A stretch of DNA of 64,000 bases, from NCBI RefSeq assembly GCF_900167555.1, contig NZ_FUYF01000005.1, positions 124,001 to 188,000 of the forward strand, given 5' to 3'. The DNA comes from Gemmiger formicilis. GTDB taxonomy: Bacteria; Bacillota; Clostridia; Oscillospirales; Ruminococcaceae. Both the position numbers and the translations under genes were made by a program. Numbering within the stretch: position 1 is the stretch's first letter; each line of letters opens with the position of its first letter. Positions 1 to 64,000 of the stretch are shown one piece after another. The notes under the pieces are model-generated. The model did no database searches and was not told the DNA's origin. It saw only the letters and a list, made by a program, of their open reading frames with translations.

Positions 1-110
1 AGCGGGGTTTTCAGGCTGACAGCCGTAGGGACGCACTCCGAGGAGGAGTAGCCGGGGACCAGCAGATATTCACCAAAGGTACGGGACGGCTCGGAAAAAT
101 AATATGCCAT
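1..110 (-). CDS. guaB: IMP dehydrogenase, N-terminal fragment (cut by window edge)
   Basis: Translating the minus strand from the ATG at 110 gives [20 protein letters not shown], followed by a stretch ending SLKTPL. This matches the N-terminus of the clostridial form of IMP dehydrogenase, which converts IMP to XMP in GMP synthesis. Only about 36 codons are present; the catalytic Cys loop and CBS domains lie outside the window. An AGGAG ribosome site sits 8 nt upstream of the ATG. A good promoter precedes it (see 161..189). Identity rests on recognising this short conserved stretch. Confidence 0.8.
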
Positions 111-160
111 AATACACGCTCCTGACTTTCCTGTTTCGATGTTATTTGCTTATTAAAAAG

Positions 161-189
161 ATTGTACCACAACCGCGGACAAAATACAA
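161..189 (-). promoter_or_regulatory. Sigma-A promoter of guaB
   Basis: On the minus strand TTGTAT (189-184) is followed after 17 nt by TACAAT (166-161), with a TGG just upstream that makes an extended -10. It lies about 50 nt upstream of the guaB ATG. No purine riboswitch-like structure is visible in the short leader. Confidence 0.65.
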
Positions 190-286
190 AGTTTTCTGCG
201 GAAATCTTTCTTGCACTGTCAAAACGAAAGTTGTGGATTTTGAACAATGGATTGGGTGTGTAGTATGACTTTGGGGCGGCTGGGCG

Positions 287-311
287 GGCCGATGCGGGCA
301 TCGGCCCCTAC
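287..311. repeat. Family A palindromic repeat (half unit)
   Basis: A GGGCCGATG/CATCGGCCC palindrome followed by CCTAC, the terminal signature shared by the family A repeats listed elsewhere in this window (for example 2004..2090 and 45014..45100). It lies just after the DUF4097 gene stop. The rest of 111-320 holds only the guaB promoter. Confidence 0.6.
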
Positions 312-320
312 AATACTGGA

Positions 321-1526
321 TTACTGCGTCGTCGTCAGCACTACATCGCCCATCGGCGCGGTAAGGGTCACGCTGCGGGGCGCAGCGGCTGTTTGGGTGT
401 AGGTGCTGCTCATCGTCCTGCCGTTGAACATCACATTCCCCATGGACGTTTGCAGGTCAAGCGCGTAATCGTCGGGCCTGCCGTCCACCGTCAGGTCAAT
501 ATCGCCCATGGCAGCTTCGACTTTAGCGGTTTCAACGCCCGCCAGCAGCCCCAAATCAAAATCGCCCATTGAGATATTCGCCGTAAACTGCTCTGCCTGC
601 ACGGTGCTACCGGTAAAGTTGCCCATCGCCAGGTCTAAGTCGATGCTGTCGGCGGCGATGGTATTGCTGTTGTCAAATTCTGCATCGCCCATAGCGACAG
701 TGATGGAGAGCCTTTTAAAATGGAAGGTATTCGCATCCGGCACGGACAGGACAAACTCAGGCCTGGGTCCCAGCTCTTTGCCGAGGTTGTAGTTGGCGGG
801 CACCTTGTAGCTGACACGCACCGGGCTTGTGTTGTCGCCCGTGTTGGTAAAGGTGAACCAGTCCTGACGCAGGTTCGTGCAGGAAAGGGTCGGCTCCGCC
901 GCACCACTGTCCACAACGACTGTGACCGCGCCGTAGTCGATGTCGAAGGTTATATTTTTGGCGTCGGCCAGACCGGTGGTGAAAACCATCTTCTCCAATG
1001 GCCTGCCGCTGTCCGCGTCCTCGGTGGCAGCGGTCCCGTTGTAAAAGTCCTCGTTGCGGACAAGACCGGATGCAGCAGTTTCTTCCTCCGTCGGCGCAAC
1101 AACCATCGACGCCGTGCCGCCGCCGGGCTTTGCAAAACCCAGCACAAGGACGCCCAGCTGAATGAGCAGCGCCGCAACAATGACAACGGCGAAAATCAGC
1201 CACATGGTTTTTGCCCCGGGACCGTGCTTTTGGGGCCGGGCGGGCTGTGGGTCGGCGGCGGGCGGCTCCGGGGCGGCGGGCGGCACAGCACCGCCGCGTG
1301 CGCTCTCGGGTGCGGCAGGGTCGGCGTCCGGCGTCAGCCCCTCCCCTTCCAGAATCTTGCGGGCGGCCTCGGCAGGGTCGCCCAGCTCGGCGGCGGTGGC
1401 GTCCTCGTTGTCGGGGCCTGCGGCGTCGAAGTATTCCTCATAATAATTCAGTGCGTCGCGGCGCGCATCAGCAGGCAGGGCAGACAGCCGCTTTTCCAGC
1501 TCGGATAAGTACTCGTATTTTTTCAT
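321..1526 (-). CDS. HAAS/DUF1700 membrane protein with C-terminal DUF4097 beta-helix domain
   Basis: 401 aa. Residues 1-65 (MKKYEYLSELEKRLSALP, NYYEEYFDAAG) match the HAAS/DUF1700 signalling domain usually paired with PadR regulators. A Pro/Ala-rich linker runs to about 105, one membrane span covers about 107-131 (WLIFAVVIVAALLIQLGVLV), and an extracytoplasmic domain from about 165 carries regularly spaced AMGD, SMGD, SMGN and PMGD motifs, the rung pattern of DUF4097. Its start overlaps the stop of the PadR gene by 4 nt, so the two are translationally coupled. The family is thought to act as an envelope sensor or anti-sigma-like partner; the ligand is unknown. Confidence 0.82.
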   Translation of the reverse strand: MKKYEYLSELEKRLSALPADARRDALNYYEEYFDAAGPDNEDATAAELGDPAEAARKILEGEGLTPDADPAAPESARGGAVPPAAPEPPAADPQPARPQKHGPGAKTMWLIFAVVIVAALLIQLGVLVLGFAKPGGGTASMVVAPTEEETAASGLVRNEDFYNGTAATEDADSGRPLEKMVFTTGLADAKNITFDIDYGAVTVVVDSGAAEPTLSCTNLRQDWFTFTNTGDNTSPVRVSYKVPANYNLGKELGPRPEFVLSVPDANTFHFKRLSITVAMGDAEFDNSNTIAADSIDLDLAMGNFTGSTVQAEQFTANISMGDFDLGLLAGVETAKVEAAMGDIDLTVDGRPDDYALDLQTSMGNVMFNGRTMSSTYTQTAAAPRSVTLTAPMGDVVLTTTQ

Positions 1527-1843
1527 TGCTGCTCCCCCTTAAAGAGCTTGTTGATCTTTGTGGTGTAGGCTTCCCACTCGGCGGTAAACTCTGCCAGCCG
1601 TGCGCGGCCTGCGGGCGTGATTTGATAGTAGCGGCGGTTGCGGCCATTGAAGGCTTCGTCATGGACGGTCAGGCAGCCGTCCTTTTGCAGGCGGCGCAGC
1701 ACCGGGTACAGCGTGGATTCCGACAGGTCCAGCACCGTGCGGACCTCCTGCGTGATCTTATAGCCGTAGGTGCCCGTTTTCTCCCGCCCGACGACAGCCA
1801 GCACAATGGCATCCAGCAGCCCCGCCGTGGTGTTGATGGCCAT
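1523..1843 (-). CDS. PadR family transcriptional regulator
   Basis: 106 aa, the usual size of a small PadR protein. The sequence has the winged-helix core (IVLAVVGREKTGTYGYKITQ, then TLYPVLRRLQKDG, then YYQITPAGRARL). PadR proteins dimerise through a C-terminal helix and repress neighbouring genes until a signal or ligand releases them. It is the first gene of a two-gene operon with the HAAS-DUF4097 protein, a common pairing in Firmicutes in which the membrane partner is presumed to modulate or report to the regulator. A perfect AT-rich inverted repeat 40 nt upstream is a plausible auto-operator. Confidence 0.9.
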   Translation of the reverse strand: MAINTTAGLLDAIVLAVVGREKTGTYGYKITQEVRTVLDLSESTLYPVLRRLQKDGCLTVHDEAFNGRNRRYYQITPAGRARLAEFTAEWEAYTTKINKLFKGEQQ

Positions 1844-1882
1844 AGGGTGCCCCCTTTCCGGGTGTATGGTGTATAGGGTTAT

Positions 1883-1903
1883 ATATTATATAGCATATAA
1901 TAT
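1883..1903. promoter_or_regulatory. Perfect AT-rich inverted repeat upstream of padR (candidate operator/-10 region)
   Basis: ATATTATAT (1883-1891), a 3-nt centre, then ATATAATAT (1895-1903): 9-bp arms with no mismatch. On the minus strand it contains TATAAT (1890-1885), with TTGCAA upstream at a loose 19-nt spacing, so the dyad overlaps the likely core promoter of the padR operon. That placement suits a self-repressing PadR dimer. Binding is inferred, not shown. Confidence 0.5.
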
Positions 1904-2003
1904 TGTAGATTGCAATAGGCTGCCGCAGCAAAATTATGTAGGGGCGGACATGGTTCACCCCCGGTCTCGTGTGGCAGTACATACGCTTCCGCGCCGCCGC
2001 ATA

Positions 2004-2090
2004 GTAGGGGCCGGACATGTCCGGCCCTGGCGCTATAAGGTATAGCCGCGTTTACGGGAAGGCCGCGGGCCGGGCATGCCCGGCCCCTAC
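2004..2090. repeat. Family A palindromic repeat, full unit
   Basis: Starts with GTAGGGGCCGG and ends with CCGGCCCCTAC. The left half contains the palindrome CCGGACATGTCCGG, the right half CCGGGCATGCCCGG, joined by about 38 nt including TTTACGGGAAGG. A partial third stem lies at 1938-1956. The unit fills most of the 316-bp gap between padR and tepA (1844-2159). Confidence 0.8.
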
Positions 2091-2159
2091 AGGGCTGCAC
2101 GCCCGGAATCGCGCGGTTACCGCAGAGTCGGTAGACAAACAAGATTTGCCCGTCCGCCT

Positions 2160-2879
2160 TCACTTCTCTATTTCCTTATATAAATACCCCAGCGCGTCTC
2201 TCAGGCCGCCCAGCTCGTCTATGAGTCCCTCCTCCACGGCCTGCCGGCCATCCAGGACCGTGCCCATGTCCATGACCAGTTCCCCCGTATTGTGCATGAG
2301 CTGGGTGAACCGCCGGGCCGTTATTTTGGAGTGCTCCGTCACAAAGCTGACAATGCGTTCCTGCATCTGCTCAAAATAGCGCAGCGTCTGCGGCACGCCC
2401 AGCACCATGCCGGAGTGGCGCACCGGATGGACCGTCATTGTCGCGGTGGGCACAATAAAGCTGTGCCGCGCCGCGACGGCCAGCGGGATGCCGATGGAGT
2501 GCCCGCCGCCCAGCACCAGCGTGGCGCTCGGCTTGCTGACTCCCGCGATCAGCTCTGCCAGCGCCAGCCCGGCCTCCACGTCACCGCCGACAGTGTTCAA
2601 GATGACCAGCAGCCCCTCGATCTCGGGGTCCTCCTCAATGTCCACCAGTTGCGGGATGACGTGCTCATATTTTGTTGTTTTTTGCGCATCTGGCGAAAGG
2701 GTGTGCCCCTCGATCGTGCCGATGACCGTCAGGCAGTGGATGGCGTGGCGGCCCTTCGTCGCAGGCACAATGCCATCGTCGGTGATCAAATCGTGCTCCA
2801 GACGCTTCAGCGCGGCGTTTTCGGTGGGGTTTAGCTTGGGCCGGGCCTTGGCTTTGGGCTTTTTTGCGTTCGCTTCCAT
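2160..2879 (-). CDS. tepA: TepA/YmfB-type ClpP-family serine protease
   Basis: 239 aa from the ATG at 2879, chosen because AAGGAG lies 7 nt upstream; a longer in-frame ATG at 2990 has no such site. The core GGGHSIGIPLAVAA carries the nucleophilic Ser and TMTVHPVRHSG the catalytic His, followed by VPQTLRYFEQMQERI, a pattern characteristic of Bacillus YmfB/TepA rather than housekeeping ClpP. The family is cytosolic; TepA was linked to protein translocation and spore protein turnover. A Lys/Ala/Pro-rich N-terminal tail (about 15 residues) precedes the fold. The gene stands alone, divergent from rex. Confidence 0.85.
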   Translation of the reverse strand: MEANAKKPKAKARPKLNPTENAALKRLEHDLITDDGIVPATKGRHAIHCLTVIGTIEGHTLSPDAQKTTKYEHVIPQLVDIEEDPEIEGLLVILNTVGGDVEAGLALAELIAGVSKPSATLVLGGGHSIGIPLAVAARHSFIVPTATMTVHPVRHSGMVLGVPQTLRYFEQMQERIVSFVTEHSKITARRFTQLMHNTGELVMDMGTVLDGRQAVEEGLIDELGGLRDALGYLYKEIEK

Positions 2880-2904
2880 TCCTGCTCTCCTTATAACAAA
2901 AGTA

Positions 2905-2929
2905 GCTGCACAGACTAAGTCTGCGCAGC
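2905..2929. promoter_or_regulatory. 25-bp near-perfect palindrome in the tepA leader
   Basis: Arms of 12 nt (GCTGCACAGACT and AGTCTGCGCAGC) around a single central A at 2917, with one mismatch. It lies 26 nt upstream of the tepA ATG, between the ribosome site and any promoter. In RNA it would fold into a stable hairpin; in DNA it could be an operator. No run of T follows on the minus strand, so it is not a standard terminator. Confidence 0.5.
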
Positions 2930-3058
2930 GGCATTGCAAAATATGCGCGGTTTCGGGTGACGGGTCAATGGTGTTTGTCGATGTTGTCAAAAAGTTTCAG
3001 GTTATTTTTGTACAGTCGTCTAATATTTGGAAAATCAGCCAAAAACTTAGACAAAAAA

Positions 3059-3087
3059 TTGACAATTGGTGCGGCGCATTTTATAAT
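3059..3087 (+). promoter_or_regulatory. Sigma-A promoter of rex
   Basis: Consensus TTGACA (3059-3064), 17-nt spacer, consensus TATAAT (3082-3087), 38 nt upstream of the rex ATG. Both hexamers match perfectly, so strong basal transcription is expected unless a repressor covers the site. Confidence 0.85.
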
Positions 3088-3125
3088 AGTTATAAATGAG
3101 TATTGCAGATGTGAGGTAATCGAGC

Positions 3126-3767
3126 ATGGCTGTTCAGAACAAGGTGTCGCTTCCGGTCATTAAGCGGCTGCCGAAATATTATCGTTATCTGACCAATCTT
3201 TCTGCCGACGGCAAGGACAAGATTTCGTCCAGCGAGCTGGCCCACATGATGGGCACCACCGCCAGCCAGGTGCGGCAGGATTTCAACTGCTTTGGCGGGT
3301 TCGGCCAGCAGGGCATCGGCTACAAGGTCGATGTGCTGCGCGCCGAGATCGGCAATCTGCTGTTTGGCGACGGCGAAAAGCTGCCTACCATTTTGGTCGG
3401 TGCCGGCCGTCTGGGTTCTGCGGTGTCCAGCTTCATCAGCCGCGACGCCAACGGCTACAAGCTGCTGGGCGTCTTTGACGTCAACCCCGACCTGATCGGG
3501 AAAGAAATGTGCGGCGTGCCTATTCTGCCGCTGAGTGACCTGGACAAATTCTGTGCGGAGCATCACCCCGAGGTGGCCGTGCTCTGCGTGCCGCGCCAGA
3601 GCGCCATGGATCTGGCCGGGGAACTGGTGAACCAGGGCATCAAGGGCTTCTGGAATTTCAGCCACTACGATCTGTCCGTGGAGTATCCCGACGTCACAGT
3701 GGAGAACGTCCACCTTGGCGACAGCCTGATGAGCCTTGGGTACAGGCTGAGAAATCAGGAAAAGTGA
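3126..3767 (+). CDS. rex: Redox-sensing transcriptional repressor Rex
   Basis: 213 aa, normal family length. The N-terminal winged helix (about 1-80, PVIKRLPKYYRYL, ASQVRQDF) is followed by a Rossmann domain with GAGRLG at 92-97 for NADH/NAD+ and the dimer-swapped C-terminal helix. Rex dimers release DNA when NADH is high, so the protein reports the redox state to fermentation and hydrogen-producing genes. It has its own consensus promoter and a GAGG ribosome site 9 nt before the ATG. No convincing Rex operator is visible at its own promoter. Confidence 0.95.
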   Translation: MAVQNKVSLPVIKRLPKYYRYLTNLSADGKDKISSSELAHMMGTTASQVRQDFNCFGGFGQQGIGYKVDVLRAEIGNLLFGDGEKLPTILVGAGRLGSAVSSFISRDANGYKLLGVFDVNPDLIGKEMCGVPILPLSDLDKFCAEHHPEVAVLCVPRQSAMDLAGELVNQGIKGFWNFSHYDLSVEYPDVTVENVHLGDSLMSLGYRLRNQEK

Positions 3768-3790
3768 TATCTCTATAAAAAGACCGCCTT

Positions 3791-3876
3791 GTAGGGGCCG
3801 CACATGTGCGGCCCTCAGCCTACTGGTTGACGCGCGATTGCGGGAAGGTTGAGGGCCGGGCATGCCCGGCCCCTAC
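3791..3876. repeat. Family A palindromic repeat, full unit
   Basis: Begins GTAGGGGCCGCACATGTGCGGC and ends GGGCATGCCCGGCCCCTAC. The left stem reads GCCGCACATGTGCGGC, differing from the 2004 copy in both arms so that pairing is kept. It occupies the gap between rex and the thymidine kinase gene. Confidence 0.8.
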
Positions 3877-3905
3877 GGTTATCAATAAACCGATAAGGAG
3901 TCATC

Positions 3906-4514
3906 ATGGCAAAGCTATATTTCCGATACGGCGCAATGAACAGCGGCAAGACTACCGCGCTCATGCAGGTCGCCTACAATTATAAAGAGCGCGGCATGCG
4001 CGTGCTGATCCTGAAGCCTGCCATTGACACCAAGGGGCAGGACTCCATCATCTCCCGCCTGGGCATCAGCTGCAAGGTCGATCAGCTGGTCACCCCCGAG
4101 ATGGACGTTGTTGAACTGGTCAAGGCCAACGAGGCCGCCCATGGCAAAATTGCCTGTGTGCTCTGCGACGAGAGCCAGTTCTTCACGCCCGAGCAGGCCG
4201 ACCAGCTGTTTCTGGTCACGGTGGACCTGGGTATTCCCGTTATCTGCTACGGTCTGCGGGCTGATTTCATGATGCGCGGCTTTCCCGGCTCGACGCGGCT
4301 TCTGGAAATTGCGCACACGATCGAGGAACTCAAAACGATTTGTGCCTGCGGACGCAAGGCCATCTGCAACGGGCGCAAGGTCAACGGCGAGTTTGTCTTT
4401 GAAGGTGCGCAGGTCGCCATCGACACGGTGGACGATGTGGAATACCAGAGCCTCTGCCCCCAGTGCTGGTACCGCGAGTACCGCGCATTTCTGGCTCGGC
4501 ATCCCAAAAAGTAA
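3906..4514 (+). CDS. tdk: Thymidine kinase (class II)
   Basis: 202 aa. The phosphate-binding loop GAMNSGKT is at 9-16, DESQF at 88-92 supplies the catalytic acid, and the cysteines in CACGRK and CPQCWY form the structural zinc site. The enzyme phosphorylates thymidine with ATP in the pyrimidine salvage pathway and is feedback-inhibited by dTTP. It follows rex by 138 nt across a repeat, and a strong terminator follows it, so it is probably transcribed alone or with rex. Start is the ATG at 3906 with a GGAG site upstream. Confidence 0.95.
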   Translation: MAKLYFRYGAMNSGKTTALMQVAYNYKERGMRVLILKPAIDTKGQDSIISRLGISCKVDQLVTPEMDVVELVKANEAAHGKIACVLCDESQFFTPEQADQLFLVTVDLGIPVICYGLRADFMMRGFPGSTRLLEIAHTIEELKTICACGRKAICNGRKVNGEFVFEGAQVAIDTVDDVEYQSLCPQCWYREYRAFLARHPKK

Positions 4515-4532
4515 ATATTTTGCGCTGATTTT

Positions 4533-4563
4533 CCCGCCGGGTGCTGCCCGGTGGGATTTTTTT
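4533..4563 (+). terminator. Rho-independent terminator after tdk
   Basis: CCCGCCGGG pairs with CCCGGTGGG across a short loop and is followed by A then seven T residues. The remainder of the 488-bp gap (4515-5002) has no credible gene; it contains several TTTTGC(AA) motifs between about 4635 and 4710 and the sugar-transport promoter at 4881..4909. Confidence 0.85.
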
Positions 4564-4880
4564 GTGTGATTCGCATCATTTTTCTGCAAATAGCGCACTT
4601 ATCTTGCGCCGCACAGATTCAGATGCAATAATATTTGCAAAAACGCATGTTTTTTGCAACGATACTGCATATTTTGCGGTTTCCGGCGTATTCCAGTGTA
4701 TTTTGCAAGGTAAAGATAGTTGCGTTTGCTGCGGTGTCCGCGGGCGGCGCAGGGGTGTACCTAGCAATATGCACAAACGCCATTTACAGTATTCGTAAGT
4801 TTTGACGGTGATGTCAAATTGGTTACAGCCAACATGGCAAGAATTGTACGTTTCCCTGCCGTAACGAACCAAAAAAGCTG

Positions 4881-4909
4881 TTTATTTTCTGTGAACGATT
4901 TGTTATCAT
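4881..4909 (+). promoter_or_regulatory. Probable promoter of the sugar ABC transporter operon
   Basis: TTTATT (4881-4886), 17-nt spacer, TATCAT (4904-4909) with the extended -10 dinucleotide TG at 4901-4902. The -35 is weak, as expected for an activator-dependent promoter. It lies 93 nt before the binding-protein ATG. Confidence 0.5.
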
Positions 4910-5002
4910 ATAGGCAAGCGAACAGCAGATGGTGTGGTACGGTATCCCGCACACAACGGTCTGCAAGAATAAATCGCACAGCAATTTTAGGAGGACAAAA
5001 AC

Positions 5003-6397
5003 ATGAAAAAGGCAATCTCTCTCGGTGTTGCCGCCGCCATGGCCGCCACTCTGCTGGCTGGCTGCGGCACGGCAGCCAGCAGCGCCGCTCCTTCCAGCGA
5101 GGCCGCAAGCACTGCGGACAGCACCACTGCCGAGTCTACTGCTGCTTCCGAAGCCGCTCCCAGCGAGGCCCACGAGATCAACACCACCGATCCCATTGAG
5201 CTGACCATCAGCTGGTGGGGCGGCGACTCCCGCCATGAGGCTTACCAGAAGGCTCTGGAAGCTTTCCACGAGAAGTACCCCAACATCACCGTTTCCCCCA
5301 CCTACGGCGCATGGTCCGGCTGGGAGGAGAAGCAGTCCACCGCGCTGGCTGCCGATCAGGGTTCTGACGTCATGCAGGTCAACTGGAACTGGCTGTATCA
5401 GTACAGCCCCACGGGCGAGAAGTTCGTCGATCTGCGCGAGTACAGCGACGTCATCGACCTGAGCCAGTGGAGCGATACCGCCAAGAACGCCTGCATCGTT
5501 GCCGACAGCCTGCAGGCAGTGCCCATCTCGATGACCGGCCGTATCTTCTACTGGAACATGAACACCTTCAAGCAGGCTGGCATCGAGGCGGTTCCCACCT
5601 CTTATGATGATCTGATTGCCGCCGGCAAGGCCTTCCAGGAGAAGCTGGGCGATGATTACTATCCTCTGGCCATCGGTCAGTATGACCGCATGATCCTGAT
5701 GACCTTCTACCTTGAGTCCAAGTACGGCAAGGCTTGGGTCGAGAACAACGAGTGCCAGTACACCGAGGAAGAGGTCGTTGACGGCCTGAACTTCATCAAG
5801 TCCCTCGAGGACAACCACGTTATCCCCACCCGTCCGACCATGATCGCTGCAGGCTTCGACTCCATCGATAAGTCTCAGGAATGGATCGACGGCAAGTACG
5901 CCGGCATCTTCGAGTGGGATTCTGCCCCCTCCAAGTACCAGTCTGCTCTGGCTGACAACTCCGGCTTCACCGTCGGTGAGGAGATCAAGTTCGGCGACAA
6001 GGCCAACGGCGGCTTCTCCAAGGTCTCCATGGGCATGGCCATCACCAAGTCCTGCCAGCATCCCGTTGAGGCTGCTGCCCTGATCGACTTCCTGTGGAAC
6101 GGCGAGGGCGCTGCCATCATGGGTTCCGAGTGCGGCATCCCCGCCTCCACCGCCGGTCTGGCTGCCGCTCAGGCTGCTGACGCTGTGAAGCCTCTGGTCC
6201 TCGAGGCCAACACCAAGGTCCTGGCCTTCGTTGACATGCCGCTGGACCCGTACTACGAGTCCAGCAAGCTGAAGGACACCACCGACGGCGTTTACACTGA
6301 TGTGTTCGACGGCTTCAGCTACGGCGACTACGACGCTGAGGAGGCTGCCGAGATCCTGCTGGACGGCGTTTCCGGTGTGCTGAGCGCCAACGCCTAA
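5003..6397 (+). CDS. ABC transporter sugar-binding lipoprotein (family 1), probably for pectin oligosaccharides
   Basis: 464 aa. A signal sequence ending LLAGC places the lipid-anchored Cys at 21. A Ser/Ala/Thr-rich linker (22-56) tethers a periplasmic-type binding fold beginning LTISWWGGDSRHEAYQKALE. AGGAGG lies 8 nt before the ATG. It captures the sugar outside the membrane and delivers it to the two permeases that follow. The substrate is inferred from the adjacent GH28/GH105/CE8 genes as oligogalacturonate or a related pectin fragment. No ATPase gene is present locally, so a shared MsmX-like ATPase is presumed. Confidence 0.85.
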   Translation: MKKAISLGVAAAMAATLLAGCGTAASSAAPSSEAASTADSTTAESTAASEAAPSEAHEINTTDPIELTISWWGGDSRHEAYQKALEAFHEKYPNITVSPTYGAWSGWEEKQSTALAADQGSDVMQVNWNWLYQYSPTGEKFVDLREYSDVIDLSQWSDTAKNACIVADSLQAVPISMTGRIFYWNMNTFKQAGIEAVPTSYDDLIAAGKAFQEKLGDDYYPLAIGQYDRMILMTFYLESKYGKAWVENNECQYTEEEVVDGLNFIKSLEDNHVIPTRPTMIAAGFDSIDKSQEWIDGKYAGIFEWDSAPSKYQSALADNSGFTVGEEIKFGDKANGGFSKVSMGMAITKSCQHPVEAAALIDFLWNGEGAAIMGSECGIPASTAGLAAAQAADAVKPLVLEANTKVLAFVDMPLDPYYESSKLKDTTDGVYTDVFDGFSYGDYDAEEAAEILLDGVSGVLSANA

Positions 6398-6428
6398 GAG
6401 CAATCGAAATCCTTTAAAAAGTAAAGTT

Positions 6429-6471
6429 TAGCCGGCTCCAGCCCCGTTATCACGCATGGCGGGGCCGGCTA
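6429..6471 (+). promoter_or_regulatory. Intercistronic hairpin between binding-protein and permease genes
   Basis: TAGCCGGC pairs with GCCGGCTA, with inner CCCG/CGGG pairing, followed by a weak ATTTAT tract. Such structures commonly stabilise the upstream message or cause partial termination so that binding protein exceeds permease. Confidence 0.6.
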
Positions 6472-6518
6472 TTTATGTTAAAACGCAATACAGCAATTTG
6501 TCGATAGGAGGTTTTTGG

Positions 6519-7430
6519 ATGAGCTCTGCAGCCCCCAAAACGGTTCAGCGCACCCCGTTCAAGCGCTGGTGCGACGAAAACACCGGTCTTTTCTTCCTGA
6601 TTCCCTGGATCCTCGGTTTCCTGATTTTCAAGGCTTATCCGTTCGCCAGCTCTCTGGTGTACAGCTTTACTGACCTGAACTTCTTCAAGGGCATCAGCCA
6701 GTACGGCGTTATGAACTACGTTGAGATTTTCACCAGCCGCAAGACGGTCTCCGTCCTGCTGACCACCGTAAAGTATGCTTTCATCACGGTGCCCCTCAAG
6801 CTGGTCTTTGCGTTGTTCATCGCCTACATTCTGAACTTCAAGATCAAGTTCGTCAACCTGTTCCGTACCGTCTACTACATCCCGTCCATCCTGGGCGGCT
6901 CTGTGGCCATCGCCGTTCTGTGGCGTGCCCTGTTCAAGGATACCGGCGTCGTCAACACGATCCTCGGCTTCTTCGGCATTGCCGGTCCCGACTGGCTGGC
7001 TGACAAGACCTGGGCGCTGTTCGTCATCTGCCTGCTGCGTGTGTGGCAGTTCGGTTCTGCCATGGTCCTGTTCCTGGCTGCCCTGAAGGGTGTGCCTGCC
7101 GACCTGTACGAGGCCGCCACCATTGACGGTGCCTCCAAGACCAAGCAGTTCTTCTCGATCACCGTGCCGATGATCACCCCCGTTATCTTCTACAACCTCG
7201 TCACCCAGATCGCACAGGCGTTCCAGGAATTCAACGGCCCCTACATCATCACTCAGGGCGGCCCGCGCAATGCTACGACGCTTGTCTCCCTGCTGGTCTA
7301 CAACTACGCCTTCAAGTCCAACGAGATGGGCATGGCGTGTGCGCTGGCTTGGGTCATGTTCATTGCCGTTGCCCTGCTGACTGTGATTGCCTTCACCAGC
7401 CAGAAGCACTGGGTCTACTACGCTGATTAA
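6519..7430 (+). CDS. ABC sugar transporter permease 1 (LplB/UgpA type)
   Basis: 303 aa from the ATG at 6519, chosen because AGGAGG lies just upstream (6507-6512); an ATG at 6456 would run through the intercistronic hairpin. About six hydrophobic spans are visible, starting FFLIPWILGFLIF. The ATPase-contact loop reads DLYEAATIDGASKTKQFFSI, the EAA motif of the MalF class. It forms the membrane channel with permease 2. It sits 121 nt after the binding-protein gene. Confidence 0.9.
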   Translation: MSSAAPKTVQRTPFKRWCDENTGLFFLIPWILGFLIFKAYPFASSLVYSFTDLNFFKGISQYGVMNYVEIFTSRKTVSVLLTTVKYAFITVPLKLVFALFIAYILNFKIKFVNLFRTVYYIPSILGGSVAIAVLWRALFKDTGVVNTILGFFGIAGPDWLADKTWALFVICLLRVWQFGSAMVLFLAALKGVPADLYEAATIDGASKTKQFFSITVPMITPVIFYNLVTQIAQAFQEFNGPYIITQGGPRNATTLVSLLVYNYAFKSNEMGMACALAWVMFIAVALLTVIAFTSQKHWVYYAD

Positions 7431-7443
7431 GGAGGAATGAAAA

Positions 7444-8304
7444 ATGAAACTTTCTACCGCCCATAAAATCGGCCGTTTCTTCCAGTACTTTGTGCTGATC
7501 CTTGTCGGCGTCATCATGATCTACCCGCTGGTCTGGATGGTGGGTGCCACCTTCAAGTCCAACGCCGAGATCTTCGCCGGCATCGGCTTCCTGACCGCGA
7601 ACCCCACGCTGCAGGGCTACATTGACGCCGTCACCCAGAACTACGGCGGCGACATCAGCATCTGGCGCGCCTTCATCAACACCTACAGCTTCGTTATCCC
7701 CAAGGTCATCTTCACCGTTATCAGCTCGGTCATTGCCGCTTACGGCTTCAGCCGCTTTAAGTTCAAAGGCCGCGATATGCTGTTCGGCATCATGATCTCC
7801 ACCCTGTTCCTGCCGCAGGTCGTTCTGAACGTTCCCCAGTACCTGATGTACAACTCCTTCGGCTGGATCAACAGCCCCTTCTACCTGCCCCTGTGGGTGC
7901 CCACCCTGTTTGCGACGGAGACTTACTTCGTCTACCAGCTGGTCCAGTTCATGCGCAGCATCCCCCACGATCTGGACGAGGCTGCCGCCATCGACGGCTG
8001 CGGCCCGGTCAAGATCCTGTACAAGATCATCGCCCCGATGCTGAGCCCCTCTCTGGTGGCCTGCGGTCTGTTCCAGTTCATGTGGAGCTGCAACGACTAC
8101 ATGGGTCCCCTGCTTTACGTCCAGACCCCCAGCAAGTACCCGATGTCCATCTTCGTCAAGCTGTCCATGGATGCTGACAGCGGTTTCAACTGGAACCGTA
8201 TCCTGGCACTGTCCCTGATCTCCATCATCCCGCAGTTGGTCGTTTTCTTCTGCGCACAGGATGCCTTCATCGACGGCATCTCCGCCGGCGCCGTGAAGGG
8301 CTAA
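7444..8304 (+). CDS. ABC sugar transporter permease 2 (MalG/UgpE type)
   Basis: 286 aa with six predicted spans and the EAA-loop DLDEAAAIDGCGPVKILYKI. AAGGAGG lies 8 nt before the ATG; the gene starts 13 nt after permease 1 ends. It completes the heterodimeric channel for the sugar importer. The C-terminus ends AFIDGISAGAVKG, typical for this group, where the protein contacts the shared ATPase. A strong terminator closes the three-gene operon. Confidence 0.9.
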   Translation: MKLSTAHKIGRFFQYFVLILVGVIMIYPLVWMVGATFKSNAEIFAGIGFLTANPTLQGYIDAVTQNYGGDISIWRAFINTYSFVIPKVIFTVISSVIAAYGFSRFKFKGRDMLFGIMISTLFLPQVVLNVPQYLMYNSFGWINSPFYLPLWVPTLFATETYFVYQLVQFMRSIPHDLDEAAAIDGCGPVKILYKIIAPMLSPSLVACGLFQFMWSCNDYMGPLLYVQTPSKYPMSIFVKLSMDADSGFNWNRILALSLISIIPQLVVFFCAQDAFIDGISAGAVKG

Positions 8305-8341
8305 ACGCCGCTTTGGCAGTCCAAAATCTATTGTAGCACAC

Positions 8342-8387
8342 GGCTGCCCCGTACCACAGGAATGGGGTACGGGGCAGCCTTTATTTT
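8342..8387 (+). terminator. Rho-independent terminator of the sugar transporter operon
   Basis: GGCTGCCCCGTACC pairs perfectly with GGTACGGGGCAGCC (14 bp) and is followed by TTTATTTT. Confidence 0.92.
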
Positions 8388-8435
8388 GAAAACCGGACTC
8401 CCCTGCCCTGGCGGGCGGAGGGGTTGTATGATAGA

Positions 8436-8584
8436 GAGCCTTCCCCGGAGGGGAAGGTGGCCGAGGCTCCGCCCGAGGCCGGATGAGGCGAGACTGTACC
8501 GCTATTACCCGTATACGGGCTGCGGCTGCAAGGTTTGCCCTCATCAGTCCGCTGCGCGGACAGCTTCCCCCGATGGGGAAGCCT
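8436..8584. repeat. Family B palindromic repeat, full unit
   Basis: About 149 bp built from nested stems. An outer stem CCTTCCCC/GGGGAAGG starts it, GGTGGCCGAGG and GGCCGGATGAGG follow, then TCATCAGTCCGC/GCGGACAGC and a final CTTCCCC/GGGGAAG stem. The same blocks recur in the opposite order at 61546..61693 and as one stem at 51239..51268. It has no coding potential and fills most of the gap between the sugar transporter and the AraC gene. Confidence 0.75.
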
Positions 8585-8621
8585 AATGAAAAAGCGCCCC
8601 TTGCGGAGCGCTTCCCTGTTC

Positions 8622-9485
8622 TTACTTATTCACTCTCTTATAATACTGCCGGTACTGCTGGGGCGAAAGGCCCGTGGCATCTTTAAAGACGCGGCGGAAA
8701 TGCGCCGTCGTCATAAAGCCGGTCTTTTCCGCAATGTCCGAGATGCTCTCGTTCGACTTCTCAATGAGGTTCTGCGCGGCCTTGATGCGCACGCCGTTGA
8801 TATACTCGATGAGCGAGAGGTTGATGGACTTCTTGAAAAGGCGGCTCAGATAATACGGGCTGATATAGAACTGACTGGCGATGCCGGTCAGGGTCAGCTT
8901 CTCGGCGTAGTGCTCGGCGATATAGGCCTGGATCTGATCCACAATGTGGTTGCTGACGCGGCCATTCTCGCCGCCCTGCTCCTGCTGCTGGCGGCAGAGA
9001 TCCTTGAGCTCCAGCAAAAGCGTGGCCAGCAGCATCTTGCGCAGTGCATCGGATTCCGGGGAGGTTTCCTCCTGCAGGGCCAGCAGCTGCTGCAGCAGGC
9101 CCTGGATGTGGTTCTGCTGCTTGACTGTGATATTTGACAGCAGGTGGTTATGCTCCTCACTCAAGAAGGAGAAGAAGTCCACCTCCGGGAAGATGTCCAT
9201 AATTTTGTCGAGGTACTCGCGGCTGAAATTCATCACGATACGGCTCGAGGCTGTGTCGCCGAGCGAGGCAGTCTTGTGGATCTGGTTTTCACCGATCAGC
9301 ACCACACATCCCGCGTTGACGATATAGGCGGCATCCTCAATAAAATAGCGGCGGCTGCCCTCTATCTCATAATAGATCTCGTATTTATGATGGATATGGA
9401 AGCTGGCCATCTCATACCCGGAGTCACGGTCCACGCGGTCAATAAAAAAGTCAACGTGGGGCGAGTAGACATATTCCGAAACCAT
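8622..9485 (-). CDS. AraC family transcriptional regulator of the pectin locus
   Basis: 287 aa from the ATG at 9485, chosen because AGGAG lies 7 nt upstream. An N-terminal cupin-like sensor (about 10-110, FHIHHKYEIYYEIEG) precedes a C-terminal pair of helix-turn-helix motifs (VSNHIVDQIQAYIAEHY; ISDIAEKTGFMTTAHFRRVF, ending TGLSPQQYRQYYK). It lies between the transporter operon and the enzyme operon and is transcribed divergently from the latter with overlapping promoters, so it most likely activates both when pectin sugars are present. The ligand is not known. Confidence 0.9.
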   Translation of the reverse strand: MVSEYVYSPHVDFFIDRVDRDSGYEMASFHIHHKYEIYYEIEGSRRYFIEDAAYIVNAGCVVLIGENQIHKTASLGDTASSRIVMNFSREYLDKIMDIFPEVDFFSFLSEEHNHLLSNITVKQQNHIQGLLQQLLALQEETSPESDALRKMLLATLLLELKDLCRQQQEQGGENGRVSNHIVDQIQAYIAEHYAEKLTLTGIASQFYISPYYLSRLFKKSINLSLIEYINGVRIKAAQNLIEKSNESISDIAEKTGFMTTAHFRRVFKDATGLSPQQYRQYYKRVNK

Positions 9486-9546
9486 AACGCTGCTCCTCAC
9501 TGCCGTGGTGCGGGGCACCCGGCGATTGGTTATTGTTGTCTTTTTT

Positions 9547-9575
9547 AGAATAGCACATTTTTTGCTGTTTTTCAA
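9547..9575 (-). promoter_or_regulatory. Promoter of the AraC gene
   Basis: On the minus strand TTGAAA (9575-9570), 17-nt spacer, TATTCT (9552-9547), with TGC directly upstream as an extended -10. It overlaps the plus-strand promoter at 9562..9589 almost completely. Confidence 0.7.
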
Positions 9576-9589
9576 ACTATTTTTATACT
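9562..9589 (+). promoter_or_regulatory. Promoter of the pectin enzyme operon
   Basis: TTGCTG (9562-9567), 16-nt spacer, TATACT (9584-9589), 26 nt before the GH28 ATG. The weak -35 and overlap with the AraC promoter fit activator control and mutual exclusion. Only GGGGG serves as ribosome site before the GH28 start. Confidence 0.55.
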
Positions 9590-9615
9590 ATTTTTGAACA
9601 CTTGGGGGTTCACAC

Positions 9616-11169
9616 ATGAAAATCACGCTTGTACGTTCTATGGCGCGCAGCGCAGTGTTTGAGCTGGTCAACTCCGGCTGCTACCGCGCCCCGGCTCCTT
9701 ATACAGTCTCATTGGACGGCGCCACAGTCTGTGGGGGCGATACGAATGTGTTCTCACTCTATTCGCTGGATCCGGGCCGCAGCTACACGCTGGCCGTCAC
9801 CCTTGACGGCGTGACCGATACGCTGGACTTTACCACCGCGGAGGAGAGCTTCTTCGTGGATGCCTCCCGCTACGGCCTCGTCGCCGACGGCGTGACCGAC
9901 AACACAGCCAAGTTGCAGGCGGCGCTGTCCACCTGCCCCGCGGGCGGCACGGTCTACGTGCCCGCCGGCACCTACCGCACCCAAAGCCTGTTTTTGCAGA
10001 GCAGCACGACGCTGTATCTCGAAAAGGGCTGCACGCTGCTGGGCGGCACCAACCGCACTGACTACCCCATTCTGCCCGGTGTTCTCCCCTGCCATAACGA
10101 GAAGGACGAGCACTACCTCGGTCTGTGGGAGGGCAACCCGCTGGACAGCTTTGCGGGTCTTATCAACGTCATCAACGCCGAGAACGTGACGATCACCGGC
10201 GAGGGCACGATTGACGCCAACGCCCAGAACGGCGACTGGTACCAGAACCCGAAGAAAAATAATATTGCCTGGCGTCCGCGCCTGTTCTTCACCAGCGGTG
10301 CCAAAAACGTCGTGCTGCACGGCGTTCTGGTCTGCAACAGCTATTCCTGGACCATCCACCCGACCTACTCCGAGAATGTGGACATCCTGAACATCCGCAT
10401 CCGCAACAGTTCCACAAGCCCCAACACCGACGGCATCGACCCCGAGAGCTGCAAGAATGTCAACATCATCGGCAACCATGTACACGTCGGTGACGACTGC
10501 ATCGCGCTGAAATCCGGTAAGCTGTTCTTAGGCATGAAGCTGCATGTTCCCTGTGAGAACGTTATCATCCGCAACTGCTGCCTGAGCCGCGGCCACGGCG
10601 GCCTTGTCATCGGCAGCGAGATGAGCGGCGGCGTCAAGAACGTCACCGTGACCCAGTGCCTGATGGACCATACGGACCGGGGTCTGCGTGTCAAGACCCG
10701 CCGCGGGCGCGGCAAGTACGCCATCATCGACGGGCTGGTATTCCGTGACGTCGTTATGGATGGCGTGCTGGCGCCGTTTGTCATCAACATGTTCTATTTC
10801 TGCGACCCCGATGGCCGCAGCGACTATGTGCAGACCCACGAGGCCCTGCCTGTCGACGAGATGACCCCGACACTGGGCACGCTGGAGATGGAAAACATCA
10901 CGGCCACCGACGCCCAGTACGCAGGCTGTTGGTTCAGCGGCCTGCCCGAGCACCCGATCGAGGGTGTCAAGATGCACAACGTAAAAATCAGCTTTGCACC
11001 GGACGCTAAAGCCGGTCAGGCCGCCATGATGTGCGGCGCGGATGCCTCCTGCAAGGTGGGCGTCCATGCCGAGAACGTGCATAAAATTGAGCTGCACAAC
11101 GTTGCGATTACCGGCTACGAGGGTGAGCGCCTGCAACTGACAAACGTAGATAGCTTTGAGGAGGACTGA
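9616..11169 (+). CDS. Intracellular polygalacturonase (GH28)
   Basis: 517 aa. A short N-terminal beta domain (1-80) precedes a right-handed beta-helix. The GH28 catalytic blocks are all present: NTDGID at 270-275, GDDC around 292-295, GHGG at 326-329 and a RVKTRRG version of the RIK motif near 357. The enzyme hydrolyses alpha-1,4 links between galacturonic acids by inversion. There is no signal peptide, so it should act in the cytoplasm on imported oligomers, probably as an exo-type enzyme. First gene of a four-gene operon. Confidence 0.92.
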   Translation: MKITLVRSMARSAVFELVNSGCYRAPAPYTVSLDGATVCGGDTNVFSLYSLDPGRSYTLAVTLDGVTDTLDFTTAEESFFVDASRYGLVADGVTDNTAKLQAALSTCPAGGTVYVPAGTYRTQSLFLQSSTTLYLEKGCTLLGGTNRTDYPILPGVLPCHNEKDEHYLGLWEGNPLDSFAGLINVINAENVTITGEGTIDANAQNGDWYQNPKKNNIAWRPRLFFTSGAKNVVLHGVLVCNSYSWTIHPTYSENVDILNIRIRNSSTSPNTDGIDPESCKNVNIIGNHVHVGDDCIALKSGKLFLGMKLHVPCENVIIRNCCLSRGHGGLVIGSEMSGGVKNVTVTQCLMDHTDRGLRVKTRRGRGKYAIIDGLVFRDVVMDGVLAPFVINMFYFCDPDGRSDYVQTHEALPVDEMTPTLGTLEMENITATDAQYAGCWFSGLPEHPIEGVKMHNVKISFAPDAKAGQAAMMCGADASCKVGVHAENVHKIELHNVAITGYEGERLQLTNVDSFEED

Positions 11170-11172
11170 GCC

Positions 11173-12324
11173 ATGACCCATGAAGAGATTCTGACCACGC
11201 TGGGCCATTACGTGGACTACCTGATCGCAGGCTCCACCGCCGAGGCACCGCTCTGGAACATCGAGAAGGTCCGCAGCGGCAAGCCCAACAAGTGGAATTA
11301 CATCGACGGCTGCATGATCACTGCCTGCCTGAGCCTGTACAAGACTACCGGCGACGAGAAGTTTTTGGACTTCTCCAAGAAGTTTCTGGACTACTTTGTC
11401 AAGGACAACGGCGTCATTGAGACCTACGACCCCGCCGAGTACAATCTGGACAACGTCAACCAGGGCAAAAACCTGTTTACGCTGTACGACCTGACCGGCG
11501 ACCAGCGCTACCGCGACGCCATTGAGACGATCCGCGGCCAGCTGGAGACCCAGCCCCGCACGAAGGAGGGCAACTTCTGGCACAAGAAGATCTATCCCAA
11601 CCAGGTCTGGCTGGACGGCACTTACATGGCCCAGCCCTTCTACATGGAGTATGAGACACGCTGCAACGGGATGCACGGCTGCATTGACAGCTACAAGCAG
11701 TTCATGAACATCCAGAAGCACATGAAGGACGCCAAGACCGGCCTGTACTACCACGGCTACGACGAGAGCCGCGAGATGTACTGGGCGAACCCCGAGACCG
11801 GCTGCAGCGCCAACTTCTGGCTGCGCGCCATGGGCTGGTTCCTGGTGGCCATGGTAGACACGTTGGAGCGGATGGACAACCAGCTTTACTACGAGTACCG
11901 CGCCATCATGGCAATGCTGAAGGACGCGGTGGACGCGATGATCGCCTTCCAGGATGCCGAGAGCGGCATGTTCTGGCAGGTCGTAGACAAGGCCGGGGTC
12001 GAAGGCAACTACCTTGAGACCTCCGGCAGCGCACTGTTCGCCTACGCCGTGCTCAAGGGCGTGCGTCTGGGCTACCTGCCCAAGCGCTACACGGCCTACG
12101 GTGAGAAGGCGTTCTACGGCACCTGTGACCGCCATCTGGGCGTGGGCGCGGACGGCGCTTTGCAGCTTGGCGGCATCTGTCTGGTGGCCGGTCTCGGCGG
12201 CGCGACCCGCCGCGATGGCAGTCTGGCGTACTATTTCAGTGAGCCCATCGTCGAGAACGACGCCAAGGGCGTAGGCCCGCTGCTGCTGGCCTACACGGAA
12301 ATTCTGGCCGCACAAAAGCAGTAA
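11173..12324 (+). CDS. Unsaturated glucuronyl/rhamnogalacturonyl hydrolase (GH105)
   Basis: 383 aa, an alpha/alpha-barrel protein like YteR/YesR. The catalytic Asp is probably D148 in WLDGTYM (146-152); the C-terminal block GVGPLLLAYTEI is also family-typical. The enzyme hydrates the 4,5-double bond left by pectate or rhamnogalacturonan lyases, releasing the unsaturated uronic acid. AGGAGG lies 8 nt before the ATG and the gene begins 3 nt after the GH28 stop. Its presence implies that lyase-cut fragments, made elsewhere or by other bacteria, are among the imported substrates. No signal peptide. Confidence 0.88.
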   Translation: MTHEEILTTLGHYVDYLIAGSTAEAPLWNIEKVRSGKPNKWNYIDGCMITACLSLYKTTGDEKFLDFSKKFLDYFVKDNGVIETYDPAEYNLDNVNQGKNLFTLYDLTGDQRYRDAIETIRGQLETQPRTKEGNFWHKKIYPNQVWLDGTYMAQPFYMEYETRCNGMHGCIDSYKQFMNIQKHMKDAKTGLYYHGYDESREMYWANPETGCSANFWLRAMGWFLVAMVDTLERMDNQLYYEYRAIMAMLKDAVDAMIAFQDAESGMFWQVVDKAGVEGNYLETSGSALFAYAVLKGVRLGYLPKRYTAYGEKAFYGTCDRHLGVGADGALQLGGICLVAGLGGATRRDGSLAYYFSEPIVENDAKGVGPLLLAYTEILAAQKQ

Positions 12325-12336
12325 GGAGGGCACACT

Positions 12337-13167
12337 ATGCCGAAATTTATCGTCGGTGCCCGCCTGCACGACTACGGCAAGGGCAGCCCGGACGAGCTGT
12401 TCGGGCGCGTTGCCGCCGACGGCTTTGCCGCTGTGCAGCTGGCCTATAAAAAGTGTGTGCCGTCCGTCAGGAGCTATGCGGACGTGACCGACGCGCTGGT
12501 TGCCGAGACCGTCGCCGCCGAAAAGGCGCACAGCATTCAGGTGGCCGTGCTGGGAACCTACGTGGAGCTGGCCATCAACGACGAGAGCCGTTTGAAGAAT
12601 GCGTCGGACTTCAAGAGCCAGCTGGCCGTCTGCAAGGCGCTGGGTGCCGGGTGCATCGGCACCGAGACGACCAGCATGGAAAAGCAGCCTGCCGGTACGA
12701 CCCGCGAGGAAGCGCAGGAGCTGCTCTGCCGCAGTCTGGCGGACATTCTGCCCGCCGCCGAGGCCCTGGGCGTGACCGTCGCCGTAGAGCCTGTGACCTA
12801 CCACAGTATGAACTCCGCCGCCGCGACGCGGCATATTTTGGACACGATGCGCAGCCCGAACCTGAAGGTCATCTTTGACATGAGCAATCTGGTGGATGCC
12901 GGGAACGTCGGCGCGCAGGACCGCATCTGGAACGACGTGGGCGAGCTGCTGGGCGACCAGATCGTGGCCGTCCACTTCAAGGGGCAGGCCTTTGCGCCGG
13001 ACGGCGGGCTGCTCCACACGAGCCTGGAGGACAGCCTGACCGACTACGCGGGTGCATTCGCCATGCTGCGGCAGCTGCCGCAGGACGCTCTGCCCGTGCT
13101 GCGTGAGGAGGCTGTGCCAGCCCGCGCTGGCAACGATATTGCATTTATGAGAGGATTTTTTGCATGA
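12337..13167 (+). CDS. Sugar isomerase/epimerase, xylose-isomerase-like TIM barrel
   Basis: 276 aa of the AP-endonuclease-2/IolE/TIM-barrel superfamily. Likely metal ligands are E151 (VAVEPVTYH), D181 (VIFDMSN), H213 (VAVHFKG) and a Glu near 257 (VLREEAVPA). The family isomerises or epimerises small sugars or keto-acids. Within this operon it may act on galacturonate, tagaturonate or a deoxy-keto sugar released from pectin, but the exact reaction cannot be read from sequence. Its stop overlaps the start of the pectinesterase by 4 nt. Confidence 0.75.
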   Translation: MPKFIVGARLHDYGKGSPDELFGRVAADGFAAVQLAYKKCVPSVRSYADVTDALVAETVAAEKAHSIQVAVLGTYVELAINDESRLKNASDFKSQLAVCKALGAGCIGTETTSMEKQPAGTTREEAQELLCRSLADILPAAEALGVTVAVEPVTYHSMNSAAATRHILDTMRSPNLKVIFDMSNLVDAGNVGAQDRIWNDVGELLGDQIVAVHFKGQAFAPDGGLLHTSLEDSLTDYAGAFAMLRQLPQDALPVLREEAVPARAGNDIAFMRGFFA

Positions 13168-14138
13168 CAGAAACGGAACGCAAAACATTGGTCGTTGACG
13201 AGAGCGGCGCGGGCGACTACCGCACGCTGACCGAGGCCGTTGCTGCCTGTGCGGCCACGCCGGACGAGCCGGTGCGGTTCTACATCAGGCACGGCATCTA
13301 CGAGGAACGGCCCTTCATTGTGCTGGCGGACTATGTCATCGAGGGCGAGTACCGCAACGCGACAGTTATCACGGCGTCTGTGGGCGGGCGTGACCCGTGG
13401 CCGGGCGAGGTCAAGACCGGCACCTTCCGCAGCGCAACGCTGTTTCTGGGCGGCGGCAGGGCCGTTGTGCGCAACCTGACCGTGCAGAACAACGCCGGGG
13501 ACGGCGCAAAGGCCGGTCAGGCACTGGCCGTCTACGCCGACGCAAGCCGCGTGCTGATGGAGAATGTAAACCTCTACGGCAACCAGGACACGCTGTTCAC
13601 CGCTCCCCTGCCCCTGCAGGAGCGCGAGAAGAACGGCTTCCGCGGCCCGCGGGAGAGCACGCCCCGACTGGACACCGTGCAGTACTACAAAAACTGCACG
13701 ATCCGCGGCAACATCGACTTTATCTTTGGCGGTGCAAACGCTGTGTTCGACACCTGCCGCCTTGAGCCGTGGCACCACATCAGCGGCACCTGTTATATCA
13801 CGGCTCCCAGCACGCCCGCAGGCAAGCCCGGCTACCTGTTTGTGAACTGCACCGTGCAGGGCAGCTGTGCGCCCGGCAGCGTCTATCTGGGCCGCCCCTG
13901 GCGCGCGGACGCGGCCTGCTACTGGCTGGACTGCGCGTTGAGCGACGAGGTCTGCGCCGACGGCTGGGACAACTGGCGTGACCCCGAGAACGAAAAGACC
14001 GCCCGCTTTGGTGAGCACGGTTCCACCGGCCCCGGCAGCGCCGCCAAGCGCGCCTTTGGCAGCGTGGATGACGACAACGAAGCGAACGCCCAGCGGGAGA
14101 TGTACGCGCGGGTAAAAGCGGAATTTGGCGTGGAATAA
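13164..14138 (+). CDS. Intracellular pectin methylesterase (CE8)
   Basis: 324 aa, right-handed beta-helix. Active-site blocks are QDT at 141-143 (second Asp acid/base), GNIDFIFG at 182-189 (nucleophile D185) and LGRPW at 242-246 (Arg244). It removes methyl esters from polygalacturonate, releasing methanol. Lack of a signal peptide and ATGA overlap with the preceding gene indicate cytoplasmic action on imported methylated oligomers, preparing them for the GH28 enzyme. Last gene of the operon, followed by a strong bidirectional terminator. Confidence 0.92.
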   Translation: MTETERKTLVVDESGAGDYRTLTEAVAACAATPDEPVRFYIRHGIYEERPFIVLADYVIEGEYRNATVITASVGGRDPWPGEVKTGTFRSATLFLGGGRAVVRNLTVQNNAGDGAKAGQALAVYADASRVLMENVNLYGNQDTLFTAPLPLQEREKNGFRGPRESTPRLDTVQYYKNCTIRGNIDFIFGGANAVFDTCRLEPWHHISGTCYITAPSTPAGKPGYLFVNCTVQGSCAPGSVYLGRPWRADAACYWLDCALSDEVCADGWDNWRDPENEKTARFGEHGSTGPGSAAKRAFGSVDDDNEANAQREMYARVKAEFGVE

Positions 14139-14150
14139 GGCATAGAAAAA

Positions 14151-14186
14151 GCGGCAGACCGTTTGTGGTCTGCCGCCTTTTGCTTT
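14151..14186. terminator. Bidirectional terminator between pectin operon and amino-acid transporter
   Basis: GCGGCAGACC pairs with GGTCTGCCGC across TTTG-rich loop; CTTTTGCTTT follows on the plus strand and TTTTTCTATG on the minus strand. It can end both convergent operons. Confidence 0.9.
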
Positions 14187-14202
14187 CCTAGGCCTTCCCC
14201 TT

Positions 14203-15081
14203 TTACTGTGCGCTCGTCTCGCCGCCCTCGACCACGAGGCTGTCCTCATAGTCAGTGCCGTAGGTGTCAACGAGAGTGGCCTCATAGTCGGCGTGGAAGA
14301 AATTTTCCTTGCCCAGAGCCTTGATCTCGTCGTTGATGGCATTCAGCAGCGTCTCATTGCCCTTGCTGACGGCGGGGGCAATCGTGTCCTGGCTGCCCAG
14401 GGACGGGATGCCGACAGTGTAGCCGTGGTTCTGGCTGGCAAACGCAATGACCTCGGTGTTGTCGTTGGCCCAGGCCACACCGCCGTTCTCCATCGCGCTC
14501 TTGGCCGTGGCGTAGGAGTCATACTTCTGCAGCGGGATGTCAGGATAGTTCTGGGTCAGGTAGGTCTCTGCAGTAGTGCCGGAGATGACGATCATCTGGT
14601 CATCGGCGTTCCAGCTGTCCAGCGACGTGATGACGTTGGAGTCCGGGGAAACGACGCCCAGTGCAACGTTCATGTAGGGCAGCGCAAAATCGACCTCCTC
14701 GGCACGCTCCGGCGTGACCGTGAAGTTGGCCAGAATGACATCGACCTTGCCGGTCTGCAGGTACTCGATGCGGTTGGCGGCCTCGGTGGAGACGTAGTTC
14801 ACCTTGACGCCCAGATCCTCGGCCAGGCGGTTGGCAAAGTAGATGTCATAGCCCTGATACTCGCCGTTTTCATCGACGTAGCCGAACGGGTTCTTGTCAG
14901 AGAAAACGCCGATATTGATCGTGCCGTCCGCCTTGATCTCGTCCAGCGTGCGGTAAACAACACCGTCGGCGGATGCCGAGGTCGAGGCAGTGCCCGTGGA
15001 GGCGCTGCTGCCGCAGGCGGCCAGAGACAGGCTCAGGGTTGCGGCCAGGGCCGCGGCGGTCAATTTGGTTGCTTTTTTCAT
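14203..15081 (-). CDS. Amino-acid ABC transporter binding lipoprotein, probably cysteine/cystine-specific
   Basis: 292 aa. The signal sequence ends LAAC with lipid-anchored Cys at 23. The family 3 binding fold contains NPFGYVDENGEYQGYDI, EAANRIEYLQTGKVDVILAN and TPERAEEVDFALPYMNVALG, closely resembling what I know of Campylobacter CjaA (Cj0982), a structurally characterised cysteine-binding protein. It is the last gene of the operon permease-permease-ATPase-binding protein and is separated from the ATPase by a family A repeat. Cysteine as substrate is supported further by the Cys-rich leader ORF upstream of the operon. Confidence 0.85.
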   Translation of the reverse strand: MKKATKLTAAALAATLSLSLAACGSSASTGTASTSASADGVVYRTLDEIKADGTINIGVFSDKNPFGYVDENGEYQGYDIYFANRLAEDLGVKVNYVSTEAANRIEYLQTGKVDVILANFTVTPERAEEVDFALPYMNVALGVVSPDSNVITSLDSWNADDQMIVISGTTAETYLTQNYPDIPLQKYDSYATAKSAMENGGVAWANDNTEVIAFASQNHGYTVGIPSLGSQDTIAPAVSKGNETLLNAINDEIKALGKENFFHADYEATLVDTYGTDYEDSLVVEGGETSAQ

Positions 15082-15151
15082 GGTGATATCCTCCTTTTTT
15101 CGTCTTTCGTTTTCCTCTATGTATTTCTTTCCACAAAAGAGAATCTATGTT

Positions 15152-15258
15152 GTAGGGGCGGGCATTGCCCGCCCGCTGCCCGATTGCCTGCATTAAGAGG
15201 CCAACCGGACAATGCTTGGCTGCGTATAGCTGCACGGGCGAGCAGTGCTCGCCCCTAC
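15152..15258. repeat. Family A palindromic repeat inside the amino-acid transporter operon
   Basis: Begins GTAGGGGCGGGCATTGCCCG and ends GCGAGCAGTGCTCGCCCCTAC. The two terminal stems use different core words (GGGCATTGCCC and GAGCAGTGCTC), each self-complementary. Position between ATPase and binding-protein genes shows that these elements are tolerated within transcripts. Confidence 0.75.
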
Positions 15259-15282
15259 TATCTTTGTGCCATTTACGGGGGA

Positions 15283-16032
15283 TCACTTCACACTGTCAAA
15301 GGTGAAGGTGCGCAGGAACTTCTGCGCGCGCTCTGTCTTGGGGTGGTCGAAGAACGCCTCCGGCGTGCTCTCCTCGACGATTTTGCCGCCGTCCAGGAAA
15401 ATGACACGATCCGCAATCGCGCGGGCAAACTGCATCTCGTGGGTGACAATGATCATCGTGCGGCCCTGCTTCGCCAAATCGAGCATAACGTCCAGCACCT
15501 CGCGGACCATTTCGGGGTCAAGGGCTGCAGTCACTTCATCGAACAACAAAATTTCAGGGTGCATCGCCAGTGCGCGGACGATGGCAACGCGCTGCTTCTG
15601 GCCGCCGGACAGCTCCCGCGGGTAGCTCCTGGCCTTGTTCAGCAGGTTCACGCGGTCCAGCAGGGCCTCGGCTTCCTTCTGTACCTCGTCTTTGGGACGC
15701 TTGGCCACCTTGAGCGGAGCCAGCATAACGTTGTCCAGCACGGTCAGATGCGGGAACAGCTCATAGCTCTGGAATACCATGCCGATGCGCTGGCGCAGAC
15801 TCGTCAGCCCCTTGCCGCCGTAGGCAACAGTCTCATTGCCCAGACGGACGCGCCCGCTCTGGGTGGGCTCCAGCGCGTTGATGCAGCGCAGCAGCGTGCT
15901 CTTGCCGCAGCCGCTGGGGCCTACCACCACGACGACCTCGCCGGGACGGACGGAAAAGCTGACGTCATCCAGCACGGTATTTTCCCCATAGCCCTTGACC
16001 AGATGCTCTACGGTCAAAATCGGTTCTGCCAT
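15283..16032 (-). CDS. Amino-acid ABC transporter ATP-binding protein (GlnQ/TcyC type)
   Basis: 249 aa. Walker [10 protein letters not shown] at 38-46, Q-loop FQSYELFPH, signature LSGGQKQ at 141-147, Walker B ILLFDE at 161-166 and the switch His in IIVTHEM. Length and motifs are typical for polar amino-acid importers. It powers the two permeases encoded directly upstream. It begins 6 nt after permease 2 stops, with a ribosome site inside the end of that gene. Confidence 0.93.
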
Positions 16033-16038
16033 GGTTCC

Positions 16039-16713
16039 TTACCTCCATTTTTTCTCTAAGTACGATGCCAGCAGGCTGATGGGCCAGCAGGTGAGGAAAT
16101 ACAGCAGGAACACGACCAGATAGATGCCGAATGCAGCGTTCGGGCTGGCCATGCGGTTGGCCTCAATGATCTGCTGCGCGACCTTCAGCACCTCGACGAC
16201 ACCGATCATCAGCACAAGGCTGGTGGTCTTGATCATACGAGTGATCAGGTTGATGCTCAACGGGATCAGGCGGCGCACCGTCTGCGGAATGATGATGTAC
16301 CAATAGGTCTGCGCCTTCGTCAGGCCCAGCGCCTCGCTGCTCTCATACTGGTGCTTCGGGATGGAGATCAGCGCGCCTCTCACAAGGTCGCTCATCTCTG
16401 CCGTGCCCCACAGCACAAACACGACGACGGATGCCGTCTCGCCCGAGAGGTCCCAGCCCCACGCGCGGGTCGTGCCGAAAAACACAAGGAACAGCAGCAC
16501 CATCTGCGGCATAATGCGGATGATTTCGAGATAAACCCGCAGGATGGCTTTTACAACGGGGTTTTTGCCGCTCATCAGCACGCCCAGCAGGATGCCCAGC
16601 GGGATGCTGATGGCGACGGAAAGCAGGCTGATGCGCAGGGCCACCCACAGGCCGCCCAGCAGGCGGGCCATGTTTTTGCCCTTGAGCAGTACGTTAAGCC
16701 CCAAATCCGGCAT
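16039..16713 (-). CDS. Amino-acid ABC transporter permease 2 (HisM/GlnP type)
   Basis: 224 aa with about five spans. The ATPase-contact loop reads HQYESSEALGLTKAQTYWYI. Its start overlaps the end of permease 1 by 20 nt, so translation is coupled. It forms a heterodimer with permease 1. Confidence 0.9.
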   Translation of the reverse strand: MPDLGLNVLLKGKNMARLLGGLWVALRISLLSVAISIPLGILLGVLMSGKNPVVKAILRVYLEIIRIMPQMVLLFLVFFGTTRAWGWDLSGETASVVVFVLWGTAEMSDLVRGALISIPKHQYESSEALGLTKAQTYWYIIIPQTVRRLIPLSINLITRMIKTTSLVLMIGVVEVLKVAQQIIEANRMASPNAAFGIYLVVFLLYFLTCWPISLLASYLEKKWR

Positions 16714-17353
16714 AGCGCAGCCTCCTTTCCAGCAGAGACCCCAGCAGCGAAACCGGGAGCAGGATCAGCAGGTAAAAGACCACAAGAAGGAACAGGCTCT
16801 CGGTGGTTTTGTAGTACAGGCCGATGAGGTCCTTCGCCGTGAACATCAGGTCCATCAGGCTGATAGCGCTGAACACGCTGGTTTCCTTTAAAAGGAAAAT
16901 GACATTGGCAACGAACGCCGGGACGCTGGTGGACATAGCCTGCGGCAGGATGACGTAGCGCATCGTCTGCATCCGGTCCATGCCAAGGCTGTAGGCGCTC
17001 TCGGTCTGGATCGGCTCGATGGATTCCAGCCCGCTGCGGAACGCCTCTACCATGTAGCTGCCGCCCAGAAACGCCAGACCTGCAATGCCGCAGACCGCAG
17101 CGTCAGTCCTGATGCCGATCTTCGGCAAACCATAATAGATGAAAAACAACTGGACCAGGAGCGGCGTGTTGCGGCTGAGCTGGATGTAAAAGCCGACGAC
17201 GCGGCGCAGCACAGACACCTTATAATACTGGACCAGTGCGCAGACCAGCCCGATGACAATAGCCAGCGCGATACCTGCCAGCCCCAGACGCAGGGTCAGC
17301 CACGCCGCTTTTTCAAACAGCGGCAGGTACTGTGCGACCACATTCCAATCCAC
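16694..17353 (-). CDS. Amino-acid ABC transporter permease 1 (HisQ/GlnP type)
   Basis: 219 aa, five spans, starting MDWNVVAQYLPLFEKAAWLT. The contact loop is IEPIQTESAYSLGMDRMQTM and the preceding RNTPLLVQLFFIYYGLP is the hallmark of the polar amino-acid permease family. First gene of the operon; about 500 nt of leader, including a candidate attenuator and a MITE-like insertion, separates it from its promoter at 17865..17893. Confidence 0.92.
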   Translation of the reverse strand: MDWNVVAQYLPLFEKAAWLTLRLGLAGIALAIVIGLVCALVQYYKVSVLRRVVGFYIQLSRNTPLLVQLFFIYYGLPKIGIRTDAAVCGIAGLAFLGGSYMVEAFRSGLESIEPIQTESAYSLGMDRMQTMRYVILPQAMSTSVPAFVANVIFLLKETSVFSAISLMDLMFTAKDLIGLYYKTTESLFLLVVFYLLILLPVSLLGSLLERRLRYAGFGA

Positions 17354-17390
17354 AAAAGTCTCCCCTTCCCTATCGGGTCACGAACAAATT

Positions 17391-17679
17391 TAGGGCAATA
17401 CCGCATAATTCTAAGTGCCGATACGGCGAGCGAGGTGCGGCAGCTGCTAAGCCAAAAGCGCAGATAATACTTTGTGCTGCAAAGGTGAGCGCCGCCAGTG
17501 GCGGATGCAGCGAACCGAAGCAGGGGCAGCGGTCGCAGAGTGCGAGGGGCTTTTGCCCCGAAGCACGATGCGGGTACCGCAACCCGACATTATCGAGCAT
17601 TTTGGCAACGCAGATGCCGTGCCGCAGCCGCCGGAGCGGTGCTTAAGCCGTAAGGCGGGAATTATGCGGTGTTGCCTTA
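17391..17679. mobile_element. MITE-like element with 21-bp terminal inverted repeats
   Basis: The left end reads TAGGGCAATACCGCATAATT(C) at 17391-17411; the right end (17659-17679), read on the other strand, is identical except at two positions. Inside these, the element is 284 bp (17393-17676) and flanked by TTA on both sides, a possible target duplication. It encodes no transposase and no convincing gene. It lies in the leader of the amino-acid transporter, between the attenuator terminator and permease 1. Confidence 0.8.
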
Positions 17680-17683
17680 GGCA

Positions 17684-17720
17684 CAAAAAAATCCGGGCCT
17701 TCTCTGCGAGGGTTCCCGGA
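17684..17720 (-). terminator. Terminator in the leader of the amino-acid transporter (candidate attenuator)
   Basis: On the minus strand TCCGGG (17720-17715) pairs with CCCGGA (17697-17692), with additional inner CTC/GAG pairing, followed by seven T (17691-17685). It begins 13 nt after the leader ORF stop codon and precedes all structural genes, the arrangement expected of transcription attenuation. Confidence 0.85.
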
Positions 17721-17732
17721 CAAAGGTCAGGT

Positions 17733-17810
17733 TCAACACATGGGGGTTCTGGTAGGCCCCACAGACCATGCCCGGTGACAGCGCATACGACAACAACACA
17801 TAGCGGACAT
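17733..17810 (-). CDS. Cys-rich leader peptide of the amino-acid transporter operon
   Basis: 25 codons plus TGA. The peptide starts MSAMCCCRMRCHRAW and ends TPMC, with five Cys in 25 residues, three of them consecutive TGT codons at 17798-17790. AAGGGG lies 9 nt upstream of the ATG. It is too short and too biased to be a normal protein; it has the form of a leader whose translation senses charged tRNA-Cys. Placement is promoter, this ORF, terminator, then transporter genes for a CjaA-like (cysteine) system. Function is inferred. Confidence 0.65.
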   Translation of the reverse strand: MSAMCCCRMRCHRAWSVGPTRTPMC

Positions 17811-17864
17811 AGCGGTATTCCCCTTTCCTGTTTTTGGTTTGCATTGTTCAAACCCGATGCCAGT

Positions 17865-17893
17865 ATAATATACCTATATACCTAGAATGTCAA
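17865..17893 (-). promoter_or_regulatory. Promoter of the amino-acid transporter leader
   Basis: Consensus TTGACA (17893-17888), 17-nt spacer, TATTAT (17870-17865). Transcription would begin near 17858, giving about 48 nt before the leader ORF. Confidence 0.8.
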
Positions 17894-17932
17894 TAGGTTT
17901 TTGGCTTTTTATTTGGCTTTTTCTGCAAAATA

Positions 17933-17973
17933 ATTGCGCCGCGTTTGTGTAGAGTGCACAAACGCGGCGCAAT
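17933..17973. terminator. Perfect 17-bp hairpin between tuf terminator and transporter promoter
   Basis: ATTGCGCCGCGTTTGTG (17933-17949) pairs exactly with 17957-17973 across a 7-nt loop. TGTTTT follows on the plus strand side and TATTTTG on the minus side. It may be a second terminator that insulates the transporter promoter from str operon read-through. Confidence 0.6.
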
Positions 17974-18002
17974 GTGTTTTATGACGTGGGGGCGCACCAA
18001 AA

Positions 18003-18032
18003 AAGGGCGCTGCCCTTGCGGACAGCGCCCTT
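18003..18032 (-). terminator. Terminator of the str operon (after tuf)
   Basis: On the minus strand GGGCGCTG pairs with CAGCGCCC, followed by TTTTTT, 25 nt after the tuf stop. Confidence 0.9.
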
Positions 18033-18056
18033 TGTATTGCTTTTCAGAGCAAGAAA

Positions 18057-19262
18057 TTACTTCTCGATCTTGGAAACAACGCCGGAACCAACGGTGTGGC
18101 CGCCCTCGCGGATAGCAAAACGCAGGCCCTCTTCCATGGCAACGGGGGTGATCAGCTCAACATGCATATCGACGTTGTCGCCGGGCATGCACATCTCGGT
18201 GCCCTCGGGCAGGGTGATGATGCCGGTAACGTCGGTGGTGCGGAAGTAGAACTGAGGACGATAGTTGTTGAAGAACGGGGTATGACGGCCGCCCTCTTCC
18301 TTCTTCAGGACGTAAACGTGGCCGTCGAAGGTGGTGTGGGGATGAACAGAGCCGGGCTGGCACAGGCACTGGCCACGCTCGATCTGGTCACGGTCAACGC
18401 CACGCAGCAGGGCGCCGATGTTATCGCCAGCCTGAGCGAACTCCAGGCTCTTGCGGAACATCTCGAGGCCGGTGATGGTGGTGGTCATCTTCTCTTCCTT
18501 GATACCGACGATCTCCATCTGGTCGCCGACGTGGGCAGTACCACGCTCGACACGACCGGTGGCGACGGTGCCACGGCCAGAAATGGTCATGACGTCCTCA
18601 ACGGGCATCAGGAAGGGCTTGTCAGCAGCACGATCAGGAGTGGGGATGTAGCTGTCAACAGCGTCCATCAGCTCCCAAATGCACTTGTACTCGGGGGCGT
18701 TGGGATCGGTGCTGGTGGACTCCAGAGCCTTCAGAGCAGAACCACGGATGATGGGGGTGTTGTCGCCATCGAAGTCGTACTCGCTCAGCAGCTCACGGAT
18801 CTCCATCTCGACCAGATCCAGCAGCTCCTCGTCGTCGACCATGTCGCACTTGTTCATGAAGACAACGATCTTGGGCACGCCGACCTGACGGGCGAGCAGG
18901 ATGTGCTCACGGGTCTGGGGCATGGGACCATCGGTAGCAGCGACGACCAGGATAGCGCCGTCCATCTGAGCAGCACCGGTGATCATGTTCTTGATGTAGT
19001 CAGCATGGCCCGGGCAGTCAACGTGGGCGTAGTGACGCTTCTCGGTGTGGTACTCAACGTGAGCGGTGTTGATCGTGATACCACGAGCCTTCTCCTCGGG
19101 AGCCTTGTCGATGCTGGAGTAATCCATGAAGTCGGCGTCGCCCTTCAGAGCCAGAGTCTTGGTGATGGCAGCGGTCAGAGTGGTCTTGCCGTGGTCAACG
19201 TGACCGATGGTGCCAATGTTGACGTGCTCCAAAGAGCGGTCAAATTTTTCCTTTTCAGCCAT
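18057..19262 (-). CDS. tuf: Translation elongation factor Tu
   Basis: 401 aa. The GTPase motifs GHVDHGKT (20-27), DCPGH and NKCD, and the C-terminal [10 protein letters not shown] signature are present. EF-Tu delivers aminoacyl-tRNA to the ribosome. Last gene of the str operon, with an extra internal promoter in the 108-nt gap after fusA (19313..19341) that allows higher expression than its neighbours. AAGGAGG lies 9 nt before the ATG. Confidence 0.98.
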
Positions 19263-19312
19263 TGGAAGTGTCCTCCTTTAATTAAAACATATTGGTAGTC
19301 TTGCGTAAGACT

Positions 19313-19341
19313 ATCATACAAAATTTAAAGAGAAATTGCAA
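19313..19341 (-). promoter_or_regulatory. Internal promoter for tuf
   Basis: On the minus strand TTGCAA (19341-19336), 17-nt spacer, TATGAT (19318-19313). A small hairpin (TAGTCTT/AAGACTA) begins immediately at the -10 region. About 50 nt upstream of the tuf ATG. Confidence 0.65.
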
Positions 19342-19370
19342 GTCTATTTTATGAAGTATGACTTATAAAA

Positions 19371-21497
<2,127 letters not shown>

Positions 21498-21521
21498 GGC
21501 TTATACCTCCTCGACAGCGAA

Positions 21522-21992
21522 TCAATAACGATAGTGGGCAAAAGCCTTGTTGGCCTCGGCCATCTTGTGCGTATCCTCGCGCTTCTTGACAGAGCCGCCG
21601 ACACCGTTGGTGGCGTCGATGATCTCAGCAGCCAGACGAGCAGACATGGTCTTCTCGCCACGGGCGCGGCTGTAAGCGGTCAGCCAGCGCAGGCCGAGGG
21701 TCTCGCGGCGGGCAGGGCTAACTTCCAGAGGAACCTGATAGTTAGCGCCGCCGACACGGCGGGTCTTGCACTCGAGGTTAGGCATGATGTTCTCCATTGC
21801 CTTCTCGAACATCTCGAGCGGGTCGTTGCCGGTCTTTTCCTTCACGATGTCGAATGCATCGTAAACGATCTCCTGCGCAACACCTTTCTTGCCATCCAGC
21901 ATGATGTAGTTGACCAGGCGGGTGACAACCTTGGAATTGTAAATAGGATCGGCCAGAACTTCGCGTTTCGCGACATTACCTCTTCTGGGCAT
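21522..21992 (-). CDS. rpsG: 30S ribosomal protein S7
   Basis: 156 aa from the ATG at 21992 ([12 protein letters not shown]), chosen because AAGGAGGG lies just upstream; an ATG six codons earlier overlaps that site. S7 nucleates assembly of the 30S head by binding 16S rRNA. In E. coli S7 represses the str operon through the rpsL-rpsG gap; here that gap (21993-22101) contains only a small AGGC/GCCT hairpin followed by TTTTTT on the minus strand. Confidence 0.97.
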
Positions 21993-22101
21993 CTTTCTTC
22001 CCTCCTTCACATAAATGATATCATCGGTACTCGAAAGTTAAGAAACTCCCGTTGTGCCACAAAAAAGGCGTTGGCCTATTTTATGGCGAAAAGATGTTTC
22101 C

Positions 22102-22527
22102 TTACTTCTTGGCACCGGCCTTGGGGCGCTTAGCACCGTATTTGCTGCGGGCCTGATTACGGTTCGCAACACCCTGGGTATCCAGAGTACCACGGATGAT
22201 GTGGTAACGGACACCGGGCAGATCCTTGACACGACCGCCGCGGATCAGAACAACGCTGTGCTCCTGCAGGTTATGGCCGATACCGGGAATGTAAGAGGTG
22301 ACCTCGATACCATTCGTCAGGCGGACACGGGCAACTTTACGCAGAGCAGAGTTAGGCTTCTTGGGGGTCATGGTACGCACGGCAGTGCAGACACCACGCT
22401 TCTGCGGGCTGTTGAGGTTGGTGTACTCCTTTTTCTGGGAGTTGTAGCTCTTCAGAAGGGCAGGCGCGGTGCTCTTTTTGACCAGAACCTCACGGCCTTT
22501 GCGCACGAGCTGGTTAAAAGTAGGCAT
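22102..22527 (-). CDS. rpsL: 30S ribosomal protein S12
   Basis: 141 aa, beginning [13 protein letters not shown]. The conserved [15 protein letters not shown] and [13 protein letters not shown] loops near the decoding centre are intact; both lysines at the classic streptomycin positions (KKPNS and RVKDL) are present, predicting a streptomycin-sensitive S12. First gene of the str operon, with its own promoter and not fused to rpoC. Confidence 0.97.
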
Positions 22528-22617
22528 TTCTTTTCTCCTTTCTTCACTTATTCACGCGCTTTTTGCAGGTCGTCCGGCCAGATGGCCGCACTATACCCCG
22601 CATCTCACGCAATGATT

Positions 22618-22646
22618 ATATTACAGCATCCCGGCCGGAATGTCAA
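22618..22646 (-). promoter_or_regulatory. Promoter of the str operon
   Basis: Consensus TTGACA (22646-22641), 17-nt spacer, TAATAT (22623-22618), about 90 nt upstream of rpsL. The rest of the 483-bp gap 22528-23010 holds a TTTGTCT/AGACAAA dyad (22828-22850) and the promoter at 22909..22937; no gene was seen. Confidence 0.75.
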
Positions 22647-22908
22647 GAGTATTGCCAAAAAAATCTTGAAAAAATCGTGCAATACGGAGAATTTTTCATT
22701 TCTGAAGCAAAATGTGCAAATCTTGCGCCGGTTTGGGCGGCAGCGTTGCATTTTGGTAAGTCCGCGCATAGAATGAAGCGGACCGTCTCCCCCCGCCGCC
22801 GCGCGGCCGGCTGCCGTCCGTGCGCGTTTTGTCTATTTACCAGAGACAAATATACATTTTGCACAAAAACAAGCCGTCAGATTCATGGACTTGACGAGTC
22901 GATTTCTG

Positions 22909-22937
22909 TTGCATTGTGTCCCCCGCTTTGCTATAAT
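22909..22937 (+). promoter_or_regulatory. Strong promoter of the secreted repeat-protein gene
   Basis: TTGCAT (22909-22914), 17-nt spacer, consensus TATAAT (22932-22937) preceded by TGC (extended -10). It lies 74 nt before the ATG at 23011. Confidence 0.75.
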
Positions 22938-23010
22938 GAAGATACAGACAAAACCGGAACAGTTCCGGCCATGCAAGTTCTGACGCTACATTTTTGAGGA
23001 GGTCCTGACA

Positions 23011-23457
23011 ATGAAGAAACTGCTTGCTATCCTGATTTCCCTGTGCATGGTATCCGCCTTCGCTGTACCTGTTTTTGCAGATGCCAACAGCGATTATATC
23101 GCCGCCGTCAAGGCCTACCAGGCTCAGATCGCCGCGAAGGAAGCCGCCTACACTGCAGCGGTGGATGCTTATTCCAAGAATGCAAAGGCCAAGGCAGACG
23201 CCGACAGCGCCGCAATTCTGAAGGCCGCCAAGGCTGCCCAGGCGAAGGCCGATGCAGACTGTCTGGCCGTCATCGCCGCGGGCAAGGCTGCCCAGTCCCA
23301 GGCTGACGCGCGCGTCGCCGCGGTAATTGCCGCAGGCAAGGCCACGCAGGCCAAGGCTGATGCACGCGAGGCCGCCTATGCGAAGGCCGTGAAGGCGTAT
23401 CAGGATCAGATCGCCGCACGTGAGGCCGCATACATCAAGGCCGTGCTGGGCAAGTAA
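23011..23457 (+). CDS. Secreted all-helical protein with 18-residue tandem repeats, function unknown
   Basis: 148 aa. A signal peptide (MKKLLAILISLCMVSAFAVP, cleavage near VFA-DA) is followed only by Ala/Lys/Asp/Gln-rich sequence predicted to be one long helix. Four full 18-residue units are at 66-83, 84-101, 102-119 and 120-137, for example VAAVIAAGKATQAKADAR, with a partial fifth at the end and diverged units before. It has a strong promoter, AGGAGG site and own terminator, so it is monocistronic and probably abundant. I do not recognise a family; a cell-surface or coiled-coil structural role is a guess. Confidence 0.8.
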   Translation: MKKLLAILISLCMVSAFAVPVFADANSDYIAAVKAYQAQIAAKEAAYTAAVDAYSKNAKAKADADSAAILKAAKAAQAKADADCLAVIAAGKAAQSQADARVAAVIAAGKATQAKADAREAAYAKAVKAYQDQIAAREAAYIKAVLGK

Positions 23458-23478
23458 TTCTACCTTATTATAATAGGA

Positions 23479-23512
23479 GCGGAGCGCCGGGAAAGGCGCT
23501 CCGCTTTTTTGT
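23479..23512 (+). terminator. Terminator after the repeat-protein gene
   Basis: GCGGAGCGCC pairs with GGCGCTCCGC across GGGAAA, followed by six T. Confidence 0.92.
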
Positions 23513-23522
23513 TGCTATTTTC

Positions 23523-23660
23523 TTGCCTCCATCTGCGAGGGAGGTGGCCCCGCAGGGCCGGTGGGAGAGAGCCTTGCGGCGGCCCTAACTATTTCGTGCG
23601 ACCACAAAGTTCTCTCCCCCACCGCCTGCGGGCGGAGCCCCCTCGCAGAGGGGGCCAAGA
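23523..23660. repeat. Family C palindromic repeat, copy 1
   Basis: About 138 bp, starting CTTGCCTCCATCTGCGAGGG and ending CTCGCAGAGGGGGCCAAG, so its ends are imperfect inverted repeats. It shares the internal block GAGAGAGCCTTG and CTCTCCCCCACCGCCTGCGG with the copy at 49690..49826. It lies between the repeat-protein gene and pepF. Confidence 0.8.
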
Positions 23661-23681
23661 GGGGCAACGGGCAAATGGGGT

Positions 23682-25484
23682 TTACTGCAGCTTTGCCAGC
23701 GTGGCCTCGGCATCGTCGAGGATGCGCTCGAACTTCTCGAGGGCGGCGTCCACGGGGGCCGGGGTGGCCAGGTCAACACCGGCGTGGCGCAGCTCGTCCA
23801 GCGGGTAAGCACTGCCGCCCATGGAGAGGAACTCCTTGTAGCGCTTGACGGCGGGCTCGCCCTCTTTCAGGATGCCCTCGGACAGGGCGACAGCGGTGGA
23901 GTAGCCGGTGGCATACTTGTAAACGTAGAACGGACGGTAGAAGTGCGGGATGCGCGCCCACTCATACTGGATCTCGTCGTCGATGACCATATCGTTGCCG
24001 AAATAGTCGGTGACAAGGCGTTTGTACAGGGCGTTCAGGGCGGCGGCGTTCAGGGCTTCACCGCGCTCGACCATGGCGTGGGCCTCGCGCTCGAACTCGG
24101 CAAACATCGTCTGGCGGTAGACCGTGCCCTTGAAGTTTTCCAGATACTGGTTCAGCAGATAGAGGCGGGTCTGGGGGTCGTTCTCGTTGGCAAGCAGCTG
24201 CTCGATGAGCAAATTCTCGTTGACGGTGGACGCGACCTCGGCGACAAACAGCGTGTAGTCCGCGTACTGCGGCGGCTGATGCTGGCGGGAGCGCCAGCTG
24301 TGGATCGTGTGGCCCATCTCATGTGCCAGCGTCGAGACACTGTCCAGCGTGCCGCTGAAATTCAGCAGGATATAGGGGTTGGAGTCATAGCAGCCGCCGG
24401 AGTACGCGCCGCCGCGCTTGCCGCGGTTGGGGTAAACGTCGATCCAGCGCTCGGCATAGGCCTTGCGGACGGTTGCCTGGTAGTCCTCGCCCAAGGGCGC
24501 AACGGCCTTCAGGACCATCTCCTGTGCGGTCTCGTAGCTGTAGGATTTTTTCAGATCGCCGACCAGCGGAGCGTAGACGTCATAGAAGTGCAGCGCGTCA
24601 ACGCCCAGCATCTTTTTGCGCAGACGGACATAGCGGTGCATGGCGGGAATATGTTTGCGGACCGTGGCGACGAGGTTGTCGTAGACCTCGGCGGGCACAT
24701 TCTCCCCCGCCATGGCCATCGCGCGGGAGGACGGGTAATTGCGGGCGGCGGCCTCGGCGGTGGCAGCCTTGATGGCACCGGCGTAGGACGCGGCGAAGGT
24801 GTTGATGTGCTCGCGGTAGCTCTTGTAGTAGCTGTGGAAGGCGTTTTCTCGCAGGGTGCGGTCCGTGCTCATCTCCAGCGGCACAAAGTTGGAGCCGGTG
24901 ACCTCGACGGTCTCGCCGCTGCCGTCCTTGACGGCATCAAACAGCAGATCGGCGTCCTCCAGATTGTGGTAGATCTCGGACGGCGCAGACATGACCTCGC
25001 CGAAGCTGGCCAGCAGCTTTTCCTCAGCCTTGGTCAGGGTGTGGGGCTTGCCGCGCAGCAGATCCTCGAGGTTGAATTTGTAGTCCGCGACGGCGGGATC
25101 GTTGACGATGGCGGTCAGCGTCTCCTCGGGCAGGGACAGGATCTCCGGCTGGGCAAAGGACAGCGCGGCGGCCATCTTGACGTACTTGCTGCCGATGCGG
25201 GCGTACATGCTCTGGGCCTTGTCGTCGCGGGTGTCCTCGTCATGGCGCTGGGAGGCGTAGCAGTAGAGGCGCTCGACCTTGCGGCCCACCTCGGTGGAAG
25301 CGTCGAGGTATGCGCCAATCGTAACGGCATCGGTCAGCTTACCGGCGAAGGCTGCCAGGCTTTCAATGTCCGCGTCGAGGCTGTCCAGCGCGGTTTCCCA
25401 CGCGGCGTCGCTCTCGAACATCGGGGTCAGGTCCCACTGAAATTGCGGGTCCAGTTCACTGCGTTCTTTTAGAATTTCGGGCAT
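23682..25484 (-). CDS. pepF: Oligoendopeptidase F (M3 family)
   Basis: 600 aa from the ATG at 25484, chosen because AAGGAG lies 6 nt upstream (an upstream in-frame ATG at 25628 runs through a repeat). The zinc motif HEMGHTIHSW starts at residue 388, with the third ligand Glu in the downstream EVASTVNE segment. PepF cleaves peptides of roughly 7-17 residues in the cytoplasm and participates in peptide nutrition and turnover. Standalone gene with no close co-transcribed neighbour. Confidence 0.95.
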   Translation of the reverse strand: MPEILKERSELDPQFQWDLTPMFESDAAWETALDSLDADIESLAAFAGKLTDAVTIGAYLDASTEVGRKVERLYCYASQRHDEDTRDDKAQSMYARIGSKYVKMAAALSFAQPEILSLPEETLTAIVNDPAVADYKFNLEDLLRGKPHTLTKAEEKLLASFGEVMSAPSEIYHNLEDADLLFDAVKDGSGETVEVTGSNFVPLEMSTDRTLRENAFHSYYKSYREHINTFAASYAGAIKAATAEAAARNYPSSRAMAMAGENVPAEVYDNLVATVRKHIPAMHRYVRLRKKMLGVDALHFYDVYAPLVGDLKKSYSYETAQEMVLKAVAPLGEDYQATVRKAYAERWIDVYPNRGKRGGAYSGGCYDSNPYILLNFSGTLDSVSTLAHEMGHTIHSWRSRQHQPPQYADYTLFVAEVASTVNENLLIEQLLANENDPQTRLYLLNQYLENFKGTVYRQTMFAEFEREAHAMVERGEALNAAALNALYKRLVTDYFGNDMVIDDEIQYEWARIPHFYRPFYVYKYATGYSTAVALSEGILKEGEPAVKRYKEFLSMGGSAYPLDELRHAGVDLATPAPVDAALEKFERILDDAEATLAKLQ

Positions 25485-25525
25485 AGTTTTCTCCTTATTA
25501 TAAAAAATTTTGCTATGCTGAGGAT

Positions 25526-25603
25526 GCAGGGGCGGATATCGGCCTCCCGTGCCAGTTCGCGGCAGCGGAAGCTTCCACGAGCGGATATGGAATCCGTCCC
25601 TAC
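25526..25603. repeat. Family A palindromic repeat (degenerate)
   Basis: GCAGGGGCGGATATCGGCC at the left and GCGGATATGGAATCCGTCCCTAC at the right (given here in parts: GCGGATATGG, then AATCCGTCCCTAC). It fits the family A frame with a partly decayed left end, between pepF and the ArsC-like gene. Confidence 0.6.
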
Positions 25604-25606
25604 AGG

Positions 25607-25957
25607 TTACAAAAGAGCGTTTTCCCACTCGGCCGGCTTAAAGCCGGGCAGGACAAAATCGTCGCCCACCAGCAGCGGGCGCTTGACGAGCATACCGTCC
25701 GACGCCAGCAGGGCGATCTGCTCGTCCTCGGTCATGGTCGGCAGCTTGTCCTTCAGGCCCAGATTTTTGTAGACTAGGCCGCTCGTGTTGAAGAACCGCT
25801 TGAGGGGCAGGCCGCTGCGGGCGACCCATTCGCGCAGCTCGTCGGCGGTGGGGTTGTCCTCTTTAATGTGGCGGGCGGTGTACTCGATGCCGTGGTCGTC
25901 GAGCCACTTTTTGGCCTTTTGGCAGGTGGAGCACGGCGGGTATTGCAGAAACAGCAT
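25607..25957 (-). CDS. ArsC/Spx-superfamily thioredoxin-fold protein
   Basis: 116 aa from the ATG at 25957, which has AAGGGAAG upstream; the in-frame extension to 26017 is unlikely. The thioredoxin fold starts MLFLQYPPCSTCQKAKKWLDD with a CSTC redox pair at 9-12, and ends VKRPLLVGDDFVLPGFKPAEW, the pattern of YusI/ArsC-like proteins. It lacks the C-terminal signature expected of the RNA polymerase-binding Spx regulator, so an oxidoreductase role is more likely than transcription control, although it lies directly downstream of rpoC. Confidence 0.8.
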   Translation of the reverse strand: MLFLQYPPCSTCQKAKKWLDDHGIEYTARHIKEDNPTADELREWVARSGLPLKRFFNTSGLVYKNLGLKDKLPTMTEDEQIALLASDGMLVKRPLLVGDDFVLPGFKPAEWENALL

Positions 25958-26043
25958 GGTGTCACTTCCCTTTTGTATCGTTTTGCTGTCGGTGAGTTTA
26001 TTATAACTGTTTTGCAAGTGTGTGTCAATCGCGGACGGTATGC

Positions 26044-26079
26044 AAAAAAGGATTCCCGCCGTGGCGGCGGGAATCCTTT
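26044..26079 (-). terminator. Terminator of the rpoBC operon
   Basis: On the minus strand GGATTCCCGCC pairs perfectly with GGCGGGAATCC, followed by TTTTTT, 10 nt after the rpoC stop. Confidence 0.93.
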
Positions 26080-26088
26080 GCGGTTTAT

Positions 26089-29691
<3,603 letters not shown>

Positions 29692-29736
29692 TCAGCGAAC
29701 CCTCTCAAATTCAATATGACACACGATGCAATTCGA

Positions 29737-33561
<3,825 letters not shown>

Positions 33562-33726
33562 AAAACGCGACCACTCCTATTCCATAGATTGACAAAGTTG
33601 GCGAAAGCGACCCGAAAGGCGGCTGTGAAACTGCGGCATATTCGTCGTTTTTCACAAACTTTTTGATTTTACAGATTTTGCAAAATTCCTTTAGGGCGCT
33701 CTATTCCATTTTTGTGATACTGTTTT

Positions 33727-33755
33727 AGTATACAGGGTAAATGGCTTGCTGTCAA
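33727..33755 (-). promoter_or_regulatory. Promoter of rpoBC
   Basis: Consensus TTGACA (33755-33750), exact 17-nt spacer, TATACT (33732-33727). It lies about 165 nt before the rpoB ATG. The 453-bp gap 33562-34014 also carries the divergent promoter at 33943..33972; no gene was seen. Confidence 0.85.
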
Positions 33756-33942
33756 GGGTTTTTCGGCTTTTTTATGAAGTTTTTCCGTTTCATCGAACGC
33801 CCGGACGGGTGTAACAAAATTTCGGCAATTTGCTGATTTTGCACCGTTTTCCTCCGCTTGACAAATTCGGTACAGCGGTTACAGGGTGCGGTTTTTGGCA
33901 GTTTCCACAAGGTTGGGTATGATATTTTAAACAGGTTGTCTC

Positions 33943-33972
33943 TTGACAGGCGGGGTGGTTTTACGGGATAGT
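33943..33972 (+). promoter_or_regulatory. Promoter of the YczE-family gene
   Basis: Consensus TTGACA (33943-33948), 18-nt spacer, GATAGT (33967-33972), 42 nt before the ATG at 34015. Confidence 0.5.
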
Positions 33973-34014
33973 ACTATACAGAATTCTTATTAAAATTGGA
34001 AAGGCGTTTTGCAC

Positions 34015-34653
34015 ATGAATCTTCTCGGCCAGAAAATCACCCTGCGGCGCATCCTTGGCATGATTGCGGGCGTCGTCATCATCGGCATCGGCATTGCGGT
34101 GTTCAAGTTCTCGCGCTTGGGCAACGACTCCATCAGTGCGCTGAACCTGCGGTTGGCGGAGCTGGTCGGCCTGCCGTTCAGCATCGAGAATGTGCTGATG
34201 AATCTCTGCCTTTTCGTGCCGCAGCTGCTTTGGGGGCGGCGGTACATCGGGCTTGGCACCATCATCAACAGCTTCTGCATCGGGTTCATCGTCACGTTTA
34301 CCGGCGACGCGATGACCGCCGTCTTTGGCTCTGCAGACACGCTGCCGGTGCAGCTGCTTTGGGTCGCTGTGGCGGTGTTGGTCATCGCGCTGGGGTGCTC
34401 GCTGTACCAGACGGCGGATTTAGGCGTCGCGCCGTATGACGCGCTCTCGCTGATGCTGGCAGACCGGCTGCCTGTCCCCTACTTCGGCTGCCGCGTGTTC
34501 ACCGATGCGCTGTGTGCGGTGCTTGCCTTCCTGTTGGGCGGACTGATCGGGCTGGGCACCCTGATCTGCGCCTTCGGGTTAGGACCGTTCGTGCAGTTCT
34601 TTACAAGGCATTTTTCGGAGAAGGTGCTGCGGTACAAGCCGGAGAAGAAATAG
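34015..34653 (+). CDS. YczE/YyaS/YitT-type integral membrane protein
   Basis: 212 aa with about five to six membrane spans (ILGMIAGVVIIGIGIAVF is the first) and the family signature LGVAPYDALS. A TTG two codons earlier is possible, but the ATG at 34015 has the better spacing from GGAAAGG. Family members are often next to regulators and have been implicated in export or antibiotic production in a few bacteria, but the biochemical role is unknown. Monocistronic and divergent from rpoB. Confidence 0.8.
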   Translation: MNLLGQKITLRRILGMIAGVVIIGIGIAVFKFSRLGNDSISALNLRLAELVGLPFSIENVLMNLCLFVPQLLWGRRYIGLGTIINSFCIGFIVTFTGDAMTAVFGSADTLPVQLLWVAVAVLVIALGCSLYQTADLGVAPYDALSLMLADRLPVPYFGCRVFTDALCAVLAFLLGGLIGLGTLICAFGLGPFVQFFTRHFSEKVLRYKPEKK

Positions 34654-34660
34654 AAGCATC

Positions 34661-34740
34661 GTAGGGCGGGGTGCCCCCGACGGCCCGGCAGCGTTCCGGC
34701 TGCCGCAACGCTTCTGCGGGCGAGCAGTGCTCGCCCCTAC
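34661..34740. repeat. Family A palindromic repeat
   Basis: Begins GTAGGGCGGGGTGCCCCCG and ends GGGCGAGCAGTGCTCGCCCCTAC (terminal stem GAGCAGTGCTC). It follows the YczE gene within 10 nt. Confidence 0.7.
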
Positions 34741-34786
34741 GATGCACTTTTTCGACAGGCTGCGGGTGCCTGCGGCCTCGGAGGCC

Positions 34787-34811
34787 GTAGGGGCGGATTC
34801 TATATCCGCCC
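34787..34811. repeat. Family A palindromic repeat, single stem
   Basis: GTAGGGGCGGATT followed by CTATATCCGCCC: the CGGAT/ATCCG version of the stem. The same version is at 40321 and 42647. Confidence 0.65.
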
Positions 34812-34845
34812 ACGGAGCCTTGCCCTGCATCTCTAATAAAACAAA

Positions 34846-34880
34846 AAAGGACCGTCTCCACACCCGGAAACGGTCCTTTT
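34846..34880 (-). terminator. Terminator of the NSS transporter gene
   Basis: On the minus strand AAAGGACCGT pairs with ACGGTCCTTT, followed by further T residues. Confidence 0.88.
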
Positions 34881-34883
34881 CTG

Positions 34884-36266
34884 TCACATTTTAATGATTC
34901 CAAACGCATTGGCCACCGAGCTTGCCAGAATGACGGCGGCAAAGACCGGGCAGAGCCAGCGGATCATGAAACGGAAAATCCTCTTGCGGCGGAAGGGCTG
35001 GCCGTCCAGCTCAACCTCCTGCTCGATCTTGTCCACGCCGATGACGCGGGAGACGAGCAGACAGGTCGCAATGGCCGCAATCGGCATCATGACCGAGTTC
35101 GTCAGGAAGTCGAAGAAGTCGAGGAACTGCATCCCGATGACCGTGACCCCCGCCAGCGGGCCGTAGCCCAGGCTGGACAGCGTGCCCAGCGCCACCATGA
35201 TGACGCCGACGAGCACCGTGGCCTTTTTGCGGCCCCAGCCCAACTCATCCTCAAACGTTGAGACGGCGCTCTCGGTCAGGGCAATCGAGCTGGTGACCGC
35301 TGCAAACAGCACAAGCACAAAGAACAGCACACCCACCACCGTGCCCAGCCCCATGCTGGCAAAGACTTTCGGGATCGTAATGAACATCAGCGCGGGACCG
35401 GCCTGCAGCGTGTCGGGGTCACCGCCGGAGAAAGCAAACACCGCCGGAATGATCATCAGGCCCGCCATGACGGCGATGAGCGTGTCGAAAATCTCAACGT
35501 GCTCGGTGGATTCCTCAATCGAGACATCTTTCTTCATGTAGGAGCCGAACGTGACAAGAATGCCCATAGCGATGGACAGCGAGTAGAACATCTGCCCCAT
35601 GGCCGTGACGACGGTCATCCACGAGAAGTTGGCCGGGTTGGGCACCAGGAAATAGGCAACACCCGCCAGTGCGCCGGGCCGCGTAACCGAGTAGACCGCA
35701 ATGATGACCGACAGCACGACCAGCACCGGCATCATGAGCCTGGAGACGCGCTCCACGCCGTTGCGCACGCCCGCAAAGATGATGCCCAGCGTAAAGAACG
35801 CAAACAGCAGGAAGCAGACCTCGGCGGACGCGCCATCTGCAATGAACGCGCTGAAATAGCCGTCCTCCGCAAGCCCCTGGGCGTTGCCGCGCAGATATTC
35901 AAACAGATATTTGATGACCCAGCCGCCGATGACCGAGTAGTACGGCACGATCAGCACCGGGATAACGGCGTTGATCCAGCCGCCAAAGCCGAGAAACCCG
36001 TTTTTGCGTCCCGGCTTTGCAAACGCACCGTAGGCGCTGACCGGGCTTTTGTGGGTCATGCGGCCCAGGGCAGTCTCGGCCATGATCATCGTGTAGCCGA
36101 ACGTCAGCGCCAGCACAATATAGATCAGCAGAAAAATACCGCCGCCGTACTTAGCCGCCAGATACGGGAACCGCCAGATATTGCCCAGCCCCACCGACGC
36201 ACCGGCAGCCGACAGCACAAAGCCGAGCTTGCCGGAAAACGAACTTCTGTTTTGTTTTTGTTCCAT
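34884..36266 (-). CDS. Sodium-dependent symporter of the NSS (SLC6/LeuT) family
   Basis: 460 aa with about 11-12 spans. The unwound first helix shows GASVGLGNIWRFPYL, the sodium/substrate site of LeuT-type carriers; EQEVELDG follows near the C-terminus. These proteins import an amino acid or related amine with sodium. Tryptophan, tyrosine or branched-chain substrates are common but cannot be decided from sequence. A promoter is visible at 36311..36339 and AGGAGA lies before the ATG. Confidence 0.93.
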   Translation of the reverse strand: MEQKQNRSSFSGKLGFVLSAAGASVGLGNIWRFPYLAAKYGGGIFLLIYIVLALTFGYTMIMAETALGRMTHKSPVSAYGAFAKPGRKNGFLGFGGWINAVIPVLIVPYYSVIGGWVIKYLFEYLRGNAQGLAEDGYFSAFIADGASAEVCFLLFAFFTLGIIFAGVRNGVERVSRLMMPVLVVLSVIIAVYSVTRPGALAGVAYFLVPNPANFSWMTVVTAMGQMFYSLSIAMGILVTFGSYMKKDVSIEESTEHVEIFDTLIAVMAGLMIIPAVFAFSGGDPDTLQAGPALMFITIPKVFASMGLGTVVGVLFFVLVLFAAVTSSIALTESAVSTFEDELGWGRKKATVLVGVIMVALGTLSSLGYGPLAGVTVIGMQFLDFFDFLTNSVMMPIAAIATCLLVSRVIGVDKIEQEVELDGQPFRRKRIFRFMIRWLCPVFAAVILASSVANAFGIIKM

Positions 36267-36310
36267 GATTCTCCTGTTTCCTCCGTGTTTTTATATTTCG
36301 CACAAGGGCA

Positions 36311-36339
36311 AGTGTAGCACAGACGCGGAAAGTTTTCAA
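36311..36339 (-). promoter_or_regulatory. Promoter of the NSS transporter gene
   Basis: TTGAAA (36339-36334), 17-nt spacer, TACACT (36316-36311) with TGC upstream as extended -10. It is back to back with the MerR-type promoter, 24 nt away. Confidence 0.7.
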
Positions 36340-36362
36340 TTATACTTTTTTTCAAGAAACGC

Positions 36363-36393
36363 TTGACTCTGACGCAACGTTAGGGTGTATGAT
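36363..36393 (+). promoter_or_regulatory. MerR-type promoter/operator with 19-bp spacer
   Basis: TTGACT (36363-36368) and TATGAT (36388-36393) are separated by 19 nt rather than 17. The spacer is covered by the dyad ACTCTGACG-CAA-CGTTAGGGT (7 of 9 positions paired), centred between the hexamers. This is the classic target that MerR-family activators twist to allow transcription, so the regulator directly downstream probably controls itself. Confidence 0.85.
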
Positions 36394-36425
36394 GGCAGTA
36401 CCGCAAAGGAAACGAGGGTTTTATC

Positions 36426-37151
36426 ATGATGACCGTAAAAGAAGTCAGCCGACTGACAGGCATAAGCATACGCACGCTGCAATACTATGACAAGCTGGGT
36501 CTGCTACCCGCCATGCGCACCGAGAGCGGCTACAGGCTGTATGACGATGCAGCGCTGGAACGTTTGCAGCAGATTTTGCTGTTTCGGGAGCTGGAGTTTC
36601 CCTTGCGGGACATCCGCACCATTTTGGACAACCCGAATTTTGACCGCCGCAAGGCTCTGCGCCAGCAAATTGAGCTTCTCACGCTGAAAAAGCAGCACTT
36701 GGAAGATTTGATACGGCTGGCGCGGACTTTGCAAGCCGCAGGAGGACACACTATGCAATTCAAAGAATTTGATACATCCCGCATTGACGAGTACACCCGC
36801 CGCGCCAAGGAATCTTGGGGCGATACCCCCGCCTACCGCGAGTTTGAGCAGAACGCCGCCGAACGCACGGTGCAGGAGAGCAGCGATATAAACAATCAGC
36901 TGATGGCGTTGACCGCCGGGTTCGGCGCACTGCAAAACCTGCCCATCGACGACCCCGCCGTGCAGGCGCAGGCCGCCAAGCTGCAAGCTTTCATCACCGA
37001 GCACTACTACACCTGCACAAAGGCGATTTTCGCCCAGCTCGGCCAAATGTACGGCGCAGGCGGAGAGTTCACCGCCAACATCAACGCCGCAGGCGGCCCC
37101 GGCACTGCCGAGTTCGCCGCAAAGGCGATTGCGGCGTATTGCAAGGAATAA
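36426..37151 (+). CDS. MerR-family regulator with TipAS-like ligand-binding domain
   Basis: 241 aa. The DNA-binding domain (MTVKEVSRLTGISIRTLQYY, SGYRLYDDAALERLQQI) and a dimerising coiled coil (to about 105) are followed by a TipAS-type helical domain (YREFEQNAAERTVQESSDIN ... HYYTCTKAIFAQLGQMYGAG). TipA/Mta proteins bind peptide antibiotics or other bulky compounds and activate efflux or sequestration genes. No pump gene is adjacent on the same strand; the divergent NSS transporter is the closest possible target. Confidence 0.9.
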   Translation: MMTVKEVSRLTGISIRTLQYYDKLGLLPAMRTESGYRLYDDAALERLQQILLFRELEFPLRDIRTILDNPNFDRRKALRQQIELLTLKKQHLEDLIRLARTLQAAGGHTMQFKEFDTSRIDEYTRRAKESWGDTPAYREFEQNAAERTVQESSDINNQLMALTAGFGALQNLPIDDPAVQAQAAKLQAFITEHYYTCTKAIFAQLGQMYGAGGEFTANINAAGGPGTAEFAAKAIAAYCKE

Positions 37152-37175
37152 GGCATAAATTTTGTTGGACGCTTT

Positions 37176-37223
37176 GTAGGGGGTGAGCATTGCTTGCCCG
37201 TGGAACATTGCAGTCGCCCCTAC
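37176..37223. repeat. Family A palindromic repeat (short copy)
   Basis: GTAGGGGGTGAGCATTGCTTGCCC at the left (stem GAGCATTGCTT) and TCGCCCCTAC at the right; half the usual length. It sits between the MerR gene and the convergent rpoD. Confidence 0.6.
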
Positions 37224-37251
37224 AGAGCGGCCATAACACCCACACAAACCA

Positions 37252-37291
37252 AAGCCCCGCCCTGCTTATTTTCACAAGCGGGGCGGGGTAC
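37252..37291. terminator. Terminator-like hairpin after rpoD
   Basis: CCCCGCCC pairs with GGGCGGGG across an AT-rich loop; CTTTGG follows on the minus strand and TACTTTTATTT on the plus strand. It lies between the convergent rpoD and MerR genes. Confidence 0.7.
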
Positions 37292-37309
37292 TTTTATTTA
37301 CGTATCAAA

Positions 37310-38407
<1,098 letters not shown>

Positions 38408-38461
38408 AAGTACGTTCTCCTTTTGGTTTTCTATTGTTTGACAAAGTATGTCGGAATGTCG

Positions 38462-40246
38462 TTATTCGTCTGTCTCGGCGGGGCGGGCGCCCTTCTTTTT
38501 GCCGAGGTTTGCAAAGTAGCTTTCCAGCTGGCCGTCGCTCATATCCTTGACCTGCTCACTGATCGGCTTGGCGGTCTGCAAGCGGTCCAGATACATATCA
38601 ATATCCTGCCTTTGCAGACGGATGTCGTGGTTGTACGCCTGCCCGTGGGCCAGTTGCCGGAACGCGGCCTCATCCAGCATTTGCTGTAATGACGTCTGGT
38701 TCAGCGGCAAGTGCTCGTCCACACAGCGGAAAATTGCCTCCAGCGCGCGCTGCATCTCGGGCACCAGCACGGTGGACATATCCAGCCGCGCACGGACGTA
38801 GGGCACCTGCTCGGGGTCCTGCAGCATGGCCACGGCCAGCTGGCGCGCCGCGTTGGCCGCGCCGAGGGCGGATTCCCCGCTGCTGGTGTAGGGCACGCGG
38901 ATGTCCGACGCGATGCCCTCCTTGGAAAGGTCGCGCTGCTCCTTGCGGTAGCTGCGGCGCGCGGCGGCCTGAAGCGCCCCGTTGAGTTGGGAAAGGATGG
39001 CCTGTTTTGAGACGCCGGTCTCGTCGGCCAACCGCCCGGCGTAGACGTCCCGCGCCGTCGGGCTGACGCCGCGCTCGGTCAGAATCTCGATGGCCTCCCG
39101 GATATAGCTCAGCCGCCCGTCGTCGCTACGCAGGTCATACTTGGCCTTGCTCTTTTTTAACTGGAATTCTGTCGGGTTGGCCGTGCCGTTCAAGAGCATC
39201 TCGAACCGCTCGCGGCCATATTTTTTGATGAACTCGTCCGGGTCCTTCGCGCCCTGGTAGCTCAGCACGCTAACTTTGAGCGTCGTGCTGCCCAGAATGC
39301 CAAGGCTGCGCTCGGTGGCCTTCTGGCCCGCCTCGTCGGAGTCGTAACTCAAAACGACCTCGTCGGCGTACTCGCTCAGCAGCTTGGCCTGCTCGGGTGT
39401 CAGGGCCGTGCCGCAGGCACAGACCGCCGTGTCAAACCCGGCCTCATGCATCGAGATGACGTCCATGTAGCCCTCACAGAGGATGTAGCGCCTGTTTTTT
39501 GACTTTTTGGCGATATTCAGTGCAAAAAGCGTGCGGGATTTGTGGTAGACCATCGTCTCGGGGCTGTTGATGTACTTGGGCTTGGAGTCGTCCAGCACGC
39601 GCCCGCCGAAGGCAATGATGGCCCCGCGCACATCAATGATGGGCACCATGACGCGGTGGCGGAAGATGTCATAGAGGTTGCCCTTGGCGCTGCGCTTGAC
39701 GAGGCCGGAGGTTTCCAGCTCCTCCTCACTGAAGCCGCGCCGCTTGAGGTAGTGCAGCAGGCCGCCGAAGTCCTCCGGCGCGTAGCCAAGGCCGAACCGG
39801 CGGATGGCAGCGTCGGACAGGCCGCGCTTTTCCTTCCAGTAGCGGCGGGCCATGGCGGCCTCCGGCGTTTTGGCGTTGAGGTTCTCGTAGAAGTAGCGCG
39901 CGGCGCAGCGGTTGATCTCCAACAGGCGCTGGCGCGCACGGGACTCGCGGTCATCCTCCTCGGGCAGCGGCATACCGGCGCGGCCCGCCAGCTGCTTGAC
40001 AGCCTCGACATAGCCGAGATTGTTGTACTTGCGCACAAAGTTGATGACATCGCCCGCCGCACCGCAGCCGAAGCAGTAAAAGCTCTGGGTATCCGGGTAA
40101 ACGACGAAGGACGGCGTTTTTTCATTGTGGAACGGACACAGGCCCGTGGCCGTGCGTCCGCGGCGGCGCAGCTGGACATACTGGCCGATGACTTCTTCAA
40201 TGTCGTTGCGCCGCACGACTTCCTGTATATATTCCTGGGGTATCAT
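38462..40246 (-). CDS. dnaG: DNA primase
   Basis: 594 aa from the ATG at 40246 (MIPQEYIQEVVRRNDIEEVI); GGAGGTG lies upstream. The CHC2 zinc finger (CPFHNEKTPSF ... FYCFGCGAAGD), the TOPRIM domain (CEGYMDVISMHEAG and SYDSDEAGQKA) and a C-terminal helicase-interaction region are present. It makes the RNA primers for replication and is co-transcribed with rpoD. The upstream dgt gene is separated by a family A repeat and an AT-rich tract. Confidence 0.96.
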   Translation of the reverse strand: MIPQEYIQEVVRRNDIEEVIGQYVQLRRRGRTATGLCPFHNEKTPSFVVYPDTQSFYCFGCGAAGDVINFVRKYNNLGYVEAVKQLAGRAGMPLPEEDDRESRARQRLLEINRCAARYFYENLNAKTPEAAMARRYWKEKRGLSDAAIRRFGLGYAPEDFGGLLHYLKRRGFSEEELETSGLVKRSAKGNLYDIFRHRVMVPIIDVRGAIIAFGGRVLDDSKPKYINSPETMVYHKSRTLFALNIAKKSKNRRYILCEGYMDVISMHEAGFDTAVCACGTALTPEQAKLLSEYADEVVLSYDSDEAGQKATERSLGILGSTTLKVSVLSYQGAKDPDEFIKKYGRERFEMLLNGTANPTEFQLKKSKAKYDLRSDDGRLSYIREAIEILTERGVSPTARDVYAGRLADETGVSKQAILSQLNGALQAAARRSYRKEQRDLSKEGIASDIRVPYTSSGESALGAANAARQLAVAMLQDPEQVPYVRARLDMSTVLVPEMQRALEAIFRCVDEHLPLNQTSLQQMLDEAAFRQLAHGQAYNHDIRLQRQDIDMYLDRLQTAKPISEQVKDMSDGQLESYFANLGKKKGARPAETDE

Positions 40247-40320
40247 GGGATAGGCTGCACCTCCGTTTCTCAAAATAATAAATGTGGTGGCGTTTTCTCC
40301 CTTTGGTCGAAAACAAAAGC

Positions 40321-40400
40321 GTAGGGGCGGATTCCATATCCGCCCGTGCCCGTTCGCGGCTGCGCAGACCTCCGCGGGCGCATATAGAATGCGCCCCTAC
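40321..40400. repeat. Family A palindromic repeat between dgt and dnaG
   Basis: Left stem GTAGGGGCGGATTCCATATC, right stem GCGCATATAGAATGCGCCCCTAC (core GCGCAT/ATGCGC). Together with an AATAAATAA-type AT-rich simple repeat at 40436-40469 it fills the 224-nt gap. Confidence 0.75.
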
Positions 40401-40470
40401 GTTTTTTGAGCGGCGCACAGCGACGCGCTCCACAATCTTTATTATTTATTATTTCTTATTTATTATTTGC

Positions 40471-41472
40471 TCACAAAACCTTCCACTTCTGCGGAACGAA
40501 CAGTTCCTCAAAAAGGCGCGTGGCGAACTCGTCGCTCATGCCGCTGATGTAGTCGGTCACGGCACGGTCCACACCCTCATTGTAGGCGATCTGCATGTAA
40601 AAGTTCGGCATCAGGGCCGGTTCGTCGCACAGGCGGGCGTACAGCTCGCTGATGAGCTTGTCCACCTTCTTTTCCTCGCGCTTGGCCTCCTTGTCGACGT
40701 AGACTGTCGCGTACATGAAGTCCTTCAGCACAGCGTAGGCGGCCTCGACCTCGGGGGAAAAATTGATTTTCCCGTTGCCGCTGTGTGCGACCAGGTCGGT
40801 GATCATCGTCGTGATACGCTCGGATTTGGTATGTCCCAGCACGGCGACGGCCTCGGGCGGCAGCTGGCGCGCGTCGAGCACACCGGCGGTGATGGCGTCC
40901 TCAATGTCGTGGTTCAGAAACGCAATGTGGTCGGCACGGCGCACAACGCAGCCCTCGGGCGTGCGGGCCCACGCGCCGGACGTGTGGGTCACAATGCCGT
41001 TGCGCACCTCCCAAGTCAGGTCAAGGCCCTGGCCGTCGCGCTCTAAGTAATCCACCACGCGCAGGCTCTGGCGGTAGTGGGAGAACCCGCCCGGACAGAG
41101 CCGGTTGAGCGCTCTCTCCCCCGCGTGGCCGAACGGCGTATGGCCCAAATCGTGGCCGAGCGCGATGGCCTCGGTCAGGTCCTCATTCAGGCGCAGTGCG
41201 CGGGAAATTGTGCGTGCGATCTGAGAGACCTCCAGCGTATGAGTCAGGCGAGTGCGGTAGTGGTCGCCCTCCGGGGACAGAAAGACCTGCGTTTTCTGCT
41301 TTAAGCGGCGGAACGCCTTGCAGTGCAGAATGCGGTCCCGGTCCCGCTGGAAGCAGGGCCGGATAGGGTCCGGCTCCAGCGGCACACGGCGGCCCAGGCT
41401 GTTTTCGCTTAAAGTCGCGTAGCGGCTCAGGGTCTGCCGTTCGATAGCCTCGGTCTCTTCACGGATCGTCAT
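40471..41472 (-). CDS. dgt: dGTPase-like HD-domain triphosphohydrolase
   Basis: 333 aa. HD-family metal ligands are visible in RLTHTLEVSQ and ALGHDLGHTPFGHAGE, with a distal Asp in FLNHDIEDA. The family converts dNTPs (dGTP in the founding member) to nucleoside and triphosphate and helps balance nucleotide pools. The gene order dgt-dnaG-rpoD is common in clostridia. An ATG at 41472 with GGGGG upstream starts the protein. Confidence 0.92.
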   Translation of the reverse strand: MTIREETEAIERQTLSRYATLSENSLGRRVPLEPDPIRPCFQRDRDRILHCKAFRRLKQKTQVFLSPEGDHYRTRLTHTLEVSQIARTISRALRLNEDLTEAIALGHDLGHTPFGHAGERALNRLCPGGFSHYRQSLRVVDYLERDGQGLDLTWEVRNGIVTHTSGAWARTPEGCVVRRADHIAFLNHDIEDAITAGVLDARQLPPEAVAVLGHTKSERITTMITDLVAHSGNGKINFSPEVEAAYAVLKDFMYATVYVDKEAKREEKKVDKLISELYARLCDEPALMPNFYMQIAYNEGVDRAVTDYISGMSDEFATRLFEELFVPQKWKVL

Positions 41473-41567
41473 AGTGTGCCCCCTTTTCTGCTCTCTGCTT
41501 ATAAATACGACAAAAGTGCGGGAAACACTCTTTTTTTGTTGGAAAAATTTTGATTTTTTACAGAAAT

Positions 41568-42185
41568 TTAAAACGCCGCATACTGCGGGGCAGAAATTTC
41601 CACCTCAGCCCCGCCGCGGGTCAGCTCGTTGAGAGCCGTGCGGAGCGTTTCCTCCCGCCCTGCCGGCATACGCCAGCAGAGCGTCACGGCATCGTCAAAA
41701 ATCGGCTCGTCAAGCCGCGTTTCCGCCGCCGCAATGATGCGCTGGGCCTGCTCGAACTGGGCGTAGCTCACACGGACCTTGCAGTCGACGACCAGCCGCA
41801 TGCTGACGAGCTCTGCACTTTGCAGAGCGCCCGAGGCTGCCGCCGTGTAGGCGCGCACCAGCCCGCCGGTACCCAGCAGAATGCCGCCGAAATACCGCGT
41901 TACCACGACGATCACGTCTGCCACACCCGCATGGCCGATGGTCTCCAGCACGGGCGTACCGGCGGTCTTGGCGGGTTCGCCGTCGTCGGAATACCGCGTG
42001 CGGCCATTTTGCAGCACATAGGCGTAGACGTTGTGCCGCGCCGTGCGGTTGGCAGCGCGCACAGCGTTCAGCACGGCCAGGGCCTTTTCCTCCGTGTCAG
42101 CAAAGGAGGCCGTTGCGATAAAGCGGCTGCGCTTTTCCTCATATTCAAAGGTGGCTGTGCCGCGGATGGTTTTGTAGTCGGCCAT
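41568..42185 (-). CDS. YigZ/IMPACT-family protein
   Basis: 205 aa from the ATG at 42185 (MADYKTIRGTATFEYEEKRS), with GAGGT upstream; the longer frame to 42347 would overlap rpmE antisense-free sequence and has no ribosome site. Motifs RHNVYAYVL, YSDDGEPAKTAGTPVLE and VVTRYFGGILLGTGGLVRAY define the IMPACT fold (UPF0029), followed by a DUF1949 domain. The eukaryotic relative modulates GCN2; the bacterial role is unsettled, possibly linked to ribosome quality control or protease activity. Confidence 0.92.
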   Translation of the reverse strand: MADYKTIRGTATFEYEEKRSRFIATASFADTEEKALAVLNAVRAANRTARHNVYAYVLQNGRTRYSDDGEPAKTAGTPVLETIGHAGVADVIVVVTRYFGGILLGTGGLVRAYTAAASGALQSAELVSMRLVVDCKVRVSYAQFEQAQRIIAAAETRLDEPIFDDAVTLCWRMPAGREETLRTALNELTRGGAEVEISAPQYAAF

Positions 42186-42208
42186 GGTGGGAAACCTCGA
42201 TGTATAGC

Positions 42209-42245
42209 AAAAAATACCCCGGATGAAAACCATCCGGGGTACAAA
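42209..42245. terminator. Terminator after rpmE (bidirectional)
   Basis: TACCCCGGATG pairs with CATCCGGGGTA across AAAAC, flanked by A-runs on the left and right, giving U-tracts in both directions. Confidence 0.9.
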
Positions 42246-42253
42246 AAACGGAA

Positions 42254-42460
42254 TTACTTGCCAGACTTGGCGAAGCGGCGCTTGAAGCGCTCGACGCGGC
42301 CACCGGTATCGACCAGCTTCTGCTTGCCGGTGTAGAAGGGATGGCACTTGCTGCAGACTTCGACGTGGATCTCCGGCTTGGTGTCACGGGTGTGGATCAC
42401 GTTGCCGCAGGCACAAGTGATGGTGCAGTCCACATAGTTCGGATGGATGCCCTGCTTCAT
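42254..42460 (-). CDS. rpmE: 50S ribosomal protein L31 (zinc-binding form)
   Basis: 68 aa from the ATG at 42460 ([20 protein letters not shown]), with AGAGGTG upstream. Zinc ligands C16, C18, C36 and C39 are all present, so this is the C+ form. L31 bridges the subunits. An open frame continues 80 codons upstream without a stop but has no L31 similarity and crosses the promoter. Confidence 0.97.
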
Positions 42461-42605
42461 GGTTATTTCACCTCTTTCTCGATCATGATAAAAGGAGCCA
42501 TACTCAATATATGTGCTCATCACAATCTCCGAATTGCGGCTACCAGCACCCGGCATCCTGTCCGGGCGGAGCAGCCATCTGAACGATTGCTGAAATATTT
42601 TAGCA
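42461..42605 (-). promoter_or_regulatory. rpmE leader, candidate L31 autoregulatory RNA
   Basis: About 140 nt of transcribed leader with a GCCCGGACAGGATGCCGGGTGC hairpin (given as CCCGGACAGG and ATGCCGGG parts) and GC-rich flanks. L31 leaders are known as autoregulatory structures in several phyla, including Firmicutes. I cannot confirm a match to a described motif by eye. Confidence 0.4.
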
Positions 42606-42607
42606 CA

Positions 42608-42636
42608 AAGTATCAAGATTGTCAAGCACTTTTTTC
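42608..42636 (-). promoter_or_regulatory. Promoter of rpmE
   Basis: On the minus strand a consensus TTGACA is followed after 17 nt by TAAAAT with TGC directly upstream (extended -10); approximate limits given. It gives rpmE a leader near 140 nt. Confidence 0.75.
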
Positions 42637-42646
42637 GCTTGACACC

Positions 42647-42717
42647 GTAGGGGCGGATTCTATATCCGCCCGTCAGACGGCAGACTCCTTGCGGGCGCAT
42701 ATAGAATGCGCCCCTAC
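42647..42717. repeat. Family A palindromic repeat
   Basis: Left stem GTAGGGGCGGATTCTATATC, right stem GCGCATATAGAATGCGCCCCTAC; nearly the same as 40321..40400 with a shorter middle. It lies between parC and rpmE. Confidence 0.75.
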
Positions 42718-42738
42718 GGAGCTTCGTGCGGTATCACC

Positions 42739-44982
42739 TTACAGCGTCAGCTGCTCCGCTCTGTCGTCGTCCTTCAAAATCGCACCGGCGGCGGGCAGGG
42801 TGCGCACGCGGTAGCGCGGGGCGTCGTTCAGCTCAAGGCCCTCGGCCAGCGTGACGCGGGCGATTTTGGCATTCTTTTTCAGCGCCACAACGCTGACACC
42901 GGCGGTGTCGCGAGTCGTCTTTTCGGGTATGAGTGCGCTGCCGACGAGCAGCAGACGGTTGTTGGTGGTGAAAATTGCCAGCTCGGTCTCCTCGGGCAGG
43001 TGGCGCATGAAGGCCAGCTCAGCCTTGTCGCTGTAGGCTTTCAGCAGCTTGCGGCGGTTCTGCTTTGTCTCGTAGCTGGACAGCGGCACCTTGGCGCACT
43101 TGCCGTTGTCGTAGAAGAAGAGCATCCAGCCCTTGTAATCGGGGGTCACGACCATATACAGCGGGACCTCGCCCTCCTCCATGCCGAGGGCGCTGGCGAC
43201 GTAATCGCCGAGGACGCTCGCCTTGCTGTCGTTGAAATCATAGGCGTGGGACTTGTAGACCTGACGATGGTTCGTAAAGAACAGCAGCTCGACGCTGTTC
43301 GTGCTCTCGCAGGTGAACAATACCTCATCGCCGTCCTTGAGCTTCTGCTCGCCGCTCATGCGCAGGCTCTGGGGCGTGATCTTCTTGAAGTAGCCGTCCC
43401 GCGTAAAGAACAGGTGCACGGGGTAGTCGGGAATCTGCTGCTCCGGCTCCTCGCCCTCAACGGCGGGCACCTCGTACATGATCTCGCAGCGGCGGGGCTT
43501 GCCGTACTTTTTGGCGACGTCGGCCAGCTCCTTCATGATGATCTTGTTGATGCGTGCCGGGCGCTTGAGAATATCCTCCAGGTCCGCAATCGCGTTTTCG
43601 AGTTCTTCAATTTCCTCGGTGCGCTTTAAAATATACTCGCGGTTCAGGTGGCGCAGCTTGATCTCGGCCACGTACTCAGCCTGCACCTCGTCAATGCCGA
43701 AGCCGATCATCAGGTTCGGCACGACCTCAGTCTCCTCCGCGGTGTTGCGCACGATTTCGATGGCCTTGTCAATGTCGAGCAGAATTGCCTTCAGGCCCTT
43801 GAGCAGGTGCAGGCGCTTTTGCTTGCCCTGCAAATCGTAGTAGGTGCGGCGGCGCACGCACTCGGCGCGGAAGGCGATCCACTCGTTCAGGATGCTGCGC
43901 ACGCCCAGCACCTTGGGCTGGCCCGCGATCAGCACGTTAAAGTTGCAGGCGAAACTGTCCTCCAGCGGCGTGGCCTTGTACAGGCGCGCCATCAGCTTGT
44001 CGGGGTCCTGGCCGCGCTTCAAATCAATCGTCAGCTTTAAGCCGTTCAGGTCGGTCTCGTCGCGCATATCGGAGATTTCGCGAATTTTGCCCAGCTTGAC
44101 CAACTCGGTGATCTTGTCCATGATGGCTTCTACCGTCGTCGTGGGCGGGATCTGCGTGACGTCGATGCAGTTGTTTTCCTTGTCGTAGCTCCACTTAGCG
44201 CGGACGCGGACGCTGCCGCGGCCATTTTCCAGCACGTTCTGCATCTCGGCGGCGTCGTACAGAATCGTGCCGCCGCCGACGAAATCAGGGGCCGGAATGA
44301 TCTCCCGCAAATCGGCCTGCGGGTCCTTCATCAGGGCAATCGTCGCATTGCAGAGTTCCTCGAGGTTGAAGGAGCAGATGTTGGACGCCATGCCGACGGC
44401 GATGCCCAGCGTGTTGTTGGCCAGAATCGTCGGGAAAGTGACGGGCAGCAGCGTCGGCTCCGTCGTCGTGCCGTCGTAGTTGGGCACAAAATCGACGGTG
44501 TCCTTGTCGATGTCGCGGAACAGCTCGTCGCAGACCGGCTCGAGCTTAGCCTCGGTGTAACGGGCGGCGGCGTAGGCCATATCGCGGCTGTACGCCTTGC
44601 CGAAGTTACCCTTGGAGTCCACGAAGGGCACAAGGAGGCTCTCGTTGGAGCGGCCCATGCGGACCATCGTGTCGTAAATCGCGGCGTCGCCGTGGGGGTT
44701 CAGGTGCATCGTGCTGCCGACGATGTTGGCGCTCTTGGTGCGGTTGCCCTTGAGCAGACCCATCTCGTACATTGTGTAGAGCAGCTTGCGGTGGGCGGGC
44801 TTGAAGCCGTCGATCTCCGGCAGGGCACGGGAGACGATGACGCTCATCGCGTAGGGCATATAGTTGGTTTCCAGCGTATCGGTGATGGCAGATTCCAGCA
44901 CCTCGCCCGCCGATAAAATTTCGACGTTATCGCCCAGCTGCGGGCGCGCAGGGGTCAGTTTTTTTTCTTTACGTTTTGCCAT
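42739..44982 (-). CDS. parC: Type IIA topoisomerase subunit A, topoisomerase IV-like and divergent
   Basis: 747 aa. The active-site Tyr is Y142 in AAARYTEAKL. The DNA-gate helix reads LNPHGDAAIYD at 95-105, so the residue equivalent to gyrase A Ser83 is Ala101 while the acidic partner D105 is kept; canonical enzymes have HPHGDSAVYD here. A coiled-coil gate and a partial C-terminal beta-pinwheel follow. With the upstream partner it passes DNA strands to decatenate chromosomes. Sequence is far from housekeeping GyrA, so parC is a working name. Confidence 0.8.
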   Translation of the reverse strand: MAKRKEKKLTPARPQLGDNVEILSAGEVLESAITDTLETNYMPYAMSVIVSRALPEIDGFKPAHRKLLYTMYEMGLLKGNRTKSANIVGSTMHLNPHGDAAIYDTMVRMGRSNESLLVPFVDSKGNFGKAYSRDMAYAAARYTEAKLEPVCDELFRDIDKDTVDFVPNYDGTTTEPTLLPVTFPTILANNTLGIAVGMASNICSFNLEELCNATIALMKDPQADLREIIPAPDFVGGGTILYDAAEMQNVLENGRGSVRVRAKWSYDKENNCIDVTQIPPTTTVEAIMDKITELVKLGKIREISDMRDETDLNGLKLTIDLKRGQDPDKLMARLYKATPLEDSFACNFNVLIAGQPKVLGVRSILNEWIAFRAECVRRRTYYDLQGKQKRLHLLKGLKAILLDIDKAIEIVRNTAEETEVVPNLMIGFGIDEVQAEYVAEIKLRHLNREYILKRTEEIEELENAIADLEDILKRPARINKIIMKELADVAKKYGKPRRCEIMYEVPAVEGEEPEQQIPDYPVHLFFTRDGYFKKITPQSLRMSGEQKLKDGDEVLFTCESTNSVELLFFTNHRQVYKSHAYDFNDSKASVLGDYVASALGMEEGEVPLYMVVTPDYKGWMLFFYDNGKCAKVPLSSYETKQNRRKLLKAYSDKAELAFMRHLPEETELAIFTTNNRLLLVGSALIPEKTTRDTAGVSVVALKKNAKIARVTLAEGLELNDAPRYRVRTLPAAGAILKDDDRAEQLTL

Positions 44983-45013
44983 TATGATTTATCCTATATT
45001 TCACAGCCGCCCG

Positions 45014-45100
45014 GTAGGGGCCGGACATGTCCGACCCTTCACTTACCGGGAGCAAAGCGTTTACGGGAAGGTTGCGGGCGGGGCATGCCCCGCCCCTACA
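45014..45100. repeat. Family A palindromic repeat between parE and parC
   Basis: Begins GTAGGGGCCGGACATGTCCG and ends GGGGCATGCCCCGCCCCTAC with the shared inner segment TTTACGGGAAGG, as in 2004..2090. It fills most of the 158-nt gap within the operon. Confidence 0.8.
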
Positions 45101-45140
45101 CGCGCGGCAATCGTAGGGGTGTTCTCCCGCCGGGCGCGTA

Positions 45141-47120
45141 TCAGCTCACGTCCAGATCGTCCAGATACTCCGCGCCGTGCTCGGCGATGTGCTCCTTGCG
45201 GCCCTGGAGGTTATCGCCCAGGAGCAGGTCAAACACGGCGGAGGTGCGCTCGGCGTCGGTGGGCAGCACCTTGATCAGGCGGCGGCTGTCGGGGCTCATC
45301 GTCGTCAGCCACATCATCTCGGGGTCGTTCTCGCCCAGGCCTTTCGAGCGCTGGATCGTGTATTTCTCGCCGTCGATACGGCGCAGGATGTCGGCCTTCT
45401 CCGGCTCGGTGTACGCAAAATAGGTCTTGTTCTTCGTGTTGATCTCGTACAGCGGCGACTCGGCGATATAGACATAGCCCTTGTTGATGAGGGTCGGCGT
45501 CAGACGGTAGAGCATCGTCAAAACCAGCGTGCGGATCTGGTAGCCGTCCACATCGGCATCGGTGCAGATGACGACTTTATTAAAGCGCAGGTTGTCCAGA
45601 TTGAAGCTGGCCAGGTCTTTGTTGTGGCTGCCGCCCAGCTCGACGCCGCAGCCCATGACGCGGATCAGGTCGGTGATGATTTCGGATTTGAAAATGCGGG
45701 CGTAGTCGGCTTTCAGGCAGTTCAGGATCTTACCGCGGATGGGCATGATGGCCTGAAACTCCGAGTCGCGGCTCTGCTTGACCGCGCCCATAGCGGAATC
45801 GCCCTCCACGATGTACAGCTCGCGGCGGGAGGCATCCTTCGTGCGGCAGTCCACGAACTTCTGCACGCGGTTGGCCAGATCCATCTGCTGGGTCATCGTC
45901 TTTTTGATGGTGATGCGCGCTTTTTCGGCGTGCTCGCGGCTCTGCTTATTGATGAGCACCTGCTTGCAGGCCTTTTCGGCCTCGTCGGGGTGCTCGATGA
46001 AGTAGACCTCAAGCTGATGCTTCAGGAACTCGGTCATGGCCTGGGCCACGAACTTGTTCGTGATGGCCTTTTTCGTCTGGTTCTCGTAGCTCGTGCGGGT
46101 GGAGAAGCTGGACGAGACAAGCACAAGGCAGTCCTGCACGTCGGCAAAGGTAATCGCACTCTCGTTCTTTTTGTACAGACCCTTGTTTTTCAGCCAGGCG
46201 TTGATCTGGCTGACGAAGGCCGTGCGCACGGCGCGGTCCGGGCTGCCGCCGTGCTCGAGCCAGCTGGAGTTGTGGTAATATTCCAGACACTGCACGGTGT
46301 TGGAGAACGCGAACGCGACGTTCATCTTGACCTGATAGTCGGGCTGGTCGGCGCGGTCACGGCCCGCGGCGGCACCGGAGCAGAAATGCACGGGCGTCAG
46401 GGCCTTGTCCCCTACCAGCTCGTTGGCGTAGTCGGTGATGCCATGCTCGTACAGGTACTCGAATTTTTCGGCGTCACTGCCGGACTTGTCGGTAAAGACC
46501 AGCGTAACGCCGTCGTTGACGACGGCCTGACGGCGGAGCATATCCTTGAAGGATTCCGCCGGGACGGCGATGTCGGTGAAAACCTCGGTGTCGGGCTTCC
46601 AGCGGATGACCGAGCCGGTGCGCTTGCCCTTGAACGGCTCCTTCTGCAGGCCGCCGACGTTCCCGCCCTTTTTGAAGTCGAGGTGATAGTGGAAGCCGTC
46701 GCGGTAGATGTCGGCGGTCATCCACTCACTGGCATACTGGGTGGCGCACAGGCCCAGACCGTTCAGGCCCAGGCTGAAATCATAGTTGCCGCTGCCCTCG
46801 GCGTATTTGCCGCCGGCGTACAGCTCGCAAAAGACCAGGTCCCAGTTCCAGCGCTCCTCGGCCTTGTTGTAGTCGACGGGGATGCCGCGGCCAAAATCTT
46901 CGACCTCGACGACGTGGTCCGGGAACAGCGTGACATTGATGCGGTTGCCGTGGCCGTCGCGTGCCTCATCGATGGAGTTGGAAATAATTTCAAAGATGGA
47001 ATGAGCGCAGCCCTCGACACCGTCAGAGCCGAAGATGACCGCCGGGCGTTTTCGCACACGGTCCGCGCCCTTCAGCTGGCGGATGCTGTCATTGCCGTAT
47101 TCCTGTTGTTTTTTTGCCAT
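45141..47120 (-). CDS. parE: Type IIA topoisomerase subunit B, topoisomerase IV-like and divergent
   Basis: 659 aa from the ATG at 47120 (MAKKQQEYGNDSIRQLKGAD), with GGAGGG upstream. The GHKL ATPase has E44 in FEIISNSIDEA and DFGRGIP; the lid carries GLNGLG where typical enzymes have GLHGVG. The QTK lysine is in ENQTKKAITN. The TOPRIM acids are in EGDSAMG and DADVDGYQIRT (typically DADVDGAHIRT). All catalytic residues look intact, but the sequence is distinctly divergent from normal GyrB/ParE. Operon with parC. Confidence 0.82.
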   Translation of the reverse strand: MAKKQQEYGNDSIRQLKGADRVRKRPAVIFGSDGVEGCAHSIFEIISNSIDEARDGHGNRINVTLFPDHVVEVEDFGRGIPVDYNKAEERWNWDLVFCELYAGGKYAEGSGNYDFSLGLNGLGLCATQYASEWMTADIYRDGFHYHLDFKKGGNVGGLQKEPFKGKRTGSVIRWKPDTEVFTDIAVPAESFKDMLRRQAVVNDGVTLVFTDKSGSDAEKFEYLYEHGITDYANELVGDKALTPVHFCSGAAAGRDRADQPDYQVKMNVAFAFSNTVQCLEYYHNSSWLEHGGSPDRAVRTAFVSQINAWLKNKGLYKKNESAITFADVQDCLVLVSSSFSTRTSYENQTKKAITNKFVAQAMTEFLKHQLEVYFIEHPDEAEKACKQVLINKQSREHAEKARITIKKTMTQQMDLANRVQKFVDCRTKDASRRELYIVEGDSAMGAVKQSRDSEFQAIMPIRGKILNCLKADYARIFKSEIITDLIRVMGCGVELGGSHNKDLASFNLDNLRFNKVVICTDADVDGYQIRTLVLTMLYRLTPTLINKGYVYIAESPLYEINTKNKTYFAYTEPEKADILRRIDGEKYTIQRSKGLGENDPEMMWLTTMSPDSRRLIKVLPTDAERTSAVFDLLLGDNLQGRKEHIAEHGAEYLDDLDVS

Positions 47121-47306
47121 GCGGCGGGTCCCTCCGAATTTATAGTAAAACAGTGGTAGTTTTTGCACATGTAGATTTATTAAACCACAAGGCACAGCGG
47201 TTTGTCAAATTTGATTTGGTCAGATTTTCTTTCTGCAGAGGTCGATGCCCGCCTCCGCCCCTATAAGCTCAGTTTAATACAACATCCGGTTGTTGTCAAG
47301 TTGTTT

Positions 47307-48191
47307 TTAATTGCAGTCACAGTTGCATTCCTCCACCCGGTTGCGGTCTCCTATGACGGCGGTCCAATATTCGGTGCCCTGATAGCGGAAGATGACCCAG
47401 TCATAGCCGTTATATTTCTGTGTGCTCTGCTTTACCACGCAGTAATTGCCCAGCGGCAGGTAGCCGACCACATCGTTGAAGTTGGCGGTATGAAAATACT
47501 CGCACCGGGCGTTGAACACGACCAGACGCTTGCCGCTGACCGTCTCCATAGAAGGGCCGGAGACCCCATAGTTATTGTAGCCTCCGGCTCTGATCTCGGG
47601 CAGGAAATCCTTGTAGCTGCGGTCCAGGTCGCACGCGCCGGAGATTCCGCTGGCGCTGCCGCTGCCTGTGTACTGCCACATGGCATAGCTGCCGTTGTAC
47701 CCCAGCGCCGAGCGGTAATCCGCGACCCACAGCGGGTACCGGCTCAGCGCGGCGGCATTCAGGTAGCTGTTGATATAGTTTGTGTAGCTGTACCACCCGG
47801 CGTACCATTTGCGCTGGTAGAGAATGTCCATGGCGTACTGCACCAGACTTGTCAGTGCGGCACGGCCCAGGCTGGTAAGGCTCGAGTCCTCGACGTCCAC
47901 AAAGACCGGGTACTCCAATTGCAGGCCGTCCATGACGTTCAGGAACGTCGTCAGCTCGTTGGCAACGGCGGCGCGGGTGCGGGCGTAGGTATAGTAGTAG
48001 GCCCCTACCCGCAGCCCCGCGGCCTTGGCCCCGTTGATGTTCTGCAAAAAGTACGGGTCCACGTACAGGCCGCCGCTGTTGGCGGAACCGACGCGGATAA
48101 TGGCAAACTGCTTGCCCGCCGCCGCCACCCTGCCCCAGTTGATATTGCCCTGGTAGCGCGACACGTCAATGCCATTTTGGAAAAACGCCAT
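47307..48191 (-). CDS. GH25-family lysozyme (muramidase) without signal peptide
   Basis: 294 aa from the ATG at 48191, with AAAGGGGGG upstream. GH25 catalytic residues are D9 (GIDVSRYQG) and the D99/E101 pair (VFVDVED); DLDRSYKDF is the usual end of the barrel at about 200. A C-terminal domain of about 85 residues follows and ends with ECNCDCN, an unusual Cys-rich tail. The lack of a signal peptide suggests endolysin-like release or holin-dependent export, or a prophage origin, although no other phage genes are near. Confidence 0.88.
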   Translation of the reverse strand: MAFFQNGIDVSRYQGNINWGRVAAAGKQFAIIRVGSANSGGLYVDPYFLQNINGAKAAGLRVGAYYYTYARTRAAVANELTTFLNVMDGLQLEYPVFVDVEDSSLTSLGRAALTSLVQYAMDILYQRKWYAGWYSYTNYINSYLNAAALSRYPLWVADYRSALGYNGSYAMWQYTGSGSASGISGACDLDRSYKDFLPEIRAGGYNNYGVSGPSMETVSGKRLVVFNARCEYFHTANFNDVVGYLPLGNYCVVKQSTQKYNGYDWVIFRYQGTEYWTAVIGDRNRVEECNCDCN

Positions 48192-48296
48192 AAAAAGCCC
48201 CCCTTTGCGGTATAATATGCAAAGAGGGGGCGGGGTGTGTAATATCTGTTTCCGCTGCAAGGGCGGCAGCCAGGCGGCCTTTACACCAGGCGCCGA

Positions 48297-48324
48297 ATTG
48301 TATACGAATCGGACAGCTTTTCAA
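48297..48324 (-). promoter_or_regulatory. Promoter of the GH25 gene
   Basis: TTGAAA (48324-48319), 16-nt spacer, TACAAT (48302-48297), about 105 nt upstream of the ATG and just after the pentapeptide gene stop. Confidence 0.6.
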
Positions 48325-48336
48325 TCTGTATATTTT

Positions 48337-48921
48337 TCACAGCAATTTGATCCTCAAATCTCCCAGCAGCGACACTGCCTCCGGCAGGGAGAATTTTGCG
48401 TCCTGCAGCTTGCAGCCGAAGATGTCGACTTTATACCCGCTGGCCTCTTTGAAGTTTGCCTTGCGCATATCGCACTGGAAAAACTCGGTGTCCAGCAGGT
48501 CGCATTTCTCAAAATCCGCGCTGACGAGATTGCACTTGGCGAACATCGAGCGCTGGATGACACTGCCCGCAAATTTGAACTTTGTCAGGTTCATTTCGGT
48601 GAAGGTGTTGTATTTCAGGCGGCAGTCCCGCAGGCTCTCGATGGGGTCGGCAAATGCGCCGTCGCCCTGCAGGGACATCCAGTCGATGTTGTTCAGCGTA
48701 CAGTTTTCAAAATCTGTGAATTTTGCGCGTGACATAGTTGTTTTTAAATTTGTGACCGTGCAGCGCAGGAACTGACATTCGGTCAGGACGCTGTGGTCGA
48801 GCTTGCAGTCCTCAAACGTGCAGTCGGCAAAAACGCAGTCCGAAAAGTCGCAGTCGTAAAACGTTTCCCCGGTGAAGGTCAGGCGCTCAAAGCGTTCGCC
48901 CTCGCGGTATTCGGCGCGCAT
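48337..48921 (-). CDS. Pentapeptide-repeat protein
   Basis: 194 aa. Repeated A/C-D/N-F/L-x-x units run from about 20 to 175, for example FYDCDFSDCVFADCTFEDCK and FAKCNLVSADFEKCDLLDTE, with an unusual number of Cys in the i-2 position. The family folds as a right-handed quadrilateral beta-helix; some members (Qnr, MfpA, McbG) mimic DNA and protect type II topoisomerases. Its start codon shares one base with the SDR stop (TGATG), so it is translationally coupled. Location 1.2 kb from parE is suggestive but not proof of function. Confidence 0.88.
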   Translation of the reverse strand: MRAEYREGERFERLTFTGETFYDCDFSDCVFADCTFEDCKLDHSVLTECQFLRCTVTNLKTTMSRAKFTDFENCTLNNIDWMSLQGDGAFADPIESLRDCRLKYNTFTEMNLTKFKFAGSVIQRSMFAKCNLVSADFEKCDLLDTEFFQCDMRKANFKEASGYKVDIFGCKLQDAKFSLPEAVSLLGDLRIKLL

Positions 48922-49661
48922 CAGATCACCAGTCCTCCGTTTACGCCGAGCACCTGTCCCGTGATGTAGCCGCTGGCCTCGTCGGCGAGAAAGACCATCG
49001 TGCGGGCGATCTCGTCCGGCTCACCGAGGCGCTCCACAGGGGTCTCCTCCGCCAGCGCGGCGCGGTCTTCGTCGGTAAAACCGGCCATCATGTCGGTGTT
49101 GATGACACCGGGCGCAATGACGTTGACCGTGATGCCGCTGGGGCCTTCCTCCTTGGCAAGGGCCTTGCCAAGGCCGATGAGCCCTGCCTTGGCCGCGCTG
49201 TAGGCGACCTCGCAGCTGCCGCCGGTCTGGCCCCACATGCTGCTGACAAGCAGGATGCGGCCGTATTTGCGGTGGATCATGCCGGGCAGCACCGCGCGGC
49301 AGGCGTAGAACGCGCCGTCCAGATCGACGGCCATCATCCGCCGCCAGTCCTCGTCGGTGGTGTCGGTGAACAGCTTGACCTGCGCGATGCCCGCATTGCA
49401 GACGAGCACCTGCAGACTGCCGAGTTCCTGCTCGGTCCTGGCAACGGCGGCGCGTACCTGGGCGGGGTCGCCCGCGTCGGCCCGGATGGCAAGATAGAGG
49501 CCGCCGGGGTTGATTTCTTCGGCCTGACGGCGCACGGCGTCGGCGGCATCGGGGTGGGAATTGTACGTAAAGGCGACGTTATAGCCCGCCCGGGCAAAGG
49601 CCAGCACCGCCGCCGCACCGATGCCGCGGCTACCGCCGGTGATGAAAACGTTATTTGTCAT
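48921..49661 (-). CDS. Short-chain dehydrogenase/reductase, FabG-like
   Basis: 246 aa. The NAD(P)-binding TGGSRGIG is at 8-15, NAG at 89-91, and the catalytic Ser/Tyr/Lys are S141, Y154 and K158 (YSAAK). Overall it resembles 3-oxoacyl-ACP reductase, but it is not in a fatty-acid operon. A related SDR (YmfI) modifies elongation factor P in Bacillus; that is an alternative. Coupled downstream to the pentapeptide-repeat gene. Confidence 0.85.
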   Translation of the reverse strand: MTNNVFITGGSRGIGAAAVLAFARAGYNVAFTYNSHPDAADAVRRQAEEINPGGLYLAIRADAGDPAQVRAAVARTEQELGSLQVLVCNAGIAQVKLFTDTTDEDWRRMMAVDLDGAFYACRAVLPGMIHRKYGRILLVSSMWGQTGGSCEVAYSAAKAGLIGLGKALAKEEGPSGITVNVIAPGVINTDMMAGFTDEDRAALAEETPVERLGEPDEIARTMVFLADEASGYITGQVLGVNGGLVI

Positions 49662-49689
49662 GGTAAAACCTCAATTCATTGCCCACTTG

Positions 49690-49826
49690 CTTGCCTCCCT
49701 CTGGGAGGGAGGTGCCCCGAAGGGGCGGAGGGAGAGAGCCTTGCCATGGCCCGAAATATTTCGGATGACCGCAAGGCTCTCTCCCCCACCGCCTGCGGGC
49801 GGAGCCCCCTCCCAGAGGGGGCCAAG
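49690..49826. repeat. Family C palindromic repeat, copy 2
   Basis: 137 bp, starting CTTGCCTCCCTCTGGGAGGG and ending CTCCCAGAGGGGGCCAAG. It aligns along its whole length with 23523..23660. Both variable end stems (CTCTGGGAG here; ATCTGCGAG there) have matching changes at the far end, keeping the ends complementary. It separates the SDR gene from tadA. Confidence 0.8.
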
Positions 49827-49836
49827 AAAAAAGGCG

Positions 49837-50298
49837 CTATTTCTTTTTGCGTTTTTCCCGCAGCATCACAAAAAAATCCTGCAGCAAGGCCTGCGCCTCG
49901 TCCTCCAGCAGGCCCGATTCTATGACAGGATGGTGGTTGAACGGCAGGGCGAACAGATCGGTCAGGCTGCCGCAGCAGCCCGCCTTGGGGTCGCGTGCGC
50001 CGTAGACGACCCGCTTTAAACGGCTGTTGATGATGGCTCCGCTGCACATCGGGCAGGGCTCGAGCGTAACGAACAGCTCACACTGCCAGAGCCGCCAGCC
50101 GCCCAGCGCCTTGCAGGCCGCGTCAATCGCCATCAGCTCGGCGTGGTAGGTGGCATTTTTGCCGCTCTCCCGCAGGTTGTGGGCGCGGGCGACGATCTCG
50201 CCGTCCTTCGCGACCACCGCGCCGACGGGGACCTCGCCGAGATCGGCGGCGATCTTTGCCTCGTCCAGCGCGGCACGCATCAGTTCTTCATCGGTCAT
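49837..50298 (-). CDS. tadA: tRNA-specific adenosine deaminase
   Basis: 153 aa. Zinc-site residues H52 and the proton-shuttling E54 (HAE) and C82/C85 (PCPMC) are present. TadA converts the wobble adenosine of tRNA-Arg(ACG) to inosine. It begins 9 nt after the CPBP protease stop and is followed by a family C repeat. Confidence 0.95.
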   Translation of the reverse strand: MTDEELMRAALDEAKIAADLGEVPVGAVVAKDGEIVARAHNLRESGKNATYHAELMAIDAACKALGGWRLWQCELFVTLEPCPMCSGAIINSRLKRVVYGARDPKAGCCGSLTDLFALPFNHHPVIESGLLEDEAQALLQDFFVMLREKRKKK

Positions 50299-50307
50299 AC
50301 TATCCCC

Positions 50308-51219
50308 TCAATGTACAAAAATTGCGGCGTAGGCCACAAGAAACAGCACCGTTGCGCAGTAGACCGGGCTGGTAAAAACGGTCAGCACATCCACGCCGGG
50401 GCGCAGTCCCGCCGAAAAGCTGAACCCCTGGCGGCGGGCGTTACAGATCATCCATGCGCCGAACGCCGGGAAGAACAGCAAAATGAACAGCTCCACACCG
50501 AAGGAGACCTCCGCCGGGGCGTAATACCGCAGATAGATCGTTAAAAATGCCAGCGCGTTGTTGACAAGGTGCAGCAGCATCCCCGGCAGGATGCTGCCCG
50601 AGCGCTCGGCCAGCCAGCCCAAAAACACGCCGCAGGCAAAGGCCGTCAGGCCCTGCGCAAGGTCGAGATGCAGCACACCGAACAGCAGCGCCGGGGCAAA
50701 GATGGCCGCCGCGCTGCCGCAGGGGCGCATCAATCCCTGAAACGCACCGCGGAACAGCAGTTCCTCCGCGATGGCGGGCATGACGCAGAGCGCCAGAAAC
50801 TGCACGAGCAGCTCCGGCCCGCCGCTGGGCAGCATTTCACTGGTCGCAGGGCTACCTGTCAGGCGGTTGATGAGTGCGCCCGCCAGATTGGCAAGGTTCG
50901 CCACGCCGAGAAAAACCGGCAGGCAGAAGCCGGGGCTCCACGGTGCGGGCAGCATGATCCGCAGGTCTTTGGTTTTCAGCCGCGTGACCTTTAACAGAAA
51001 AACCAGCGTCAGCACGATGGCCCCCAGCCCGATGAGCAGCTGAAACAGCGCCGTGCTGACCCCGCTGAAGCCCAGCGGCTTGGCCAGACTGGCACCGGGG
51101 TGGGCCAGCCCCATCAGTGCGCTGACCAGCAGCGTGAGCAGGCCGCGAGCCAGAAGATATACAAGGGATGCCACCGCGCAGCCGCCTGCCGCGCCCCGCA
51201 CCCCGCGAGATTTTGTCAT
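50308..51219 (-). CDS. CPBP-family intramembrane metalloprotease
   Basis: 303 aa with about eight hydrophobic spans. The conserved motifs EELLFRG (152-158), FGVLHLD and HLVNN form the metal/active site of the Rce1/CAAX-like family. Bacterial members process bacteriocins or other peptides, but the substrate here is unknown. Start at 51219 with GGAGG upstream; it is probably co-transcribed with tadA. Confidence 0.88.
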   Translation of the reverse strand: MTKSRGVRGAAGGCAVASLVYLLARGLLTLLVSALMGLAHPGASLAKPLGFSGVSTALFQLLIGLGAIVLTLVFLLKVTRLKTKDLRIMLPAPWSPGFCLPVFLGVANLANLAGALINRLTGSPATSEMLPSGGPELLVQFLALCVMPAIAEELLFRGAFQGLMRPCGSAAAIFAPALLFGVLHLDLAQGLTAFACGVFLGWLAERSGSILPGMLLHLVNNALAFLTIYLRYYAPAEVSFGVELFILLFFPAFGAWMICNARRQGFSFSAGLRPGVDVLTVFTSPVYCATVLFLVAYAAIFVH

Positions 51220-51238
51220 GATTTTTTATCCTCCATAT

Positions 51239-51268
51239 AAAGGCTTCCCCCTCCGGGGAAGGCTTTAT
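51239..51268. repeat. Family B single stem
   Basis: AAAGGCTTCCCC pairs with GGGGAAGGCTTT (11 of 12), one of the building blocks of the family B units at 8436 and 61546. It lies just upstream of the CPBP gene. Confidence 0.55.
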
Positions 51269-51289
51269 TATCATCATACCACAATCCGG

Positions 51290-51391
51290 CCAATAAAAAA
51301 AGCCCCACCGGTGTGCGGGCCGGCAGGGCAAGGTTGGAGGGAGAGGAGTCTATTCATTGCCTGCGTTGTGCGCCGCAGGCATTGACTTTCT
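51290..51391 (-). ncRNA. Candidate small RNA with CU-rich seed and terminator
   Basis: About 100 nt from a promoter at 51398..51426 to a U-run at 51301-51295. The 5' part folds as a TGCCTGC/GCAGGCA hairpin; a single-stranded ACUCCUCUCCCUCCAACC segment follows (about 51332-51349), complementary to Shine-Dalgarno sequences; a terminator hairpin GCCC..CCGG/CCGG..GGGC ends it. This is the layout of trans-acting sRNAs that block translation starts. It could also be an attenuated leader of the CPBP gene. Confidence 0.5.
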
Positions 51392-51410
51392 GCTACTATA
51401 ATAGTACAGT
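51382..51410 (+). promoter_or_regulatory. Promoter of the LysR-family gene
   Basis: TTGACT (51382-51387), 17-nt spacer, TACAGT (51405-51410). Overlapping divergent promoters with an intervening dyad are the usual setting for a self-repressing LysR protein. Confidence 0.55.
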
Positions 51411-51426
51411 ATAGACATGAAGTAAA
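51398..51426 (-). promoter_or_regulatory. Promoter of the candidate sRNA/CPBP transcript
   Basis: TTTACT (51426-51421), 17-nt spacer, TATTAT (51403-51398). It overlaps the divergent promoter of the LysR gene; the palindrome ACTATAATAGT lies in both. Confidence 0.6.
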
Positions 51427-51480
51427 GCTACACTTTTTCATACATCACATGAATTTTTTTCACTATAGGAGATGCAGCTC

Positions 51481-52359
51481 ATGACACTGACAGACTGCCA
51501 GCTGTTAAGCATTGTAGCACAGCTGGGTACCTTTGCCGCCGCGGCGGAGCGGCTGCACATCACGCCGTCCGCCGTCAGCCACGCGGTATCGGGCGTGGAG
51601 GCCGAGTGCGGCTTTCCGCTGTTCACCCGCACCAAAAGCGGCGTCACGCTGACCGCCGCCGCCGAAAAGCTCATGCCCTCCATCCAGCAGATGCTTGCCA
51701 GCAGCGAGTCGCTTGACCAGTCGATTGCCCAGATCAACGGGATGCACAAGGGCGCACTGCGGCTGGGGGTGTTCAACTCGGCCTGCGTGACCTGGCTGCC
51801 CAAGATCGTGCCGGGCTTCCGCGCAGCGTTCCCGGGCATCGACGTGCAGATTTACCAGGGGTCGTATGACGACATCACGGGCTGGCTGAAAACCGGCGCG
51901 GTGGAGCTGGGGTTCCTCTCCAACTCCAGCGCCCACGATCTGGATTTTGAGCCGCTCTATGATGACCGGCTCATCTGCATCGCGCCGCCCGACTACCAGC
52001 CGCGCCGCCCCGGCGTGGTGCGGGCCGAGGAGCTGCGCAGCCAGCCGTTCGTCAGCCAGCAGTCCGACGTGGATGCCGACATCCAGAGCTACTTTAAAAA
52101 GAACGACCTGCATGTGTCGAGCCGGTGCTACATCGTGGATGACCAGAGCATGATCGCAATGGTCGCCTGCGGGCAGGGACTGGCGCTGATGCCTGAGCTG
52201 ATGTTCAAGGAGGGCGCAGCCAGCGCGGGGTGCCAGGTGCTGCAATTAGAGCCCGCCGCCAAGCGCACGATTGGTCTGGCGTGCCTGTCGCGGACAGCGC
52301 TCTCCCCCGCCGCCCGGGAATTTGTGGAGCACGCGCGGGCGTTTGCAAGGAAGCGGTGA
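51481..52359 (+). CDS. LysR-family transcriptional regulator
   Basis: 292 aa from the ATG at 51481, which is 9 nt after AGGAG; the ATG at 51472 directly abuts that site and is unlikely to be used. The N-terminal winged HTH (GTFAAAAERLHITPSAVSHA) and a periplasmic-binding-like effector domain from about 90 are clear. Divergent transcription toward the candidate sRNA and CPBP gene suggests these as targets. Effector unknown. Confidence 0.9.
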   Translation: MTLTDCQLLSIVAQLGTFAAAAERLHITPSAVSHAVSGVEAECGFPLFTRTKSGVTLTAAAEKLMPSIQQMLASSESLDQSIAQINGMHKGALRLGVFNSACVTWLPKIVPGFRAAFPGIDVQIYQGSYDDITGWLKTGAVELGFLSNSSAHDLDFEPLYDDRLICIAPPDYQPRRPGVVRAEELRSQPFVSQQSDVDADIQSYFKKNDLHVSSRCYIVDDQSMIAMVACGQGLALMPELMFKEGAASAGCQVLQLEPAAKRTIGLACLSRTALSPAAREFVEHARAFARKR

Positions 52360-52367
52360 CCCACGCG

Positions 52368-52464
52368 GTAGGGGCCGGACATGCCGGCCCGCAGGTTTAC
52401 GGTATTGCCCAAGGTTTCTCACTGCCGTAAACGGGCACGGCGGCCAGAGGGCCGGCCGCCCTAC
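52368..52464. repeat. Family A palindromic repeat (degenerate)
   Basis: Begins GTAGGGGCCGGACATGCCGGCCC; contains TTTACGG and CCGTAAACGG inside; ends GGGCCGGCCGCCCTAC. It lies between the convergent LysR and GltD-like genes. Confidence 0.65.
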
Positions 52465-52499
52465 ATGTGTCCCGGAAATATTTCATTGCGCAGTGCAGC

Positions 52500-52541
52500 A
52501 AAACACCCCCGTGCCGTTAAATCGGCGCAGGGGTGTTTTTA
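52500..52541. terminator. Bidirectional terminator between LysR and GltD-like genes
   Basis: AACACCCCCGTGCCG pairs with CGGCGCAGGGGTGTT across TTAAAT; T-runs follow on both strands. Confidence 0.9.
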
Positions 52542-52542
52542 C

Positions 52543-53823
52543 TTAGTTTCCCTCATCGTACTCCGCTACGGGCACATTCGCGTACTCGTCGGGGAGGTCA
52601 GGGGGCAGGGTCTGCATGTACTCGTGCATGGCCTCGGCCACGTTCTTGCTGTAGGCGACGGCCTCGACGACGGTGCGCGCACCCTTGACGGCATCGCCGC
52701 TGGCAAAGATGCCGGGGATGCTCGTGCGGCCCACCTCGTCGGTCTCAAACAGGCCGCGCGGGGTGGTTTTCAGATCTTTCGTGCTGTCGGTGATCGTCGT
52801 GCAAGGGCCCTGGCTGATGGACACAATGACACTATCCGCCGGGTAGAGCTTTTCGGTGCCGGGGATCTCGGTCAGCGTGCCGTCCTCGGCCTCGTTCAGG
52901 TCGATAAAGACAACGCCCTTGTCTGTGATCTCCAACGGCTTTTTGTTAAAGATGAAGTTCACGCCCTCCAGCTTGGCATAGCTTGCCTCGTACTCGCTGG
53001 CCGTAATGTGACTGGACAGCGAGAAGCACTCGAGATGCCGCGTGCCGTGGCGGAGGGCGGTGCGCGCCACGTCCATGGCCGCGTTGCCCGCGCCGATGAC
53101 GATGACCCGATTGCCCAGGTGGTAGACATCGGGGTTCTGCAGATAGTTGATGGCGTAGTGCACGTTGCCGAGGCTCTCGCCCTTGATGTGCAGCGTGTTG
53201 GGCCGCCAGACGCCGGTGCCGATGAAGATGGCCTTGTAGCCGTCGCGGAACAGATCCTCAATTTTCAACGCCTTGCCCACGTCGGTGTTGGGGCGGACCT
53301 TGATGCCCTTTAAACGCAGATGGCGGTACTCGAAATCGTCCAGCACGGTCTTGGGCAGACGGAACTCCGGGATGCCGTAGCGCAGCACGCCGCCGATCTT
53401 ATCGTGGCTCTCAAAGATCGTGACGTCGTAGCCGTAGCGCGCCAGGATGACCGCAATGGTCAGGCCCGCCGGGCCGGAGCCGATGATGGCGGCCTTTTTG
53501 CCGTTGGACGGCGCGGGACCCTGGGTCATTTGGCTGGCGTAGGTGGACGAGATGTAGTTTTCGATGACCGAGAAGTGCACCGGCGCACCTTTGATGCCGC
53601 GCACGCAATGGCCCTCGCACTGGTTTTCGTGGTTGCAGACCAGCGAGCAGACCGTCGTCAGGGGGTTGTTCTCAAACAGCATACGGCCCGCTTCGTCGAG
53701 CTTATTGGCCTTCAAAAGGCGGATGACCTCGGGAATATTGGTGTGGATCGGGCAGCCCTGCTGACAGCGGGGCACCTTGCAGCCAAGGCAGTGGTTTGCT
53801 TCGTCCATTACGTGCAGCGCCAT
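52543..53823 (-). CDS. GltD/NfnB-like FAD- and NAD(P)-dependent oxidoreductase
   Basis: 426 aa. N-terminal cysteines C12, C15, C20 and C24 (CLGCKVPRCQQGC) and a second set in CSLVCNHENQCEGHC bind iron-sulfur clusters, as in the glutamate synthase small subunit. GSGPAG (FAD) and GAGNAAMD (NAD(P)H) follow, and SGDAVKGA closes the FAD site. The glutamate synthase large subunit is not adjacent. In clostridia such stand-alone proteins often belong to Nfn-type or other electron-transfer systems, so the electron acceptor is not defined. Confidence 0.88.
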   Translation of the reverse strand: MALHVMDEANHCLGCKVPRCQQGCPIHTNIPEVIRLLKANKLDEAGRMLFENNPLTTVCSLVCNHENQCEGHCVRGIKGAPVHFSVIENYISSTYASQMTQGPAPSNGKKAAIIGSGPAGLTIAVILARYGYDVTIFESHDKIGGVLRYGIPEFRLPKTVLDDFEYRHLRLKGIKVRPNTDVGKALKIEDLFRDGYKAIFIGTGVWRPNTLHIKGESLGNVHYAINYLQNPDVYHLGNRVIVIGAGNAAMDVARTALRHGTRHLECFSLSSHITASEYEASYAKLEGVNFIFNKKPLEITDKGVVFIDLNEAEDGTLTEIPGTEKLYPADSVIVSISQGPCTTITDSTKDLKTTPRGLFETDEVGRTSIPGIFASGDAVKGARTVVEAVAYSKNVAEAMHEYMQTLPPDLPDEYANVPVAEYDEGN

Positions 53824-53906
53824 GTTTTACTCCTTCATTTCGTACCGATTTTGCGCGTTAAAAATGCAACAATGTTGTATCACGCGCATTTTTTATCCAT
53901 ATAAAA

Positions 53907-55073
53907 TTATATTACCACCGGCTTAGCTGTGAACGCAAGCCCCTTAGGCTGAATTTTTTCTCTACATAATGACGAAAAATCAACCGCCTTATTATGCAGT
54001 CTGCTGATTTTTGATGCCTCCGGGCCGGTTCGGGCCAGGTCTGCCAGCGCTGTTGCGGCGGGCAGCGACGCCTGTTTTAAACGCGGCAGCGCCGCTTTGC
54101 GTGCCCCCAGCACATGCAGGTACGGCGGCATTGGCAGTTCCGCCGGGAAGCCAAGCGCCGCGTCCAGCACCAGCCGCCGCAGACGCGCATGGGGATAGCG
54201 CTTGGTTTTCAAGCGGGTGTAGAGGTCGTCGAGGCTGTCGGCTTCCCGCACGGCGGCGGTCAGGCGGTTTTCCAGTCCCTCACTCACGCCGCGCACCTGC
54301 GCAAAATTCGCGGGGTCCTGCATCCGCAGCAGGGCCAAAACGGCGGTCTCGAGTCTTGCGCCGTCCAGCAAAAGGCCGTCCGCCGCAGCCCTGCCGTACA
54401 GCTCCGCCGCGCGGGCGGGCACGAACGGCTCCCAGTCGGGCTGCGGCAGGCCGCGCAGAAAGCTGGCGCTGGCCATCGGCGTGCCCGCGTGCGCCCCTGC
54501 CCCGCCGCCGTGCGCCGCGCCAAGCCGCGGCAGTGCCAGCGGCGTCAGAGCCGCGTGCCGGTGCAGGATCGCCTTGCAGTACTCGATGCCCAAAATGTTG
54601 TTGGGCGTGCGCAGCAGGCCGCCGGTGCCGGGGTGCAGCGCGTCGGCAGCCGCGGCCCGGGCGGCGGCATAGGTCATGCCGGTGGCAAGATTTTGACGGA
54701 TGCGGGCGTTCAGTTCCTCCCCGTCCAGCAGGCGGGCCGTGTCCAGCAGAGCCGCCGCGTCGGGAGTCTCCGCACCGAAGGCCAGCGTATCACAGCCAAG
54801 TGCGGCCAGCAGGTGCACGCCCGCGGCGGCGAACTGCTCCGCCGTGGCGCAGGCGTAGGGCGCGGGCAGGGCTACCACAAGGTCAGCCCCGGCATCCAGC
54901 GCCGCGCGCACCCGCACGCTCTCGGGCAGAATCGGCACACCGCCGCGCTGCACCGTGCCGCTGCTCATGCAGACGGCAATACACTGTGCCCCTGCGGCGC
55001 GCACGGCAGCCAGCTGGGCCGCATGGCCGTTGTGGAAGGGGTCGTATTCGGCAATAATGCCTGTGAAATCCAT
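53907..55073 (-). CDS. tmcAL: tRNA(Met) cytidine acetate ligase-like protein (YlbM)
   Basis: 388 aa from the ATG at 55073 (MDFTGIIAEYDPFHNGHAAQ), with AGGAG upstream; the frame to 55136 has no ribosome site. H14-N-G-H17 is the nucleotidyltransferase motif; SSGTVQRGGVPIL and PNNILGIEYCKAI are family-specific. The enzyme makes N4-acetylcytidine at the elongator tRNA-Met wobble base using acetate and ATP. It is divergent from acetate kinase, a pleasing but possibly incidental link through acetate. Confidence 0.9.
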   Translation of the reverse strand: MDFTGIIAEYDPFHNGHAAQLAAVRAAGAQCIAVCMSSGTVQRGGVPILPESVRVRAALDAGADLVVALPAPYACATAEQFAAAGVHLLAALGCDTLAFGAETPDAAALLDTARLLDGEELNARIRQNLATGMTYAAARAAAADALHPGTGGLLRTPNNILGIEYCKAILHRHAALTPLALPRLGAAHGGGAGAHAGTPMASASFLRGLPQPDWEPFVPARAAELYGRAAADGLLLDGARLETAVLALLRMQDPANFAQVRGVSEGLENRLTAAVREADSLDDLYTRLKTKRYPHARLRRLVLDAALGFPAELPMPPYLHVLGARKAALPRLKQASLPAATALADLARTGPEASKISRLHNKAVDFSSLCREKIQPKGLAFTAKPVVI

Positions 55074-55164
55074 AACAATTGGCTCCTGATTCTTTGGCGA
55101 TAGATTGTTAAAAAAGTACTTTGGCGTTCTGTGCAAAAATTGTGCTATCTTGCAGAACTTGCGC

Positions 55165-55193
55165 TTGAAAATTTATTTATACCATTATATAAT
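55165..55193 (+). promoter_or_regulatory. Promoter of ackA
   Basis: TTGAAA (55165-55170), 17-nt spacer, consensus TATAAT (55188-55193), 56 nt before the ATG. The strength fits a highly expressed fermentation gene. Confidence 0.8.
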
Positions 55194-55248
55194 AAAATCA
55201 GCATTTAGGAAAGGGCAATCTACCCTGCCAATTTAAGGAGGATATTCC

Positions 55249-56457
55249 ATGAAAATTCTGGTTATCAACTGCGGTTCTTCCAGCCTGAAGTACCAGCTGA
55301 TCGATATGGAGGGCGAGAAAGTCCTCTGCAAGGGTCTGTGCGAGCGCATCGGCATGGAAAGCAGCATGATCACCCATGAGGCCAACGGCCATAAGGCAAC
55401 CACACCCGCCATCTTCCCCACCCATACCGAGGCCTTTACCGAGGTCGTGAAGAAGATGACCACCGGCGAGGGCAAGGTCATCGACAGCGTTTCCGAGATC
55501 GACGCCATCGGCCACCGCGTAGTCCACGGCGGCGAGAAGTTCAAGGAGAGCTGCCTCATCACCCCCGAGGTCGTCAAGGCCATCCACGACCTGAGCCCGC
55601 TGGCTCCCCTGCACAACCCCGCCGCCATCCTGGGCATCGAGGCCTCCTACAAGGTCTTTGGTCAGGACAAGCCGAACGTGGCGGTCTTTGACACGGCTTT
55701 CCACTCCACCATGCCCCCGAAGGCTTATATGTACGCCATCCCCTATGAGTACTATGAGAAGTACGGCGTCCGTCGCTACGGCTTCCACGGCACGAGCCAC
55801 AAGTATGTCAGCCACCGCGCCGCTGAGTTTCTGGAGGAGCCCATTGAGCGCCTGAAGCTGATCACCTGCCATCTGGGCAACGGTTCCTCCATCGCCGCAG
55901 TCGATCAGGGCAAGGTCATTGATACCTCGATGGGCATGACCCCGCTGGCCGGTCTGATGATGGGCACCCGCTGCGGCGACCTGGATCCTTCTGTGGTCAA
56001 CTACCTGAAGTACAACCTCGAGATCACCGGCCACGAGCTGGACGAGATCCTGAACAAGAAGTCCGGTCTGCTGGGTGTTTCCGGCGTGTCCAGCGACAAG
56101 CGCGACGTCGAGGAGGCCGCCATGAACGGCAACAAACGCGCACAGCTGGCCAGCGACATGCTGAACTACCAGATCAAAAAGACCATCGGCAGCTACATTG
56201 CCGCGATGGGCGGCGTGGACGCCATCGTCTTTACCGGCGGCATCGGCGAGCATGACGCCGACTCCCGCGCCAAGATCTGCCACCACATGGATTGGCTGGG
56301 CATCCGCATCGACACCGACAAGAACCGCGATGCTCACAAGCAGAAGAAGGACGTTGTGGAGGTCACCGCCTGGGGCGCCCGTGTCCGCACGCTGATCATC
56401 GAGACCAACGAAGAGCTGATGATTGCCCGCGACACGAAGGAAGTCCTCGAGAAGTAA
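55249..56457 (+). CDS. ackA: Acetate kinase
   Basis: 402 aa. Signature VINCGSSSLKYQL at the N-terminus, HRVVHGGEKF, FHGTSHKYVS and HLGNGSSI are all present, as is FTGGIGEHD. It transfers phosphate from acetyl phosphate to ADP, the ATP-yielding step of acetate formation, and can run backward when acetate is consumed. No pta gene is adjacent. AAGGAGG lies 8 nt before the ATG. A terminator follows at 56529..56574. Confidence 0.97.
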   Translation: MKILVINCGSSSLKYQLIDMEGEKVLCKGLCERIGMESSMITHEANGHKATTPAIFPTHTEAFTEVVKKMTTGEGKVIDSVSEIDAIGHRVVHGGEKFKESCLITPEVVKAIHDLSPLAPLHNPAAILGIEASYKVFGQDKPNVAVFDTAFHSTMPPKAYMYAIPYEYYEKYGVRRYGFHGTSHKYVSHRAAEFLEEPIERLKLITCHLGNGSSIAAVDQGKVIDTSMGMTPLAGLMMGTRCGDLDPSVVNYLKYNLEITGHELDEILNKKSGLLGVSGVSSDKRDVEEAAMNGNKRAQLASDMLNYQIKKTIGSYIAAMGGVDAIVFTGGIGEHDADSRAKICHHMDWLGIRIDTDKNRDAHKQKKDVVEVTAWGARVRTLIIETNEELMIARDTKEVLEK

Positions 56458-56501
56458 GTCTTACTTTTCTTGAAAGAAAAGTAAGCAAAAGAACTTTCAA
56501 T
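56458..56501 (+). repeat. Stop-proximal palindrome, copy 1 (after ackA)
   Basis: CTTACTTTTCTT (56460-56471), GA, AAGAAAAGTAAG (56474-56485), then CAAAAGAACTTTCAATA. It starts two bases after the ackA stop. The same element lies inverted after pnp (56808..56848). Confidence 0.75.
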
Positions 56502-56528
56502 ATTTTTTCCCGGAAACGGGTTCTAGCG

Positions 56529-56574
56529 AGAGGCTGCAGCATGGGGTTTGACCTTGTGCGGCAGCCTCTTTTTA
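56529..56574 (+). terminator. Terminator of ackA
   Basis: GAGGCTGC pairs with GCAGCCTC across a long loop, followed by TTTTTAT. Confidence 0.7.
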
Positions 56575-56603
56575 TGGTATAGTCGGCATATATGCCGCCG
56601 TTT

Positions 56604-56682
56604 GTAGGGAGCGGTCTTGACCGCTCCGGGCAGGCTGCGGCAGCCGCCAGGTTCCTGGGGAGGGGTCAAGATTCCTCCCTAC
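56604..56682. repeat. Family A palindromic repeat (GAGCGGTC version)
   Basis: GTAGGGAGCGGTCTTGACCG at the left; ATTCCTCCCTAC at the right, with the left stem GAGCGGTCTTGACCGCTC. Both terminal GTAGGG/CCCTAC signatures are kept. Confidence 0.65.
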
Positions 56683-56718
56683 AGAGCAGACCATAAATAG
56701 GGTGCCGGCGTAAACTCG

Positions 56719-56743
56719 CGGGCCGGGCATGCCCGGCCCCTAC
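56719..56743. repeat. Family A palindromic repeat, single stem
   Basis: GGGCCGGGCATGCCCGGCCC followed by CTAC, identical to the right half of the unit at 2004..2090. Confidence 0.7.
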
Positions 56744-56756
56744 AGTGCAAGCAAAT

Positions 56757-56797
56757 TAAAAAGGGAGCCTGCCGATTCACGGCAGACTCCCTTTTTT
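56757..56797 (-). terminator. Terminator of pnp
   Basis: On the minus strand AAAGGGAGTCTGCCG pairs with CGGCAGGCTCCCTTT across TGAAT, followed by further T. Between ackA and pnp (391 nt) there are only terminators and repeats. Confidence 0.9.
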
Positions 56798-56807
56798 GTG
56801 TTGCTAT

Positions 56808-56848
56808 ATTGGAGTTCTTTTGGTTACTTTTCTTGCAAGAAAAGTAAC
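56808..56848 (-). repeat. Stop-proximal palindrome, copy 2 (after pnp)
   Basis: On the minus strand the 26-nt perfect palindrome GTTACTTTTCTTG/CAAGAAAAGTAAC (56823-56848) abuts the pnp stop codon and is followed by CAAAAGAACTCCAATA, matching copy 1 over about 40 nt. Confidence 0.75.
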
Positions 56849-59008
56849 TTACTGCTGGGCGGCCTCGGCGCGCTTCTTGGCGATAGCGGCGAGGGCATCC
56901 TTGCGGGACAGGTTGATGCGGCCCTGCTGGTCGATGTCGGTCACCATGACAAAGATGGGGTCGCCAACGGCAACGACATCCTCAACATGCTCGACGCGGT
57001 GGTCGTCCAGCTTGGAGATGTGGACAAGGCCCTCCTTGCCGGGGGCAATCTCGACGAAGGCACCGAAGTTCATCAGGCGGGTCACACGGCCCTTGTAGAT
57101 GGCACCGATCTCGGGGTCCTCGACAATCGTCTTGATGGTCGCAATGGCGCGCTTCGCGTCGTCCTGATCGACGGCGGAGATAAAGACGTGGCCGTCCTCC
57201 TCAATGTCGATCTTGCAGTTGAAGTTGGCGCACATCTCCTGAATGACCTTGCCGCCCTTGCCGATGACGTCCTTGATCTTGTCAACGGGGATCATCATGC
57301 TGAACATCTTGGGCGCGTACTTGGACAGCTCAGCGCGCGGCTCGGCGATGACCGGCTTGATGATCTCATCGAGGATGTACAGACGGCCCTTGCGGCACTT
57401 TTCGAGAGCTTCCTCAACGATGTCGTAGGTCAGGCCGTCGACCTTAATGTCCATCTGGATGGCGGTGATGCCGCGGCGGGTGCCGCCGACCTTGAAGTCC
57501 ATGTCGCCGTGGAAGTCCTCGACGCCCTGAATGTCCAGCATCGTCATCCAGCGGCCGCCGTGCAGCGGGTCACCGTCGGTGATAAGGCCGCAGGAGATAC
57601 CGGCAACGGGTGCCTTGATGGGCACGCCGGCATCCATCAGAGCCAGCGTGGAGCCGCAGATGGAGGCCTGCGAGGTGGAGCCGTTGGAGGACAGGACCTC
57701 GGAGACGCAGCGGATGGTATACGGGAACTCGGCCTGATCGGGCAGGACGGGAATCAGCGCGCGCTCGGCCAGGTTGCCGTGGCCGATCTCGCGGCGGCCC
57801 GGGCTGCGGGGTGCGCGGGCCTCGCCGACGGAGTACGGCGGGAAGTTGTAGTGGTGAATGTAGCGCTTGTACGGCGTATCAGACAGGTCGTCCATGAGCT
57901 GGGCGTCCTTGGTGGAGCCAAGGGTGCAGATGGTCAGGACCTGGGTCTGGCCGCGGGTGAACATGCCGGAGCCGTGCACACGGGGCAGCAGACCGACCTC
58001 GGCGGCCAGCGGGCGGATCTCGTTGATGCCGCGGCCATCGACGCGCTTGCTGTCCTCCAGCAGCCAGGTGCGGACGACCTTCTTCTGCAGCTTGTAGCTG
58101 ATGAGGTCGAGGTCGGCGGCGGTCAGCTCGGGGTGCTCGGCGGCGATGGCATCCATAATGGGCAGCATCGCGGCGTCGCGGACGTTCTTGTCGTCGGTGT
58201 TCATCGCGGCCTTAACGTCCTCGAGGTGGTTGGCGTAAACGTCAGCCAGCAGGGCGTGGTCGAGCTCCACGGGGGTGAAGCTCTTTTTCGGCTTGCCGAT
58301 CTCAGCGACGATGCTGTTGATGAACGCCAGCATCTTCCGGATCTCCTCGTGACCGGCGCGGATGGCCTTCATCATGGTCTCCTCGTCAACCTCGTTGGCA
58401 CCGGCCTCGATCATGACGATTTTTTCCTCGCTGGCGGCCAGCGTCAGGGAGAGGTCGCTGTGCTCGCGCTGCTCCTTCGTGGGGTTCAGCACGATCTCGC
58501 CGTCCACCAGACCGACAAACACACCGGCAATAGGGCCGTTCCAGGGAATATCAGACATGGCGATGGCCAGGGACGCACCGTTCATGCCGGAAATTTCGGC
58601 AGAGCAGTCGGGGTCCTGGCTCATGACGGTCATGGTCACGCAGACATCGTTGCGCATATCTTTGGGGAACAGCGGGCGGATGGGGCGGTCCACAACGCGG
58701 GAGGACAGGATGGCGTGCTCGCCGGGGCGGCCCTCACGGCGCATGAAGCTGCCGGGGATACGGCCGGCGGCGTAGAGCTTCTCCTCAAACTCGACGCTCA
58801 GGGGGAAGAAATCGACGCCGTCGCGGGGCTTATCACTCATCGTGACGTTGCAGAGCACGCAGGTCTCGCCGTAGCGGATCATGGCGCTGCCGTTGGACAG
58901 ACCGCACATTTTGCCGGTCTCGACCACAAACGGGCGGCCCGCAAAGGTCGTCTCGAACTTGCGGTAGTTGGGGAAGGTTTCCAGTCTGGATGCGAATTCG
59001 TAAGCCAT
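56849..59008 (-). CDS. pnp: Polyribonucleotide nucleotidyltransferase (PNPase)
   Basis: 719 aa from the ATG at 59008 (MAYEFASRLETFPNYRKFET), with AAGGAGA upstream; the open frame to 59230 is not used. Two RNase PH domains (FMRREGRPGEHAILSSRVVD; GSTSQASICGSTLALMDAG), a KH domain (KIKDVIGKGGKVIQEM) and an S1 domain (GRVTRLMNFGAFVEIAPGKE) are in normal order. It degrades RNA 3' to 5' with phosphate. Downstream of rpsO, as usual. Confidence 0.97.
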   Translation of the reverse strand: MAYEFASRLETFPNYRKFETTFAGRPFVVETGKMCGLSNGSAMIRYGETCVLCNVTMSDKPRDGVDFFPLSVEFEEKLYAAGRIPGSFMRREGRPGEHAILSSRVVDRPIRPLFPKDMRNDVCVTMTVMSQDPDCSAEISGMNGASLAIAMSDIPWNGPIAGVFVGLVDGEIVLNPTKEQREHSDLSLTLAASEEKIVMIEAGANEVDEETMMKAIRAGHEEIRKMLAFINSIVAEIGKPKKSFTPVELDHALLADVYANHLEDVKAAMNTDDKNVRDAAMLPIMDAIAAEHPELTAADLDLISYKLQKKVVRTWLLEDSKRVDGRGINEIRPLAAEVGLLPRVHGSGMFTRGQTQVLTICTLGSTKDAQLMDDLSDTPYKRYIHHYNFPPYSVGEARAPRSPGRREIGHGNLAERALIPVLPDQAEFPYTIRCVSEVLSSNGSTSQASICGSTLALMDAGVPIKAPVAGISCGLITDGDPLHGGRWMTMLDIQGVEDFHGDMDFKVGGTRRGITAIQMDIKVDGLTYDIVEEALEKCRKGRLYILDEIIKPVIAEPRAELSKYAPKMFSMMIPVDKIKDVIGKGGKVIQEMCANFNCKIDIEEDGHVFISAVDQDDAKRAIATIKTIVEDPEIGAIYKGRVTRLMNFGAFVEIAPGKEGLVHISKLDDHRVEHVEDVVAVGDPIFVMVTDIDQQGRINLSRKDALAAIAKKRAEAAQQ

Positions 59009-59207
59009 GGGGATTCTCCTTCTTTGGTAGATTTTTACTTTCAGCGCTCCCCTGCCCCGGTTCTGTACAATAAAGCCAGCAGCCAAGCCTGTTGCTTGGG
59101 TGCTCGATTTACTGCACAAAACGCGGCGGGGGCGGCTGTAAAATACGGGTGCAGTGGATTTTTGTGATGCGCCGCGTTGTAGGCGGCGGCAGCACACATG
59201 TATAAAA

Positions 59208-59247
59208 AATCGGGCAGAGTGCAAATGCACCCTGCCCGTTTTTGCGA
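59208..59247 (-). terminator. Terminator/attenuator between rpsO and pnp
   Basis: CGGGCAGGGTGCA pairs with TGCACTCTGCCCG across TT, followed by ATTTTTT on the minus strand. The 242-nt gap after it, before pnp, shows no clear promoter, so pnp may rely partly on read-through. Confidence 0.88.
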
Positions 59248-59250
59248 AAA

Positions 59251-59523
59251 TTACTTACGCAGACCCAGCTCAGCGATCAGGGCACGGTAACGGTTGATGT
59301 CCTTCTTCTGCAGATAGGCCAGCAGATTACGGCGGCGGCCGACCATCTTGAACAGGCCGCGGCGGCTGTGGTTGTCATGCTTGTTGGTCTTGAGGTGCTC
59401 GGTCAAGTGGTTGATACGAGCGGTCAGCAGAGCAACCTGGACCTCCGGAGAACCGGTGTCACCCTCGTGGATGGCTGCCTTGGCGATGATGGGCTGCTTA
59501 TCGATAGCGGATTTCTGGCTCAT
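59251..59523 (-). CDS. rpsO: 30S ribosomal protein S15
   Basis: 90 aa. [20 protein letters not shown] and [20 protein letters not shown] are diagnostic. S15 binds 16S rRNA near the platform. GAGGT lies before the ATG. A 130-nt leader between promoter and gene could hold an S15 autoregulatory structure, known from several bacteria, but I cannot identify it by eye. Confidence 0.97.
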
Positions 59524-59627
59524 GGGTATATACCTCTTTCATAAAAATGTATTAGCCGTCGGCGCAGTAAGGGGTAGTTGGAACCGTTGAGGCATACGCC
59601 CCATACCGGGCCGCGGTAACAAGAATT

Positions 59628-59656
59628 AGTATACCACAACATTTTGCGGAATACAA
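59628..59656 (-). promoter_or_regulatory. Promoter of rpsO
   Basis: TTGTAT (59656-59651), 17-nt spacer, TATACT (59633-59628) with TGG upstream (extended -10). It lies directly after the ribF stop and has the same form as the guaB promoter. Confidence 0.75.
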
Positions 59657-59679
59657 GAGCATTTGCGGCATTTTCGCAA

Positions 59680-60615
59680 TTATTTTGCGCCGTTCAGGGC
59701 CGCAAAATACGCCTTGCTCTCGTCGGCGGCGTGGTGGATGAGGGCCGCCAGCTCGTCCATCGAATTGAACTTGCGCACCGGGCAGAAATATTTGTGAAAT
59801 TCCAACACCGGCTGCTGACCGTAGACATTGCCGGAGAAGTCCGGCACAAACGTCTCGCAGGTCACGGCGGCGTTTTCACTGCTGTCCACCGTGGGGCGCT
59901 TGCCGATGCCGGTGGCTGCGGGCCGCCACTGGCCGTCCAGATAAATGCGGGTCAGGTAGACGCCCGCGCAGGGCTGGAGGGCCGCAGCGGGGTAGTTCTG
60001 GTTCAGCGTCGGCGTGCCGAGCTTTCCGCTGCCGATGCCCTTGCCGTGGACAACGGGCCAGTCGATGGCGTAGGGTGTGCCGAGCATGGCGTTGGCGTCG
60101 TCGAGACGGCCCTCCTCCAGCGCGGCGCGGATGCGGGTGGATGAGACGGTCTGCCCGCCGTACTGCGCCATCGGCACGATATGCACGCCGATGCCGAGAG
60201 GTGCGCAGAGCTCCCGCAGACGCTCCACGTTACCGGCGGCGCGGGCTCCAAACGTAAAGTTGTCGCCGCAGAACAGCTGCTTTGCGTTAAAGCAGTCCAC
60301 CAGCACCTTTTGCACAAAATCCTCCGGCGTCAGCGCACGGAACTCGTCAAACGGTGCCTCCTGGTATTCCTCGATGCCTAAGCTTGCAACGCGGGCGTGC
60401 TTCTGCGGCAGCGAGAGGATGCGCCCGCCTTTCAGCGTACTGCTGGCGGGCAGCTCAAACGTGAAGGCCGCAGCGGTCAGACCGCCGGCCCGGGCGCATT
60501 CGACGGCAGCCCCCAGCACGGCGCGGTGGCCGCAGTGGACGCCGTCAAAATAGCCGAGCGCCACAGCACTGCCCTGCGGGGCGTGGATGGGCGTCAGCCT
60601 TTGATAAATTTGCAT
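59680..60615 (-). CDS. ribF: Bifunctional riboflavin kinase/FAD synthetase
   Basis: 311 aa from the ATG at 60615 (MQIYQRLTPIHAPQGSAVAL), 7 nt after truB. The nucleotidyltransferase domain has GYFDGVHCGH and STRIRAALEEGRLDDANAML; the kinase domain has GSGKLGTPTLNQN, a variant of the usual GR-LG-PTAN loop. It makes FMN and FAD. The truB-ribF order is standard. Confidence 0.95.
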   Translation of the reverse strand: MQIYQRLTPIHAPQGSAVALGYFDGVHCGHRAVLGAAVECARAGGLTAAAFTFELPASSTLKGGRILSLPQKHARVASLGIEEYQEAPFDEFRALTPEDFVQKVLVDCFNAKQLFCGDNFTFGARAAGNVERLRELCAPLGIGVHIVPMAQYGGQTVSSTRIRAALEEGRLDDANAMLGTPYAIDWPVVHGKGIGSGKLGTPTLNQNYPAAALQPCAGVYLTRIYLDGQWRPAATGIGKRPTVDSSENAAVTCETFVPDFSGNVYGQQPVLEFHKYFCPVRKFNSMDELAALIHHAADESKAYFAALNGAK

Positions 60616-60622
60616 TGGGCAG

Positions 60623-61516
60623 TCAGCCCCTTTCGCAAAATAGTTTTTCGACCTTGAGCACGCCGTCCTCGACGCTGGCCAGACCCAGAAACGCGCCGGT
60701 CTCATCGTAGGTGCGGTAGCGGCCATCGGCGGCAGCGTAATGGCTCGTCGGGCAGCCGTTGAGCAGGTGCGCCTTGACGCCGCTGTTGACGTGCAGGGCG
60801 GGCAGCGGCGTAAAGACTGACTCGATCGGCAGTATCCAGCCGTTGGTTTCGAGTTCCCCGTTCTCGGCGGCGGCTAAAATTTCCGGCAGTGTGTGGCACT
60901 GGGCCAGACTGAACACACCGGCCTGCGTGCGGCGCAGGGCGGACAGCGTGGCGGGCACGCCGAGGGCGTCGCCGATCTCCTCGGCCAGCACGCGGATGTA
61001 GGTGCCCTTGGAGCAGGCGACGCGGACGGTGTATTCGTCGGGCGCAGGGCTGCCGAGGTATTCGATGTCATAGATCGTGATGGGGCGGGGCGTGCGCTCA
61101 ACGGTCTGGCCCTTGCGGGCAGCTTTATACAGCGGTTGGCCGTTGATTTTCACCGCGCTGTACATCGGCGGCAGCTGCATACGATCCCCGCGGAACTGCG
61201 GCAGTACGGCGCGCAGCTCGGCCTCCCCCACCGTGACGGGGGCAGTTTCCAGCGTCGTGCCGGTCACGTCGCCGGTGTCGGTGCGCAGGCCCAGACGCAG
61301 CGTAGCTTCGTAGGTTTTATCGTGGTCAAGCTGGCGGTCAGCGGCGGAGGTCGCCTTGCCGATAAACACCGCGAGCACACCGGTGGCCATAGGGTCCAGT
61401 GTGCCCGAGTGTCCCAGCTTGCGTGTGCCCAGTGCGCCGCGCAGCTTGGCCAGCACATCAAAGCTGGTCCAGCCTGCGGGCTTATCGACGGGCAGAATGC
61501 CGTTTGGCGTTTGCAT
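60623..61516 (-). CDS. truB: tRNA pseudouridine(55) synthase
   Basis: 297 aa. The catalytic Asp is D41 in GHSGTLDPMATGVL; KTYEATLRLG and RVACSKGTYIRVLAEEIG are conserved. It isomerises U55 in the T-loop of tRNAs. AAAGGA precedes the ATG. It is separated from nrnA by a family B repeat of about 150 bp. Confidence 0.96.
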   Translation of the reverse strand: MQTPNGILPVDKPAGWTSFDVLAKLRGALGTRKLGHSGTLDPMATGVLAVFIGKATSAADRQLDHDKTYEATLRLGLRTDTGDVTGTTLETAPVTVGEAELRAVLPQFRGDRMQLPPMYSAVKINGQPLYKAARKGQTVERTPRPITIYDIEYLGSPAPDEYTVRVACSKGTYIRVLAEEIGDALGVPATLSALRRTQAGVFSLAQCHTLPEILAAAENGELETNGWILPIESVFTPLPALHVNSGVKAHLLNGCPTSHYAAADGRYRTYDETGAFLGLASVEDGVLKVEKLFCERG

Positions 61517-61545
61517 AGCAGGGTTCCTTTTCTGTTGTGGATTTA

Positions 61546-61693
61546 AAGGCTTCCCCCTCGGGGGAAGCTGTCACCGAAGGTGACTGATGAGGGCAGACTT
61601 TCCGCTATTGCCCGTTCATGAGCGGCCACGGGAACTCCCCCCCTCATCCGGCCTTGCTTCGCGCGGCCACCTTCCCCCAATGGGGGAAGGCTT
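61546..61693. repeat. Family B palindromic repeat inside the infB-ribF cluster
   Basis: Begins AAGGCTTCCCCCTCGGGGGA, contains TGTCACCGAAGGTGACTGAT and CCTCATCCGGCC, and ends CACCTTCCCCCAATGGGGGA followed by AGGCTT. It is the reverse arrangement of 8436..8584. It starts at the nrnA stop and interrupts an otherwise tight essential operon. Confidence 0.78.
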
Positions 61694-62676
61694 TATTGCG
61701 CTTTCTCCGCGTCGGCGCGGTCCAGTTCCTTTTTGACTTCCTCGAGGATCGCGTGCTTGGCGTTGTCCGGGTTGCCGCTGATCTCGCAGCCGGCGGCGCG
61801 GGGATGCCCGCCGCCGCCAAGACGCCGCGCAATGTTGCAGGCGTTGGTGTCGTGCCCGGTGCGCACACTGATCTTGAAGCTGCCGTCCTTCTGCTGGCGC
61901 AGGGTCAGACCGACCTCGACGCCCTCGATGGAGCGCGGCAGGCTCGTCAGATCCTCCAGCTCGGCCCCGGCCACACCTGCGGCCTGGATCTGGTCCCAGG
62001 TCAGGCAGATGAGCGCACAGCGGTCATCGTAGTAAAACTCCAGGCTTTCTAAAGCCATGCGTTCCGCGATGACCCGCGCGTGGGAGCGGCTCTCGAACAG
62101 ACGCTCGTTCAGCCTTTCCACGTCGGCTCCGGCCTCGATCAGAGCCGCTGCCGCCTTGTGGGTCTCCGCCGTCGTGTTGCTGAACCGGAAGCAGCCGGTG
62201 TCCGTTGCCACACCCGTATACAGGCAGGAGGCAATTTCCGGCGTGATCTTCGCGCCCATCTCGGGGATGAGCGTCGTCAGCAGCTCGGCAGATGCGGCAG
62301 CCCCGGCGTCCACCAGCGTCTCATAGGCATAACCGCTGTTCGAGCCGTGGTGGTCGATGCACAGATTGACATGCTCGGCGTATTCCTGAATGTTGTTGCG
62401 TTCGCCAAAAAGCTGAATGCCCGCAACATCCACCGCCACCACAAACGCGGGGCGGAAGCTGCCGTCAAACACCGTGATGGGCATGTAGTCATACATGGCA
62501 GGGATCGGATCACTGCACAGCACGGCGGCATTTTTGCCCAGCTGCTGAAGCGCCAGGCAGAGCGCCGTGCCTGAGCCGATGGTGTCACCGTCGGGGTTTT
62601 TATGGCACAAAATCAGGATGTCATCTGCAGCAAGCAGACGCGAAACAACCGTCTCGCGGTCTACGTTCTGAGTCAT
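61693..62676 (-). CDS. nrnA: DHH-family phosphoesterase, nanoRNase/pAp phosphatase
   Basis: 327 aa. Metal site motifs HKNPDGDTIGS, AVDVAG, IDHHGSN (DHH at 108-110) and ATDTGCFRFSNT are present, with a DHHA1 domain ending GGGGHPRAAG. NrnA removes 2-5-nt RNA ends and dephosphorylates pAp. The gene between rbfA and truB is common in Firmicutes. Confidence 0.94.
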   Translation of the reverse strand: MTQNVDRETVVSRLLAADDILILCHKNPDGDTIGSGTALCLALQQLGKNAAVLCSDPIPAMYDYMPITVFDGSFRPAFVVAVDVAGIQLFGERNNIQEYAEHVNLCIDHHGSNSGYAYETLVDAGAAASAELLTTLIPEMGAKITPEIASCLYTGVATDTGCFRFSNTTAETHKAAAALIEAGADVERLNERLFESRSHARVIAERMALESLEFYYDDRCALICLTWDQIQAAGVAGAELEDLTSLPRSIEGVEVGLTLRQQKDGSFKISVRTGHDTNACNIARRLGGGGHPRAAGCEISGNPDNAKHAILEEVKKELDRADAEKAQ

Positions 62677-62703
62677 AGGTTCCTCTTTTCTAACTGGGCT
62701 GCT

Positions 62704-63069
62704 TTACTCTGCGTCAGAGTCAGGCTCAATGTCCAGCTCACCCAGCAGCTTGTTGATGTGCGCGGCATAGGCTGCGCCTTCATCTTTGACGAATACAAAG
62801 CGCGGTGCCTTGCGGATGTGCATCCGGCGGCTGACCTCGGTGCGGACATGGCCGGACGCCTTATTCAGCGCCTTGACCACCGGCTCCGGGCCGCCCTCAC
62901 GGCCCATGACGCTGATGTAGACCTTGGCCTGATCGAGGTCGGGGGTCACATCCAGACGGGTCACGGTCAGCAGACCGCCCGTCACACGGGGGTCCTTCAT
63001 CTCGCCGATGATGGCGATCAGCTCACGCTTCATATCCTGGGCCATACGGCCATGGTTTTTGGTTGGCAT
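62704..63069 (-). CDS. rbfA: Ribosome-binding factor A
   Basis: 121 aa. The KH-type fold contains DMKRELIAIIGEMKDPRV and VYISVMG; RKAPRFVFVKDEG is family-typical. It assists late 30S maturation at the 5' end of 16S rRNA. GAGGTAA precedes the ATG; it follows infB by 17 nt. Confidence 0.96.
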   Translation of the reverse strand: MPTKNHGRMAQDMKRELIAIIGEMKDPRVTGGLLTVTRLDVTPDLDQAKVYISVMGREGGPEPVVKALNKASGHVRTEVSRRMHIRKAPRFVFVKDEGAAYAAHINKLLGELDIEPDSDAE

Positions 63070-63086
63070 TTACTTTACCTCTGCAA

Positions 63087-64000
63087 TCAATCGCGGTACT
63101 CCTCCATCTTGAAGCACTCAAAGACGTCGCCTTCCTTGATGTCCTGGAACTTGGCCAGGGTGATGCCGCACTCAAAGCCCGCGGCAACCTCCTTGGCGTC
63201 ATCCTTGAAGCGCTTCAGGCTGGCGATGGAATCCTCGCAGATGACGATGCCGTCACGGACCAGACGCAGCTGTGCGTCGCGGGTGATCTTGCCGTCGGTA
63301 ACGCGGCAGCCTGCGACGGTGCCGACGCTGGAGATCTTGTAGACCTGGCGGACCTGGGCCTCGCCCAGGGCGACCTCGCGGACCTTCGGGGCCAGCATGC
63401 CCTTCATAGCGTCGGAGACATCGTTGATGGCGTCGTAGATGACGCGGTACATACGCATCTCAACGCCGGTCTGCTCAGCCTCGGCCTTGGCGACGGCGTC
63501 GGGACGGACGTTGAAGCCGATGATGATGGCGTTGGACGCATCGGCCAGAGAGACGTCGGACTTGGAGATGGCACCGACACCCGCATGGATGACGCGGACG
63601 CGGACCTCGTCGTTGGAGATCTTCTCGAGGCTCTGCTTGACGGCCTCGGCGGAGCCCTGGACGTCCGCTTTGACGATGATGGGCAGCTCCTTCATATCGT
63701 TGGCAGCCATCTGGTCAAACAGGTTATCCAGCGTGACCTTGGTGTAGGCGGCAAACTGCTTCTCCTTGGCCTCGGCGGTGCGCTTGTCAGCCAGCTCACG
63801 GGCGAGGCGCTCGTCCTCGACAGCCTCGAACAGCTCGCCGGCCTCGGGGACCTCGGTCAAGCCGGTGATCTCAACAGGCGTGGACGGGCCGGCCTCGGTG
63901 ATCTCCTGGCCCTTGTCGTTGCGCATCGTGCGGACACGGCCCACAGCGGTACCGGCGATCAGGCAGTCGCCCTTGTGCAGGGTGCCGTTCTGGACCAGTA
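63087..64000 (-). CDS. infB: Translation initiation factor IF-2, C-terminal part (cut by window edge)
   Basis: About 304 residues; the reading frame stays open to the window end ([20 protein letters not shown]). Domains II to IV are recognisable: [40 protein letters not shown] and the fMet-tRNA-binding end [20 protein letters not shown]. The GTPase domain lies outside. IF-2 places initiator tRNA on the 30S subunit. It heads the infB-rbfA-nrnA cluster. Confidence 0.97.

Follow-up and report, generated by a model that had tools for sequence, protein, structure and literature searches.

A cysteine-codon leader ahead of an amino-acid importer in Gemmiger formicilis, a probable member of a clostridial family of ribosome-mediated attenuators

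In the 64-kb stretch of Gemmiger formicilis DNA analysed here (the window), the leader of an ABC importer operon probably acts as a ribosome-mediated (trp-type) transcription attenuator that senses the supply of cysteinyl-tRNA, with an antiterminator made of two pairings, A:B and A':B'. We put the probability of this reading, reached by sequence comparison and RNA folding, at roughly 0.83. It is furthermore well supported across genomes that the element represents a family of cysteine-linked, putatively ribosome-mediated attenuators in Clostridia.

In the proposed mechanism, RNA polymerase would transcribe the leader while a ribosome translates a small ORF. When Cys-tRNA is scarce, the ribosome would stall on a TGT run directly upstream of A, and A and A', left free, would pair with B' and B once the polymerase had made them; the terminator 5' arm would then be occupied and the polymerase would continue into the importer genes. 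When Cys-tRNA is plentiful, the ribosome would cover A and A', B would pair with C, and transcription would end at the T-tract. Translation, stalling, termination and the response to cysteine are what we infer from the following features:

17865..17893, minus strand: sigma-70-type promoter, TTGACA-17-TATTAT, with its -35 box inside the palindrome ACCTA-N9-TAGGT (17898-17880)
17733..17810, minus strand: leader ORF MSAMCCCRMRCHRAWSVGPTRTPMC, 25 codons plus stop, with a ribosome site 5' of it
17790..17798, minus strand: tandem TGT TGT TGT, the putative control codons, at codons -7 to -5 relative to element A
17769..17778, minus strand: element A (TCACCGGGCA; family consensus CUCCCGGGCA), predicted antiterminator 5' strand
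17764..17767, minus strand: element A' (GGUC), partner of B' (GACC), from the window fold and family covariation
17725..17728, minus strand: element B' (GACC), from the window fold and family covariation
17713..17722, minus strand: element B (UGUCCGGGAA), predicted antiterminator 3' strand and terminator 5' arm
17685..17697, minus strand: element C (CCCGGA, terminator 3' arm) and T-tract (17691-17685)
16694..17353, minus strand: amino-acid ABC permease, the gene predicted to be controlled, start GTG at 17353
16039..16713, minus strand: second ABC permease of the operon
15283..16032, minus strand: ABC ATPase, best NCBIfam model L-cystine TcyN
14203..15081, minus strand: CjaA-like substrate-binding lipoprotein, best PDB matches 1xt8 and 2yjp

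The promoter (TTGACA at 17893-17888, TATTAT at 17870-17865) matches the consensus at 11 of 12 positions with a 17-bp spacer, and is the sole promoter-like site in a scan of 17200-18100, for which shuffles average 0.7. The leader ORF runs from ATG at 17810 to TGA at 17735-17733, contains five Cys codons and is preceded by the purine-rich ribosome site GGAAAGGGGA. No other ATG ORF of 8-60 codons with Cys-Cys-Cys occurs on either strand of the window, and dinucleotide shuffles of 17684-17893 yielded an 8-60-codon ORF with Cys-Cys-Cys in 4 of 2000 cases (2 of 2000 with at least five Cys). Between the leader ORF and the first gene, sequence and fold both reveal an intrinsic terminator: TCCGGG (17720-17715) and CCCGGA (17697-17692) form a hairpin of -13.9 kcal/mol followed by seven T (17691-17685). 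A simple terminator scan did not list it because the loop exceeds the length that scan allows. The whole leader folds into the terminator form and is not more stable than shuffles (z 0.08). A sequence-only reading of this DNA had described the near-consensus promoter, the 25-codon ORF with its ribosome site and five Cys codons (three as tandem TGT), the strong terminator and the position ahead of the first permease gene; all of these were confirmed, the next gene being the permease. The gene on the other side of the leader from the ABC operon is, we assume, that of elongation factor Tu. A hairpin of 17-19 pairs (17933-17973), just 5' of the leader promoter, scans as a terminator on both strands.

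The operon behind the leader is likely to import cysteine. The top PDB matches of its binding protein are 1xt8 (E 1.4e-69) and 2yjp (E 6.1e-67), which we take to be CjaA and Ngo2014, both cysteine-binding; the first of these matches upholds the resemblance to CjaA that had been proposed. The ATPase scores 288.1 bits against TcyN, under the model cut-off of 406, with GlnQ nearly equal.

The organisation of a putative leader ORF with a ribosome site and a Cys codon run recurs in relatives. At E<=1e-60, 3 of 35 genus genomes have the permease. From named genomes, 80 permease loci were kept out of 502 confirmed, and the permease-bearing genomes include Gemmiger formicilis, Faecalibacterium, Roseburia, Hungatella, Hominifimenecus and many labelled Lachnospiraceae or Oscillospiraceae. 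Part of the permease loci carry, within up to 600 bases upstream, Cys-run ORFs with one common layout: Cys codons, A (consensus CUCCCGGGCA) directly 3' of them, 54-130 bases, the terminator 5' arm B (consensus UGCCCGGGAG), C (CUCCCGGU) and a T run. Conserved Cys-run ORFs in relatives had been named as a check on the sequence-only reading, and the Cys run and layout are indeed seen again ahead of some of the orthologous permeases and also in front of other Cys/Met genes. The leader peptides of close relatives are MSAMCCCRMYCHRAWSMGRTSTPMC in L007 and L141 and MCNVCCCRMCCHRPWSMARLVASVC in L142. In the latter locus (G014, same genus) the permease frame departs from its orthologue after about 39 residues; the leader looks intact.

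Two covariance models were built, R1 from 15 leaders and R2 from 69. R1 was run against 81 of 83 permease loci (L008 and L015 were left out) and matched 26 below E 1e-6, the 15 training leaders counted; the other 55 gave no match below this value in the upstream DNA examined. At several matched loci the leader precedes a sulfhydrylase, cysK or binding-protein gene lying 5' of the permease. At E<=0.05, R1 matched 13 of 347 family, 27 of 394 order and 13 of 391 class genomes, in samples that overlap, each contain the window's own genome and include a few chance or other matches, with stricter filters applying in the large searches. Among the R1 matches, reading marked L132 as chance-like, L123 as weak and L101 as a leader for another amino acid. 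R2 matched 6 of 35 genus genomes at E<=0.05 (5 once the chance-like G026 is left out) and 7 of 388 phylum genomes, a few of them outside the class and one (L148) chance-like; at E<=0.01 it matched 29 of 394 order genomes, with L151 chance-like. L140, L148 and L151 were taken as chance by eye. From these counts the element is widespread but patchy, and its carriers include records labelled Oscillospiraceae and Lachnospiraceae. The window's genome holds a second copy, L102 (G000:C58:31478-31626, leader MAHVFGDLLRQNFRCGRMPNSRANAVRARGNALHCL), before an O-acetylhomoserine sulfhydrylase gene.

The genes downstream fit the cysteine/methionine pathway (sulfhydrylase, permease, MetQ, MetN, cysK). Among 46 new loci, the gene behind the leader encodes O-acetylhomoserine sulfhydrylase in 19 (by blastp to L102), a permease in 10 (the weak L123 counted), a MetQ-like protein in 6, a MetN-like protein in 3, a cystathionine synthase/lyase-like enzyme in 2 and a member of the dicarboxylate/amino-acid symporter family in 2. 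An amidohydrolase, a glutamate-cysteine ligase region and a DAHP-synthase-like gene (L101, by eye) occur once each, and one locus has none. The element also stands before cysK (L021) and before a CjaA-like binding protein (L080, L149). NCBIfam models were run on L126 (MetQ), L110 (MetN), L137 (amidohydrolase), L117, L121, L134, L135, L124, L021 and L102, and regulon genes outside this set were named by likeness; that the symporter transports cystine is a guess. Recurrence, spacing and these Cys/Met genes all support the earlier proposal of a Cys attenuator that would work by ribosome stalling ahead of a CjaA-like importer. Nine-Cys leaders with a diverged A/B pair occur at L021 (853-1002, peptide MANNCCKNLCCCRMLVYRICCVIRCSSRLCYA), L030 (1403-1552) and L045 (830-979). 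At L101 (match 1501-1616, minus strand) the leader MARLFTANYYYGFAFYGKVFVCCEHSRAV precedes what by eye is a DAHP-synthase-like gene, possibly a similarly laid-out Tyr/Phe attenuator from the same bacterial family.

The distance between Cys codons and A was determined in 51 distinct leaders, obtained from the 69 by removing near-duplicates after L132, L101 and L123 had been dropped. Counted relative to A, 41 of the 51 leaders have Cys at codon -6, using both TGT (34) and TGC (7); at codon -5, 33 have Cys and 12 have Gly. The 3'-most Cys among codons -8 to -3 falls at -5 or -6 in 42 leaders, two or more Cys lie among these codons in 33, and the phase of the ORF relative to A is the same in 48. 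In five leaders, reading in the assumed phase puts no Cys at codons -8 to -3; three of these have Cys runs in another phase relative to A, and two (L120, L122) do not. L153, outside the 51, likewise has no Cys at these codons. Counting TGY codons by frame before A gave 103 in frame and 89 and 11 in the others, a poor separation that arises because ATGTGT-like sequence creates out-of-frame TGT. Leaders were then folded with a ribosome mask whose 3' end was assumed to lie 12 bases beyond the first nucleotide of the stalled codon. The antiterminator formed in 35 (stall at codon -6) or 34 (codon -5) of the 51, with the terminator remaining the minimum-energy form in 15 or 16; masking A gave the terminator in 47, and folding without a ribosome gave 26 antiterminators and 25 terminators. 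The control codons are thus placed so that, in this model, a stalled ribosome would leave the antiterminator strand free, and the remark in the sequence-only reading to the same effect fits the 3'-most Cys at -5/-6.

Covariation supports the antiterminator. In the model alignment, both sides change in 12 of the 15 pairs of A:B (10 pairs) and A':B' (5 pairs), 90.7% of cells are paired against 84.1% when shuffled and at most 48% in slides, and none of 500 shuffles reaches any of five measures (kinship ignored). Since such an alignment leans towards the structure, A and B were also counted on ungapped blocks from the 51 leaders, where 462 of 510 A:B cells are paired, compared to a permutation mean of 437 (sd 3) and a maximum of 449 in 10000 runs (kinship ignored). 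Position 8 of A:B alone has G-C in 30, A-U in 8 and G-U in 7 leaders. The positions of A and B were chosen as the best fit to the consensus (L073 by hand; B is doubtful in L021 and its kin); this lifts the level of pairing but is not expected to give a leader's own partner an advantage over permuted ones. In a swap test on the same leaders, A with its own B was unmatched by permuted partners (0 of 5000 as good, kinship ignored), whereas A with its own C, the 3' arm, was no better than permuted (1535 of 5000). Hence the family antiterminator uses the terminator 5' arm, and a family-level antiterminator with the 3' arm was rejected. Covarying antiterminator pairing in relatives had also been named as a check, and the covariation was found, with the 5' arm as partner and not the 3' arm that had been expected.

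The controls are not entirely silent. Among those of the swap test, the supposedly neutral A' against B-60..-36 was also significant (0/5000), and A-40..-16 against B' did not clearly reach significance (323/5000). In a shuffled-partner test, A' against the 12 bases before B was strongest, the own partner being better in 46 of 51 leaders (p 4.6e-9); three controls gave 25/51 (p 0.086), 32/51 (p 6.1e-4) and 27/51 (p 0.16), A' against B-60..-36 gave 39/51 (p 1.2e-4) and a P2-like pairing 40/51 (p 3e-6). As the second control and the extra pairings also score, composition or further helices are at work as well. A protector helix P1 around A-A' is suggested (9/5000; 37/51, p 3.5e-5), though it is not clear in the window and is not part of the model above. 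Taken family-wide, the covariation indicates an antiterminator that would be mutually exclusive with the terminator.

In its partner arm the window may differ from its family. In the 5'-arm form, CCGGGCA (17775-17769) pairs with UGUCCGG (17722-17716), and a further helix of GGUC (17767-17764) and GACC (17728-17725) adds to it. With A free, this form has -28.0 kcal/mol and the terminator -26.3, and the minimum-energy fold, at -32.0, instead pairs CCGGGC (17775-17770) with GCCCGG (17698-17693) of the 3' arm and UCUGUGGGG with CCCUCGCAGA. The sequence-only reading had proposed the CCGGGC:GCCCGG pairing as antiterminator; the two segments are present and can pair, but the 3' arm lacks covariation in the family. 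A same Cys attenuator in which the window has, as a local variant, an antiterminator of A with the terminator 3' arm and loop is unlikely in our judgement, even with the lowest energy on its side. In L007, a close relative, the loop pairing is gone and the three forms differ little in energy (3' arm -30.2, 5' arm -29.9, terminator -30.7); the family has no A by 3'-arm co-variation; and B is transcribed before C, the window folded only to the end of B forming A:B with GGUC:GACC. Because the 3'-arm form is its minimum, mask folding scores the window as neither form under Cys masks. With A masked the window's score is terminator, and in ribosome-free folds it is terminator or neither, according to the start point chosen; L007 was scored as terminator under Cys masks. 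As both alternative pairings of A prevent the terminator, the functional reading is the same for either.

A different sensor could be considered, with the nascent leader peptide exerting control as an arrest peptide, instead of or besides hungry Cys codons. What speaks for it is a sister class of 15 leaders carrying NFR(C/F)GRM, mostly with LLR before it, to which the second copy in the window's genome belongs (L100, L102, L110, L113, L114, L116, L118, L119, L120, L136-L139, L143 and L152). Codons -13 to -5 of this class are constrained in frame (pS 0.71, pN 0.13, compared to 0.17/0.29 and 0.16/0.29 in the shifted frames; pS 0.78, pN 0.14 minus four genus mates), and the codon at the control place is Cys in 13 of 15 leaders and Phe in two (L120, L143), the latter a hint of nascent-chain sensing. 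Since a shortage affecting a single codon does not on its own account for conservation of the residues before it, help from the nascent chain is a hypothesis to take seriously in the sister class. The window's class, however, shows no peptide constraint before its Cys run (37 leaders, L074, L064, L082, L135 and L021 dropped; codons -14 to -8 with pS 0.77, pN 0.64), and 33 of the 51 leaders have at least two Cys within codons -8 to -3, as expected of a codon sensor. Nascent-chain sensing is not needed for the window leader, and we regard control by its peptide as very unlikely. Tentatively, one RNA switch may serve two sensors. The window's class would rely on hungry Cys codons, the sister class on an arrest peptide that would sense cysteine or a related sulfur metabolite and control O-acetylhomoserine sulfhydrylase, MetN and the amidohydrolase. 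We consider this arrangement possible rather than probable.

The conserved nucleotides CGAAUG and CUCCCGGGCA within the leader might instead belong to a ligand-binding riboswitch, or to a leader bound by a protein, with the Cys ORF playing no part. The window, however, has no match at gathering score among 4227 Rfam models, T-box RF00230 included, and a search of 14 leader loci up to E 2 yielded a single sub-threshold match, to sagA and outside the leader. On these searches, a T-box or other known riboswitch was rejected for the window leader. With in-frame Cys codons also at a near-fixed distance from A (TGT 34 and TGC 7 at codon -6), an incidental ORF is barely credible. The window copy could also be a decayed remnant, since a 283-bp insertion (17676-17394, minus strand), missed by the sequence-only reading, separates terminator from permease. 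The insertion is a repeat with inverted ends (GGCAAYACCGCATAATTC) and a 4-bp target duplication, CTAA, at 17680-17677 and 17393-17390; parts of it are widespread in the genome (77 matches, its own copy counted), and L007 lacks it at the corresponding place. It lies downstream of the entire switch, however, and leaves promoter, ORF, A, B and C undamaged and in agreement with L007, where nothing interrupts the region, which makes decay highly improbable.

A second layer of control is suggested by the palindrome over the -35 box, which may bind a repressor. When the highest-scoring promoter-like pair was picked for each leader from the 200 bases 5' of A, it reached at least 9 of 12 in 58 of 58 leaders, and perfect 5-bp arms (ACCTA...TAGGT) flank the -35 box in 19 of 58, compared to 2.5 in shuffles (maximum 6). 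An Rrf2/CymR-type protein is our guess for the candidate repressor.

Ribosome-mediated transcription attenuators of the trp/his type are known from Proteobacteria. The clostridial element resembles them in its control-codon leader peptide, the exclusive antiterminator A:B and terminator B:C and the amino-acid operon downstream, and differs in lineage and in a two-part A-A':B'-B antiterminator whose 5' strand is coded in the ORF after the control codons. Mycobacteria reportedly have poly-Cys leaderless ORFs, an observation said to be Canestrari's (2020) and listed among the references of PMC13236596; the window leader, with its ribosome site and terminator, is not of this attenuator type (leaderless, no conserved terminator hairpin). 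The branched-chain leader of Listeria is likewise said to act by leader-peptide attenuation. Firmicutes are usually pictured as sensing cysteine supply via tRNA-binding T-boxes. The window's genome has nine T-box matches, three above the Rfam cut-off and all away from the window. The genes behind them we take by eye to be tRNA synthetases, ilvB-, leuA- and asnB-like genes and a binding protein, with no Cys gene recognised behind any of the nine. No T-box was found in 20 permease loci first taken as being without a Cys leader (L021, L023, L027 and L030 match R1 further upstream).

Cys T-boxes of C. perfringens precede cysK, cysP1, cysP2 and ubiG (PMC2940859). The element would share with them the charged tRNA-Cys signal, the same kinds of gene and transcription termination, but T-boxes bind tRNA directly. 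The clostridial element matches no T-box model in Rfam, and its sensing would depend on a ribosome in the act of translation. A His leader peptide is described in Bacilli (PMC2965389). The element, like this His leader and the Listeria one, would be a case of leader-peptide attenuation in Firmicutes, differing in amino acids and genes. Cys-codon leader ORFs are described in Actinobacteria for the cys operon of Mycobacterium and Propionibacterium acnes and for cbs of Bifidobacterium, with Cys runs close to the stop codon and no conserved terminator hairpins reported (PMC1262725). As in the clostridial leaders, a Cys-run peptide there precedes cysteine genes; unlike the Actinobacterial leaders, the clostridial element has an intrinsic terminator, a covarying antiterminator, a ribosome site and its main Cys run well before the stop. 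The uORFC-8-2 motif upstream of cysS in Rhodobacterales has tandem Cys codons in a leader ORF and a terminator-like U run (PMC8632094). In this motif, reported only for cysS in Rhodobacterales, the Cys codons lie inside the first stem, whereas those of the clostridial element lie 5' of A. The statement in the sequence-only reading that Cys leader peptides are mainly Actinobacterial should be widened: they are described there (PMC1262725), but the present element is found in many Clostridia, and a leader before cysS has been published for Rhodobacterales (PMC8632094). In searches of an open-access library, at the level of titles, abstract openings and selected passages, we found no earlier report of the element or of Cys leader attenuation in Clostridia.

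For a cysteine/methionine gene set, many Clostridia seem to rely on a ribosome translating a tiny Cys-rich ORF rather than on T-boxes. With the covariance model such leaders can be searched for, and it predicts that many transporters and PLP enzymes are under cysteine control. The sister class is an arrest-peptide candidate open to test; if the two-sensor reading were true, it would add a new arrest peptide that senses a metabolite, and would offer a rare example of one attenuator on which codon sensing and nascent-chain sensing change places.
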